Source: Mesonia sp.
GTDB lineage: Bacteria; Bacteroidota; Bacteroidia; Flavobacteriales; Flavobacteriaceae
Direction of reading: 5' to 3'
DNA length: 51,014 bases
Assembly: GCA_012964435.1 (NCBI GenBank)
Contig: DTTX01000046.1
Location: 94,280-145,293, forward strand
Positions 1 to 51,014 of this stretch are shown in pieces. Numbering within the stretch: the stretch's first letter is position 1; each line of letters starts with the position of its first letter. Made by a program: the position numbers and the translations under genes. The notes beneath the pieces were generated by a model. The model was not told where the DNA came from. It saw only the letters and a list, made by a program, of their open reading frames with translations, and ran no database searches.

Positions 1-152
1 GCTTGCGAAACGACCGGATGATGCTTTTTAACCATTGCCAAAAACTCTTCTAAAGAAAAAACATTTTCTTCTTCAGTTAAAGTTTGTTCTTGCGCAACAC
101 TTGCTAACGACAGAGACAAACAGAAGCATAAGTAAATTACTCTTTTTATCAT
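1..152 (-). CDS. TolC-like outer membrane efflux protein, N-terminal fragment
   Basis: Only the first ~50 codons lie in the window; the gene runs off the left edge. The ATG is at 152-150, one base after the stop of the HlyD gene, so translation is probably coupled. The start reads MIKRVIYLCFCLSLSLASVA followed by QEQ, a typical Sec signal peptide with a cleavage site near residue 20. The next segment, containing SLEEFLAMVKKHHPVV, resembles the start of TolC/OEP repeats, where a leucine-rich helix ends in a (N/H)P motif. As the last gene of a regulator-ABC-HlyD set, an outer membrane channel is the expected partner. The TolC assignment is inference from the short motif plus context. Confidence 0.7.
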   Translation of the reverse strand, partial: MIKRVIYLCFCLSLSLASVAQEQTLTEEENVFSLEEFLAMVKKHHPVVSQ

Positions 153-153
153 C

Positions 154-1512
154 TTATTTAGCTTTTTCAGTCGAATCTTTTTGCTGCGTTTTTGGGTAAT
201 AATTTGGCGGGAAACCGTTAAGCTTACGCCAGATCTCGTACCAAATTGGTACATCTTCTAACAATGCCAATGTTCTTGCTCCAGAGCCTACACGTAAAGC
301 ATCGGGCCAATCATGTTCACTTTCCGGATCTGGTTTAATTAATACGCGATACATACCATTATCGCTAATAAAATTCTCTATAGCTACCACTTCACCACCA
401 TAAGTACCGTAGGAGGCATTTGGCCAACCGCTAAAAACGATCGCCGGCCAACCATCAAATTGTACTCGAATGTGATCTCCTATACCAATTAATGGCAGAT
501 CGATAGGCTCGATATAGGTTTCAACAGCAATTTCATAGCCTCTAGGCATGATATTTACCAGTTTTTCTCCTTCTTTGAATGTTTCACCAATACCCGAAAT
601 AATTGCTTTGTTAATGTAACCGTCTTGCGGCGCTCTAACAAAATATAGTCCGCGTCTTATTTCATAATTACTCAAGGAGTTTTCTAACTTACTCACTTGT
701 ACTTCGGTATCTAAACGGGTAGATATCGTTGAAGAAATATCACTCTCGATCTTGCTGATCTTGTTGGCATATTCTGCCTCGATTCGATTAATTTCCATAC
801 GAGCGTTAAGTAATTCGTTTTTACTGGTTAAGAGTTTACTTTCCAGATCGATCACTTTTGCTTGCGTTTCTTGAAGTTTAGATTGCTTCGTTTCATAATC
901 TAATCTCGATTTTAAGCCTTCTTCATATAATTCTTCTATACGATTATACTGACGCTTGGCAATACTTAAATTTACTTCGGCAGCTTTTAAAGAAATACTA
1001 TCACTTACAATTTTTAATTGAGCTTGCTTTAGTTTATTTCGTGTCTGCTCTAATTTTAAAACACGCTCTTTTCTAGCTGAAGCTAATTGGTTTCTTAAAG
1101 CTTCCGTTTTTTGCTCATAAGCTTTAACGGAGTTTGCCTTCGAGTTGACCTGATCGCCGGTTCTTTCTATTAATAACGGATCGAAGTACTCATTCTTTAC
1201 TTCAGAAATTCGTAAAATAGTATCTCCTTTTTCAACTAAATCTCCTTCTTGTACATACCATTCTTCAATCTTACCCGGTATGGGTGATTGTAAAGTTTGC
1301 GGACGTTGACCAGGTCTTAACGTAGTAACGTAACCTTTGCTTTGTATGGTTTGCGTCCACGGAAAAAACAATAGTATTAATAGGAACATACTCGTCCCAA
1401 ATAATATTCTGGAAAGTAACCGATGTACATTTCTATTCACAATAGAATTGTAGGCTTTAAACTTCGAAAAGTTTACATTACCATCGGTTTGACTATTTGA
1501 TAAGTTTAACAT
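154..1512 (-). CDS. HlyD-family membrane fusion (periplasmic adaptor) protein
   Basis: 452 residues. One N-terminal transmembrane helix (about 34-52) is followed by a lipoyl-like half-motif (about 78-105, GKIEEWYVQEGDLVEKGD), a long coiled coil (about 120-290, rich in K, E, L and Q), the second lipoyl half (APQDGYINKAIISGIGE, about 298-314) and a beta-barrel region. This is the order expected for HlyD/EmrA adaptors that link an inner membrane transporter to a TolC channel. The gene lies 9 bases after the ABC-like gene and 1 base before the TolC-like gene, all on the minus strand, so the three form one unit. The coiled coil is long, as in type I secretion adaptors rather than RND adaptors. The exported substrate is unknown. 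Confidence 0.9.
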   Translation of the reverse strand: MLNLSNSQTDGNVNFSKFKAYNSIVNRNVHRLLSRILFGTSMFLLILLFFPWTQTIQSKGYVTTLRPGQRPQTLQSPIPGKIEEWYVQEGDLVEKGDTILRISEVKNEYFDPLLIERTGDQVNSKANSVKAYEQKTEALRNQLASARKERVLKLEQTRNKLKQAQLKIVSDSISLKAAEVNLSIAKRQYNRIEELYEEGLKSRLDYETKQSKLQETQAKVIDLESKLLTSKNELLNARMEINRIEAEYANKISKIESDISSTISTRLDTEVQVSKLENSLSNYEIRRGLYFVRAPQDGYINKAIISGIGETFKEGEKLVNIMPRGYEIAVETYIEPIDLPLIGIGDHIRVQFDGWPAIVFSGWPNASYGTYGGEVVAIENFISDNGMYRVLIKPDPESEHDWPDALRVGSGARTLALLEDVPIWYEIWRKLNGFPPNYYPKTQQKDSTEKAK

Positions 1513-1521
1513 TTTAATTTC

Positions 1522-3123
1522 TTAGTTTAATTCTACTACTCTTAACCTCTCGCCCATCTTCTCTTTACTTGCCAATAGCATCGTCATACTATGATCTTTA
1601 GCAAATTTCATAAGAGTTTCAATATCTTCATCAGAGAATATAAATTCTTCTTCAATTAGTAATAACTCGGGAGCTTTTAATAAAACACGTATTAAACATA
1701 TTTTTTGAGTTAGTACGTGGCTCAACATTCTTGTGCCCGGGAAAACATAGGTATTAATGGTTTCCGGCAAATGTTTAATTTCATTTAAAACTCCAAAATT
1801 TTCCAGTAGGTCGTAAACTTCTTTTTCTGAAATCGAATAATTATTCAACGTAAGGTTTTGCCAGATGGTACCTTCAAATAAGTAATTAGAATTTAAAACC
1901 AACCCTATTTTCTTACGGTAACTATCAAGATTAATGCTCGAGATCTCTTTACGATCTAAGTATATTTTTCCTTTGGTAATACGTTTCATTCCGCCCAGAA
2001 AGTGAAATAGATCATAAATTTGCAAATGGCTTCCCACCAAATTGATCAAATCGCCTTCTTCAACTTTAATATTGTTAATCTGCTTGTAATTTATCTCTAG
2101 ATCTTCAGTTTCTATTGGGAATACATTTAACTCTGTTGTATTTACGGGAGCTTTTCTGTCTATTTTCTGAGAGCTTACTTCATCTATCTTTTCAACAGCG
2201 GTCACTACATCGTAAATGGTTTCTAAGCTAAAACCAATTTTATCGATCGAGTTGATAATTAATACAATAATGATTTCTGAAGCTACGAATTGACCGATAT
2301 TCATTTGCTGATTTAATACCAATAAACCACCAATTAAAAGTAGGCCCAATGTAAGTATTACCTTAAAACCGACTAACTGTTTAAACTGATTTTTTACGAC
2401 TTTAAAGTGTTTTTGTCGATAGCCTAAATATTCTTCAACTAACTCATTATTTTTCTCCTGCTCGTATTCGTTAGGTGTATTTTTAAAGGTTTTAAAGTTA
2501 GCGGCAACCTGTTGTATCCAAAAAGCGATCTTATATTTAGCCTTCGATTCTTTAATACTCGTATTCACTGCTTTTTCTATACTCAGTTTAAACAATACAT
2601 ATAAAAGAATGACCAATACGATCCCTAAACCTATAAAAAACGGATGATAAACCGATAGTAATATTAAACCGAAAATAATTTGGATAACCGCTGCCGGAAA
2701 ATCTAACAGGAGTTTTTCCATCCCTTTTTGAAGCGTTAATACATCAAAAAAACGATTAGATAATTCTGGCGGAAATCTATTTTCTAATTCACTTACTCTA
2801 ATTTTCGGGAATTTATAGATGAACTCAAATGAAGCTCTTGCAAAAATTTTCTCCTGAATATTTTCTACTATATCTAATTGAAGTAATTGCAAAACGCCAA
2901 AAAATCCTACTGCAATAGTTACCAAAACAGTAAGTAAGATCCAAGAAGTAGAAACTTGCGCTCCTTGTATTAAATTAATGATCGCTTGAATACCTAACGG
3001 AAGCGTTAAGCTTATAATACCTGCAAAAACTGCATAATATAGAACCTGAAGAATATCTCTTCGTTCTAATTTTAGCAGGTTAAGAAGTTTTACCCAAGGT
3101 GAAATATCGTTATTTGAACTCAT
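1522..3123 (-). CDS. ABC-exporter-like membrane protein with a degenerate nucleotide-binding domain
   Basis: 533 residues. The N-terminal ~300 residues have the helices of a type I exporter membrane domain (hydrophobic blocks near 29-51, 60-83, 137-180 and 254-295). The C-terminal ~200 residues align by eye with an ABC ATPase, but its motifs are ruined. The Walker A position reads GSHLQIYD (about 364-371) with no GK(S/T). The Q-loop glutamine is Asn (LVLNSNYLF, about 411). The signature LSGGQ is LSHVL (about 467-471). Walker B is LLLIEE with Asp replaced by Glu (about 487-492). The H-loop His is Ser (LLASKE, about 519). The frame is intact and neighbours are 4 and 9 bases away, so this does not look like a decaying pseudogene. 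ATP hydrolysis by this domain is unlikely; it may pair with another half-transporter or be driven differently. Confidence 0.8.
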   Translation of the reverse strand: MSSNNDISPWVKLLNLLKLERRDILQVLYYAVFAGIISLTLPLGIQAIINLIQGAQVSTSWILLTVLVTIAVGFFGVLQLLQLDIVENIQEKIFARASFEFIYKFPKIRVSELENRFPPELSNRFFDVLTLQKGMEKLLLDFPAAVIQIIFGLILLSVYHPFFIGLGIVLVILLYVLFKLSIEKAVNTSIKESKAKYKIAFWIQQVAANFKTFKNTPNEYEQEKNNELVEEYLGYRQKHFKVVKNQFKQLVGFKVILTLGLLLIGGLLVLNQQMNIGQFVASEIIIVLIINSIDKIGFSLETIYDVVTAVEKIDEVSSQKIDRKAPVNTTELNVFPIETEDLEINYKQINNIKVEEGDLINLVGSHLQIYDLFHFLGGMKRITKGKIYLDRKEISSINLDSYRKKIGLVLNSNYLFEGTIWQNLTLNNYSISEKEVYDLLENFGVLNEIKHLPETINTYVFPGTRMLSHVLTQKICLIRVLLKAPELLLIEEEFIFSDEDIETLMKFAKDHSMTMLLASKEKMGERLRVVELN

Positions 3124-3127
3124 AAAT

Positions 3128-3805
3128 TTAGCTGAGTGATTTGAAGGTTAAATGCTGAAAAAACTGCGTAATTGGTTCTTCGTCGGTTTCTTTAAAATCT
3201 GAAAGTTGTTTAAAATGTTGATGTAAAAAGTTTTGCTTTAATGCTCCTTGTAAAATCGTATTTGCTAATGTTAACGGATAACAGTAATCTGGATTATATG
3301 CTTGGATAATTTCGTTTAACCGTTGCACTAATCTTCTGTAAATCGTGAAATAACCGTTTTTGTTTTCTTCATCTACATCAATTGTATGAAAAGCTTTTGA
3401 GTATTCTTGAACAATAATATGATGCAACTCTTCTTCATTTATAAAGCCAAAGGTTTCATCTTTTCGAGGAGTTTCTGTAATAGCGGTTATCGCCCTTTCT
3501 AGAACCTTCTTACTACATTCAATATTATTGATTCTAAAAACGAGCTTATATTCTAACCAACCCCAATACCAAGAAATTAAATACAACATAAGCATATGCT
3601 TATTTTCAAAATAACGATATACAGAACTTTCGTTAGAACTTATTTCGTCTGCTAATTTTTTGAATGTAAACTTCTCTAAACCTTCTTGCCGAATAATTTG
3701 AATAGAATATTCTAAGATCCTTCTTCCTAACTTAGAAGACTGCGGATCTTTAATATAAATATTCTCCGGAATAGTTAAGGTTAAATTTGAAAGTGGAATA
3801 CTCAT
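3128..3805 (-). CDS. TetR/AcrR-family transcriptional regulator
   Basis: 225 residues. The helix-turn-helix is clear at about 47-66 (TFKKLADEISSNESSVYRYF), followed by ENKHMLMLYL as in TetR proteins. The C-terminal ligand domain has no recognisable subfamily. About 25 extra residues precede the first DNA-binding helix. It is the first gene of the minus-strand set and ends 4 bases before the ABC-like gene. Location suggests it controls its own operon, the usual arrangement for TetR regulators of efflux genes. I saw no convincing palindromic operator in the 60 bases upstream of its start. Family assignment is firm; target and ligand are inference. Confidence 0.9.
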   Translation of the reverse strand: MSIPLSNLTLTIPENIYIKDPQSSKLGRRILEYSIQIIRQEGLEKFTFKKLADEISSNESSVYRYFENKHMLMLYLISWYWGWLEYKLVFRINNIECSKKVLERAITAITETPRKDETFGFINEEELHHIIVQEYSKAFHTIDVDEENKNGYFTIYRRLVQRLNEIIQAYNPDYCYPLTLANTILQGALKQNFLHQHFKQLSDFKETDEEPITQFFQHLTFKSLS

Positions 3806-3861
3806 TTATAAAATTTTTACTCACAAGGTTAAAAGTAATACTTTCATTTTAATTTTTCATC

Positions 3862-3900
3862 AAAAAAAATAGCTTTTGCTTATTTTAACATAAAAGCTAT
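3862..3900 (-). terminator. Rho-independent terminator after the DUF2945 gene
   Basis: Nine-base perfect inverted repeat (atagctttt at 3869-3877 and aaaagctat at 3892-3900). On the minus strand it is followed by eight T (3869-3862). It lies 23 bases after the stop at 3924 and separates the small gene from the TetR operon. Confidence 0.8.
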
Positions 3901-3923
3901 TTATTTCACTTAGGATGAAAGAC

Positions 3924-4133
3924 TTATTGTTTCTCGACTTCTTCTTCTAATTTTAAAACAGAACTACCATCATCTTGCTTTATAAATAAGGCTTTATTGC
4001 CCTCTTCACCTTTTCTAGTGATTTCGCTGCCATCGATGGTTTTAGTAACTTCTTTAGTATAGGTTTTTTCAACTTTACCTTTAGCGGTACCATTACCCCA
4101 TTTCCATTTTACTTCACTTCCTTCTTTAATCAT
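3924..4133 (-). CDS. DUF2945 / hypervirulence-associated Tudor-like small protein
   Basis: 69 residues. It shows the pattern of the DUF2945 (HVA1 Tudor) family: an N-terminal GSEVKWKWGNGTAKGKVEK, then SEITRKGEEGN, and an acidic C-terminal strand ending in a conserved Leu-Lys-Glu stretch. The fold is a small SH3/Tudor-like barrel; biochemical function is unknown. It is a cytosolic protein with no signal peptide. It sits 67 bases after the helicase gene on the same strand and has its own terminator. An 11-base inverted repeat ends exactly at its start codon (4134-4179). Confidence 0.85.
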   Translation of the reverse strand: MIKEGSEVKWKWGNGTAKGKVEKTYTKEVTKTIDGSEITRKGEEGNKALFIKQDDGSSVLKLEEEVEKQ

Positions 4134-4179
4134 AGCTTTTTCAGCTAAATATAAAATGAAAGTAAAAACTGAAAAAGCT
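4134..4179 (-). other. Inverted repeat abutting the DUF2945 start codon
   Basis: agctttttcag (4134-4144) and ctgaaaaagct (4169-4179) are perfect 11-base complements around a 24-base AT-rich loop. On the minus strand the second arm touches the ATG at 4133. It has no T-run after it, so it is not a normal terminator. It could hide the translation start or be an operator overlapping the promoter; a TATATTTA box lies in the loop. Confidence 0.45.
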
Positions 4180-4200
4180 CGCTAACAGTATTTTAACGGA

Positions 4201-6522
4201 TTATGATAGAATTTTCAATTTAGCAAAACGCAGTAATAATTTTTTCATTCCGCCGGTTTCAAAATCGATCTCTGCTTTTTTATCTTGCCCAATGCCTTCG
4301 ATACTCAGCACTTTACCATTACCAAAACGCATATGTTCTACCAATTGACCGGCTTCAAGTTGAAGCGGAGTATCTGCTTTGGTCGGTGTTGATGCATCTG
4401 CCGGTCGCAATCTTCGCAACTTACGCAACTCATCTTCAGTTGGTTTGTGTGCCGGTGGTGGCGTACCTTTTTTAGGTTTGTTTTGTCGAAGCTTACTTTT
4501 ATCGACTTCTCCAAAAATATCACGATCGATAAGCGGTTTATATTTATAATCGTCCTGAGGAACCATATAATCGAGATATTCATCATCGATCTCTTCTATA
4601 AATCGACTAGGTTCTGCATCGATTAATTTACCCCAACGAAAACGCGATTGTACGTACGTGAGGTAAGCTTGCTTTTCAGCTCGCGTTAATGCCACATAGA
4701 ATAAACGTCGTTCTTCTTCCAATTCAGAACGAGTATTCATACTCATCCCCGAAGGAAAAAGATCTTCTTCTAAACCTACAATATAAACGTAAGGAAACTC
4801 AAGTCCTTTTGCTAAGTGAATCGTCATTAACGCCACACGATCTTCATCTGGTGTTTCTTGATCAAGATCTGTCATTAATGCCACATCTTCTAAAAATTCA
4901 CCTAACGAACCATCTGCATCGGCTAATTCTTGTTGCCCATCAACAAAATCTTGAATACCGTTCAATAATTCTTCAACATTCTCGATACGTGCGATCCCTT
5001 CGGGTGTTCCGTCTTTTTTAAGTTCTTGTACCAAACCGGTTTTTTTAGCAACCGCTTCAGCCACTTCAAAAGCATTCTTATTGCTCGCCATAATCTGAAA
5101 ACTTTTAATCATATTGGTAAAGTTTTTCAGCTTGGTTTGCGTGCCTCTATTGATCTTTAGATCGATTTTTTCTATATTCTCGATCACTTCAAAAATAGAA
5201 CGCTTGTAGTGGTTTGCTGCTAGCGTTAATTTATCCATCGTGGTAGCTCCAATACCTCTCGCCGGGAAATTAATGACACGTTTTAAGGCTTCTTCATCTT
5301 TAGGATTCACGATTAAACGCAAATAAGAAAGAACGTCTTTAATTTCTTTACGTTGGTAAAATGAAAGCCCTCCATAAATTCGATACGGAATGTCTTTTTT
5401 ACGCAGCGCGTCTTCCATCGCACGACTTTGCGCATTGGTACGATATAGAATTGCGAAATCACCATTTTTCATTTGGTGTTCCATCTTATTTTCAAAAATA
5501 GAACTGGCTACAAAACGACCTTCTTCCCCATCGTTTATTAAGCGATTCACGACAATTTTTGGTCCGTCGTCGTTAGCTGTCCAAACTACTTTTTCAAGTT
5601 TGGTTTTATTTTTATCGATCACCGAGTTTGCCGCCTGAACAATATTTTTGGTAGAGCGGTAATTTTGCTCTAATCGATACATTTCTACATTATCGTAATC
5701 TCTTTGGAAATTCAGAATATTATTAATATTCGCTCCACGGAAGGCATAAATACTTTGCGCATCGTCACCTACCACACAAATATTCTGAAATTTATCACTC
5801 AAAGCACGTACAATCAAGTACTGCGAATGGTTGGTATCTTGGTACTCATCTACCAAAATATATCGAAAACGATTCTGATATTTTTGAAGCACATCCGGAA
5901 AACGGTTAAGAAGCTCATTGGTTTTTAGCAATAAATCATCAAAATCCATCGCACCGGCTTTAAAACAACGATCTACATATTCTTTATAGATCTCGCCCAT
6001 ACGAGGCTTTTTAGACATTGCATCGGCTTCTTGCAATTCACCATTTTGAAAATAGGCTTTTACGGTGATCAGACTATTTTTAAAAGAAGAAATTCGAGAA
6101 TAAACCTGTTTATATTTATAAACATCTTTATCTAAACCCATTTCTTTAATGATCGCCCGCAAAACGCTCTGTGAATCTTGCGTGTCGTAAATAGTAAAAT
6201 TGGAAGGATAACCTAATTTATCGGCTTCCATTCTAAGAATTTTGGCAAATATAGAATGGAAAGTTCCCATCCATAAATTTTTAGCTTCGCTGCTTCCTAC
6301 AATACTAGAGATACGATGCTTCATCTCTCTCGCCGCTTTGTTAGTAAAGGTTAGCGATAAGATATTAAAAGGATCTACGCCTTTGCTCATTAAATAAGCA
6401 ATACGATAGGTAAGTACTCTGGTTTTACCGGAGCCCGCACCGGCAATTACAATCATTGGCCCGTCTTTTTGCAAAACAGGAGCTCGTTGGGCATCATTCA
6501 ATTCAGCTAAATAATTTTCCAA
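4201..6522 (-). CDS. ATP-dependent DNA helicase, UvrD/PcrA family (superfamily 1)
   Basis: 773 residues. 3'-5' DNA helicase of excision repair and replication-fork maintenance. Helicase motifs are all present: Walker A GAGSGKT (28-34), motif II DEYQDT (225-230), motif III GDDAQSIYAFRGA (252-264), motif IV QNYRST (286-291), and late motifs TIHLAKGLEFPYVYIVGLE and RRLFYVALTRAEK. The C-terminus has the small Tudor-like module of PcrA/UvrD (VEHMRFGNGKVLSIEG). The best start is TTG at 6522-6520: the protein then begins MENYLAELNDAQ, which matches the family, and no in-frame ATG lies between it and the upstream stop. Divergent from the FMN protein gene across 153 bases. Symbol left open because pcrA and uvrD are both used. 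Confidence 0.92.
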   Translation of the reverse strand: MENYLAELNDAQRAPVLQKDGPMIVIAGAGSGKTRVLTYRIAYLMSKGVDPFNILSLTFTNKAAREMKHRISSIVGSSEAKNLWMGTFHSIFAKILRMEADKLGYPSNFTIYDTQDSQSVLRAIIKEMGLDKDVYKYKQVYSRISSFKNSLITVKAYFQNGELQEADAMSKKPRMGEIYKEYVDRCFKAGAMDFDDLLLKTNELLNRFPDVLQKYQNRFRYILVDEYQDTNHSQYLIVRALSDKFQNICVVGDDAQSIYAFRGANINNILNFQRDYDNVEMYRLEQNYRSTKNIVQAANSVIDKNKTKLEKVVWTANDDGPKIVVNRLINDGEEGRFVASSIFENKMEHQMKNGDFAILYRTNAQSRAMEDALRKKDIPYRIYGGLSFYQRKEIKDVLSYLRLIVNPKDEEALKRVINFPARGIGATTMDKLTLAANHYKRSIFEVIENIEKIDLKINRGTQTKLKNFTNMIKSFQIMASNKNAFEVAEAVAKKTGLVQELKKDGTPEGIARIENVEELLNGIQDFVDGQQELADADGSLGEFLEDVALMTDLDQETPDEDRVALMTIHLAKGLEFPYVYIVGLEEDLFPSGMSMNTRSELEEERRLFYVALTRAEKQAYLTYVQSRFRWGKLIDAEPSRFIEEIDDEYLDYMVPQDDYKYKPLIDRDIFGEVDKSKLRQNKPKKGTPPPAHKPTEDELRKLRRLRPADASTPTKADTPLQLEAGQLVEHMRFGNGKVLSIEGIGQDKKAEIDFETGGMKKLLLRFAKLKILS

Positions 6523-6675
6523 ATCTTCTACAATTTTAAGGGCGTGAATTTACCAAAAATACACAAAAACTGAGGTGCTTGGTAAAGGTTAATTATAAAC
6601 AAAAGTCTATAAAAATGTAGAGCGCCATTTTTTAAATGAATAAATTAGTACTTCAAAAATCGATTTTAGAATTTT

Positions 6676-8280
6676 ATGGATGCTTTTCTTCAATTCTTGT
6701 CAGCTGTTTCTTGGTGGCAATGGCTTCTTCTGGTGATTGTTTTAGTGGCGATCAAAGACATTTTCTTCAACAAAAAACATATTATCAAACATAATTTTCC
6801 GGTGGTTGGTAATTTTAGGTATATGCTAGAAAGTATTGGTCCGGAATTACGGCAGTACATCGTTGCCAATAACCGCGAAGAACTTCCTTTTAACCGAATT
6901 GAACGCGGATGGATTTACGCTTCAGCAAAAAATGAAAACAATTACGAAGGTTTTGGTACCGATCAAGATCTATATCAAACCAATTATATTTTTGTAAATA
7001 ATGCGATGATGCCTTATAAATTGCCCAAAAAGCATCCTAATATCGACGACCCTTACTTTTTACCTTGTGCTAAAGTAATGGGCTTGCATCACAAACGTAA
7101 AAAACCTTATCGTCCGGCTTCGGTAATTAATGTTTCTGCGATGAGTTTTGGGAGTTTATCGGCAAGAGCGATTTCATCGTTAAATGAAGGCGTAAGAAAA
7201 GCTTATGCTTATCACAATACCGGTGAAGGCGGTTTATCACCTTATCACAAACACGGCGGAGATATTATTTTTCAAATAGGTACCGGTTATTTTGGTATTC
7301 GAGATGAAGAAGGAAATTTTTCAATGGATCATCTTGTGAAATTGGTAGAAGAAAACCCTTGTATTCGCGCCATTGAAGTAAAACTTTCGCAAGGAGCAAA
7401 ACCGGGAAAAGGTGGTGTTCTACCAGGATCTAAAATCACGAAAGAAATTGCAGAGATTAGAAAAGTTCCGCTAGGGAAAGATGTGGTTTCTCCTCCCTAT
7501 CACACCGCTTTTGAAGGCAATCAAGGGCTCATCGATTTTATTGAAGAAATCGCTGCAAAAACAGGATTACCGGTTGGTGTTAAAGCTGCAATCGGTAAGT
7601 TAGAAGGTTGGAAAGATTTTGCCCGATTAATGAAAAAACAAAATAAAGGACCCGATTTTATTACCGTAGATGGCGGCGAAGGCGGTACGGGAGCAGCGCC
7701 ACCAAGTTTTGCCGATCATGTTTCTGTACCTTGGATGTATGCTTTCAGAAATATTTATAAGATTTTTAAGCAAGAAGAATTAACTGATCAAATTGTGTTT
7801 ATTGGTAGCGGAAAGTTAGGTTTTCCCTCTAAAGCGGCAATGGCTTTTGCCATGGGTGTCGATTGCATAAATGTGGCGCGAGAAGCGATGTTGAGTGTAG
7901 GTTGTATTCAGGCTAAATCTTGCCATACGAACACTTGCCCAACAGGGATTGCTACACAAAGTAAATGGTTGCAAGCCGGTATTGATATTAAAGATAAAGC
8001 TGAACGAGTGAATTATTACTTCAAAAATTTCAGAAAAGAATTTATTGAAGTAACGCATTCTGCAGGTTACGAGCATCCTTGCCAATTCACGATGGATGAT
8101 GTCGATATTAATTTAAGTGATCAAGATTTCACCAAAACCTTGGCGGCTTCTTATGCGTACAATAAAGTTGAAGTTCCTTTTAAAGGAGTTTCTTCTTTGC
8201 AAAATTGTGAGTATCTTGGCGGAAATTATAATAAAAAAGCGTCTGAAGATTCTTTTGAAAAGGAAGACGTTCGCTATTAA
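6676..8280 (+). CDS. FMN-binding glutamate synthase family protein (membrane anchored)
   Basis: 534 residues. An N-terminal transmembrane helix (about 15-30, WQWLLLVIVLVAIKDIFF) precedes a GltB-type TIM barrel. Landmarks are VINVSAMSFGSLS, the lysine and glycine-rich KLSQGAKPGKGG, FITVDGGEGGTGAAP, and a GltS-type cysteine cluster CIQAKSCHTNTCPTG that in glutamate synthase binds a 3Fe-4S centre. There is no amidotransferase (glutaminase) domain and no GltD partner nearby, so it is not a complete glutamate synthase; the family's real substrate is unsettled. The start at 6676 gives a full membrane anchor. The next gene begins 6 bases after the stop, so they are probably cotranscribed. Confidence 0.88.
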   Translation: MDAFLQFLSAVSWWQWLLLVIVLVAIKDIFFNKKHIIKHNFPVVGNFRYMLESIGPELRQYIVANNREELPFNRIERGWIYASAKNENNYEGFGTDQDLYQTNYIFVNNAMMPYKLPKKHPNIDDPYFLPCAKVMGLHHKRKKPYRPASVINVSAMSFGSLSARAISSLNEGVRKAYAYHNTGEGGLSPYHKHGGDIIFQIGTGYFGIRDEEGNFSMDHLVKLVEENPCIRAIEVKLSQGAKPGKGGVLPGSKITKEIAEIRKVPLGKDVVSPPYHTAFEGNQGLIDFIEEIAAKTGLPVGVKAAIGKLEGWKDFARLMKKQNKGPDFITVDGGEGGTGAAPPSFADHVSVPWMYAFRNIYKIFKQEELTDQIVFIGSGKLGFPSKAAMAFAMGVDCINVAREAMLSVGCIQAKSCHTNTCPTGIATQSKWLQAGIDIKDKAERVNYYFKNFRKEFIEVTHSAGYEHPCQFTMDDVDINLSDQDFTKTLAASYAYNKVEVPFKGVSSLQNCEYLGGNYNKKASEDSFEKEDVRY

Positions 8281-8286
8281 TTACTT

Positions 8287-8808
8287 ATGGAGGATATTAA
8301 TTTTTTACAGATCTTTTTTAATCTTTTACCGGCATTAATCATTGGTTTAATTTCTTATTATTTTTATAGCAGTTACATGACCAATGAAAATAACCGAAGA
8401 ATTTTTGAATTAAAGCGTGAAACTGCAAAAAGCGCGATGCCCCAACGTTTACAAGCTTTAGAGCGTATGACGCTTTTTTTAGAACGTATAAATCCCGGGA
8501 GTTTATTAATACGTATCAAACCTTATAACGATAGTAAACACGATTATGAGAATTTACTTATTCAGCAGATCGAAAGTGAATTCGAACATAATCTTGCGCA
8601 ACAAATCTATGTAAGCGATAAATGTTGGGGAGCGATTAAAGCGACCAAAAACGCAACGATTTCTTTAATTAGACAAACCAATATGAGCGATAAAGTAGAT
8701 TCTCCCGATAAATTGAGAGAAGTTATTTTATCTGACCTTGTCGATAGAAAAGCACCAAGCGAAACCGGATTAGCATTCTTAAAAAATGAAGTAAAAGAAC
8801 TTTGGTAG
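8287..8808 (+). CDS. Conserved membrane-anchored protein, DUF7935-like
   Basis: 173 residues. One N-terminal transmembrane helix (about 12-30) is followed by a soluble helical domain. The pattern of RLQALERMTLFLERINPGSL and then HNLAQQIYVSDKCWGAIKATK resembles a Bacteroidota-specific family that I recall as DUF7935. No catalytic motif is visible and the function is unknown. It starts 6 bases after the FMN protein gene. It converges with the patatin gene across 19 bases, with no clear terminator between them. Confidence 0.75.
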   Translation: MEDINFLQIFFNLLPALIIGLISYYFYSSYMTNENNRRIFELKRETAKSAMPQRLQALERMTLFLERINPGSLLIRIKPYNDSKHDYENLLIQQIESEFEHNLAQQIYVSDKCWGAIKATKNATISLIRQTNMSDKVDSPDKLREVILSDLVDRKAPSETGLAFLKNEVKELW

Positions 8809-8827
8809 AATTTTAGTTAAACTGAAA

Positions 8828-9739
8828 CTATCGGTCTTTTAGCTCGTTTTCTTTTACATTAATCGCTTTATCGTTAGCGTATTTAAAACCTTGATCCCAC
8901 CAGGTTTTCATCAATTTTTTATCAAAAATCAACGAGTTTTCGGTAAGTTTACTCGGTGTATAATATAAATTGAGAACTACATTTTTATTAATCGCTGCTA
9001 GTTTACCTTCAATTATATTACTGCGTTCAACTTGATCTAACACAAAACCGAATAAATTGATCATTAAAGAGAAGGGGTTTTTACCCAAAACTTTATTGTA
9101 TTCCATATTTTCAGACTCTAAAATAATCGCATCAATTTCTGTGGCGCCGCGTCGAATTGCTTCTCGGATTGGAACCATACTCCCAAAACCACCATCGGCA
9201 TATTCAAATCCATCTTTTTTTACCAAGCTCATAAACGGGATGTAGTTACAAGAAATCCAGATCCAATCACAGAACTCTTCATAACTAAAATCTTGAATCG
9301 ATTTGTATTCAATATTATTCTTGGTAAGATTAGAAACCGTTACCACGACGTCTTTATTGGTGTTTTTCGCCTTTAAAAAATCTTCTTTGGTAATTTTTCG
9401 GCTTATCAATTTTCTTAAGTTTTTACTCTCACCAAAAGTTCTTCGTTTTTTAATAAACTGAAGAATCGTATTAAGGTAATTTATACTTACATATTCCCGA
9501 TTATCTTTCTTCTTGATCTTAAACGGATTTAAACTGAAAATACTTTTCTGATTAACGTTCGTATAAACTTCATGCAATTTATCGATCTCGCCAATGGCTA
9601 AATGCGTAAGCAACAAACTTCCTGTTGAAGAACCTACAAAAATATCGTAATTACGATGTTGCACCTTCATTAAATGAGCCGCTACTCCACCGGCATAAGC
9701 ACCTTTACTTCCTCCACCGGAAATCACTAAAGCTCTCAT
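8828..9739 (-). CDS. Patatin-like phospholipase family protein
   Basis: 303 residues. The oxyanion-hole motif GGGSKGAYAGG (8-18), the nucleophile elbow GSSTG (36-40, Ser38) and the catalytic aspartate in DGG (182-184) are all present, so the Ser-Asp dyad looks intact. There is no signal peptide, suggesting a cytosolic lipid acyl hydrolase like bacterial RssA-type proteins. The ATG overlaps the stop of the upstream aminopeptidase gene by four bases (ATGA), which indicates translational coupling. The lipid substrate is not predictable from sequence. Confidence 0.92.
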   Translation of the reverse strand: MRALVISGGGSKGAYAGGVAAHLMKVQHRNYDIFVGSSTGSLLLTHLAIGEIDKLHEVYTNVNQKSIFSLNPFKIKKKDNREYVSINYLNTILQFIKKRRTFGESKNLRKLISRKITKEDFLKAKNTNKDVVVTVSNLTKNNIEYKSIQDFSYEEFCDWIWISCNYIPFMSLVKKDGFEYADGGFGSMVPIREAIRRGATEIDAIILESENMEYNKVLGKNPFSLMINLFGFVLDQVERSNIIEGKLAAINKNVVLNLYYTPSKLTENSLIFDKKLMKTWWDQGFKYANDKAINVKENELKDR

Positions 9740-11820
9740 TCTTTTAAAATTTTAGACAATACTTTTTGTTGTTTTGCTGAAGCTTTTTCTTTTAAACTGA
9801 ATAACATCGCGCGGTGTTTTTCTTTCGTTGAAAGTTGCCTTAACAGTTCTCTACAAAAGTTTCTAAAACGCCAAACAGGATGTACCGAACCTTGCATTAA
9901 ATCTAAATAATTTTGCTCGGTAAACGATTCGATCTGGTAAAGAAATCCAAATGCATTTTGCCGAATTTCATAAGCGTATTTTGCACTCGTATAACCTGAA
10001 AGTTCTTGGTAAAACTTGCTGTTATTTTCCGGCTGAAACTCCGGAGTAACTAAACTTAAAGTTAGCCAAAGCAAACGAACATTTTTATTACTGAAGCCTT
10101 CGACGTTTTGTAATTCTGTTAAATACTGACTTCTATTTTCGGGGAAGTTTTGCCACAAGTTGAATAACGCTTGCTCTAAAGTTAAGTAAGAACGATCGTT
10201 GAGTAAACCCTCGTATTTTTTTTGCAATGACTGCGGAATTTTCTGTAAATACGTTGAAATTGCTTGTCGCACCAACACATTGTTCGTGTCAAATGCTTTT
10301 CGATAAAGTTGAATAACATCGTCAGGATTTTCCTGCGCCAATTGTGCCACCACTTCTTGCCCTAAATAATCGTTCACGGGGAAGTCTAAAGCTTTATTTA
10401 AACTCTCATATTTTTCTTCCATCGAGATGGTTCGCAATGCGATCAATGAAAGGTATTCTTCCATAAATTCAGATTTACGAAGTGATGCTAAAGCTTGCGA
10501 AGATTTAAATGCCGATTGCGCTAACCAATCTTCTTCAAACTGAGTTAAGTCCATTCCGCTGGTTTTTTCTATTTCAGCAATAAAATCTTCAGTTTCTACA
10601 TTTTGAAAAGCATATTTATTTAGATAGTTTTTCACTCCACTTTTAAAAGCTTCATCACCTACTTTTTCACGAAGTATATGCAACGCCCAAGCTCCTTTTT
10701 GGTAGAATGTAAGCGAGCTTGCTTTGGCATTTTTAAGCGCTTCTCCCTCGCCGGAATCACTTAATTCTTTTAATTTTTCTGCATTTTGATAAAGTTTGAA
10801 GTAAAAATAGTCTTCTCCAAAAATTTCACGTTCGGCCAATAACGCATAATAGGTTGCAAAACCTTCTTGCAACCAATGATGCGTTCCCGACTTTTCGGTG
10901 ACCAAATCGCCAAACCACTGGTGTGCCAATTCGTGTGCGTTGACATTCACATAATTTCTGTCGATAAAACCAATTTGATCGACCATAAACATATCTGAAA
11001 AAATAGTCGCCGTCGTATTTTCCATCCCGGCATAAAGAAAATCTCTTACAGGGATTTGCTTGTAATTTTGCCACGGATAAGCCACGCCTATTTCTTCTTC
11101 AAAAAAATCGAATATCTTTTTTGAATGCTTGTATGTCCACGCTACTTTTTCTTCATCTTGAGCTTCGTAATATAATTTTATAGGAATTCCACTGGTCGAA
11201 GTGATTTCTTTAGCTTCGAATTTCCCAACCGCAACTGCGACTAAATAACTACTCATCGGGTGTTGCATATCAAAATGCCAAAGCTGCTCTTTTCCTTTTT
11301 TTTCTTTATTTACTAATTTCCCGTTGGCGGCAACTTCATAATTTTGCGGAACTTGATACGAGAGATCAAACTCAATTTTATCATTCATATCATCTAAACT
11401 TGGCAGCCAATGTGAAGTGTATTTTCCTTGCCCTTGCGACCAAATTTGGTTACTACCGTCGTTATCCCAACCTACAAAATATAGGGTTTGTTGAGGAGTT
11501 GCTTGATAAGTAAATTCAACTTCATAAGTTTTGCCCGCTTCAAACTGATCAATAAAATAAATTTTCTTTTCTGCGGAAAAAATCTTCGGTTTAGAACTCG
11601 ACTTTTTAGAAATTTCAGCATTCATATTTACCGCGTCTAAATAAATAGAATCGGTCGCTTGTAAAACTTTAAACTTCACCTGAAGTTTACCTTCAACACT
11701 TTCAGTTTTAGGTAATAAATGAATGGTTCCCGAAATTTTTTCTACATCTAAAACTTCGATTTGTTGCGCGTTAATAAAAAAAGGACTTGCCAATAATAGC
11801 AGCCAAACTATTTTTTGCAT
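9736..11820 (-). CDS. M1 family zinc aminopeptidase, exported
   Basis: 694 residues. Signal peptide MQKIVWLLLLASPFFINAQQ with a likely cleavage after about residue 18. The exopeptidase motif is AGMEN (264-268, the GAMEN equivalent). The zinc site is HELAH (296-300) followed after 18 residues by Glu319 in WLQEG, the M1 arrangement. The C-terminal half is a helical domain. It probably trims peptides in the periplasm. It is the first gene of a two-gene unit with the patatin protein. It is shorter than PepN (~870 residues) but usual for Bacteroidota M1 enzymes. Confidence 0.92.
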   Translation of the reverse strand: MQKIVWLLLLASPFFINAQQIEVLDVEKISGTIHLLPKTESVEGKLQVKFKVLQATDSIYLDAVNMNAEISKKSSSKPKIFSAEKKIYFIDQFEAGKTYEVEFTYQATPQQTLYFVGWDNDGSNQIWSQGQGKYTSHWLPSLDDMNDKIEFDLSYQVPQNYEVAANGKLVNKEKKGKEQLWHFDMQHPMSSYLVAVAVGKFEAKEITSTSGIPIKLYYEAQDEEKVAWTYKHSKKIFDFFEEEIGVAYPWQNYKQIPVRDFLYAGMENTTATIFSDMFMVDQIGFIDRNYVNVNAHELAHQWFGDLVTEKSGTHHWLQEGFATYYALLAEREIFGEDYFYFKLYQNAEKLKELSDSGEGEALKNAKASSLTFYQKGAWALHILREKVGDEAFKSGVKNYLNKYAFQNVETEDFIAEIEKTSGMDLTQFEEDWLAQSAFKSSQALASLRKSEFMEEYLSLIALRTISMEEKYESLNKALDFPVNDYLGQEVVAQLAQENPDDVIQLYRKAFDTNNVLVRQAISTYLQKIPQSLQKKYEGLLNDRSYLTLEQALFNLWQNFPENRSQYLTELQNVEGFSNKNVRLLWLTLSLVTPEFQPENNSKFYQELSGYTSAKYAYEIRQNAFGFLYQIESFTEQNYLDLMQGSVHPVWRFRNFCRELLRQLSTKEKHRAMLFSLKEKASAKQQKVLSKILKE

Positions 11821-11858
11821 AAGTGTTTTTATTCTTGTTTCGAAAATACGAAACTTAC

Positions 11859-11892
11859 TTGTTTTTACATTCTATATATTTTTATACTTTTA
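11859..11892 (+). promoter_or_regulatory. Putative Bacteroidota promoter for the 11916 gene
   Basis: TTG at 11859-11861 and TActTTTa at 11885-11892, a one-base departure from TAnnTTTG, with a gap of 23 bases. The box ends 23 bases before the ATG. Confidence 0.35.
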
Positions 11893-11915
11893 AAAACTAA
11901 CCAATACGTACCAAA

Positions 11916-12353
11916 ATGACTACTTCTACACAAAAAATCCCGACTTGGTTTTGGGTAATTTCTATTGTTCTTTTACTTTGGAATTTAATGGGCATCGGCT
12001 CTTTTGTATTTCATTCATTTATAATAAAAGGTGAAGCTTTGGCCGCTTTACCGGAGAATGAACGCGCACTTTATGGTGAATATCCGTTATGGACGCATAT
12101 CGTGTTTGGTGTTGCTACGATCGGAGCTTTACTGGCTAATATTCTTTTGCTAGCGAAGAAAAAATTAGCGATCACATTATTCGTAATCTCACTTATCGCG
12201 ATCCTTATACAAATGTTCCACAACTTATTTTTAACGAGTGCTGCTGAAGTTTACGGCAATGCAACTTATGTAATGCCTGTTTTAGTTATTATCATTGCTA
12301 TTTTTGAAGTTTGGTTTTCAAAATATGCTTATCGAAAAACTTGGATCAAGTAA
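11916..12353 (+). CDS. Four-helix membrane protein of unknown function
   Basis: 145 residues with four clear transmembrane helices (about 9-31, 60-80, 87-106 and 116-134). It begins MTTSTQKIPTWFWVISIVLL and ends in a basic tail AYRKTWIK. Similar short proteins in Bacteroidota are often labelled sugar transporter without evidence; I do not support that name. No polar motif in the helices points to a transport or enzyme role. It stands 43 bases before recG on the same strand and may be transcribed with it. Confidence 0.75.
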   Translation: MTTSTQKIPTWFWVISIVLLLWNLMGIGSFVFHSFIIKGEALAALPENERALYGEYPLWTHIVFGVATIGALLANILLLAKKKLAITLFVISLIAILIQMFHNLFLTSAAEVYGNATYVMPVLVIIIAIFEVWFSKYAYRKTWIK

Positions 12354-12396
12354 ATATTAGAAGACAGAAATTACAAAAAATCCTATCTTCGTTTTT

Positions 12397-14502
12397 ATGA
12401 ATGCGAATACGCTGCAAACTCCCATCGATTATCTAAAAGGCGTTGGCCCAAATCGGGCCGATTTGCTTCGTAAAGAAGTTGAAATTCATACTTTTCAAGA
12501 TTTACTCAATTTTTTCCCAAACCGATATATTGATAAAACTCGGTACTATAAGATCAATGAAATTCAGCGGAATTCAGCAGAAATTCAAATCGTCGGGAAA
12601 ATCGTTCATATAAAAAGTGTCGCACAAAAAAGAGGAAAACGCCTTGTTGCCGATTTTATCGATGAAACCGGAAAAATAGAATTGGTTTGGTTTCGCGGTC
12701 ATAAATGGATTCGGGAAAATCTGAAGATCAACGAACCTTATGTGATTTTTGGTAAGGTAAATTACTACAATGGTATTTTCTCGATGCCGCATCCCGAGAT
12801 GGAATTGCTCAAAGAGCATCAAAAGCAAATGAAAATTGCGATGCAGCCGCTCTATCCTTCCACCGAAACATTGGCAAAACGTGGCGTAACCAATCGGGTT
12901 ATTATTAAAATGATTCAGCAGGTTTTTATAGAAAACAAAAAAGGTTTTGTAGAAACTTTGCCCGATTACCTGCGGAAAGAATTAAAGCTTATTTCTAAAA
13001 GTGAAGCCTTATTCAACATTCATTTTCCGCAGTCGCAAGAAAAATTAGCTCGCGCGCAATTTCGATTGAAGTTTGAAGAACTATTTTATGTTCAGCTTCA
13101 GTTATTAATGAAAAACTTGCTCCATAAACGAAAAATCAAAGGTTTTCCGTTTGAAGAAGTTGGTGAATATTTTAATGAATTTTACACAAAACACCTCCCT
13201 TTTGAACTCACCAACGCTCAAAAACGCGTGATTAAAGAAATTAGAAACGATTTAGGTACCGGCGCGCAGATGAACCGTTTATTGCAAGGTGATGTAGGTT
13301 CGGGGAAAACCATCGTTGCATTAATGAGTTGCTTGCTCGCTTTAGACAATGGTTTTCAAGCCAGCTTAATGGCGCCAACAGAAATTTTGGCTACTCAGCA
13401 TTTTCATGGGTTATCTGAACTTTGTGCTGAAATGAATATTGAAATTGCTTTGCTTACCGGTTCGAGTAAAACCGCTGAACGTCGAATAATTCACGAAAAG
13501 TTAGAAAACGGAGAACTGGATATTCTTATTGGAACGCACGCTTTGTTAGAAGATAAAGTGAAGTTTAAAAATCTAGGTTTGGCAATTATCGATGAGCAAC
13601 ACCGTTTTGGAGTCGCCCAACGTGCTAAATTGTGGAAGAAAAACATTAATCCGCCTCACATTCTTGTGATGACTGCGACGCCGATACCGAGAACTTTAGC
13701 GATGAGTTTATATGGTGATCTAGATATTTCTGTAATTGATGAATTACCACCAGGCAGAAAAGCCATCAAAACTGTACATCGTTATGACAATAACCGATTA
13801 AAGGTTTTTGCCTTTATTCGGGATGAAATAAAAAAAGGCCGACAAATTTATGTGGTTTATCCGTTAATTCAAGAGTCTGAAAAGATGGATTATAAAGATT
13901 TGATGGACGGTTACGAAAGTATTGCTAGAGAATTTCCGCAGCCGGAATATCAGATCTCGATCGTTCACGGACAAATGAAACCTGCCGATAAAGATTATGA
14001 AATGAACCGTTTTGCCAATGGCGAAACTCAAATTATGGTAGCTACCACAGTAATTGAAGTAGGTGTAAACGTACCAAATGCCAGTGTAATGATCATTGAA
14101 AGTGCCGAACGTTTTGGGCTTTCGCAATTGCACCAATTACGAGGTCGTGTTGGTCGTGGTGCCGAGCAAAGTTTCTGTATTTTAATGACCGGTCATAAAC
14201 TTTCTAACGATAGTAAAACGAGATTAGAAACAATGACGCAAACCAACGACGGTTTTGAAATCGCTGAAGTAGATCTGAAACTTCGCGGACCGGGAGATTT
14301 AATGGGTACGCAACAAAGTGGCGTGCTTAATTTACAAATTGCCGATATTGTAAAAGACAATCAAATTTTAAAATCGGCTCGCTATTATGCAATGCAACTT
14401 TTAAAAGACGATCCGCAATTGCAAAAAGAAGAAAACAGAATCGTAAATTACACCTACCAACAAATTGCTAAAAATAAAACCATCTGGAATTACATTAGCT
14501 AA
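12397..14502 (+). CDS. recG: ATP-dependent DNA helicase RecG
   Basis: 701 residues, normal length. Order: N-terminal wedge/OB domain (about 1-150), helicase domain 1 with Walker A GDVGSGKT (298-305) and DEQH box (399-402, in DEQHRFGVAQR), then motif III TATPIPRTLAMSLYGDLDIS and the C-terminal helicase motifs (ATTVIEVGVNVPNA, QLRGRVGRG) and TRG-like end. It remodels stalled forks and Holliday junctions. Its TAA stop overlaps the next ATG by one base (TAATG at 14500-14504). A TATCTTCG box lies just upstream (12382-12389), so a very short leader is possible. Confidence 0.96.
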   Translation: MNANTLQTPIDYLKGVGPNRADLLRKEVEIHTFQDLLNFFPNRYIDKTRYYKINEIQRNSAEIQIVGKIVHIKSVAQKRGKRLVADFIDETGKIELVWFRGHKWIRENLKINEPYVIFGKVNYYNGIFSMPHPEMELLKEHQKQMKIAMQPLYPSTETLAKRGVTNRVIIKMIQQVFIENKKGFVETLPDYLRKELKLISKSEALFNIHFPQSQEKLARAQFRLKFEELFYVQLQLLMKNLLHKRKIKGFPFEEVGEYFNEFYTKHLPFELTNAQKRVIKEIRNDLGTGAQMNRLLQGDVGSGKTIVALMSCLLALDNGFQASLMAPTEILATQHFHGLSELCAEMNIEIALLTGSSKTAERRIIHEKLENGELDILIGTHALLEDKVKFKNLGLAIIDEQHRFGVAQRAKLWKKNINPPHILVMTATPIPRTLAMSLYGDLDISVIDELPPGRKAIKTVHRYDNNRLKVFAFIRDEIKKGRQIYVVYPLIQESEKMDYKDLMDGYESIAREFPQPEYQISIVHGQMKPADKDYEMNRFANGETQIMVATTVIEVGVNVPNASVMIIESAERFGLSQLHQLRGRVGRGAEQSFCILMTGHKLSNDSKTRLETMTQTNDGFEIAEVDLKLRGPGDLMGTQQSGVLNLQIADIVKDNQILKSARYYAMQLLKDDPQLQKEENRIVNYTYQQIAKNKTIWNYIS

Positions 14503-15404
14503 TGAATAACTTTATTCTTATTGCGATTGCTATTCTTGCCGGAGTTGCTGCCCGAAAATTTAAGAAGCTACCCGAAAACAGTTACGTCGCGGTTAATTTC
14601 TGGGTCATTTACATTGCGCTGCCGGCAATTGCACTAAAATACATTCCGCAAATAGAATGGAGTACAGAATTAGTGATTCCGTTTGTAATGCCGCTCGTAG
14701 TTTTTGGACTCAGTTTTATTTTTATTGAAATCATTTCTAGATTTATTCAATTAAATCAAGCTACCAAAGCGGTATTAATTTTATTAAGCGGTTTTGGGAA
14801 CACTTCATTTTTGGGTTTTCCGTTAACCGAAGCTTACTATGGTAAAAACGGATTAGAAATTGCCATTCTTTGCGACCAGAGTTGCTTTCTTATCGTTTCA
14901 ACACTCGGTGTGATTACAGCTGTAAAATCGAGTGCTCAAGGTAAATTTCAGATTTCTTCAATTCTAAAAAAAGTATTTAGCTTCCCTCCTTTTTTAGCAT
15001 TTATCGCTGCTTTTGTACTTCCGCAGTTTTTAGATTTGAGTCCGCTAGATCCTTTATTAGAAGCGTTGGGCGCGACATTAGTTCCGATGGCATTGTTTTC
15101 TGTCGGTTTACAACTTCAGCTTAAAGAATGGAAAAGCGATGTAAAGCTTTTAAGTTTATCGTTGATTTACAAACTAGTATTAGCACCGTTGGTTATTTTC
15201 AGTATTTTATATGTGTTGAACATCAACTCCCTCACCGGAGAAGTAGCTGTTTTTGAAGCTTCGATGTCGCCTATGGTTACTCCCGCAATTATTGCCACTC
15301 AATACGGTCTAAACCCGAAATTGGCAAATTTAATTTTAAGCGTAGGAATTATTATTGGCTTCTTTTCAACCTTTATTTGGTCTGAAATTATTCAGTTTTT
15401 GTAA
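14502..15404 (+). CDS. AEC family (auxin efflux carrier-like) transporter
   Basis: 300 residues, about ten hydrophobic segments across its length. The pattern ILIAIAILAGVAARKFKKLP at the N-terminus, a central GFGNTSFLGFPLTEAYYGKNG and a final ASMSPMVTPAIIATQYGLN are characteristic of AEC/PIN-like carriers, where the central N-x-x-F-x-G-x-P stretch lines the substrate path. Substrates in bacteria are usually small organic acids; the one here is unknown. Translation is coupled to recG by a one-base overlap, although the functions seem unrelated. The 3' end overlaps the opposing lipoprotein gene by 17 bases. Confidence 0.9.
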   Translation: MNNFILIAIAILAGVAARKFKKLPENSYVAVNFWVIYIALPAIALKYIPQIEWSTELVIPFVMPLVVFGLSFIFIEIISRFIQLNQATKAVLILLSGFGNTSFLGFPLTEAYYGKNGLEIAILCDQSCFLIVSTLGVITAVKSSAQGKFQISSILKKVFSFPPFLAFIAAFVLPQFLDLSPLDPLLEALGATLVPMALFSVGLQLQLKEWKSDVKLLSLSLIYKLVLAPLVIFSILYVLNINSLTGEVAVFEASMSPMVTPAIIATQYGLNPKLANLILSVGIIIGFFSTFIWSEIIQFL

Positions 15405-15849
15405 ATCCACCTTCTTTTTCAAAGATAAAATCTATAGCATTTTTATCGTCTGCAATGGTAGCTTTTAGAACTTCAGCTTTCAATTTATAAGTAATCACTT
15501 TCGGAAATTCATTTTGCTTATTTTCTGCTGAAAAACCAGTTGAACTTATTTTAGTTATAAGAAAATCGACTTCATCTTCGTGAACTCCCACTACGCGGTA
15601 AACCCAATTTTCATTTATTTTCACCAAACTTAATTCCTCTTTAAAAATGGTATCTTTTTCAACTAAAGTAAATCCTAAACCTCTATATTCTTCAGAAGAA
15701 ACTTGTTGCCACTGCTCGAAGGTTTTTTCAGAATTATTACCATTTACCCTTATCCAATTACCAACTAACCAATCGAAATTAACTGATGATCGCTGACAAG
15801 CATTCAATAAAAAACAACTAATAAATACTGCTAAAAAACTTTTTTTCAT
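15388..15849 (-). CDS. Small lipoprotein, DUF6265-like
   Basis: 153 residues. Lipoprotein signal with lipobox LLNAC (Cys18). The mature part begins with DWLVGNWIRVNGNNSEKTFE and contains EEYRGLGFTLV, the pattern of DUF6265 (a lipocalin-like beta-barrel domain, function unknown). The 3' end overlaps the AEC transporter gene by 17 bases on the opposite strand. It diverges from pheT, 178 bases away. Confidence 0.8.
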   Translation of the reverse strand: MKKSFLAVFISCFLLNACQRSSVNFDWLVGNWIRVNGNNSEKTFEQWQQVSSEEYRGLGFTLVEKDTIFKEELSLVKINENWVYRVVGVHEDEVDFLITKISSTGFSAENKQNEFPKVITYKLKAEVLKATIADDKNAIDFIFEKEGGFTKTE

Positions 15850-15910
15850 GAAGAAGATTTTATAATTGAAATTTACAAGAAAAACTTGATAAGTAACTCG
15901 TTATAGAATC

Positions 15911-15941
15911 TTAGATTTTGCCAAAATTAATAGTATCTTTG
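15911..15941 (+). promoter_or_regulatory. Putative pheT promoter
   Basis: A perfect -7 box TATCTTTG lies at 15934-15941, followed by CCAC. The -33 region is weak (TTA at 15911-15913, gap of 20). The leader to the ATG at 16028 is about 80 bases and holds only a small GTAC...GTAC hairpin; no T-box was seen. Confidence 0.5.
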
Positions 15942-16027
15942 CCACTTTATAAAAAAATTTTAGTACTTCTTTGGAGTACGCTAGAATAAAGAGAATAATT
16001 ATTTTTCTACTGAAAAATTACACGTAA

Positions 16028-18454
16028 ATGAAAATTTCTTACAACTGGGTAAAACAGTTTATTAAAACCGATTGGGACGCAGAAAAAACCGGAGAACTTT
16101 TAACCGATCTAGGTTTAGAAGTTGAAGGTATCGATACTTTTGAATCGGTAAAAGGTGGTTTAGAAGGAATTGTTGTTGGGCACGTTCTCACGTGTGAACC
16201 ACACCATAATGCAGATCGATTAAGAGTAACCACTATTGATATTGGTGAAGCAGAACCTGTACAAATTGTTTGTGGTGCGCCTAATGTTGCTGCCGGCCAA
16301 AAAGTACCTGTTGCAACCGTAGGAACAACGCTTTACGATGATAAACAAGAGCCTTGGAAAATTAAGAAAGGTAAAATTCGTGGCGAAGTTAGTAACGGGA
16401 TGATTTGTGCCGAAGATGAATTAGGTCTAGGTAAAAGTCACGACGGAATTATGGTTTTAGCAGAAGATCTAAAACCGGGAACTTCGCTTAAAGAAGTTTT
16501 TGAAGTAGAAACCGATCAAGTTTTTGAAATTGGTTTAACACCAAACCGTGCCGATGCTATGAGCCATTATGGTGTAGCACGCGATCTAAAAGCAGGATTA
16601 CTTCAGCAAGAAATAAACACTCCATTAGATACGCCATCGGTAAGTAATTTTCACGTAGAAAACAGAAGTCGAAGAATTGCTATCGAAGTTGATAATTACG
16701 ATCTGGCTCCGCGTTATTGTGGAGTTACGATTTCCGGAGTAAAAGTAGCTACTTCTCCGGCTTGGCTTCAAAACCGATTAAAAGCAATTGGGATTACGCC
16801 AAAAAATAATGTTGTCGATGTCACGAATTATGTTTTACACGAGTTAGGACAACCCTTACACGCCTTTGACGCTGATTATATTAGTAACAATAAGATCAAG
16901 GTGAAAACACTTCCTGCAGGAACAAAGTTTACCACCTTAGATGAAGTTGAGCGTGAGTTACACGAAGAAGATCTAATGATTTGTGATGCTGAAAAACCGC
17001 TTTGTATTGCCGGTGTTTTTGGCGGACTTAATTCTGGGGTGACTGAAAAAACAACGACGGTTTTCTTAGAAAGCGCCTATTTTAATCCGGTGAGTGTTCG
17101 TAAAACTGCTAAACGTCATGGTTTAAATACCGATGCTTCTTTTAGATTTGAAAGAGGTATCGATCCAAACATTACAAAATATGCTTTACGCAGAGCTGCC
17201 TTGTTAATTCAGAAAACGGCCGGCGGAATTGTAACAAGCGATATCGACGATATCTACCCGAAGAAAATTGAAGATTTTCAGGTATTTCTAACTTTCGATC
17301 GAATCAATAGTCTTATCGGGCAAGAAATTCAGCCGGAAATCATTAAGTCTATTTTAGCTTCTTTAGATATTCGTGTAAACAATGTAACTGAAAGTGGTAT
17401 GGGACTTACCATTCCAGCCTATCGTGTAGACGTTCAACGTGAAGTAGATGTAATCGAAGAGATTCTTCGTGTTTATGGTTATAATAACATTGAATTCAAC
17501 GAAAAATTAAACGCTTCAATTTCAAACTCAAGCAGGTTTGAAGATTATCGTCTACAAAATATCATTGCCGATCAACTAGTTGGTCAAGGTTTTTACGAAA
17601 CAATGGCAAACTCTCTAACCACAAAAGATTATGTGGAGTTAAGCGATGGTTTGCAAGAAACGCATAACGTTGAAATGCTCAATCCGTTAAGTCAAGATCT
17701 AGCGGTAATGCGCCAATCTTTATTGTTTAGCGGTTTAGAAGCGATCGCTTACAACTTAAATCGTAGAAATAATAATTTAAAGTTTTTCGAATTCGGAAAG
17801 ACTTATCACGATTTCCCATCGGGAAGAGAAGAACATAAGCATTTATCGCTATTAATTAGTGGTAATAGAAGTGCAGAACGTTGGAATGCGATTCCTGCGA
17901 AAAGTGACTTTTTCTTTAGCAAAGGAAGCATTGTTGCTGTTTTAGAAAAACTAGGTTTAAATCAGCTTAAATATGTGCCTACGACAAGCGATATTTTTTC
18001 TGAAGGATTAAGTATTTCTACTCGTAAAAAGAAAGTAGTTGATTTTGGTGTAGTTAAAAAATCGATCTTAAAGAAGTTTGGTATCGACCAAGAAGTGATC
18101 TTCGCAGATTTTAACTGGGATACGATTATTGAATTGGTTCAGCATCAAAAAACCACGTTTAGAGCGATCCCAAAATACCCTTCAGTAAGAAGAGATTTCG
18201 CCTTATTATTAGATGAAAAAGTAAGCTTTAGTGACATTTACGATATCGCAACCAAAAGTGAACGTAAGATGTTGAAGAATGTTGAATTGTTCGATGTTTA
18301 TCAAGGAAAAAATCTTCCGGAAGGCAAAAAAAGTTACGCGGTAAGTTTCAGCTTTTTAGATGAAAATAAAACTTTAACCGATAAGCAAGTAGATAAGATG
18401 ATGAATAAACTTCAGCAACAATTTGAAAAACAATTAGACGCTAGTTTACGATAA
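16028..18454 (+). CDS. pheT: Phenylalanine--tRNA ligase beta subunit
   Basis: 808 residues, full length. Domains in order: N-terminal tRNA-binding OB fold (about 40-155, with GHVLTCEPHHNADRLRV and QIVCGAPNV), B3/B4 editing domain (about 215-370), B5 domain (about 410-480), catalytic-like core, and the C-terminal ferredoxin-like anticodon-binding domain (about 715-808, starting near IPKYPSVRRDFALLLDE). It forms the alpha2-beta2 enzyme with PheS, whose gene is not in the window. It stands alone between a -7 box upstream and a strong terminator downstream. Confidence 0.97.
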   Translation: MKISYNWVKQFIKTDWDAEKTGELLTDLGLEVEGIDTFESVKGGLEGIVVGHVLTCEPHHNADRLRVTTIDIGEAEPVQIVCGAPNVAAGQKVPVATVGTTLYDDKQEPWKIKKGKIRGEVSNGMICAEDELGLGKSHDGIMVLAEDLKPGTSLKEVFEVETDQVFEIGLTPNRADAMSHYGVARDLKAGLLQQEINTPLDTPSVSNFHVENRSRRIAIEVDNYDLAPRYCGVTISGVKVATSPAWLQNRLKAIGITPKNNVVDVTNYVLHELGQPLHAFDADYISNNKIKVKTLPAGTKFTTLDEVERELHEEDLMICDAEKPLCIAGVFGGLNSGVTEKTTTVFLESAYFNPVSVRKTAKRHGLNTDASFRFERGIDPNITKYALRRAALLIQKTAGGIVTSDIDDIYPKKIEDFQVFLTFDRINSLIGQEIQPEIIKSILASLDIRVNNVTESGMGLTIPAYRVDVQREVDVIEEILRVYGYNNIEFNEKLNASISNSSRFEDYRLQNIIADQLVGQGFYETMANSLTTKDYVELSDGLQETHNVEMLNPLSQDLAVMRQSLLFSGLEAIAYNLNRRNNNLKFFEFGKTYHDFPSGREEHKHLSLLISGNRSAERWNAIPAKSDFFFSKGSIVAVLEKLGLNQLKYVPTTSDIFSEGLSISTRKKKVVDFGVVKKSILKKFGIDQEVIFADFNWDTIIELVQHQKTTFRAIPKYPSVRRDFALLLDEKVSFSDIYDIATKSERKMLKNVELFDVYQGKNLPEGKKSYAVSFSFLDENKTLTDKQVDKMMNKLQQQFEKQLDASLR

Positions 18455-18477
18455 TCCATCATTTATAGGTAAAAATT

Positions 18478-18507
18478 AAAACCGAACAGATGCTGTTCGG
18501 TTTTTTT
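18478..18507. terminator. Bidirectional terminator between pheT and the first FAS1 gene
   Basis: accgaacag (18481-18489) and ctgttcggt (18493-18501) pair around a three-base loop, extended by aaa/ttt. Seven T follow on the plus strand; on the minus strand the stem is followed by TTTTAATTTTT. It can serve both convergent genes. Confidence 0.9.
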
Positions 18508-18530
18508 ATGGATAATTTCTGCAAATGAAA

Positions 18531-19088
18531 TTATTGCTTAGGTAATAAAACAGTATCAATAACGTGAATAACTCCGTTAGATTGGTTCACATCTGCAATA
18601 GTTACCGTAGCAACATTTCCCAATTCATCTTTGATCATTACTTTACCGTTTTTCATCATTAACCATAAATAACCTCCATTCACGGTAGTCACTTTAGCTT
18701 TCCCATTTCCTTCTTCGATCATCTTCATCACATCCTTGGCGTTCCATTTTCCGCTAACTACGTGATAGGTTAAAACTGCTTGTAATTGTTTTTTGTTTTC
18801 AGGCTTTAAAAGAGTTTCTACAGTACCATCAGGTAATTTTTCAAAAGCAGCGTTTGTAGGAGCAAATACCGTGAAAGGTCCTTCGCCTTGTAAAGTTTCA
18901 ACCAATCCTGCTGCTTTAACAGCTGCAACAAGCGTCGTATGGTCTTTAGAATTTACTGCATTTTCAACAATATTTTTAGTTGGGTACATTTCTGCGCCAC
19001 CTACCATTTTTGTTTGGGCAAATAAGCTTGTACCAGTAAATAGCATTAACGAAAGAGCAACAATCGATGTTAAAATTGAATTTTTCAT
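18531..19088 (-). CDS. Secreted fasciclin (FAS1) domain protein
   Basis: 185 residues. Signal peptide with cleavage near residue 24 (SLFAQ). One FAS1 domain (about 40-183) with the H1 motif [17 protein letters not shown], the YHVVSG segment, and the H2 motif [16 protein letters not shown]1 domains mediate adhesion or matrix contacts; the specific partner is unknown. It is a paralog of the next gene upstream on the same strand, but a strong terminator separates them, so each has its own transcript. Confidence 0.93.
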
Positions 19089-19205
19089 AATAAAAAGTTT
19101 AAGTTATTTATATCTATTCATATAAACGTCTAAACAACTTACTTGGATTTTTAATAATCCATTTTATTATTTAATTAACAACTTTGCATTTGATAAAAAA
19201 TAGAT

Positions 19206-19240
19206 AAAAAAAGAGTGACTAAATTAGTCACTCTTTTTTT
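19206..19240 (-). terminator. Terminator after the second FAS1 gene
   Basis: Perfect 15-base stem (19206-19220 with 19226-19240) around a five-base loop. On the minus strand it ends in a run of seven T. It begins 20 bases after the stop at 19260. Confidence 0.9.
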
Positions 19241-19259
19241 ATCTATTTTAAATTTTATA

Positions 19260-19781
19260 TTATCTAGCAGGTAATAAAATACTATCTAACATAAATACAA
19301 TACCGTTAGACGTTTTAATATCTGCCTCTTGAACTTTAGCTGCTCTTCCTAAATGATCTACAATTACTAAAGTCCCGTTAGATTCTGAAATATAAACTAC
19401 TTCACCATATAAAGTCTCTACTGCAAATCTGCCGCCAGCTTCTTGAGCTTTTTTCATAAGAGCTTCAGTAGAAAATGCCCCTTTTAGGATATGGTAAGAT
19501 GCAATATCTCTTAATTTATTTTTGCTGTTAGGTAGATTATTATATTTCTCTTTTGCTAAACTCTCAAAAGAAGAGTTTACCGGAGCTAAGATTGTATATT
19601 CTTGACTTCCATTTAAAGTTTCTAAAACTCCTGTTGAAGAAAGTAATTCTGTAAATTGGCTTAATTCATCGAATTGCTTTAAACCATCTGCATTTTTTTT
19701 AGATGTTTGAGCAAAAGAATTGATTCCAATAAATAAAAAAGCAATTAGCGCTAAATTCGAAATGTAGTTTATTTTTTTCAT
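19260..19781 (-). CDS. Secreted fasciclin (FAS1) domain protein, second paralog
   Basis: 173 residues from the ATG at 19781. The frame is open for seven more codons upstream to a TTG, but the ATG gives a clean signal peptide MKKINYISNLALIAFLFIGI with cleavage after SFA, so I use it. The FAS1 domain is diverged: H1 reads EYTILAPVNSSFESLA and H2 reads NGIVFMLDSILLP. It differs clearly from its neighbour at 18531, so the duplication is old. Role is probably envelope or matrix adhesion. Confidence 0.88.
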   Translation of the reverse strand: MKKINYISNLALIAFLFIGINSFAQTSKKNADGLKQFDELSQFTELLSSTGVLETLNGSQEYTILAPVNSSFESLAKEKYNNLPNSKNKLRDIASYHILKGAFSTEALMKKAQEAGGRFAVETLYGEVVYISESNGTLVIVDHLGRAAKVQEADIKTSNGIVFMLDSILLPAR

Positions 19782-20007
19782 AATTAGGTTTTGGGTTAAC
19801 AAAAACGAATTTAATAAAATATTATGAAGTTTCTATATTTTTCTAAAATAAACTGAATTACACAATATGTTAAAACATGTACTCTACTAAATTAATGCTA
19901 TTTTTTTATGTAAAAAGCTAAAACTTTTAGTCAATAGGTTTTAAAACTATAAATTTTCACACGTGTAAATCTAATTTTATCACTTCAACTTTAAAAAATT
20001 AAAAAAC

Positions 20008-20037
20008 TTTAAATTACAGAAAAAGTAAGTATTTTTG
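20008..20037 (+). promoter_or_regulatory. Putative lysA promoter
   Basis: A perfect -7 box TATTTTTG at 20030-20037 followed by CCGC. The -33 element is weak (TTT at 20008-20010, gap of 19). The leader to the ATG is about 25 bases, too short for a lysine riboswitch. The rest of the 19782-20066 spacer is AT-rich with nothing else I recognise. Confidence 0.45.
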
Positions 20038-20066
20038 CCGCTTTATAATTTAAAGCAAGTTGAATA

Positions 20067-21272
20067 ATGAAAAACAAAGACCTTTTACAAATTGCAGAAG
20101 ACTTTGGCAGTCCGGTTTATGTGTATAATAGTGAAAAAATTGTAGCGCAGTATAAACGCTTAGCTAATGCATTTAAACAGGTTAAGAAGCTAAAGATCAA
20201 TTATGCGGTAAAAGCGCTTTCTAACATTAACGTGCTTAAATTACTTACTAACTGTGGAAGCGGTTTAGACACAGTTTCTATTCAAGAAGTCAAACTGGGC
20301 TTAAAAACCGGAATCGCTCCAGAAAAAATTATTTTTACTCCTAACGGAGTTTCGATTCAAGAAATTGAAGAAGCCGTAAAATTAGGGGTTCAAATTAATA
20401 TAGATAATTTATCAGTCTTAGAACAATTCGGGACAACGCATCCGGAAGTTCCCGTATGTATTCGTATTAATCCGCATGTGATGGCAGGAGGGAATACAAA
20501 TATCTCGGTTGGACATATCGATTCTAAATTTGGCATTTCTATTCACCAAATGCCACATTTATTAAGAATTGTTGAAAATACTAAAATGAATATCAACGGC
20601 ATACATATGCATACCGGAAGTGACATTTTAGATATTGAGGTTTTCTTATATGCTTCTGAAATTCTTTTTGATGCCGCTAAAAACTTTAAAGATCTAGAAT
20701 TTTTGGACTTCGGAAGTGGTTTTAAAGTACCTTATCACGATAATGATATTGAAACTAATATTGAAGAATTCGGAAAAAAATTGAGCAAACGCTTTAATGA
20801 ATTTTGCAAAGATTACGGTAAAGAACTTACGCTAGCATTTGAACCGGGTAAATTTTTAGTAAGTGAATCTGGTTTCTTTTTAGTAAAAGTAAACTCTATA
20901 AAACAAACTACCTCAACAGTTTTCGCACAAGTTGACTCTGGATTTAACCACTTAATTAGACCAATGCTTTACGGTTCTAAGCACGAAGTAGTAAACATTA
21001 GTCATCCTACAAAAAATAAGCGTTTTTACTCTGTTGTAGGTTATATTTGCGAAACCGATACATTTGCTACCAATAAGCAAATCGCAGAAATTAGTGAAGG
21101 TGATATTTTAGCTTTTAAAAATGCCGGAGCTTATTGCTTTTCTATGGCAAGTAATTATAATTCTCGCTATCGTCCTGCTGAAATTTTATGGCATAACGGA
21201 GAAGCTAAATTGATTCGAAAAAGAGAAACTTTTGAAGATTTAATTGCTAATCAAGTAGAAGTTGAGCTTTAG
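20067..21272 (+). CDS. lysA: Diaminopimelate decarboxylase
   Basis: 401 residues. Last step of lysine synthesis: PLP-dependent decarboxylation of meso-diaminopimelate. PLP lysine is Lys49 in YAVKALSN. Other family marks are GSGLDTVSIQE, HMHTGSDI, DFGSGFKVPY, EPGKFLV, the partner-subunit cysteine motif GYICETDTF, and AGAYCFSMASNYNSRYRP near the end. It is not flanked by other lysine genes. A small DUF2007 gene follows 66 bases later and appears to have its own promoter. Confidence 0.95.
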   Translation: MKNKDLLQIAEDFGSPVYVYNSEKIVAQYKRLANAFKQVKKLKINYAVKALSNINVLKLLTNCGSGLDTVSIQEVKLGLKTGIAPEKIIFTPNGVSIQEIEEAVKLGVQINIDNLSVLEQFGTTHPEVPVCIRINPHVMAGGNTNISVGHIDSKFGISIHQMPHLLRIVENTKMNINGIHMHTGSDILDIEVFLYASEILFDAAKNFKDLEFLDFGSGFKVPYHDNDIETNIEEFGKKLSKRFNEFCKDYGKELTLAFEPGKFLVSESGFFLVKVNSIKQTTSTVFAQVDSGFNHLIRPMLYGSKHEVVNISHPTKNKRFYSVVGYICETDTFATNKQIAEISEGDILAFKNAGAYCFSMASNYNSRYRPAEILWHNGEAKLIRKRETFEDLIANQVEVEL

Positions 21273-21293
21273 TTAATTTCAGCTTAAATTAAG

Positions 21294-21323
21294 TTGAATT
21301 CATTTGTGATTCGATTATCTTAG
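21294..21323 (+). promoter_or_regulatory. Putative promoter of the DUF2007 gene
   Basis: TTG at 21294-21296, a gap of 19, then TATCTTAG at 21316-21323, one base off TAnnTTTG. The ATG follows 15 bases later. Confidence 0.4.
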
Positions 21324-21338
21324 ATAAAAACTAAGACG

Positions 21339-21575
21339 ATGAGTACAGAAAATTCAACTTATAAAAACGTTTATACCGGTTCTGATGTAAATGTTCAATA
21401 TTTACAAGAACTTTTTCATAAAGCAGGAATAAATTCTATTGTAAAAAATAATTTTGAATCCGGTTTGAGAGCAGGTTTTGGAGGTGGTTTACCGGGGCAG
21501 GTACAATTACAAGTACAAACCACTCATTACGATGAAGCGGTAAAAATTATTAATGCTACATTTCCGCAGGGATAA
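21339..21575 (+). CDS. DUF2007 domain protein (putative signal-transducing protein)
   Basis: 78 residues. It follows the DUF2007 pattern: YKNVYTGSDVNVQYLQELF, then a helix ending in GIN, and a C-terminal ferredoxin-like strand QLQVQTTHYDEAVKII. The small alpha/beta domain resembles GlnB-like folds; no function is established. No signal peptide. A strong terminator follows 18 bases after its stop. Confidence 0.85.
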   Translation: MSTENSTYKNVYTGSDVNVQYLQELFHKAGINSIVKNNFESGLRAGFGGGLPGQVQLQVQTTHYDEAVKIINATFPQG

Positions 21576-21593
21576 AATTAAATATTCTTATAA

Positions 21594-21625
21594 AAAAAAG
21601 CCACGATAATAATCGTGGCTTTTTT
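21594..21625. terminator. Bidirectional terminator after the DUF2007 gene
   Basis: Fourteen-base stem aaaaaagccacgat (21594-21607) with its complement at 21612-21625, loop of four. It has a T-run in both directions and serves the convergent gene ending at 21648. Confidence 0.9.
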
Positions 21626-21647
21626 ACTGATAAAGAGATTTTGAAGT

Positions 21648-23003
21648 TTAGAATTGATAACTAAATTCTCCCTCAGTAATAGTTATTGTATCTCCATTAT
21701 CGGCTTCTCCCACAAAGCTAAATGTACCGACTACTGTATTATTTTCAAAAGAAGTAATCGTGATCTCACCAGAATCTGCTTGTGCATCATAAACCACCTC
21801 ATTAGCAGTATCTAAATCTGCAATATAACTTGCAGAATAAGGAGGATTTTCACTGATGGAGTATGTACCAACCTCAGGGTTTTGAGGTATATTCAGAACG
21901 ATACTATTATCTAAATCTGAGATAAAATTTAAACTTACTTCATCACCACCAACTAATGATCCTTCTGCAAAAGTATTAGCTACAAATTCTTCACCATCTA
22001 CTAAAGCACTTGCATTATCTACCGGACCTTCTGTACTAAAAGAAATATTCTCAAAAACCCCATTGGTCATTTGTATTTGTGTTTCACTAATAAACTCTGT
22101 TAGCGTTCCTGAAAAAGTCCCGGAAATGAGGTTATTATTATAATCGATAGAAGAAATTGTAATCGTTCCCTCGATAGAATAATAGAGTTCACTTTCATCA
22201 TTAGATTCATCTATATCGTAAAGAATAAATGCCTCATCTTCTGCTCCTAAATCAAAACTTCCCACAACCGGATCAAAAACTTGCAAAGTAAAAACTTGAT
22301 CACCAGAAGTAGCAGCAACAGCAAAGCCATCTTCATTAATATTTGCTTGAGTAGTTCCTGTGTATAAATCTCCGTCTAATTCAACCTCAAAAAGTGCATC
22401 TGGATCTTCAGGTTCAGGGTCTGTAGGTTCTTCTCCTCCCTCTAATTGGAGAGGAACATTTGAGAATTCTCCTTCAGTAACCTCAACAGTTTCAACGGTA
22501 ACACTGCCATCTTCATTATCTATTTCTCTTTCTGCTTGAAAAGAAAAAGTTCCCGAAATCACCATATTTTGAGTATCCCATTCTGTAATTTCTAACGTTC
22601 CGGTAGAATTCATATTAGTAGTATAAGGAGGTCCCTCAGTTCCTAATTGTGCGTACATCGCTGTACCATCTCCAGGATTATCAAAGTCAACAAGGTTTGA
22701 TAAAACATAACTACCTACTCCTTCATCTAAAAGCTGAATAGCAATTGAATTTCCAGATAGGTTAACTCCTGTAATACCGGTTTGCACTCCGTTTCCGGTA
22801 GATTGTGTGATCGCTAAAGCTCCGTCTGCAACAAACGAATTACCATCGATGGTAGCTGTAAAGTTACCACCCGGTGTTCCACTTCCTCCTCCAGAACCGC
22901 CAGCATTTGGATCGGCAAAATCGCCTTCTAAAGGTTCATTATCGCAAGAAACCGCCATTAGAGTGAATAGCGCTAAAAAAATAGGGTATAAGATTTTTTT
23001 CAT
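21648..23003 (-). CDS. Lipoprotein with three tandem DUF6252-like domains
   Basis: 451 residues from the ATG at 23003. An in-frame start nine codons upstream exists, but the 23003 start gives a standard lipoprotein signal (MKKILYPIFLALFTLMAVSC, Cys20). A glycine-rich linker follows. Three repeats are visible at about 48-190, 205-325 and 330-451. Each opens with a short strand pair (FTATIDGNSFVADG, FEVELDGDLYTG, ASALVDGEEFVAN) and closes with a 'G-x-F-(S/F)' strand plus TEGEFS- or TNGVFE-like endings. This is the pattern of Bacteroidota DUF6252. The protein is acidic, probably surface or periplasmic. Function unknown. Confidence 0.8.
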   Translation of the reverse strand: MKKILYPIFLALFTLMAVSCDNEPLEGDFADPNAGGSGGGSGTPGGNFTATIDGNSFVADGALAITQSTGNGVQTGITGVNLSGNSIAIQLLDEGVGSYVLSNLVDFDNPGDGTAMYAQLGTEGPPYTTNMNSTGTLEITEWDTQNMVISGTFSFQAEREIDNEDGSVTVETVEVTEGEFSNVPLQLEGGEEPTDPEPEDPDALFEVELDGDLYTGTTQANINEDGFAVAATSGDQVFTLQVFDPVVGSFDLGAEDEAFILYDIDESNDESELYYSIEGTITISSIDYNNNLISGTFSGTLTEFISETQIQMTNGVFENISFSTEGPVDNASALVDGEEFVANTFAEGSLVGGDEVSLNFISDLDNSIVLNIPQNPEVGTYSISENPPYSASYIADLDTANEVVYDAQADSGEITITSFENNTVVGTFSFVGEADNGDTITITEGEFSYQF

Positions 23004-23052
23004 AAATGTATATTTATTTGGGTCACACAAACTTAATTAAATTTATGTTAAA

Positions 23053-24375
23053 CTAAAATTTTGTTTTCGGTACTCGTAATAATAAAATCACTCCTAAAAC
23101 AAAAAATAAAATTAAAAACAATATTGAATAACGAATACTCCCGGTGAGTTGTGCAATAAAGCCATAAGAAAACATCCCGATCACAATTCCGATTTTCTCT
23201 GAAACGTCATAAAAACTGAAATAGGAAGCCGTATCGATCGCATCTTTAGGTAATAATTTTGAATAGGTTGAACGTGATAAAGACTGAATACCTCCCATCA
23301 CCAAACCTACTAAGGCCGCAGCACCATAAAATTGGAATGGTGTTGTAATAAAATAAGCATAAATACAAATTCCTATCCACAACACGTTAATTACAATTAA
23401 CGTCTGAATATTACCAAATTTAGCGGAAGCTCTTGAGGTTAAAAAAGCTCCCAAAATCGCTACGAGTTGAATTAATAATATACTTACAATCAACCCTACT
23501 GTTGAATCCTGCTCACCCCAATCTAATTCTTCGATTCCAAAATAGGTTGCAATAAGCATAATTGTTTGCACTGCCATACTGTATAAAAAAAAGGCATACA
23601 AATAACGCTTAAGCTGAAGGTTTTCTTTAATTCGTTGCAAAATTTTACTTAATTCTCGAAAACCATTCAAAAGTATATCTTTAGTGACTTTTTGTTTTGT
23701 TTTATTTCCTTTTGGTAAATAATAATAGGTGTATTGGCTAAAAACTATCCACCAAACTCCGGTTAATACAAATGATAATCTCGTGGGCAAGCCCTCATCT
23801 TCGAAACCAAAAGTTTCATAAGATAAGATCATTCCTAAACAAAGTAGGAGCAATAATACACTCCCAAAATATCCTAACGAATAACCTTTGGCACTAATTT
23901 TATCTTGCTGTTCCGGAAAGGCGATATCTGGTAAATAAGAATTGTAGAATACCAAACTCCCCCAGAAACCGATGAGCGCTAAAAAATAACAAAGTAACCC
24001 AAACCATAAATATTCTAGGTTAAACCAAAATAAACCAATACAGGAAATTGCTCCCAAGTAACAGAAAAACTTCATAAAGTTTTTCTTGTTCCCTACATAA
24101 TCGGCGATACCACTTAAAAACGGACTTAAAATCGAAACCATTAAAAAAGCTGCTCCGGTTACATAACTAATAAGTGTATCGTTATTGAGATCTTCGAAGC
24201 CTAAAAAATCGATGGTATCGTTCACTACGACTCCATCTTCTTTTACAATAGTTAAAGCGCCATAAAAAATAGGAAAGATCGCTGAAGAAATGACTAAACT
24301 GTAAACCGAATTTGCCCAGTCGTAAAATGCCCAAGCGTTGAGTAACTTTTTACTTCCTTTTGGTAATGCTTGCAT
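23053..24375 (-). CDS. MFS transporter, UMF1 family
   Basis: 440 residues, 11-12 transmembrane helices. The N-terminal AWAFYDWANSVYSLVISSAI and the later GGIQSLSRSTYSKLLP are hallmarks of the UMF1/Atg22-like branch of the major facilitator superfamily. Its substrate in bacteria is unknown; the fungal relative Atg22 exports amino acids from vacuoles. It lies 49 bases before the DUF6252-like lipoprotein on the same strand, so the two may share a transcript. Confidence 0.9.
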   Translation of the reverse strand: MQALPKGSKKLLNAWAFYDWANSVYSLVISSAIFPIFYGALTIVKEDGVVVNDTIDFLGFEDLNNDTLISYVTGAAFLMVSILSPFLSGIADYVGNKKNFMKFFCYLGAISCIGLFWFNLEYLWFGLLCYFLALIGFWGSLVFYNSYLPDIAFPEQQDKISAKGYSLGYFGSVLLLLLCLGMILSYETFGFEDEGLPTRLSFVLTGVWWIVFSQYTYYYLPKGNKTKQKVTKDILLNGFRELSKILQRIKENLQLKRYLYAFFLYSMAVQTIMLIATYFGIEELDWGEQDSTVGLIVSILLIQLVAILGAFLTSRASAKFGNIQTLIVINVLWIGICIYAYFITTPFQFYGAAALVGLVMGGIQSLSRSTYSKLLPKDAIDTASYFSFYDVSEKIGIVIGMFSYGFIAQLTGSIRYSILFLILFFVLGVILLLRVPKTKF

Positions 24376-24409
24376 GGTTAAGCTTTTGGTTAGATGGTCT
24401 AAAAATAGA

Positions 24410-24441
24410 AAAACCTTTCTAAATAATTAGAAAGGTTTTTT
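24410..24441 (-). terminator. Terminator between the ABC-F and UMF1 genes
   Basis: Perfect 12-base stem (24410-24421 with 24428-24439), loop of six. On the minus strand the stem ends in TTTT followed by CTATTTTT. It would stop transcripts from the ABC-F gene. Confidence 0.75.
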
Positions 24442-24460
24442 ATGAATTGTTTATTCTTTT

Positions 24461-26205
<1,745 letters not shown>

Positions 26206-26347
26206 CTATTTTAAAATTTTTGCGAAAATAGTTAATTAAACTGATAACTTGAAACATTAACTTTTTAAGTTTTCTATTTAACGCGAGGTTAACAAGTAAA
26301 AGCTAAGTATTCAATTAATTTTGAGCGCAAAATCACCTTAACCTCTT

Positions 26348-27772
26348 ATGCGACAACTTCTTCTAGTGTTTGTTGTTTGTTTTCTCGTATACTCTTGTGG
26401 CGAAGATACCACAAGCAACTCTTCTACCTCTATAAGTGGAGAGATCGTTAATAGCAATGAATCTTTTATAACCTTAGAAAAAGACGGTGAATTTGTAGAC
26501 TCCGTTGCTTTGTCTGAAAACGGAAGTTTTTCTTACAATTTTGATGAAAATAATTTTGAATCGGGCCTTTATACGTTTCGACATAAACCGGAGGGGCAAA
26601 CATTTTTTATTGAAAAAGGAGATAGTTTACTTTTAAGAGTAAATACAAAAGAATTTGATGAGTCTTTAATGTTTACCGGCAATAAAGCTGAAGAAAACAA
26701 CTTTTTAATAGAAATGTACTTGTTAAATGAAAAGGATAACGACCTTATTCTTTCATATTATAAAGTAAGTCCAGAAAAATTTGCTAAAAAAACCGACTCT
26801 ATAAGATCTTTAAGACTAGATCAATTAGAAAACCTGGAAGACAAATATGAATTCTCAGAATCATTTTTAAGTTTAGCTGAAAAAAATATCGATTACGAAT
26901 ATTATGATCTTCGTGAACGTTATTCTTATTTGATCAATAAGTATTTTAATGAATTTAGAAACAAAATACCTAAAGAGTTTTTCAGTTATCGAAAACAAGT
27001 AAATTTTAATGATAAAGATCTTCAATCTCTATATACCTATCAGCGTTTTTTAGATAATTATTTAAAGAACAGAGCGATAGAACGTTGTGTAGCAGAAAAT
27101 CCTAATAAAGAATGCTTTGATACAGAAAGTATTACCAATTTAAAGAACAGACTTATTTTATCTGATAGTATTTTTAAAATTGAAAATCTAAGGAATAGGT
27201 TTATTTCGAGATTTGCTAAGCGACAGTTGAATTCTGCTAAAAACGAACAACAAATAGACTCTTCTCTTCAATTGGTAAAAAGTTTTGATTTTCCTAAAGA
27301 TCAATATGAAGAACTCAAACAGATCGGAAAATTACAGAAAAATTATTTTGTAGGTAAAAATACTTCTAATGCAAAGCTTTACACCACCACCGGCGAAAAA
27401 ATTATTTTAAAAGATATCCTCGATAAACAAACTATAACCTTTACTTGGTCTTTGTATATTAACAATCACCCAAAATTTCATAAACGTGTTAATGAGTTGA
27501 GAAATCGTTATCCTGAAATAAATTTCTTAGGAGTGAATATAGATAGCGATGATAAGGAAACTTATGATCTCTGGCTAAAAGCTTTAAGCAACTTTGATTA
27601 CAATAAAGATTTTGAAGTAAAAATTAGAGATCGAGGTAACGAGATCTATCTCTATAAAAACTTTTTGAATAAAATATTACTGATAGATGAAAATGGAATC
27701 ATAAAAAAATCTAACCTTAATCTATTTGATCCTAATTTTGAAGCTGAATTATTAGAGTACCTCAATCAATAA
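26348..27772 (+). CDS. Lipoprotein with TlpA/thioredoxin-like C-terminal domain lacking CXXC
   Basis: 474 residues. Lipoprotein signal MRQLLLVFVVCFLVYSC (Cys17). Residues about 28-115 look like the DUF4369-type beta domain found before TlpA domains in Bacteroidota (ISGEIVNSNESFITLEKDGE). A long helical middle follows. The C-terminal ~120 residues have thioredoxin-like order (KDILDKQTITFTW, then FLGVNIDSDD, then ILLIDENGII). Where WCXXC should be, the sequence reads FTWSLYINNHPKFH (365 onward), so no redox cysteines. The function is probably not disulfide exchange. A strong terminator follows. Confidence 0.75.
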   Translation: MRQLLLVFVVCFLVYSCGEDTTSNSSTSISGEIVNSNESFITLEKDGEFVDSVALSENGSFSYNFDENNFESGLYTFRHKPEGQTFFIEKGDSLLLRVNTKEFDESLMFTGNKAEENNFLIEMYLLNEKDNDLILSYYKVSPEKFAKKTDSIRSLRLDQLENLEDKYEFSESFLSLAEKNIDYEYYDLRERYSYLINKYFNEFRNKIPKEFFSYRKQVNFNDKDLQSLYTYQRFLDNYLKNRAIERCVAENPNKECFDTESITNLKNRLILSDSIFKIENLRNRFISRFAKRQLNSAKNEQQIDSSLQLVKSFDFPKDQYEELKQIGKLQKNYFVGKNTSNAKLYTTTGEKIILKDILDKQTITFTWSLYINNHPKFHKRVNELRNRYPEINFLGVNIDSDDKETYDLWLKALSNFDYNKDFEVKIRDRGNEIYLYKNFLNKILLIDENGIIKKSNLNLFDPNFEAELLEYLNQ

Positions 27773-27788
27773 AAAAACTATACCTTAT

Positions 27789-27825
27789 AAAAAAAGGCTT
27801 TTCAGTATACTGAAAAGCCTTTTTT
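27789..27825. terminator. Bidirectional terminator between the TlpA-like and transaldolase genes
   Basis: Nearly perfect palindrome centred at 27807/27808 (ggcttttcagtatactgaaaagcc core) with A- and T-runs on either side. It lies between convergent genes. Confidence 0.9.
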
Positions 27826-27845
27826 AATTTCTCTTGAAAATTGTT

Positions 27846-28502
27846 TTAACTGTTTCCTTTACGGTAATCTGCTAAGAATTTTTCTAAACCTATATCGGTT
27901 AACGGATGTTTTAATAAACCTTCAATAGAACTTAAAGGTCCCGTCATTACATCGGCTCCGATTTTTGCACAATCGATCACATGCATTGTATGTCTAACCG
28001 AAGCTGCTAGAATTTCTGTTGAAAAATGATAGTTATCGTAAATATGTCTTATTTCAGCAATTAGATTTAATCCGTCGGTAGAAATATCGTCTAATCGACC
28101 AATAAACGGAGAAACGTAAGTAGCTCCTGCTTTAGCTGCTAAAATCGCTTGTCCTGCAGAAAAAACTAACGTACAATTCGTTTTAATTCCTTTATCACTA
28201 AAGTATTTAATTGCTTTCACTCCATCTTTGATCATAGGCACTTTTACCACGATCTGGCTATGCAACTTTGCTAACTCTTCTCCTTCTTTTATAATATCAT
28301 CATAATTTGTAGCGATCACTTCTGCACTTACATCACCTTCAACAATCTCACAAATTTTCTTGTAATGATCAATAATATTCTCTTTTCCTGTAATCCCTTC
28401 CTTAGCCATTAAAGAAGGATTGGTAGTCACACCATCTAAGACGCCTAAATCCTGCGCTTCTTTAATCTGATCTAAGTTTGCTGTATCGATAAAAAATTTC
28501 AT
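27846..28502 (-). CDS. fsa: Fructose-6-phosphate aldolase / small transaldolase (TalC/FSA type)
   Basis: 218 residues, the length of the short transaldolase family. Marks are [28 protein letters not shown], and the Schiff-base lysine Lys87 in IVVKVPM. Later segments [20 protein letters not shown] and GADVMTGPL fit the same TIM barrel. Whether it transfers dihydroxyacetone (transaldolase of the pentose phosphate pathway) or acts as an aldolase cannot be told from sequence. It starts 29 bases after the SDR gene on the same strand. Confidence 0.92.
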
Positions 28503-28531
28503 AGAATTTAATTTTTAGTTATACAGTAAAG

Positions 28532-29338
28532 TTACAGTTTATAATGTTTCATGAGCATTTTTTCATAAACTTTATCAGGTAAAATATGCTTTAAGGCAAT
28601 GCTAAATTTTTGTAAAGCCTCCCCTACTTTATAATGTATGGTAGGATTTTTTTCTTGCATGACCGCAAACACTTTTTCAGCCATTTTTATAGGATCTTGA
28701 CCTTTGTCTACGTGCTCATCCATCAGCTTCAACGTGTTACCGTAATTTTTCTTGTAAGGTGAATTTTCTTTTACCGGAGCGTGATATCTACCGGCAGCAA
28801 TATTGGTCGCAAAATCTCCCGGAGCAATATTGGTCATTTTTATATTAAATTCTTTCAACTCCATTCTAAAAGCTTCCGTGGTAAGTTCTAAAGCACCTTT
28901 AGTTGCTGAATAAATTCCGCGATATGGTAATCCCATATAACCGGCAATTGAAGTGATATTGATAATAAAACCATCACCTTGTTTACGCATAAATGGTAAA
29001 ACGGCTTTGATCACATTGATCACGCCAAAATAATTGGTATCAAAAACTTTTCTAATTTCAGCATCCGGAATTTCTTCAATAGGCCCCGTAATTCCCATTC
29101 CGGCATTGTTAATCAAGAAGTCAATTTTTCCTTCAGCAGCAATTATTTGTTCAACAGCAGCAGTAATCGTTTCTATTTTAGTAACGTCTAAAGCTACAAA
29201 ATTAATTCCGTTAGCTTCAGTGGTTTTTGGGTTTCTACTCGTACCGTAAATTTTATATCCTTTTTGAGCTAAAAACTCACCTATAGATTTTCCTATTCCC
29301 GAAGAAGCTCCGGTAATTAAGACTACTTGATTTGCCAT
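28532..29338 (-). CDS. Short-chain dehydrogenase/reductase family oxidoreductase
   Basis: 268 residues. Classical SDR: nucleotide motif TGASSGIG (9-16), NNAG (77-80), catalytic Ser130 in NITS, and YSATK (143-147). The loop GTSRNP after strand 2 contains a basic residue, favouring NADPH. The C-terminal DKVYEKMLMKHYKL resembles SDRs acting on lipids or steroids, but the substrate is open. It is the first gene of a possible pair with the transaldolase. Confidence 0.9.
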   Translation of the reverse strand: MANQVVLITGASSGIGKSIGEFLAQKGYKIYGTSRNPKTTEANGINFVALDVTKIETITAAVEQIIAAEGKIDFLINNAGMGITGPIEEIPDAEIRKVFDTNYFGVINVIKAVLPFMRKQGDGFIINITSIAGYMGLPYRGIYSATKGALELTTEAFRMELKEFNIKMTNIAPGDFATNIAAGRYHAPVKENSPYKKNYGNTLKLMDEHVDKGQDPIKMAEKVFAVMQEKNPTIHYKVGEALQKFSIALKHILPDKVYEKMLMKHYKL

Positions 29339-29442
29339 ATCTAAAAAAAATTGAAAGGCAAATGTCGATTATTTATAAGAAAGAATAAAATTAAACGTTA
29401 AGATTTAAAGGGAGTAATACGTGGGAAGAGCGCATAAAAAAA

Positions 29443-29537
29443 GGCAAGCTACCCACATCACACCGCTACGACCATCTACCCTTGCTGCGTTCCCGCCCTG
29501 GGGGAATTCGACAGGAGCTGGTTGTGTGGGACTTGCC
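29443..29537 (-). ncRNA. ffs: Signal recognition particle RNA (4.5S, small bacterial type)
   Basis: On the minus strand the transcript begins GGCAAGTCCCACACAACC and ends GGTAGCTTGCC, so the ends pair (GGCAAG with CTTGCC). The apex is the conserved SRP domain IV: CAGG, GCG-GGAA-CGC tetraloop helix, then AGCA and AGG, the asymmetric loop bound by Ffh. Seven T follow the 3' arm, a plausible terminator. A near-perfect promoter lies directly upstream. Ends are accurate to a few bases. Confidence 0.92.
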
Positions 29538-29542
29538 GGGTG

Positions 29543-29572
29543 CAAATATACAAGGTTTATCTATTTCTGCAA
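29543..29572 (-). promoter_or_regulatory. Promoter of the SRP RNA
   Basis: On the minus strand: TTG (29572-29570), a gap of exactly 19, then TATATTTG (29550-29543), a perfect TAnnTTTG box. The RNA start falls about five bases later. This is the cleanest promoter in the window. Confidence 0.75.
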
Positions 29573-29615
29573 GCATTAAATACCTAAATTAGCCAAAGAA
29601 TTTAAAATTTTTTAA

Positions 29616-30668
29616 ATGAAAGTTTATAACTTATTGAGCCTTTTAATTTTAGGCTTTTTTGTGATTTCTTGCGGAAATTCAAATCAGAAAAATTCAGCTA
29701 ATTTTTCACTTCAAATTGGTGAAAAAGATGAAAATATTCAGCAAGGAAAAGCAGTAAAAATTCAACTTCAACAAAAAGAAGCACAAAAAATTGATTCAGT
29801 TACCTATTTCTATAACGGTGAAAAGATCAATGTTGAAAATAACACTATTACGTTTAATCTTCCGTTAGGTAAAAATAAGTTAGAAGCGAACGTCTACAGC
29901 GAAGGAAATAAAACTACAATTACCGAAGAAGTTAGCGTACACAGCAGTGTAAAACCAAAAATTTATACTTACGAGGTTGTAAATACTTACCCGCACGACC
30001 CTAAGGCGTTTACGCAGGGTTTAGAGTTTTATAATGATACTCTTTACGAAAGCACCGGTCTAAGAGGACAATCAACTTTAAGAAAAGTAGATTTAGAAAG
30101 CGGAAAAGTGATTAAAAAAATAGATTTGATCGATACTTATTTTGCTGAAGGTTTAACGATCTACAACAATAAAATCTATCAACTTACCTGGAGATCTGGC
30201 GACGGAATCATTTATGACCTGAATACTTTCGAAAAAGAAGAGATCTTTAATTATAACGAAAGTAAAGAAGGTTGGGGACTTTGTAACGATGGCAATAAAT
30301 TTTACAAAAGTGACGGAACTGAAAAAATCTGGATCTTAAACCCAGAAACTTTAGCTGAAGAAAGTTTTATACAACCGGCGACACACAAAACCACGCTTAC
30401 CAAGCTTAATGAATTAGAATGGGTAGAAGGTAAAATCTACGCCAATACTTGGCAAAAAGATGGCGTGGTAATTATCGACCCTAAAACCGGAGCGGTAGAA
30501 GGTTTAATCGATTTTCGTGGTTTGCGAGATCAACTTACTAATAATGATGATTTAGTAAAAAGTAATCACGTTCTAAACGGTATTGCTTACAACCCAAACA
30601 ATAAAAAGCTCTACGTCACCGGTAAAAACTGGGATAAACTTTTTGAAGTAAAAATCATAGAAAGATAA
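29616..30668 (+). CDS. Glutaminyl-peptide cyclotransferase family lipoprotein
   Basis: 350 residues. Lipoprotein signal with VISC (Cys19). The C-terminal ~240 residues are a plant-type glutamine cyclotransferase beta-propeller: YPHDPKAFTQGLEFYNDTLYES, STLRKVDLESGKV, YFAEGLTIYNNKIYQLTW, EGWGLCNDGNKFYKSDGT, LNELEWVEGKIYAN and NHVLNGIAYNP. The family converts N-terminal glutamine to pyroglutamate. The N-terminal ~110 residues are an added beta-rich domain. The next lipoprotein gene starts 6 bases after the stop, so the two are probably one unit. Confidence 0.9.
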   Translation: MKVYNLLSLLILGFFVISCGNSNQKNSANFSLQIGEKDENIQQGKAVKIQLQQKEAQKIDSVTYFYNGEKINVENNTITFNLPLGKNKLEANVYSEGNKTTITEEVSVHSSVKPKIYTYEVVNTYPHDPKAFTQGLEFYNDTLYESTGLRGQSTLRKVDLESGKVIKKIDLIDTYFAEGLTIYNNKIYQLTWRSGDGIIYDLNTFEKEEIFNYNESKEGWGLCNDGNKFYKSDGTEKIWILNPETLAEESFIQPATHKTTLTKLNELEWVEGKIYANTWQKDGVVIIDPKTGAVEGLIDFRGLRDQLTNNDDLVKSNHVLNGIAYNPNNKKLYVTGKNWDKLFEVKIIER

Positions 30669-30673
30669 TTTAA

Positions 30674-32211
30674 ATGAGATATTTATATTCCTTACTTCTT
30701 CTCTGCTCTATTGTTTTATGGAGTTCATGTCGTAACGACTTCGAAACCGAACCCAGCACAGGAAATTTACAGTTTTCTAGAGATACAGTTTATTTAGACA
30801 CCGTATTTTCGAATATTGGTTCGAGTACTTACAATTTAAAAGTCTACAATAGAAGTGACGACGACATCACCATTCCAACAATTCAATTAGCCGGTGGAGA
30901 AAGTTCTAATTATCGCTTAAATGTAGATGGTTTACCGGGAAAATCGTTTGAAAATATAGATATTTTAGCAAAAGACAGCATTTTTGGTTTTTTATAGAAT
31001 CTACTGCTAATATTGACGACTTTTCTAACGAAAATCAATTTTTACTCACCGATGCGATCGAGTTTGATACCGGGGCTAATCAACAAAAAGTAGAATTGGT
31101 TACCCTTATTCAAGACGCTGTTTTTCTCTATCCTGAAAAATTTGACGACGGTACTACAGAAAGCCTTTCATTTGGTTTTGATGAAGAAGGAAATGAAATT
31201 TTAATTGAAGGTTTCTATTTAGATGAAACCGAATTAACCTTTACCAACGAAAAACCTTACGTCATTTATGGTTATGCAGCCGTACCCGGCAATCGAACCT
31301 TAAATATCGAAGCCGGAGCCAGAGTTCACTTTCACGATGCCAGCGGAATTATTGTAGCACAAGAAGGTTCACTTCACGTAAACGGAATGCTTAGTAACGA
31401 TCAAGAAACTTTAGAAAACGAAGTAATTTTTGAAAGCGATCGTCTAGAACCCGGTTTTAGTGAAATACCCGGGCAATGGGGCGCTATTTGGTTAACTGCG
31501 GGAAGCACTAACAATATCATCAATTACGCTATTATAAAAAATGCAACTGTAGGGATTTTAATGGATTCGAACGATGGCACTACCAATCCTACATTAACCA
31601 TTAACAATTCTAAGATCTATAATTCTTCTAACGTAGGCCTTTTAGCTAGAACCGGAAACATTCTCGGCAATAACGTCGTGATCAATAAAGCCGGTCAATC
31701 TTCTCTAAATTTGTCTCTCGGAGGAACATATAATTTTAATAATTGTACGTTCGCAAATTATTGGACGAGCAGTTTCAGAAATTTCCCATCTGTTTTAGTT
31801 GAAAATTATCTTGAAACACCCGATGAAATTTTTGTTTCAGATTTAGTTGAAGCCAACTTTAACAACTGTATTATTTACGGTAATGAAAACCGTGAGCTTA
31901 TTTTTAACGAAAGAAATGAAGCGGCATTTAATTACAAGTTCGAAAACTGCTTAATAAGGTTTAGTAACTTCGGTTATAACAATACCGATGACTATGACTT
32001 TGACGATGAAAGCCTTTTTCCCGGTACGATCATTAATGAAAATCCTAACTTCCTAAATCCACAAGAAAACCTTTTAATGATCGATGAAGAATCTGCTGCT
32101 AACAGTTTAGCAAATCCTGCAACGGCTACAGATGAAGATATTTTAGGAACTCCTAGAAGTTCTTCTCCAGATAGCGGAGCTTATGAGAGTATTATTTTCC
32201 CTGAGGAATAG
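30674..32211 (+). pseudogene. Right-handed beta-helix-type lipoprotein gene interrupted by a -1 frameshift
   Basis: Two consecutive frames make one protein. Frame A (30674-30997) encodes a lipoprotein start (MRYLYSLLLLCSIVLWSSC, Cys19) and a beta domain with FSRDTVYLDTVFSNIGSS, ending at TAG right after GFL. The -1 frame is open from before the TAG to 32211 and continues as IESTANIDDFSNENQFLLTD, then long repeats rich in N and strands (IINYAIIKNATVGILMD, NNSKIYNSSNVGLLARTG, NNCTFANYWTSS) typical of parallel beta-helices. Joined, it is about 512 residues. The junction is T TTT TTA at 30988-30994, just before the stop. It may be a lost T, a sequencing error, or programmed frameshifting. Confidence 0.75.
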
Positions 32212-32225
32212 ATAATAAACAAGAA

Positions 32226-32255
32226 AAGGCTCGAGTTCAAAAAACCCCGAGCCTT
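32226..32255. terminator. Hairpin terminator between the beta-helix gene and hsp20
   Basis: aaggctcg (32226-32233) pairs with cgagcctt (32248-32255), loop of 14. The T-run is interrupted in both directions (TTCTC on plus, TTTTCTTGTTT on minus), so it looks better for the minus-strand hsp20 gene. Confidence 0.55.
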
Positions 32256-32286
32256 CTCAAAACTAACTAATTAATCAAACTACTTA

Positions 32287-32730
32287 TTATGAAATTTCAA
32301 TCATTCGTTTAGCCTGCACTTTTGCTTCTTCTTTCTTCGGAAGGTTGATCAACAAAATTCCATTTTCGTAAGAAGCATTTATTTTAGCACTATCTACTGT
32401 TTCCGGTAAGCTAAATGCTCTTTTAAAAGTTCTGCAACTAAATTCTCTTCTGGTAAATTTTCCTTTTTCTTCTTCTGTGTTTTCTTTTTTACTTTCAGAA
32501 GAAATGGTAAGTACATCGTTATCTAATTCGATATTAAAATCTTCTTTGGCTTTACCCGGCGCGGCAACTTCAACTAAAAAATTATCTTCAGTCTCTTGGA
32601 TATTTACTGCCGGAATACTTACGCCAATATTATTTACATTTGAAGTACCTCCTAACCAATCTGTTTTAAACATATCATCTAACATAGATGGTAACCAATT
32701 GTCTGCTGTTGTTCTTTTTACTAAACTCAT
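32287..32730 (-). CDS. Small heat shock protein, Hsp20/alpha-crystallin family
   Basis: 147 residues from the ATG at 32730. The frame is open 21 codons further up, but those residues do not fit the family and the start MSLVKRTTADNWLPSMLDDM is typical. The alpha-crystallin domain (about 38-145) has IPAVNIQETEDNFLVEVAAP, a central FSCRTFKRAFSLPETVD and the GILLINLPKK strand with the A-x-x-x-G-(V/I)-L pattern. It is an ATP-independent holdase chaperone. Upstream are paired TGACA repeats that may be a stress operator. Confidence 0.95.
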   Translation of the reverse strand: MSLVKRTTADNWLPSMLDDMFKTDWLGGTSNVNNIGVSIPAVNIQETEDNFLVEVAAPGKAKEDFNIELDNDVLTISSESKKENTEEEKGKFTRREFSCRTFKRAFSLPETVDSAKINASYENGILLINLPKKEEAKVQAKRMIEIS

Positions 32731-32804
32731 AACTTTTATTTTTTTGTTGTTTATATCAATTTTACACTCAACAAATAGCAATTTAAATACCAACCAATAT
32801 TTAA

Positions 32805-32848
32805 TGACTTTTTGACATAAAAAAAACTAAAATTATGACAAAATGACA
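32805..32848. promoter_or_regulatory. Paired TGACA direct repeats upstream of hsp20 (candidate operator)
   Basis: Plus-strand TGAC at 32805 and TGACA at 32813, then TGACA at 32836 and TGACA at 32844. Units are 8 bases apart within each pair and the pairs are 31 bases apart (about three helical turns). On the hsp20 strand these read TGTCA. They lie 75-118 bases upstream of the hsp20 ATG and 81-124 bases upstream of the divergent DUF2254 gene. Operator function is inference. Confidence 0.5.
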
Positions 32849-32928
32849 ATTTTAGCGGTTAAAGTATGGTTAAAACGGCAGTTGAAGCTAAATAAGAGTC
32901 CTATTTTAGCTGAGTTAATTCAACTTAA

Positions 32929-34218
32929 ATGAAATATATATATAATAAACTTTACAGTTTTTTTAATACTATTGAAGGAAAAATTGCTTTTTACCCTACT
33001 CTATTTGCAATTTTTGGTTTAATACTTTCTCTTATTTCGCTTTCTTTAGAAAATACCGGAATATCGGAATGGCTCACTTCGATCTATGATGGTTTTATTA
33101 TCGATAGTAGCGATACAGCAAGAACGATATTGAGTTATTTAACCGGCGGACTCATTTCTTTAATGGTTTTTAGCTTCTCGATGGTGATGGTTTTACTTAA
33201 CCAAGCCTCTTCAAATTACTCCCCTCGAGTTTTACCGGGACTTATCTCAAATAAAAATCATCAATATGTTCTTGGGATTTATTTAGGAACCATTATTTAT
33301 AATGTATTTATTACCATAGCGATTAAAGCTTCAGAGAATAATGAAATGAGAATTCCTAGCTTTTCGATTTTTATTACCGTCTTGCTAATGGTTTTATGTT
33401 TAGGAGCATTTATCTATTTTATTCATTCTATTTCACAAGCAATTCAGGTAAATAATATTCTTACGAGTGAATACACAAAAGCAAAAAACAGATTAAAAGA
33501 TATTATAGAAATTCAACAAAACGAAAAAGAACTTGAATTTCCTGTAACCGAAAATTGGCACTCCTATCATTGCGATCGAACAGGTTACTTTCAAAATGTG
33601 TCGATAGATAATCTTAAAGAGATTTGTAAAGAAAATGATATTAAAATTTCAATTCTCCCTATAAAAGGAAGTTTTATTGCTGAAAATACGAAGGTGATTA
33701 AGGTTAGTAAGTCTATTGATGAAGAATTGGTTGAAAGAATTTTAAGCAACTTTAATTTTGCAAGAGGAGAATTTGTAGAAGATAATTACTTACTTGGTTT
33801 TAAACACATAACAGAAATTGGTATTCGTGCTATTTCTCCGGCAGTAAACGATCCTTCTACTACCATTAACACCATCGATTATTTAACAGATTTACTCGCT
33901 TTAAGATTATTAAAGAAAGAAGATGAGATCGTTAGTTTAGAAAATAATGATCCTTGCATTTGGTTAACTACAGTTTATTTTGAAGAATTACTTTACCAAA
34001 TCATTCTACCCTATCGAACGTATTGCAAGAGCGATTTTAGCTGTATTCAAAAAATTTTAATGATGTTCACATTTTTACTTCAGCAGAAAACTGTAAACAA
34101 GAACTATCATCAAGCCATTAAAATTGAAGCTAAGAACCTTTTTTTAGATGCAAAAAACTGTATAAAAAATGATCGTGATCTAGAACGTCTTGAAGCATTA
34201 TACAACCAAATAGCTTAA
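32929..34218 (+). CDS. DUF2254 family membrane protein
   Basis: 429 residues. Four transmembrane helices in the N-terminal ~170 residues (about 20-40, 64-88, 113-135 and 147-168), then a soluble domain. The family signature is ARTILSYLTGGLISLMVFSF followed by VLLNQASSNYSPRVLPG. A second conserved patch, IRAISPAVNDPSTTINTIDY, lies near residue 305 and is typical of DUF2254. The function is unknown. It is divergent from hsp20 and could share the repeat array between them. Confidence 0.88.
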   Translation: MKYIYNKLYSFFNTIEGKIAFYPTLFAIFGLILSLISLSLENTGISEWLTSIYDGFIIDSSDTARTILSYLTGGLISLMVFSFSMVMVLLNQASSNYSPRVLPGLISNKNHQYVLGIYLGTIIYNVFITIAIKASENNEMRIPSFSIFITVLLMVLCLGAFIYFIHSISQAIQVNNILTSEYTKAKNRLKDIIEIQQNEKELEFPVTENWHSYHCDRTGYFQNVSIDNLKEICKENDIKISILPIKGSFIAENTKVIKVSKSIDEELVERILSNFNFARGEFVEDNYLLGFKHITEIGIRAISPAVNDPSTTINTIDYLTDLLALRLLKKEDEIVSLENNDPCIWLTTVYFEELLYQIILPYRTYCKSDFSCIQKILMMFTFLLQQKTVNKNYHQAIKIEAKNLFLDAKNCIKNDRDLERLEALYNQIA

Positions 34219-34234
34219 ATGTCGTAAGATTTTT

Positions 34235-34242
34235 TAAATTTG
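34235..34242 (+). promoter_or_regulatory. -7 box of the DUF1456 gene
   Basis: TAAATTTG, a perfect TAnnTTTG, ends 20 bases before the ATG at 34263. No good -33 element at the expected distance. Confidence 0.4.
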
Positions 34243-34262
34243 CAATCTATTCAATTTCACTT

Positions 34263-34505
34263 ATGGCATTAAGCAATAACGACGTATTTAAAAAATTACG
34301 TGTAGCCCATAAATTAAGGGACGACGATATTATAGCAATTTTCAAATTGGTCGATTTTAAAGTTACCAAAAGCGAATTGGGAGCTATTTTCAGAAAAGAA
34401 GGACATCCTAAATATCAAGAATGTGGCGATCAATTTCTTCGGAATTTTTTAAACGGACTTATAATTCATCTACGAGGACCAATGCCTGAAAAGAAAAATA
34501 AATAA
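34263..34505 (+). CDS. DUF1456 family protein (single repeat)
   Basis: 80 residues. It matches one DUF1456 repeat: NNDVFKKLRVAHKLRDDDII, KSELGAIFRKEGHPKYQECG and DQFLRNFLNGLIIHLRGP. E. coli YehS has two such repeats in ~155 residues; this protein corresponds to the C-terminal one plus a basic tail (MPEKKNK). No enzymatic motif; function unknown. It stands between the DUF2254 gene and cysH on the same strand with 44- and 73-base gaps. Confidence 0.85.
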   Translation: MALSNNDVFKKLRVAHKLRDDDIIAIFKLVDFKVTKSELGAIFRKEGHPKYQECGDQFLRNFLNGLIIHLRGPMPEKKNK

Positions 34506-34578
34506 TTTTTACGTATATTGTTTATTTTGTAATCTTAGATTCAATTATACGTCTTATAAAAGAACCCAACTTTCATTT

Positions 34579-35271
34579 ATGAATGATATTACTGTAAAAA
34601 AGCGAGTTTTTACTGAAAAAGAAATAAAAGCCCTCAATAAAAAATACAAATCGCTTTCTATTCAAGAAAGAATTCAAGAATTATATAAAGATTTTGATGT
34701 AGCAGAAGTTATGTTAACGAGTTCGTTTGCGGCTACTTCTGCTTTTTTACTGAAACTTTTTTCTGATGTAAATAAGGAGCAAAAAGTATTTTTTATCGAT
34801 ACCGGTTATCATTTTGATGAAACTTTAAAATACAAAAGAAAGCTTACTGAAAAATATGGCTTAAACGTTAAATCGATTAGCGCTATTAAAGAAGAACACG
34901 AGTTTACCACAAAAGATGAAACTTGGCGTAAAAATCCAGATTTTTGTTGTTCAATAAATAAAGTTCAACCTTTAGAAACTATCAAAAAACATTACTCGGT
35001 TTGGGTTAGCGGTTTAATGGAATGGCAAAGCGACCACCGTTCTAGCTTAAACATTTTTGAAGAACGTGGCGAGATTTTAAAATTCTACCCACTTTTAGAT
35101 GTTACCAAAGAAGAAAGAGACGAGTTTATAGAAAAACATCAACTTCCTTTTCATCCGTTAGTTGCAAAAGGGTATAACTCTATTGGTTGTACGCATTGTA
35201 CCGTACCCGGTGAAGATCGCTCCGGCCGTTGGAATAACAATCCTAAAACCGAATGTGGTTTACATTTATAG
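34579..35271 (+). CDS. cysH: Phosphoadenylyl/adenylyl-sulfate reductase (thioredoxin)
   Basis: 230 residues. Reduces activated sulfate (APS or PAPS) to sulfite. Adenylyl-binding N-type ATP pyrophosphatase fold with FFIDTGYHFDETLKY. Cysteines Cys123-Cys124 (DFCCSINK) and Cys204/Cys207 (GCTHCTVP) form the CC...CXXC pattern of the 4Fe-4S APS reductases; the catalytic cysteine is Cys226 in the C-terminal ECGLHL. The iron-sulfur pattern favours APS as substrate. No cysD, cysN, cysI or transport genes are near, so it is isolated from the rest of the sulfate pathway. A bidirectional terminator follows. Confidence 0.92.
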   Translation: MNDITVKKRVFTEKEIKALNKKYKSLSIQERIQELYKDFDVAEVMLTSSFAATSAFLLKLFSDVNKEQKVFFIDTGYHFDETLKYKRKLTEKYGLNVKSISAIKEEHEFTTKDETWRKNPDFCCSINKVQPLETIKKHYSVWVSGLMEWQSDHRSSLNIFEERGEILKFYPLLDVTKEERDEFIEKHQLPFHPLVAKGYNSIGCTHCTVPGEDRSGRWNNNPKTECGLHL

Positions 35272-35295
35272 AAAGCTTTTAAAAAATTCAGCATA

Positions 35296-35328
35296 AAAAA
35301 ATCCCGTTCAATTTGAACGGGATTTTTT
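35296..35328. terminator. Bidirectional terminator between cysH and sucC
   Basis: aaaaaatcccgttcaa (35296-35311) pairs with 35313-35328 around a single-base nominal loop; about six T follow in each direction. Serves two convergent genes. Confidence 0.92.
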
Positions 35329-35349
35329 ATATCTAAAAAGCTTATTTGC

Positions 35350-36543
35350 TTAAGCCAATACTTTCTGTACTTTATCTGCAGCTTCTTGAAATTGTACAGC
35401 GCTCTCTACGTTAAGACCACTACTATCAATTAATTCTTTAGCTACATCTGCGTTGGTACCTTGTAAACGTACAATAATCGGTACATTGATCGCATCTCCC
35501 ATATTTTTATAAGCATCTACAATACCTTGAGCTACACGGTCGCAACGTACAATACCTCCAAAAATATTTACTAAAATAGCTTCTACTTTATCGTCTTTTA
35601 AAATTAAACGGAAAGCTTCTTCTACACGTTTAGCATCTGCTGTACCACCAACATCTAAGAAGTTAGCCGGCTCACCACCTGCTTGCTTAATTAAATCCAT
35701 CGTTGCCATCGCAAGACCGGCACCGTTTACCATACAACCTACGTTACCATCTAAATCTACATAGTTAAGACCAGCTTTTTTAGCTTCAACTTCAGTTGGG
35801 TTTTCTTCACGCTCATCACGCATATCTGCGTAGTCTTTGTGACGGTAAAGTGCGTTATCATCTAAAGTTACTTTAGCATCTACTGCCATAATTTTATCAT
35901 CACTTGTTTTTAACACCGGGTTAATTTCAAATAATGAAGAATCAGACTTGTCGTAAGCAGTATAAAGTGCAGTAACAAATTTTGTCATTTCTTTAAAAGC
36001 TGCTCCAGATAAACCTAAGTTAAAAGCAACTTTTCTAGCTTGGAAAGGTAAAATTCCTGTTGCAGGATCAATTTCTTCCGTAAAAATTAAATGTGGAGTT
36101 TCTTCAGCAACCGTTTCAATATCCATACCTCCTTCAGTAGAATACATGATCATGTTCTTACCAGTACCACGGTTTAACAATACAGACATATAGTATTCTT
36201 CCGGCTCGTTATCTCCTGGATAATAAACATCTTCAGCAACTAAAACCTGATTTACTTTTTTACCTTCCGCAGAAGTTTGTGGAGTTACCAATTGCATTCC
36301 GATAATTTCTCCTGAAATTTTTTCAACTTCCTGAAGATTCTTCGCCAATTTAACTCCGCCACCTTTTCCGCGACCTCCCGCGTGAACTTGTGCTTTAATT
36401 ACGTGCCAACCGGTTCCGGTTTCTTCAGTTAGTTTTTTTGCAGCATCTACTGCAGCTTCTGGAGTGTCTGCAACAATACCACGTTGTATTCTTACACCAA
36501 AGCTATTTAGTATTTCTTTTCCTTGATATTCGTGTAAATTCAT
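35350..36543 (-). CDS. sucC: Succinate--CoA ligase [ADP-forming] subunit beta
   Basis: 397 residues, normal length. TCA-cycle substrate-level phosphorylation with SucD (not in the window). The ATP-grasp domain starts MNLHEYQGKEILNSFGV, with the glycine-rich KAQVHAGGRGKGGGVKLA. The CoA-ligase domain carries GNVGCMVNGAGLAMATMDLI, the conserved GGEPANFLDVGGTA and the NIFGGIVRCD loop. It has its own well-formed promoter upstream. Confidence 0.97.
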   Translation of the reverse strand: MNLHEYQGKEILNSFGVRIQRGIVADTPEAAVDAAKKLTEETGTGWHVIKAQVHAGGRGKGGGVKLAKNLQEVEKISGEIIGMQLVTPQTSAEGKKVNQVLVAEDVYYPGDNEPEEYYMSVLLNRGTGKNMIMYSTEGGMDIETVAEETPHLIFTEEIDPATGILPFQARKVAFNLGLSGAAFKEMTKFVTALYTAYDKSDSSLFEINPVLKTSDDKIMAVDAKVTLDDNALYRHKDYADMRDEREENPTEVEAKKAGLNYVDLDGNVGCMVNGAGLAMATMDLIKQAGGEPANFLDVGGTADAKRVEEAFRLILKDDKVEAILVNIFGGIVRCDRVAQGIVDAYKNMGDAINVPIIVRLQGTNADVAKELIDSSGLNVESAVQFQEAADKVQKVLA

Positions 36544-36574
36544 AATCAGGTTTTTCTAGTTCTATTTTGGTTCA

Positions 36575-36605
36575 CAAAAGTAACAAATGTAATATTTTGT
36601 AGCAA
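36575..36605 (-). promoter_or_regulatory. sucC promoter
   Basis: Minus strand: TTG (36605-36603), gap of 20, then TACTTTTG (36582-36575), a perfect -7 box, 32 bases before the ATG. Confidence 0.65.
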
Positions 36606-36684
36606 TACTTTTTCACTTTAAAAGAAGCTTTATTTGATTTATTTGTCTTTTTTTGAAGATTTAATTCAGAATTTACATTGAAAC

Positions 36685-36921
36685 ATGCAAAATAACGAGC
36701 AATTAATAGAACTTGCTTACGCCAAAATGTATTTTGGAAAGTACAAAGATTGGTATTTATCTGATGTACCGGAACCTTATTTTGTTTGGTTTAATAAAAA
36801 AGGCTTCCCTCCCGGAAAAACCGGAGAGCAAATGCGGGCCGTTTTTGAACTCAAAATTAACGGATTAGAATACTTGCTGAAAGAAATTAGGCAAAAGTAC
36901 CCTAACCCGAAGAAAATTTAG
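36685..36921 (+). CDS. DUF3820 family small protein
   Basis: 78 residues. It shows the DUF3820 pattern: MYFGKYKDWYLSDVPEPYFV followed by WFNKKGFPPGKTGEQM and a C-terminal helix ending in a basic tail. The family was linked by name to a quorum-sensing-regulated virulence factor, but no biochemical role is established. It stands alone between the divergent sucC gene and pyrG, which has its own promoter. Confidence 0.85.
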   Translation: MQNNEQLIELAYAKMYFGKYKDWYLSDVPEPYFVWFNKKGFPPGKTGEQMRAVFELKINGLEYLLKEIRQKYPNPKKI

Positions 36922-36943
36922 TTTACAAAAACGCGGTTTATAG

Positions 36944-36973
36944 TTATAAAATAAATTGTTATTTGTACTTTTG
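36944..36973 (+). promoter_or_regulatory. Putative pyrG promoter
   Basis: Perfect -7 box TACTTTTG at 36966-36973; weak -33 (TTA at 36944-36946), gap of 19. The ATG follows 33 bases later. Confidence 0.5.
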
Positions 36974-36985
36974 CGCTCCGTATAG

Positions 36986-38626
<1,641 letters not shown>

Positions 38627-38764
38627 TGCCATCTTGACATTATTTTAACTCTTGGATACTTTTTTGACTAAAAAATTTAAAATGATTTGGTATGGCTTTT
38701 TGAGTCTAATTATAGACTTTTGCCATCTTTTAAAATAAATTAGAAATTTCTTGTTCCTTTATTT

Positions 38765-40633
38765 ATGGAAAATAAAAAATTTGATGTTAATTCATTAATC
38801 GGTTTTGTACTTATTGGTGCCATTTTAGTTTGGATGTTATACACCAATCAAGATAATGAAACCAAAACTGCTGAAGTTGGTACACCAGAAAACCAAGAAG
38901 TAGTTACCACTAACGAAGTAGATGAAACTTCAGCTTCTACAGAAAATAATTCTAACTCTCCTGCAACAGATTCTTTAGCTTTAGAAAAGGCAAAAAGTAG
39001 TTTAGGAGCTTTTGCTTATTCTGCAACGCTTCCTTCAGCAAGAAAAAACATTACAACTTTAGAGAATGATGTTCTTGAGCTAAAAGTTAGTAATAAAGGT
39101 GGGCAGATTATTGAAGCTAAACTTAAAAATGAAACTAACTACAATGGTGAGCCAATCTACATTGTAAAAGATAACAATGCTTCTTTCAACCTACAATTTA
39201 ATACTACCGACAATAGAACTTTAAATACGAAAGATCTATTTTTTGAACCTCAACTAACCAAAAATGGCGAGAATAATATTCTTTCGATGAAGCTTAAAGT
39301 TTCTGCAAATGAATATTTAGAATACGTTTATACATTAAAGCCGAGTGATTACATGATGGATTTCTCTATTAGATCACAAGGCTTAAGCAACGTGATTAAT
39401 AGTGGTAATGACGTACTTTTAGATTGGCAATTAAAAGCTTTTAGACATTCTAAAAGTATTACTTACGAGAATAGATATACCGAAATTAAATGGGAGTATG
39501 ATGGTGATAACGACGATTACACCGGGCAGGGTGATGTAGATGAAGATGAAGATGAAGATATTACGTGGATCGCTTTTAGACAACACTTCTTCTCTTCTAT
39601 TCTATTATCTAATTCTTCTTTTGACAGTGCTAAATTTGTTTCTAAAAACTTAGTGCAAGACGATGAAGTAGATACGCTTTTTACAAAGAGTTTTGCTGCG
39701 ACCATTCCATTAAAAATGAATGGCGGCGAACTTAATGAATCAATGAATTGGTACTACGGACCAACAGACTATAAAATCTTAAATGATTATGATCGTAATT
39801 TAGATGAAGTAGTTCCGCTAGGTTGGGGTATTTTCGGAATTATTAATAAATACTTAGTGATCCCTTTCTTTAATTTGTTAAGCGGATTCTTACCGGCAGG
39901 TATTGCGATTATATTCTTAACGATTTCAGTTAAACTTTTACTTTCTCCTGTTCAATACAAACAGTATGTTTCTCAAGCTAAAATGAAGGTCTTAAGACCC
40001 GAAATTAATGAGATTAACGAGAAGTACAAAGACAATGCAATGAAGAAGCAGCAAGAAACCATGAAGCTGTACAGCAAAGCAGGCGCCAGCCCGATGAGTG
40101 GTTGTTTACCGGCTTTAATGCAGATTCCTGTTTTCTACGCTTTGTTTAACTTTTTCCCGAGTGCTTTCGATCTAAGACAAAAATCGTTCTTGTGGGCAGA
40201 AGATCTTTCGAGCTACGATGTGATTGCAGAATTGCCGTTTACCATTCCGTTTTATGGTGACCATATTAGTTTATTCCCGATCTTGGCTTCTATCGCTATC
40301 TTTATATATATGACAATGACGACCGGGCAAAGTATGCAACAAGCACAACAACCTGGAATGCCAAATATGAAGTTTATTATGTATCTATCACCGCTTTTCA
40401 TGTTGGTATTCTTCAACAACTATGCGAGTGGATTATCGTTATACTATTTCACTTCCAACTTAATTACCATTGGTATTATGTTAGTGATCAAAAATTTTAT
40501 TATCGATGATGAAAAGATTCACGCTAAAATTCAGGAGAATAAAAAGAAACCTAAGAAAAAAGGAAAGTTTGCTCAGAAGTTTCAAGACATGATGGAGCAA
40601 GCAGAACAGCAGCAAAGAAACAACAGAAAATAA
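38765..40633 (+). CDS. yidC: Membrane protein insertase YidC
   Basis: 622 residues. It inserts and folds inner-membrane proteins, alone or with SecYEG. One N-terminal helix (about 12-25) is followed by a Ser/Thr/Glu-rich linker and a large periplasmic domain (about 75-340). The conserved five-helix core starts near residue 355 (VPLGWGIFGIINKYLVIPFF) and includes KLLLSPVQYKQYVSQAKM and GASPMSGCLPALMQIPVFYA. The tail is strongly basic (KKKPKKKGKFAQKF), fitting ribosome contact. A run of acidic residues sits in the periplasmic domain near 250-266. A strong terminator follows. Confidence 0.97.
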   Translation: MENKKFDVNSLIGFVLIGAILVWMLYTNQDNETKTAEVGTPENQEVVTTNEVDETSASTENNSNSPATDSLALEKAKSSLGAFAYSATLPSARKNITTLENDVLELKVSNKGGQIIEAKLKNETNYNGEPIYIVKDNNASFNLQFNTTDNRTLNTKDLFFEPQLTKNGENNILSMKLKVSANEYLEYVYTLKPSDYMMDFSIRSQGLSNVINSGNDVLLDWQLKAFRHSKSITYENRYTEIKWEYDGDNDDYTGQGDVDEDEDEDITWIAFRQHFFSSILLSNSSFDSAKFVSKNLVQDDEVDTLFTKSFAATIPLKMNGGELNESMNWYYGPTDYKILNDYDRNLDEVVPLGWGIFGIINKYLVIPFFNLLSGFLPAGIAIIFLTISVKLLLSPVQYKQYVSQAKMKVLRPEINEINEKYKDNAMKKQQETMKLYSKAGASPMSGCLPALMQIPVFYALFNFFPSAFDLRQKSFLWAEDLSSYDVIAELPFTIPFYGDHISLFPILASIAIFIYMTMTTGQSMQQAQQPGMPNMKFIMYLSPLFMLVFFNNYASGLSLYYFTSNLITIGIMLVIKNFIIDDEKIHAKIQENKKKPKKKGKFAQKFQDMMEQAEQQQRNNRK

Positions 40634-40656
40634 ATCATTTAAATTGATATATTTAC

Positions 40657-40682
40657 AATCCCCGATCTCGGGGATTTTTTTA
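40657..40682 (+). terminator. Terminator after yidC
   Basis: aatccccga (40657-40665) and tcggggatt (40668-40676) pair around a two-base nominal loop and are followed by a T-run to 40681. Confidence 0.9.
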
Positions 40683-40690
40683 TATAAAAT

Positions 40691-41764
40691 ATGAAAGCTT
40701 TACTATTTCCCTTACTTTTTTTATTGCTTGCTTGTTCAGAAGATAATATTGAAAAGCAGGATAATTCTCAATTAGAAAATGAATTTGTTAATGCAGTAGA
40801 TATCTCTTCATATCCAGAGATTTCTCTATCAAACCCGAAATTTTACAATGAGAGTGGTGTTGAAGAAAATTTTATTCAGCAACTAAAGAATAATGGAGTT
40901 AACACTATTAGATTAAGACTTTGGGTAAACCCTAGCGATATTCATTCTGGATTCGAAGAAGTTAAAACTTTTTCGGATCAACTTAAAAGTATGGGATTTA
41001 AAGTTTGGATAAGTTTACATTATTCTGATACTTGGGCAGATCCTGCTCAACAAATTACTCCTATATCTTGGCAAAATTTGAACTTTACTGAGCTTTCTAT
41101 TAAAGTTAAAGAATATACCAAAAATGTAATTTTAGAGATCAATCCCGATTATATACAGATAGGTAACGAAATAAATAATGGTTTTCTTCATCCTTTAGGA
41201 AATATTCATAACCAACCACAACAATTTAAAGATCTTTTAGCGCTTGCAATAGATACCGTAAGAGAAAATTCTACTTCAACTCAAATTATAATTCATTTTG
41301 CAGGAGTAAATCATAGTTTATGGTTTTTTCAGCAGATAGAAAACCTTGACTATGATATTATCGGGTTATCATATTACCCCATTTGGCACGATAAAAATTT
41401 ACTCAATTTAAAAGAACATCTCAATCAATTAGAAAATAATTTCAACAAAAAAATATTGATCGCAGAAACCGCCTATCCCTTTACTTTAGATTGGAATGAT
41501 AATACCAATAATATTGTAGGTGAAAATCAACAATTAATTTTACCTGATTTTCCGGCAACACCTTTAGGACAATATAATTTTTTAGCAGAAATAAAATCTA
41601 TTGTTCAACAAACTCCAAACGGCGTAGGTCTATGCTATTGGGGTGCAGAGCTCGTGGCTTGGAAAGGCCAAGATGCTGTTGATGCTTCTAGTTGGGAAAA
41701 TCAAGCTTTATTCGATTTTCAAAATAAGGTTTTACCTGCTGTAAAAATTTTTGCTGAAAATTAA
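40691..41764 (+). CDS. Glycoside hydrolase family 53 endo-beta-1,4-galactanase, lipoprotein
   Basis: 357 residues. Lipobox LLLAC (Cys15). The GH53 TIM barrel shows GVNTIRLRLWVNPSD, the acid/base Glu160 in IQIGNEINNGF and the nucleophile Glu259 in ILIAETAYPF, plus the tryptophan-rich GLCYWGAELVAW. It should cleave beta-1,4-galactan side chains of pectin (arabinogalactan I) at the cell surface or in the periplasm. Unusually, no SusC/SusD pair, galactosidase or regulator is near. The start lies just after the yidC terminator. Its stop is three bases from the opposing FAS1 gene's stop. Confidence 0.9.
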   Translation: MKALLFPLLFLLLACSEDNIEKQDNSQLENEFVNAVDISSYPEISLSNPKFYNESGVEENFIQQLKNNGVNTIRLRLWVNPSDIHSGFEEVKTFSDQLKSMGFKVWISLHYSDTWADPAQQITPISWQNLNFTELSIKVKEYTKNVILEINPDYIQIGNEINNGFLHPLGNIHNQPQQFKDLLALAIDTVRENSTSTQIIIHFAGVNHSLWFFQQIENLDYDIIGLSYYPIWHDKNLLNLKEHLNQLENNFNKKILIAETAYPFTLDWNDNTNNIVGENQQLILPDFPATPLGQYNFLAEIKSIVQQTPNGVGLCYWGAELVAWKGQDAVDASSWENQALFDFQNKVLPAVKIFAEN

Positions 41765-41767
41765 TTT

Positions 41768-43183
41768 TTATTGCTGAGGAAGTAAGACCGTATCGATCTT
41801 ATAGAAAACTCCGTTTACAGCCTGTATTTCTTCAGAAGAAAGTATTAAAGCTTCACGATTATTTATATCTGCTAAACTTGGTACAGTAAAATCTATTTCT
41901 GTGGTACCGCCCAAAGTATTTACGCTAGAAGCATTATAATTGTCTAATTCTAAATTTAGGTTTTCTGCAAAATGAAGATTCAAAACATCTATCAAATCTT
42001 GTGTTTCGATATCTTCTAAAGTAGATAGGTCATTAGGGTATAATTCTAACAAAACATCTTCAAAAGCTGTATCGGTCGGTGCAAAAACTGTATATGGTGC
42101 ATTGGCCGTATTGGTATTATTTAATTTTTCAAGGTAATTTTCAGCAGAAATATCGTCACGCGAAATTGCTTCCACCAAAGTAGTTAGTTCTAGATCTGCT
42201 GTAATAAAATCTGCTAAGCTTGGTAAGGTTATTACTTCGTCTAGAGTATGTATCACTCCATTTGTCCCAACGATATCTTGAACAGTAATTGAGCTGATCC
42301 CGTTATAAAGCAAACCAACATCTTTATTTAAATAAATGCTTAAAAACTTATCTTCACCATTAATGTTTGTAGTCGCATTCGTAGTTTGGTAGCCAGCCTC
42401 TAGATCTGAGTTTAATTTTAAACTATCTTGTACGTGATAATTAATTAGTTGTTCTTTTTCTTCGGAAGTATAATCTGTATTTTCCCAAAAGGTAGTAAAC
42501 GTATCTGCTGAAGGAATTAAATACGTAAACTTTTCTGCGGAAGTAATTTGTGATTGAAAAAGTGAACTTGTAGAGATCGCCTCAGTATAAAACGGTGTTA
42601 AATTGCTATCTGCGATCATAAAAGTTTCAACACTTGGCAACGCCATCATTTTATCGATTTCGTGCATTATACCATTATCAACTTCAATATCTGCACTAAC
42701 AAAATGTACGTCTCCGTTAAATTCTACTTCACTCGCCGTATTTACTAATAAACTTAGATTAGTAGCAGTACTGTCGGTTAAAGGAGTTTCAGCTAAAGTT
42801 TTTAAATAGCCCGTCGTAAAACTTTGTTCTGTATTAATGGTTTCTAATAAATGGTAATACACTAGATCAAAAGCAAGCTCCTGTGATATGTCATTAATTC
42901 CGCTTAAAGAATTTTCGCTTAAATAAGCTTCAACAGCCGTATTATTTGGAGCTAACAAAGTATATGTACCAGAATTCCCATCTAATGCCGCATCTAATTC
43001 TGCTTGTACAACCAGATCGTAAAAAAGACTAAATCTCGGAGTCTTTTCAATATAATTTATAATTGAATTATTTCCTTCAATTACATTGCCATTATCATCA
43101 TCATCTACACAACTAAAAACCGTAAGAGTTATACTTAATAAAAACAGTAATTTTGTTATTTTTAAAATAAATTTATTCATCAT
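41768..43183 (-). CDS. Lipoprotein with three FAS1 (fasciclin) domains
   Basis: 471 residues. Lipoprotein signal ending TVFSC (Cys25), then an acidic DDDDNGN linker. Three FAS1 domains at about 40-182, 184-318 and 320-470, each with an H1-like segment (GTYTLLAPNNTAVEAYL, KFTYLIPSADTFTTFW, APYTVFAPTDTAFEDVL) and an H2-like ending (NGIMHEIDKMMALP, NGVIHTLDEVITLP, NGVFYKIDTVLLPQ). The third is closest to consensus. Likely an outer-membrane adhesion or matrix protein. It converges with the GH53 gene with three bases between stops and no terminator. Confidence 0.9.
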   Translation of the reverse strand: MMNKFILKITKLLFLLSITLTVFSCVDDDDNGNVIEGNNSIINYIEKTPRFSLFYDLVVQAELDAALDGNSGTYTLLAPNNTAVEAYLSENSLSGINDISQELAFDLVYYHLLETINTEQSFTTGYLKTLAETPLTDSTATNLSLLVNTASEVEFNGDVHFVSADIEVDNGIMHEIDKMMALPSVETFMIADSNLTPFYTEAISTSSLFQSQITSAEKFTYLIPSADTFTTFWENTDYTSEEKEQLINYHVQDSLKLNSDLEAGYQTTNATTNINGEDKFLSIYLNKDVGLLYNGISSITVQDIVGTNGVIHTLDEVITLPSLADFITADLELTTLVEAISRDDISAENYLEKLNNTNTANAPYTVFAPTDTAFEDVLLELYPNDLSTLEDIETQDLIDVLNLHFAENLNLELDNYNASSVNTLGGTTEIDFTVPSLADINNREALILSSEEIQAVNGVFYKIDTVLLPQQ

Positions 43184-43237
43184 TGCGTTTTAAAAAATAC
43201 TCAAGTAAAAGCCACAATATACAAAAAACCATAGCTT

Positions 43238-43951
43238 ATGTTCAGCAATATTAAAAACGCTTTTTTATTCTTTTTTATTTTAAGCTCAACGTTACTTTTT
43301 GCTCAGCATGAAAAGTTGAATCAAGTTGATGCTAATGGAAAAAGACACGGAAAATGGACTAAATATTTTGAAGGAACCGAGCAAATAAGATATACAGGTG
43401 AATTTGATCACGGGCAAGAGATCGGTACTTTTAAATTCTATAAACAAGGAAACGAAGATCACCCACAAGCCACCAAAACTTATACGCGGAATAGCGATTT
43501 AGTAGAAGTAAAATTTTTCACTAAAAAAGGCAAACTACTTACCGAAGGTCAATTTAAAAACAAAAAAAGAACCGGCGAATGGATCTACTATCACAAAGGT
43601 AAAGACATTGTTATGATGAGAGAAAACTATGTGAACGATAAACTAAACGGACTAAAATCTATCTTTTTTGAAAACGGAAAGATCGCCGAAAAGCAAAACT
43701 ATGTAAACGGAGTAATGCACGGAAAAAATTTAGTTTATGGTGCAAACGGTAATTTGCTGCAACACTATACTTACGTAAATGGTACGATGCACGGTCCTAC
43801 TAAAATCTATAATCCCAATGGCGAACTTTATACCGAAGGAAACTACAAAAACGGACTTCGAGACGGTATTTGGAAGTTTTATGAAAACGGAAAATTAGAT
43901 CACACCGAGAAATTCCCAAAAGAAAAACCTTCTGTAAGAAAAAAGAAATAA
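43238..43951 (+). CDS. Secreted MORN-like (YwqK-type) repeat protein
   Basis: 237 residues. Signal peptide with cleavage near residue 22 (TLLFAQ). The mature part is about eight imperfect repeats of roughly 20 residues with the YwqK/MORN pattern: GKRHGKWTKYFEGTEQIRYT, GEFDHGQEIGTFKFY, GQFKNKKRTGEWIYYHKG, NYVNGVMHGKNLVYGANG, NYKNGLRDGIWKFYENG. Such proteins are often annotated as YwqK antitoxins, but no toxin gene is adjacent, so I would not use that name. The C-terminus is basic. It starts the plus-strand run leading to mnmA, 44 bases downstream. Confidence 0.85.
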   Translation: MFSNIKNAFLFFFILSSTLLFAQHEKLNQVDANGKRHGKWTKYFEGTEQIRYTGEFDHGQEIGTFKFYKQGNEDHPQATKTYTRNSDLVEVKFFTKKGKLLTEGQFKNKKRTGEWIYYHKGKDIVMMRENYVNDKLNGLKSIFFENGKIAEKQNYVNGVMHGKNLVYGANGNLLQHYTYVNGTMHGPTKIYNPNGELYTEGNYKNGLRDGIWKFYENGKLDHTEKFPKEKPSVRKKK

Positions 43952-43995
43952 CACGACAAAATCACTAATTTTGTAGAAAATATAGTTATTAGATC

Positions 43996-45189
43996 GTGAA
44001 AAAAGAAAAAGTAGTTGTAGGCCTTAGTGGTGGTGTAGATTCTAGTGTAACCGCATATTTGTTAAAAGAACAAGGTTATGAGGTAATTGGCCTATTTATG
44101 AAAAACTGGCATGACGACTCGGTAACCATAAGTGACGAATGTCCTTGGTTAGACGATAGTAATGATGCCATGTTGGTTGCAGAAAAATTAGGAATTCCTT
44201 TTCAAACTATTGATTTAAGCGAGCAATACAAAGAACGTATTGTAGACTATATGTTTAATGAATATGAACGCGGAAGAACTCCAAATCCCGATGTACTTTG
44301 TAATCGAGAAATAAAGTTCGATGTATTTATGAAAATTGCACTTTCGCTCGGAGCAGATTATGTAGCCACCGGTCATTATTGCCGAAAAGGTGAAACGCAG
44401 GTTAACGGTGAAACTGTATATCAATTACTAGCCGGGAAAGATAAAAACAAAGATCAATCGTATTTTCTTTGTCAGCTTTCGCAAGAACAACTTGCAAAAA
44501 CACTTTTCCCAATTGGCGAATTGCAAAAAAGTGAAGTTCGAGAAATTGCCGCGCAACAAGAATTAGTAACCGCCGGCAAAAAAGACTCTCAAGGTTTATG
44601 CTTTATTGGTAAAGTAAGACTACCAGATTTTCTTCAGCAAAAATTACAACCTAAAGATGGTGTAATTGTAGAAATCCCTGCGGAAGAAAATATTTACCAA
44701 AATGAAACTCCTGCATTTTCTTCAAAAGAAGAAGAATTAGATTATTTCAGTAAAAAATTTAGTTACCAAAAAGAATTAGGTAAAGAAGTAGGTAAACACA
44801 ACGGTGCTCATTATTTCACCAAAGGTCAACGAAAAGGACTTGCTGTTGGCGGTACGCCTGAACCACTTTTTGTAATTGAAACTGATGTAGAAGAAAATAT
44901 TATTTATACCGGCCAAGGTAAAGATCATCCCGGTTTATTGCGAAAAGGTTTATTTGTAAATCCTGATGAAACGCATTGGGTTCGTGAAGATCTTGCTTTA
45001 AAAGCAGGAGAAGAATTAGAGGTTTTAGCCAGAATTCGTTATCGACAACCTTTAGAAAAAGCGAAATTATATCAAACTGAAAATGGTTTATATGTGATTT
45101 TTGAAAATGTGCAAACCGCTATTACCGAAGGTCAGTTTGTTGCTTGGTATCACGAAGAAGAATTATTAGGATCAGGAGTAATTTCGTAA
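43996..45189 (+). CDS. mnmA: tRNA-specific 2-thiouridylase MnmA
   Basis: 397 residues, GTG start. It thiolates U34 of tRNA Lys, Glu and Gln. PP-loop SGGVDS (11-16); catalytic Cys102 in LCNREIKF and persulfide Cys202 in GLCFIGK are both present. An insert of about 30 residues (near 225-255, after [12 protein letters not shown]) makes it longer than E. coli MnmA (368), which I believe is common in Bacteroidota. The GTG start gives [16 protein letters not shown] at the right distance; no closer ATG exists. The next gene begins 24 bases later. Confidence 0.96.
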
Positions 45190-45193
45190 CTTG

Positions 45194-45214
45194 TAGCTGA
45201 AAAAATTTCAGCTA
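45194..45214 (+). other. Perfect hairpin ending at the subtilase start codon
   Basis: tagctgaaa (45194-45202) and tttcagcta (45206-45214) pair around three A. The last base is the A of the ATG at 45214. There is no T-run, so it is not a typical terminator. It could reduce translation of the downstream gene. Confidence 0.45.
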
Positions 45215-46824
45215 TGAAAAATCTTTTACTCTTCCTATTTACGGTTTTCTGCTTTTCTTATGTTGCTCAAAGTCAAGAACACGCTTGGGTTTATTTTACA
45301 GATAAGGCAGATGTTACTACTTCGATCGCTAATCCTTTAACTATTTTAACGCAGCGAGCCATCGATAGAAAAAATATGCACAATATTCCTATCGACGAAC
45401 GCGATGTTCCTGTGAATGAAACTTATATTTCAGCAGTTAAAGGTCAATCGGGTATAGAGGTTAAAGCAAAATCTAAATGGTTTAATTGTGTTCACGTGAT
45501 TGGTAGCGTTCAAGACATTGAAGCATTAGCCGCTTTTACTTTTGTCGATGAAATTGTTTTTGCAGATGATTCTCTAAACGAAAGAAATTCAAACACCGAT
45601 CAGCAACAGTTTCAGCATAAAGAATTAGAGAATTTAGTAGATTTTGATTACGGAAGTAGCGCCAATCAAATAGAAATGCTTCACGCAGATTACTTGCATG
45701 AAAACGATTTTACCGGTGATGGAATGTTAGTTGCGATTATGGATTCCGGCTTTCCTGAAGTTAATAATATGGCAGGTTTTAATCGTGTAATTACTAATAA
45801 TGATCTCTTAGGCGGTTACGATTTTGTAAATCGCACTGAAGATTATGATGCTTTTGATGGAAGTTCTCACGGTACATTGGTATTTTCTGATATGGCAGGA
45901 TTTATTCAAGATGAATTTGTGGGTACTGCGCCAGATGCCGGTTATTATTTATTTAGAACAGAAGATGTAAGTTCTGAAACTCCTGTTGAAGAAAGTTATT
46001 GGGTAGAAGCTGCAGAACGTGCCGATAGCCTTGGGGTCGATGTGATCAATACTTCTTTAGGTTATACTACTTACGATAACCCTAATTACAGTTATACACC
46101 TTCTGATATGGACGGAAATACTGCTTTTATAAGTCGCGGGGGTAATATTGCGGTCGAAAAAGGGATCTTAGTAGTAACTTCTGCAGGAAACTCAGGAAGC
46201 AGTTCGAGCTTTCCGGTAATTGGAGCTCCCGCCGATAGTGATGTTTATGCTGTTGGAGCAGTTACACCAGATGAAGTTTATGCTTCATTTAGCTCAATCG
46301 GGCCATCTGCAGACGGTAGAGTTAAACCCGATGGGATGGCACAAGGTTTTCAAGCATTTGTAATTAATACTGCAAATAATATCTCTACGGCTAATGGTAC
46401 TTCATTCTCCTCTCCTATTATGGCAGGTGCAATCACGAGCTTTTGGCAAGCAAATCCGCAACTTACAAATCTCGAAATTATGCAAATGGTTAGAGAATCT
46501 TCACATCTTTACAACAACCCAACCAACCAAATGGGTTATGGTATTCCAGATTTTCAATTAGCATTAGATAATTTATTAGATACCACGTCTTATCAAAAAA
46601 AATCGATCAAAATTTTTCCGAATCCGGTAAGCGATCTTTTAAAAATTCAAAAGAATGGAGTTGATTCATTACAAGTAAATATCTATAATTTGTTAGGAAA
46701 AATGGTTTATCAAAACGATCAAATTTCTTCTGAAATTAATTTATCTGCTCTTGCTTCGGGAATTTATATCGCTAAATTTGAAAGTGAGAATTTTCAGAAA
46801 TCATTAAAAATCATCAAACAATAA
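45214..46824 (+). CDS. S8 (subtilisin-like) serine peptidase with T9SS C-terminal sorting domain
   Basis: 536 residues. Signal peptide (about 1-20, cleavage after AQS). A propeptide-like region (about 22-120) precedes the catalytic domain with Asp177 (IMDSGFP), His219 (SSHGTLV) and Ser397 (GTSFSSP); the oxyanion Asn lies in SAGNSGSS. The last ~75 residues are a type A sorting domain: IKIFPNPVSDLLKI, LQVNIYNLLGKMVY and LASGIYIAKFES, ending KSLKIIKQ. It should therefore be exported by the type IX system and anchored or released at the surface. Its stop overlaps the next ATG by one base (TAATG). Confidence 0.93.
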   Translation: MKNLLLFLFTVFCFSYVAQSQEHAWVYFTDKADVTTSIANPLTILTQRAIDRKNMHNIPIDERDVPVNETYISAVKGQSGIEVKAKSKWFNCVHVIGSVQDIEALAAFTFVDEIVFADDSLNERNSNTDQQQFQHKELENLVDFDYGSSANQIEMLHADYLHENDFTGDGMLVAIMDSGFPEVNNMAGFNRVITNNDLLGGYDFVNRTEDYDAFDGSSHGTLVFSDMAGFIQDEFVGTAPDAGYYLFRTEDVSSETPVEESYWVEAAERADSLGVDVINTSLGYTTYDNPNYSYTPSDMDGNTAFISRGGNIAVEKGILVVTSAGNSGSSSSFPVIGAPADSDVYAVGAVTPDEVYASFSSIGPSADGRVKPDGMAQGFQAFVINTANNISTANGTSFSSPIMAGAITSFWQANPQLTNLEIMQMVRESSHLYNNPTNQMGYGIPDFQLALDNLLDTTSYQKKSIKIFPNPVSDLLKIQKNGVDSLQVNIYNLLGKMVYQNDQISSEINLSALASGIYIAKFESENFQKSLKIIKQ

Positions 46825-47768
46825 TGACTACTAACAGAATAACCTCTTTATTCAACATAAAATATCCGCTTATTCAAGCCGGTATGATCTGGGCTAGCGG
46901 CTGGAAGCTTGCCAGCGCAGTAAGTAACGCCGGCGGTTTAGGGATTATTGGTGCAGGATCGATGTATCCTGATGTACTTAGAGAACATATACAAAAATGT
47001 AAAAAAGCCACCGATAAACCTTTTGCTGTCAACGTGCCGATGCTCTACCCTAATTTGGAAGAAATTATGGAGATCATTATGGAAGAAGGTGTTGAAATTG
47101 TTTTTACTTCTGCCGGAAATCCAAAAACCTGGACTCCTATTTTAAAAGAAAAAGGAATTACCGTTGTTCACGTGGTAAGTAGCGTAAAATTTGCTTTAAA
47201 ATCTGAAGCTGCCGGAGTTGACGCTGTAGTTGCTGAAGGATTTGAAGCCGGAGGTCACAATGGTCGTGAAGAAACAACAACTTTTACCTTAATCCCGATG
47301 GTTAAAGAAAAATTACAAATACCATTGATCGCCGCCGGAGGAATTGCCACCGGAAAAGGAATGCTTGCTGCCATGATCTTGGGTGCCGATGCGGTACAGA
47401 TTGGGAGTCGATTTATTGCAAGCCCAGAAGCCTCTTCTCATCAAAACTTTAAACAGATGGTAGTTGATGCAGAAGAAGGTCACACACAACTTACGCTAAA
47501 AGAATTAGCTCCCGTTCGTTTATTGAAAAATAAATTTTTTAATGATGTTACCGAGCTTTATACAAAGAATCCGAGTAAAGATCAACTCATTGAATTACTT
47601 GGAAGAGCACGTGCTAAAAAAGGAATGTTTGAAGGTGATCTAGAAGAAGGCGAATTAGAGATTGGGCAAATTAGCGGACTTATAAATGAAATAAAACCTG
47701 CTGCTGAAATTGTAGAAGAAATAATCAATGATTTTCAAAAAGCAAAAGAGAGTTTGCCAACATTCTAA
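46824..47768 (+). CDS. Nitronate monooxygenase (NPD-like, FMN-dependent)
   Basis: 314 residues. FMN TIM-barrel enzyme of the 2-nitropropane dioxygenase/FabK group. Marks: YPLIQAGMIWASGWKLASAV, NAGGLGIIGAG, AVNVPMLYP, VAEGFEAGGHNGREETTTF with the conserved HNG, PLIAAGGIATGKGMLAAMIL and GADAVQIGSRFIAS for phosphate binding. It oxidises alkyl nitronates in known class I members; the natural substrate here is open. Translation is coupled to the subtilase by the one-base overlap. A terminator follows. Confidence 0.9.
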   Translation: MTTNRITSLFNIKYPLIQAGMIWASGWKLASAVSNAGGLGIIGAGSMYPDVLREHIQKCKKATDKPFAVNVPMLYPNLEEIMEIIMEEGVEIVFTSAGNPKTWTPILKEKGITVVHVVSSVKFALKSEAAGVDAVVAEGFEAGGHNGREETTTFTLIPMVKEKLQIPLIAAGGIATGKGMLAAMILGADAVQIGSRFIASPEASSHQNFKQMVVDAEEGHTQLTLKELAPVRLLKNKFFNDVTELYTKNPSKDQLIELLGRARAKKGMFEGDLEEGELEIGQISGLINEIKPAAEIVEEIINDFQKAKESLPTF

Positions 47769-47788
47769 ATCTTTAAAATCATAGTATA

Positions 47789-47819
47789 AAAAAGCTCCGA
47801 TAATTAATCGGAGCTTTTT
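47789..47819. terminator. Bidirectional terminator after the nitronate monooxygenase gene
   Basis: aaaaagctccgat (47789-47801) pairs with atcggagcttttt (47807-47819), loop of five. It separates convergent genes; the opposing stop is at 47826. Confidence 0.9.
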
Positions 47820-47825
47820 GTTTTT

Positions 47826-48092
47826 CTAATAACCCGATCCGGCCATCGAACCAAACATGGCAGCTATTCCGCCAAAAAATATGCTCATCAATATTACTAA
47901 GGCAATAATTATCACGTATAATAAAAGCATTCCTTTCGCCCAATTTTGGCGTGTAGTATTTGTATCACTACTAAATGCCCATACCAATAGCATAATTAAA
48001 CCAATTAGAGGTAAACCAGCGACAAAAATGTATAATGCCCATTTACCGGGTGTAATGTGAGAAGGTGCTGGCTGCATAGGTTGACTTTCCAT
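47826..48092 (-). CDS. Small two-helix membrane protein of unknown function
   Basis: 88 residues. A proline-rich, polar N-terminus (MESQPMQPAPSHITPGKW) is followed by two transmembrane helices (about 19-40 and 53-74) separated by SSDTNTTRQNWAKG, and a Gly/Ala/Met-rich tail. The arrangement PLIGLIMLLVWAFSSDTN then RQNWAKG is found in many small bacterial membrane proteins without known role. It has 80 bases of AT-rich sequence between it and the DUF922 gene upstream on the same strand. Confidence 0.7.
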   Translation of the reverse strand: MESQPMQPAPSHITPGKWALYIFVAGLPLIGLIMLLVWAFSSDTNTTRQNWAKGMLLLYVIIIALVILMSIFFGGIAAMFGSMAGSGY

Positions 48093-48172
48093 AATATTGA
48101 TTGTTAGTTAGATTAGTAAATTAAATCTAATTAAAATTAACAAATAATTAAAGAAAATCTTATACAATTATA

Positions 48173-48715
48173 TTAAAGGCTAAATTGGTTTAAGATATCT
48201 AAAGCTTCATTTACCTTTAATTGCCAACGTTTTTGCTCTTCAGAAATCATCCCGTGATTGGTTTCTTTGTCGTAAGCATTTTGCATTTTTATACGCTCAC
48301 TTTCAACCTGCTTATGCAATTTTTGAAGCTTAGCTTTAGCTTCATTTAAAGATTTAGGACTATAATTACTTAACCATTTTCGCATCTTACGCGCGTACAG
48401 TTCAGAAATATCAAAATGTAATTGCTCGTGAGCTAAAAGTGTCGGAGTTTCTTTGCCTTTCTTAACCCAAGACTGTTGAGGATAAAAATATGAATGTACT
48501 TCGTAGGTAAAGTTTGGTTTTCCGTTTTGTACTCCAAAACCCCAAGTATAAGAAAACCCGGAATTGGTATTGGCTAAAAACCGGCTTTGACCATTGGGTT
48601 TCGCTTCAAAATCTTTCCACGTAAGTTTTTCTTCTGTCCATTCTAATTTTTCTTGTGCTTGTGATTGAAGTAAGCTTAATAATAAGAATGAAAAAAGAAA
48701 AAGTGTTTTACGCAT
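48173..48715 (-). CDS. DUF922 family secreted putative zinc protease
   Basis: 180 residues. Signal peptide (cleavage after QSQA, near residue 20). The domain starts LEWTEEKLTWKDFEAKPNG, typical of DUF922, and has a metalloprotease-like HEQLHFD motif (HEXXH plus D) in LLAHEQLHFDISELYARKMR. The C-terminal ~70 residues are a charged helix (KLQKLHKQVESERIKMQNAY). Proteolytic activity is predicted by the family and not shown. Its first eight bases overlap the end of the OsmC-family gene. Confidence 0.88.
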   Translation of the reverse strand: MRKTLFLFSFLLLSLLQSQAQEKLEWTEEKLTWKDFEAKPNGQSRFLANTNSGFSYTWGFGVQNGKPNFTYEVHSYFYPQQSWVKKGKETPTLLAHEQLHFDISELYARKMRKWLSNYSPKSLNEAKAKLQKLHKQVESERIKMQNAYDKETNHGMISEEQKRWQLKVNEALDILNQFSL

Positions 48716-49115
48716 CTTTATAATTAAATGTAATTATTTTTTCAATATCGGGATGAAGACTATACCAAACCGGGCAGGTCTTTGCTGCGTGTTCGATGAT
48801 CTTTTTTTGCTTATCTGTATAAACTTTCGGGAAGCTAAAACTAATTTCTATCTTAGAAATTCTTCGAGGTTCACTTGCCATGGTTTTAGTAACTTCAGCA
48901 ACCGTATTTTCAATAGAAAAATCTGAATTTTCTGCCTTAATTCCAATTATAGTCAACATACAACTTGCTAAAGCTGTTGCTACGGTATCTGTAGGAGAAA
49001 ATGCTTCTCCCTTACCATTATTATCAGTTGGAGCATCGGTAATAAAAGAATTACCACTTTTTAAATGCTCGCATTCGGTTCTTAAATTACCTTTATAAAC
49101 TACTTTTGAAGTCAT
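48708..49115 (-). CDS. OsmC family peroxiredoxin-like protein
   Basis: 135 residues. The two peroxidatic/resolving cysteines of the family are present: ALASCMLTIIG (about Cys52) and AAKTCPVWYSLHP (about Cys114). The glutamate/arginine region SFSFPKVYTDKQK fits OsmC/YhfA-type proteins, which reduce organic hydroperoxides. No signal peptide. It begins one base after the LysM-protein stop and overlaps the DUF922 gene by eight bases, so the three are one transcript. Confidence 0.92.
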   Translation of the reverse strand: MTSKVVYKGNLRTECEHLKSGNSFITDAPTDNNGKGEAFSPTDTVATALASCMLTIIGIKAENSDFSIENTVAEVTKTMASEPRRISKIEISFSFPKVYTDKQKKIIEHAAKTCPVWYSLHPDIEKIITFNYKDA

Positions 49116-49116
49116 C

Positions 49117-51014
49117 TTAATTTACCACTTTCAGTTTTAAACCTTCATCATATTGTATAAGATAAACCGCATCGTTATAATACCCACCAATCATTTTTTT
49201 ATGATAACTGAATTTATTTTCGACGTGTTCGGTAACTCCTTCTAATTCTAGAGCTTCATATAAATTTTCTGCAACAGAAAGCCTTAATAACAAATCGTAA
49301 GTTAAATCGAAACCTCTGGTGGCAAACTTATTAGGTAACACTCCATAATCGCTCACGTAAGACTTTACAAATGAATTATTCTCGAAATTCTCACATTCTT
49401 TAGCTACTGAAGCGTAGGTGAACTTTAAATTACTTAAATACTCATTAGAGATCTCGTCTTCATAAGGTTCACTTTTATCTGAAGTAAAAATTCTAATTTG
49501 ATACTCCGGTACCATTGCATTAAGGTAAGAAGTAGCATTACTAATTAATTCTAGATCGTCTGACTCTAAAATAATCCAGTTTTCTTGTTCTTTAGATAAT
49601 ACTTTTACCAAATCTGAAGGTTGCATATATTCTTCTTTTGCCTGCTGTACCACTTTAGCTTCAGGAAAAGTATAGGCTAATTTACTTTTTAAATAGTCGT
49701 GTTTTTTATCGGCTAAGATCAATAAATTCTTACCTTCTTTTAAGCTGTCAATGTAAGTAATTAAGGCTTTTTCCATCATCAATTTAGATGGTCGGGTTTG
49801 CAAAAGGTTTGCTTCACCATTTAACTCAGCATCGATCAAAGGAGAAAGTACAGGTATATTATTTCTGTTGAAAACTCTAGAAGCTCTTTCTACATTTTTG
49901 GTAAGAATAGGGCCGATCACTGCATCGTAATTTGCATATTCTAAACTTCTTAAGATCTCATCTGTTTTAGATGAACTTTTTTCAGTATCGAAAACTTTGG
50001 CGCTGATTGGTATTCCCATTTTTTCAACAGAATCTATTGCAGAAACCACTCCGCTATAAAAATCTAAGGAAACGCGAAGTACTCGATCGTCTTTTAGAAG
50101 AGCTTCTTTATCGATACTATCACCTTCAAATTGTCTTAAAGAAAATGGTAGCATTATCGCCAAATTCTTTCTACTGCGATTACTTATAAGCTTTTCAAGT
50201 TTAATTTTTTCAGCATTTGATACCGATAAAGTATCGTTTAGCATTGTTTGAGGTTTAGGAATTTTAATGGTCATTCCTGCCTCTAAACCTTCTTCAGCTA
50301 AAATAGGATTGTATTTTATTAAACTATCTTTTGTTGTATTAAAACGCTTAGTTAACCGGTAATAATTCTCTTTTGGTTGTACAGTATAAGTAATAAAATT
50401 ATCTACAGAATTTAGAGCAGCTTTAGTGTCTTTATTTTGTGGATTGATCACGTTTAAAACTTGCCCCGGTTGTAAACTACTAACTCCAGGATTTAAAGCA
50501 TCTAATTGCTCAACCGTCATCCCGTATTTTCTAGCGATCGCCATCTTACCTTCTTTTGGTAAAACAACGTGCTTTAAATTTTCGAATGTTGAATTTTGCA
50601 CAGAGTTATTAATGTTTATCGTATCGTTCTTTGTAAAGATTGGAATACGAATAACATCACCTTTCCCTAATTCTTCTTTATAAAGATAGTTGTTGTATTT
50701 CTTAAGGTCTTCTACAGAAATACGGTTATCTTTTGCAATACTATACAAGGTTTCTTTACGTTTAACCTTATATTCCTTAAAATTTAGAACCGTAGTTTTC
50801 TCTAAATTTCTTCCGTCGGAAGACTTGCCAACAGGGATCACTAAAACCGTTCCGGTCAAGTTACCCTTTTTAGCATCGGGATTGTATTTATAGATACTTT
50901 GCTCTGAAACGTTATATTTCTTTGCGATGGAAGATATATTTTCTCCCGATTTTACTTTATGGGTTTCAAAACTTTGTGCAAAAGTTTGAAGACTAACTAA
51001 TAAAATCAGCAAAA
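49117..51014 (-). CDS. LysM-repeat protein with periplasmic-binding (PBP1/LpoA-like) domain, 5' end outside the window
   Basis: At least 631 residues; the frame runs to the right edge. The first visible residues (LLILLVSLQTFAQS) are the tail of a signal peptide, so the true start is a few codons beyond the window. Four LysM domains at about 17-62, 75-120, 148-190 and 208-252 (THKVKSGENISSIAKKYNVS is the clearest). From about 282 a type 1 periplasmic-binding fold follows (NLAIMLPFSLRQFEGDS, DAVIGPILTKNVERASRVFN, NNIPVLSPL, FATRGFDLTYDLLLRL). Such fusions are often called amino acid ABC substrate-binding proteins; a peptidoglycan-linked regulatory or sensing role like LpoA is equally possible. 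Confidence 0.87.
   Translation of the reverse strand, partial: LLILLVSLQTFAQSFETHKVKSGENISSIAKKYNVSEQSIYKYNPDAKKGNLTGTVLVIPVGKSSDGRNLEKTTVLNFKEYKVKRKETLYSIAKDNRISVEDLKKYNNYLYKEELGKGDVIRIPIFTKNDTININNSVQNSTFENLKHVVLPKEGKMAIARKYGMTVEQLDALNPGVSSLQPGQVLNVINPQNKDTKAALNSVDNFITYTVQPKENYYRLTKRFNTTKDSLIKYNPILAEEGLEAGMTIKIPKPQTMLNDTLSVSNAEKIKLEKLISNRSRKNLAIMLPFSLRQFEGDSIDKEALLKDDRVLRVSLDFYSGVVSAIDSVEKMGIPISAKVFDTEKSSSKTDEILRSLEYANYDAVIGPILTKNVERASRVFNRNNIPVLSPLIDAELNGEANLLQTRPSKLMMEKALITYIDSLKEGKNLLILADKKHDYLKSKLAYTFPEAKVVQQAKEEYMQPSDLVKVLSKEQENWIILESDDLELISNATSYLNAMVPEYQIRIFTSDKSEPYEDEISNEYLSNLKFTYASVAKECENFENNSFVKSYVSDYGVLPNKFATRGFDLTYDLLLRLSVAENLYEALELEGVTEHVENKFSYHKKMIGGYYNDAVYLIQYDEGLKLKVVN

Follow-up and report, generated by a model that had tools for sequence, protein, structure and literature searches.

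A HlyD- and TolC-linked ABC-exporter-like protein of Bacteroidota with a degenerate nucleotide-binding domain and relatives that lack the domain

Introduction

In heterodimeric ABC exporters such as TM287/288, TmrAB and BmrCD, which have a degenerate site, one half has lost catalytic residues, one composite site remains active and the partner is known. Degenerate sites are common and occur in 21 of 29 human non-homodimeric ABC transporters (PMC7756269). Tripartite pumps are described as ABC-, RND- or MFS-driven (PMC8277102). SLiPTs (SbmA/BacA) are presented as an NBD-less type IV ABC-exporter membrane domain that is proposed to come from a full ABC transporter; they are proton-driven importers that carry an additional TM0 domain and a glutamate ladder and lack coupling helices (PMC13316013).

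Here, we analyse an operon in a Mesonia sp. contig (DTTX01000046.1), referring to the whole stretch of 51,014 nucleotides as the window. Gene order and exporter fold are those of type 1 secretion and related ABC tripartite exporters (HlyB-HlyD-TolC, PCAT, LssB-like), whereas the inner-membrane protein has no working ATPase as judged by its motifs, or no nucleotide-binding domain (NBD) at all (64 loci), and the operon differs further in its apparent TetR control and in having no recurring cargo-like neighbour among the flanking ORFs compared. The protein resembles one half of TM287/288, TmrAB and BmrCD in its loss of catalytic residues, but all motifs are lost and there is no linked or co-inherited partner. 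The likeness to SbmA/BacA lies in the NBD-less membrane domain of its NBD-less relatives; in contrast, the window protein keeps a degenerate NBD, the NBD-less model retains short cytosolic helices, and hlyD and tolC accompany the gene. Among the matches listed for open-licence PMC titles and the starts of abstracts, we found no description of a family with a degenerate or absent NBD beside HlyD-TolC, which does not prove that none exists.

Results and Discussion

A recurring operon with an ABC-exporter-like gene

The operon comprises four genes:

3128-3805, minus strand: TetR-type regulator (Pfam TetR_N), the operon's first gene
1522-3123, minus strand: ABC-exporter-like protein of 533 residues
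154-1512, minus strand: HlyD-type periplasmic adaptor of 452 residues (Pfam HlyD_3)
1-152, minus strand: start of a TolC-type outer-membrane channel, the rest of which lies beyond the window (L031 9018-10432)

The intergenic gaps of 4, 9 and 1 bases (TetR/ABC-like/HlyD/TolC) reproduce the tight packing described in the initial annotation. A 10-N assembly gap lies inside the TolC gene just beyond base 1 of the window, and Pfam OEP matches the TolC part beyond the window; the HlyD protein scores 96.5 bits with NCBIfam TIGR01843, below the cut-off of 208.65. The order ABC-HlyD-TolC, whose recurrence had been put forward as a check, was found in 83 of 88 loci and in addition in L093, a locus overlooked by the gene caller and examined manually. 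As in type 1 secretion, these 83 loci thus encode a HlyD adaptor and a TolC duct together with an inner-membrane component, and a TetR homologue lies just upstream of the ABC-like gene in 26 of 30 relatives. Because the largest sequence cluster among the 583 ORFs that flank 78 loci touches only 11 loci (the next touches five), there is no widely recurring neighbour family within the scope of this comparison, which covered ORFs of at least 80 residues close to the operon.

Loss of all catalytic motifs in the window protein

The ABC-like protein divides into two domains, the second of which contains the former Walker A loop:

2173-3123, minus strand: type IV ABC-exporter transmembrane domain (TMD), residues 1-317 (PF00664, structure models, Foldseek)
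1525-2148, minus strand: residues 326-533, a degenerate nucleotide-binding-like domain that the model shows as folded, catalytic motifs absent
2011-2034, minus strand: GSHLQIYD (residues 364-371), the remnant of the Walker A loop, shortened by one column and with the Lys gone

The exporter TMD is recognised by PF00664 (ABC_membrane; 36.3 bits, cut-off 28), with which the fold match agrees, and represents the conserved core of the protein, as 54 of the 61 columns invariant among 30 sequences fall there. The ABC_tran match is weak (32.5 bits, cut-off 25). NHLP and type I secretion exporters supply the best NCBIfam sequence models among the matches listed, and the protein scores far under the cut-offs of the 25 models in that listing.

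The window protein reads G364-SHLQ-IYD at Walker A, Asn at the Q-loop and LSHVL at the signature, has Glu in place of the Walker B Asp and lacks the H-loop His. The Walker A Lys, the Q-loop Gln, an LSGGQ-like signature, the Walker B Asp and the H-loop His are each absent from all 10 genus members that carry the cassette. Seven of them still have Glu at the position after the Walker B Asp, and all 10 share a seven-column gap about 15 residues ahead of Walker A, presumably where the A-loop would lie. In the same alignment, all five motifs are found in six of six canonical exporter controls, with the catalytic Glu in five and Asp in one, so that the losses in the window protein are not alignment artefacts; the signature strings accepted in this comparison included variants found in the controls. 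The changes at Walker A, Q-loop, signature, Walker B and H-loop that the initial annotation had listed were all recovered.

Among relatives, the motifs are lost to different degrees. The 17 most intact keep Walker A and Walker B, but none has the Q-loop Gln or LSGGQ, two having LSTGQ. Most remaining relatives have also lost the Walker B Asp and the H-loop His, and in the window's genus Walker A is lost in addition. The 17 keepers of Walker A and B are distant relatives, so that the close homologues with intact motifs that the initial annotation had named as evidence of a decaying copy were not encountered; the degenerate state extends across the order and beyond. Of the broken or partial sequences, L131 (split across two frames) was excluded from subsequent alignments, L150 represents a tail fragment, and L237 (cut by a contig end) is part of the motif and residue tables and was left out of the tree and the coupling-helix test.

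A clade without nucleotide-binding domain

A contig scan with NBD-less sequences revealed a membrane-only protein, whose TMD frame gave no NBD match, in 64 of the best 80 loci. HlyD is the next gene in all 64 and TolC is present in 62. The junction with HlyD is an 8-base overlap in at least 41 loci and the largest gap is 118 bases, leaving no room for an NBD in between. The proteins are 330-369 residues long, except for L217 with 465 residues from its first start codon. NBD-less rows make up 67 of the 106 rows of the tree and form a single group (SH-aLRT 99). The residue and coupling-helix tables hold 70 NBD-less rows, about 66 of them distinct owing to presumed repeats (L091/L210, L094/L158, L095/L167 and L096/L168; L158 is 100% identical and the contigs match in length), which do not affect the count of 64 in 80.

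Pfam scans of five NBD-less proteins (four distinct) gave PF00664 as the sole family above its cut-off, and no SbmA/BacA model was among the matches. This result, the retained helices and the NBD remnant of the window protein led us to reject membership in SbmA/BacA. Given the motif loss, purifying selection on the window protein (see below) and NBD-less relatives that keep HlyD and TolC, the proposal of the initial annotation of a selected, non-hydrolysing protein is supported, with the operon itself recurring, and we consider it highly probable that the inner-membrane part does not hydrolyse ATP itself.

A possible ATPase in trans

If the protein has no ATPase of its own, it might pair with a canonical housekeeping ABC exporter from elsewhere in the genome, or borrow its NBDs. 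Candidates exist, as each of the 16 genus genomes encodes three or more canonical exporters of comparable size, and degenerate sites are as common as noted above. However, no partner ABC half was found beside the cassette, and in a census of the 10 genus genomes with and the six without it, based on length and score, no exporter tracks the cassette (G006, G014 and G015 each have one extra exporter and G007 a weak extra match). The unlinked active half with which the initial annotation had suggested a heterodimer is thus not supported as a dedicated, co-inherited partner, although a constitutive one is conceivable. In addition, the composite sites of a heterodimer would also need the signature of this subunit, which has been lost from every one of the 81 rows that do not belong to the most intact group.

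The model of an NBD-less protein keeps short helices (residues 116-119 and 216-220) at what are, judged by position, the coupling-helix positions, which would be the docking sites that an ATPase in trans needs and which the SbmA-type proteins have lost (PMC13316013), and another NBD-bearing ORF lies in the surrounding stretch of four of the 64 NBD-less loci (L162, L170, L181 and L210). Against this, a profile search of six NBD-less genomes found no relocated NBD specific to the family: the best match, at 132 bits, is a 612-residue full exporter, and canonical exporters score at most 143 bits in all eight genomes searched. The two NBD-bearing genomes among these reach 367-416 bits and supplied profile sequences, so that their values are a scale and not an independent control. 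A relaxation of the coupling helices in NBD-less forms was considered and discarded, since the signal at helix 2 was weak (3.6% of circular shifts, one of eight regions) and helix 1 was not relaxed, showing the opposite. On balance, an ATPase in trans appears unlikely.

The membrane domain and its possible drive

Conserved residues of the membrane domain are shared by forms with and without NBD. N123, R124, K133, S193 and K196 are present in 168 of 168 rows regardless of NBD state, and position 283 is Glu in 166 and Asp in two (a few rows occur twice in both counts). The latter residue is located as follows:

2275-2277, minus strand: Glu283 in TM6, candidate ion-coupling residue, conserved with and without NBD

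Glu283 is equally constant in the 17 most intact relatives that keep Walker A and B and thus did not arise with the loss of the ATPase; the idea of an acidic residue gained at that step was dropped. Its region is helical in both structure models, with pLDDT below 50 for residues 274-286 in the window model and of 89-91 in the NBD-less one. The NBD-less model (pLDDT 86.6) reached its top TM-score of 0.82 (rmsd 2.9) with HlyB of the HlyB/D complex, which ranked 30th by E-value among the 50 Foldseek matches listed. The window model superposes poorly (TM 0.51-0.68, rmsd >12); matches in these Foldseek comparisons included PCAT1, TM287/288 and HlyB.

The TMD could also be a passive or substrate-gated conduit, or a receptor, which gates or senses for the HlyD-TolC duct while other pumps fill the periplasm. 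The joint conservation of TMD and HlyD and the dispensability of the ATPase domain in some relatives would fit such a role. The charged residues conserved in TM6 and the cytosolic loops are more in keeping with a transporter that moves than with an anchor, however, and Pfam detected no signalling domain in the window protein or the five NBD-less proteins (four distinct). We regard this explanation as rather improbable.

The best explanation, plausible though well short of established, is a TetR-controlled tripartite exporter without an ATPase of its own that is driven by an ion gradient. In the inner membrane, an ABC-type transmembrane dimer would be the working part and would pass a small, possibly lipid-like substrate to the HlyD adaptor in the periplasm and the TolC duct in the outer membrane; the ATPase-like domain of the window protein might persist as a non-catalytic scaffold or regulator. 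The ion drive is modelled on the proton use of NBD-less SbmA/BacA, with Glu283 as the putative coupling residue, and is a first guess, with the ATPase in trans and the passive conduit as its rivals.

More tentatively, the family may represent a Bacteroidota-wide class of envelope-spanning exporters in which a type-1-secretion-like ABC motor became an ion-driven secondary transporter with HlyD and TolC kept. The living forms look like steps of such a change, from partly kept Walker motifs to a degenerate domain and on to the loss of Walker A (window) or, in another branch, of the whole NBD. If true, this would be the export counterpart of SbmA and a further engine for tripartite pumps beside ABC, RND and MFS. 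With the ATPase motifs and, in one clade, the whole domain lost while adaptor and duct were retained, the family forms a natural series in which to study how primary transport turns into secondary transport, or whether the exporter fold may serve as a gate. The question is open to experiment, as NBD-less members occur in the culturable genera Pedobacter, Mucilaginibacter, Hymenobacter and Spirosoma.

Possible residual ATPase activity, selection and distribution

The altered motifs might still bind and slowly hydrolyse ATP. Outside the genus, 69 of 71 degenerate relatives still have the Walker A Lys, so that nucleotide binding may still matter in those relatives, acidic residues often stay at Walker B, and the LSTGQ of two distant relatives also points this way. 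In the window's genus, however, the Walker A Lys (0 of 10), the signature and the H-loop His are gone, and the NBD-less forms have no such domain at all, which makes an active non-canonical ATPase very unlikely.

The ATPase-like domain is under purifying selection, with a dN/dS of 0.03-0.09 in the four of 24 genus pairs with dS below 1, far from the value near 1 that the initial annotation had associated with decay. Its dN is about 1.4- to 3.2-fold higher than that of the TMD, and no internal stop was found in 30 near-full-length relatives, the window's own gene included. The cassette is accessory, as it is present in 10 of 16 genus genomes; uvrD and a yciO-like gene adjoin in five of the six genomes without it. 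Whereas this distribution and the faster NBD divergence would suit an ABC exporter operon decaying towards loss, such decay is highly improbable in view of the purifying selection on the four unsaturated pairs, the intact frames, the spread of the degenerate state and the size of the NBD-less group. Of the seven relatives encoded on plasmid records, five carry the annotation 'ABC transporter ATP-binding protein', a name that hides any loss of the ATPase.

Candidate upstream regulatory elements

Two candidate elements lie upstream of the TetR gene:

3832-3844, no strand: palindrome AAAGTATTACTTT, candidate TetR operator
3824-3831, minus strand: TAACCTTG, differing at one position from the Bacteroidota -7 element TAnnTTTG

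The regulator would repress the operon from the palindrome until a ligand binds. Inspected by eye, AGTATTACT or AGTAATACT is found upstream of TetR in 10 of 10 genus loci. The Bacteroidota -7 consensus TAnnTTTG occurs exactly, again by eye, in at least five sister loci.

Tripartite cassette with an ABC component lacking ATPase motifs

A conserved gene set for a putative tripartite exporter, whose ABC component has lost its ATPase motifs, lies at the left end of the window. All four genes are supported by Pfam:

3128-3805, minus strand, TetR
1522-3123, minus strand, ABC-exporter-like protein (533 aa)
154-1512, minus strand, HlyD
152 downwards, minus strand, start of TolC (remainder outside the window)

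The tight packing reported in the initial annotation was confirmed, with intergenic gaps of 4, 9 and 1 bases. A 10-N assembly gap is located inside tolC just outside window base 1 (about 10271-10280 of L031, the window's locus extended past base 1). The ABC-like protein scored far below the NCBIfam cut-offs (25 models among the matches listed, of 46), the top-scoring models among the matches listed being those for NHLP and type I secretion exporters.

Ten of the 16 genus genomes carry the cassette, which is flanked by uvrD (window 4201-6522) on one side and a yciO-like gene (L031 8342-8959) on the other. In five of the six cassette-free genomes about 135-460 bases separate uvrD from the yciO-like gene; in the sixth (G007), the 8.4 kb following uvrD yielded no yciO-like gene. 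The adjacency in these five marks the cassette as a clean presence/absence unit that seems to have been gained or lost as a whole. The palindrome AAAGTATTACTTT lies 5' of TetR (window 3832-3844), and its core is found in 10/10 genus loci beside a TAnnTTTG-like element; together they constitute a candidate autoregulatory operator (window 3806-3925).

The gene order recurs: ABC, HlyD and TolC are consecutive in 30/30 first relatives, with TetR recognised in 26. Among 88 loci with a scorable TMD (transmembrane domain) frame, 83 have HlyD and TolC downstream on the same strand, the exceptions being L121, L124 (contig end), L125 (HlyD only), L130 (TolC only) and L131 (broken frame). Of the 88 loci, 49 encode a recognisable TetR on the same strand, at most two genes upstream, and two have it on the opposite strand. 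Outside the genus, flanking genes vary (first 30 relatives), and no widely recurring neighbour family was detected among 583 flanking ORFs of 78 loci (largest cluster 11 loci, next 5).

Graded loss of ATPase motifs

We aligned 104 nucleotide-binding domain (NBD)-like domains, including six canonical exporter controls. The Walker A lysine, Q-loop glutamine, LSGGQ-like signature, Walker B aspartate and H-loop histidine were each present in 6/6 controls, with the catalytic glutamate in five and an aspartate in the remaining one. In contrast, each of these five motif features, which the initial annotation had described as lost in the window protein, was found in 0/10 cassette-bearing genomes of the window's genus. 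Seven of the ten retain a glutamate at the catalytic position; the Walker A loop is shortened by one column, and a 7-column gap is present about 15 residues ahead of it. Among 71 other degenerate relatives, the Walker A lysine is kept in 69 and the Walker B aspartate in three, the catalytic position is occupied by glutamate in eight and aspartate in 55, a glutamine sits no more than one column from the Q-loop position in 16 and a histidine within one column in one, and the signature is found in none. A deeper group of 17 sequences outside the window's class has the Walker A lysine, Walker B aspartate and glutamate throughout (17/17 each), the histidine and the signature glycine in 14 each, and glutamine at the Q-loop column in none (within one column in two); strict LSGGQ occurs in 0/17, with LSTGQ, which was not among the accepted signature strings, in two (L132, L133). 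Over the three groups the NBD motifs thus drop out stepwise, and even the most intact relatives fall short of fully canonical. The Walker A lysine is also missing from L109, a relative whose long branch makes its place in the tree uncertain; loss of this lysine in the window's genus lies on a separate branch from the NBD-less (TMD-only) group.

Selection on the NBD-like domain

Of 60 genomes, 30 (counting that of the window) encode a near-full-length relative (33-100% identity), and none of these 30 relatives contains an internal stop. NBD-like domain dN/dS (Nei-Gojobori, 24 genus pairs) was 0.031, 0.045, 0.046 and 0.091 in the four pairs with dS < 1, all of which exclude the window's own gene; the nearest pair of the latter gave a dN/dS of 0.053 at a dS of 1.30. 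For most other pairs dS was saturated or undefined, with defined NBD values reaching 0.22. A decaying copy is contradicted by the lack of internal stops and by the low ratios in unsaturated pairs, which are not near 1 and bear out the earlier proposal of an intact, selected protein. With dN about 1.4-3.2 times TMD dN, the NBD-like domain is under constraint, though weaker than that on the TMD. Across 30 sequences 61 columns are invariant, and the TMD holds 54 of them.

Relatives without an NBD

A profile search of 395 phylum genomes gave matches in 97, six of which stop at column 322-343 of 555; these six loci encode TMD-only proteins of 332-339 aa immediately before HlyD and TolC. In a genome-contig scan queried with these six sequences (best 80 of at least 565 relatives analysed), 64 loci had a TMD frame without an NBD match, which is not a natural frequency because the query was NBD-less; the even draw is 6/97. 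HlyD is next in 64/64 and TolC follows in 62, the available sequence of the other two (L201, L221) ending 1.2-1.5 kb past the TMD gene. The hlyD start overlaps the TMD gene by 8 bases in 41/64 (largest gap 118 bases), and another NBD-bearing ORF occurs in the stretch examined at four loci (L162, L170, L181, L210). The genera include Pedobacter, Mucilaginibacter, Sphingobacterium, Dyadobacter, Hymenobacter, Spirosoma and Larkinella.

A careful tree unites the first six in a single clade (100/99). When 106 TMDs were placed in a quick tree, all 67 NBD-less rows clustered together (SH-aLRT 99), adjoining Runella- and Telluribacter-type proteins with a degenerate NBD. This would fit a single NBD deletion followed by long maintenance, the tree roots being placed without independent fixing. 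The NBD-less L214 (Flavobacterium sp. SUN052) groups among Spirosomataceae-type rows in the quick tree, and its operon was probably acquired by horizontal transfer. With the whole ATPase domain lost on another branch, the phenomenon is real and extends further than initially annotated.

Structure models and energy source

The AlphaFold model of an NBD-less relative (pLDDT 86.6) has an exporter fold; among 50 listed matches HlyB from the HlyB/D complex (rank 30 by E-value) gave the top TM-score, 0.82 at an rmsd of 2.9. The window protein was modelled less confidently (mean pLDDT 76.8; NBD part 70-92 by ten-residue blocks; parts of the TMD < 50), and the whole model superposed poorly (TM 0.51-0.68).

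Ion-gradient drive is a candidate energy source. According to PMC13316013, the proposed ancestors of SbmA-type transporters are ABC transporters whose NBDs and coupling helices were lost; SbmA-type proteins are energised by the proton gradient and have a glutamate ladder. Unlike these, the NBD-less model retains short helices (116-119 and 216-220) at coupling-helix positions. Glu283 in TM6 (Glu in 166 of 168 rows, Asp in two) and Lys295 (Lys in 165 of 168) hold equally, or almost equally, in the most intact group and so mark the family rather than ATPase loss; ion-gradient drive may thus be proposed by analogy to SbmA and from a candidate residue.

A constitutive canonical exporter is a possible partner of the ABC-like protein: at least three of similar size are encoded in all 16 genus genomes, ten with and six without the cassette, and G006, G014 and G015 have one additional canonical exporter. 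As these exporters are present regardless of the cassette, no co-inherited partner emerged among the 16 genomes, and the suggested heterodimer with a co-inherited unlinked active half was not borne out. A relocated NBD copy is not evident in six NBD-less genomes, since the best match to the family NBD profile, a full exporter of 612 aa, scored 132 bits, versus 367-416 bits in two NBD-bearing comparison genomes, both of which had contributed sequences to the profile and whose canonical exporters scored at most 143 bits.

The exporter fold, HlyD, TolC, TetR and the SbmA precedent are already known; the HlyD-TolC-coupled version with graded loss forms is apparently undescribed in the open literature among the matches listed.

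Variation among relatives

A 4HBT thioesterase gene lies between hlyD and tolC in one relative (L104:8949-9329), a faint hint of lipid-like substrates, and L097 carries a 127-aa gene at the same spot. N-terminal extensions of about 105-250 aa precede the TMD in L110-L120, L122, L123 and L125-L130; Pfam detected no credible domain in the extensions of the six scanned. Relatives of the ABC-like protein also occur in plasmid records of Aureibacter, Persicobacter and Riemerella anatipestifer (34-36% identity, 80-91% query coverage), five of the seven being annotated "ABC transporter ATP-binding protein".
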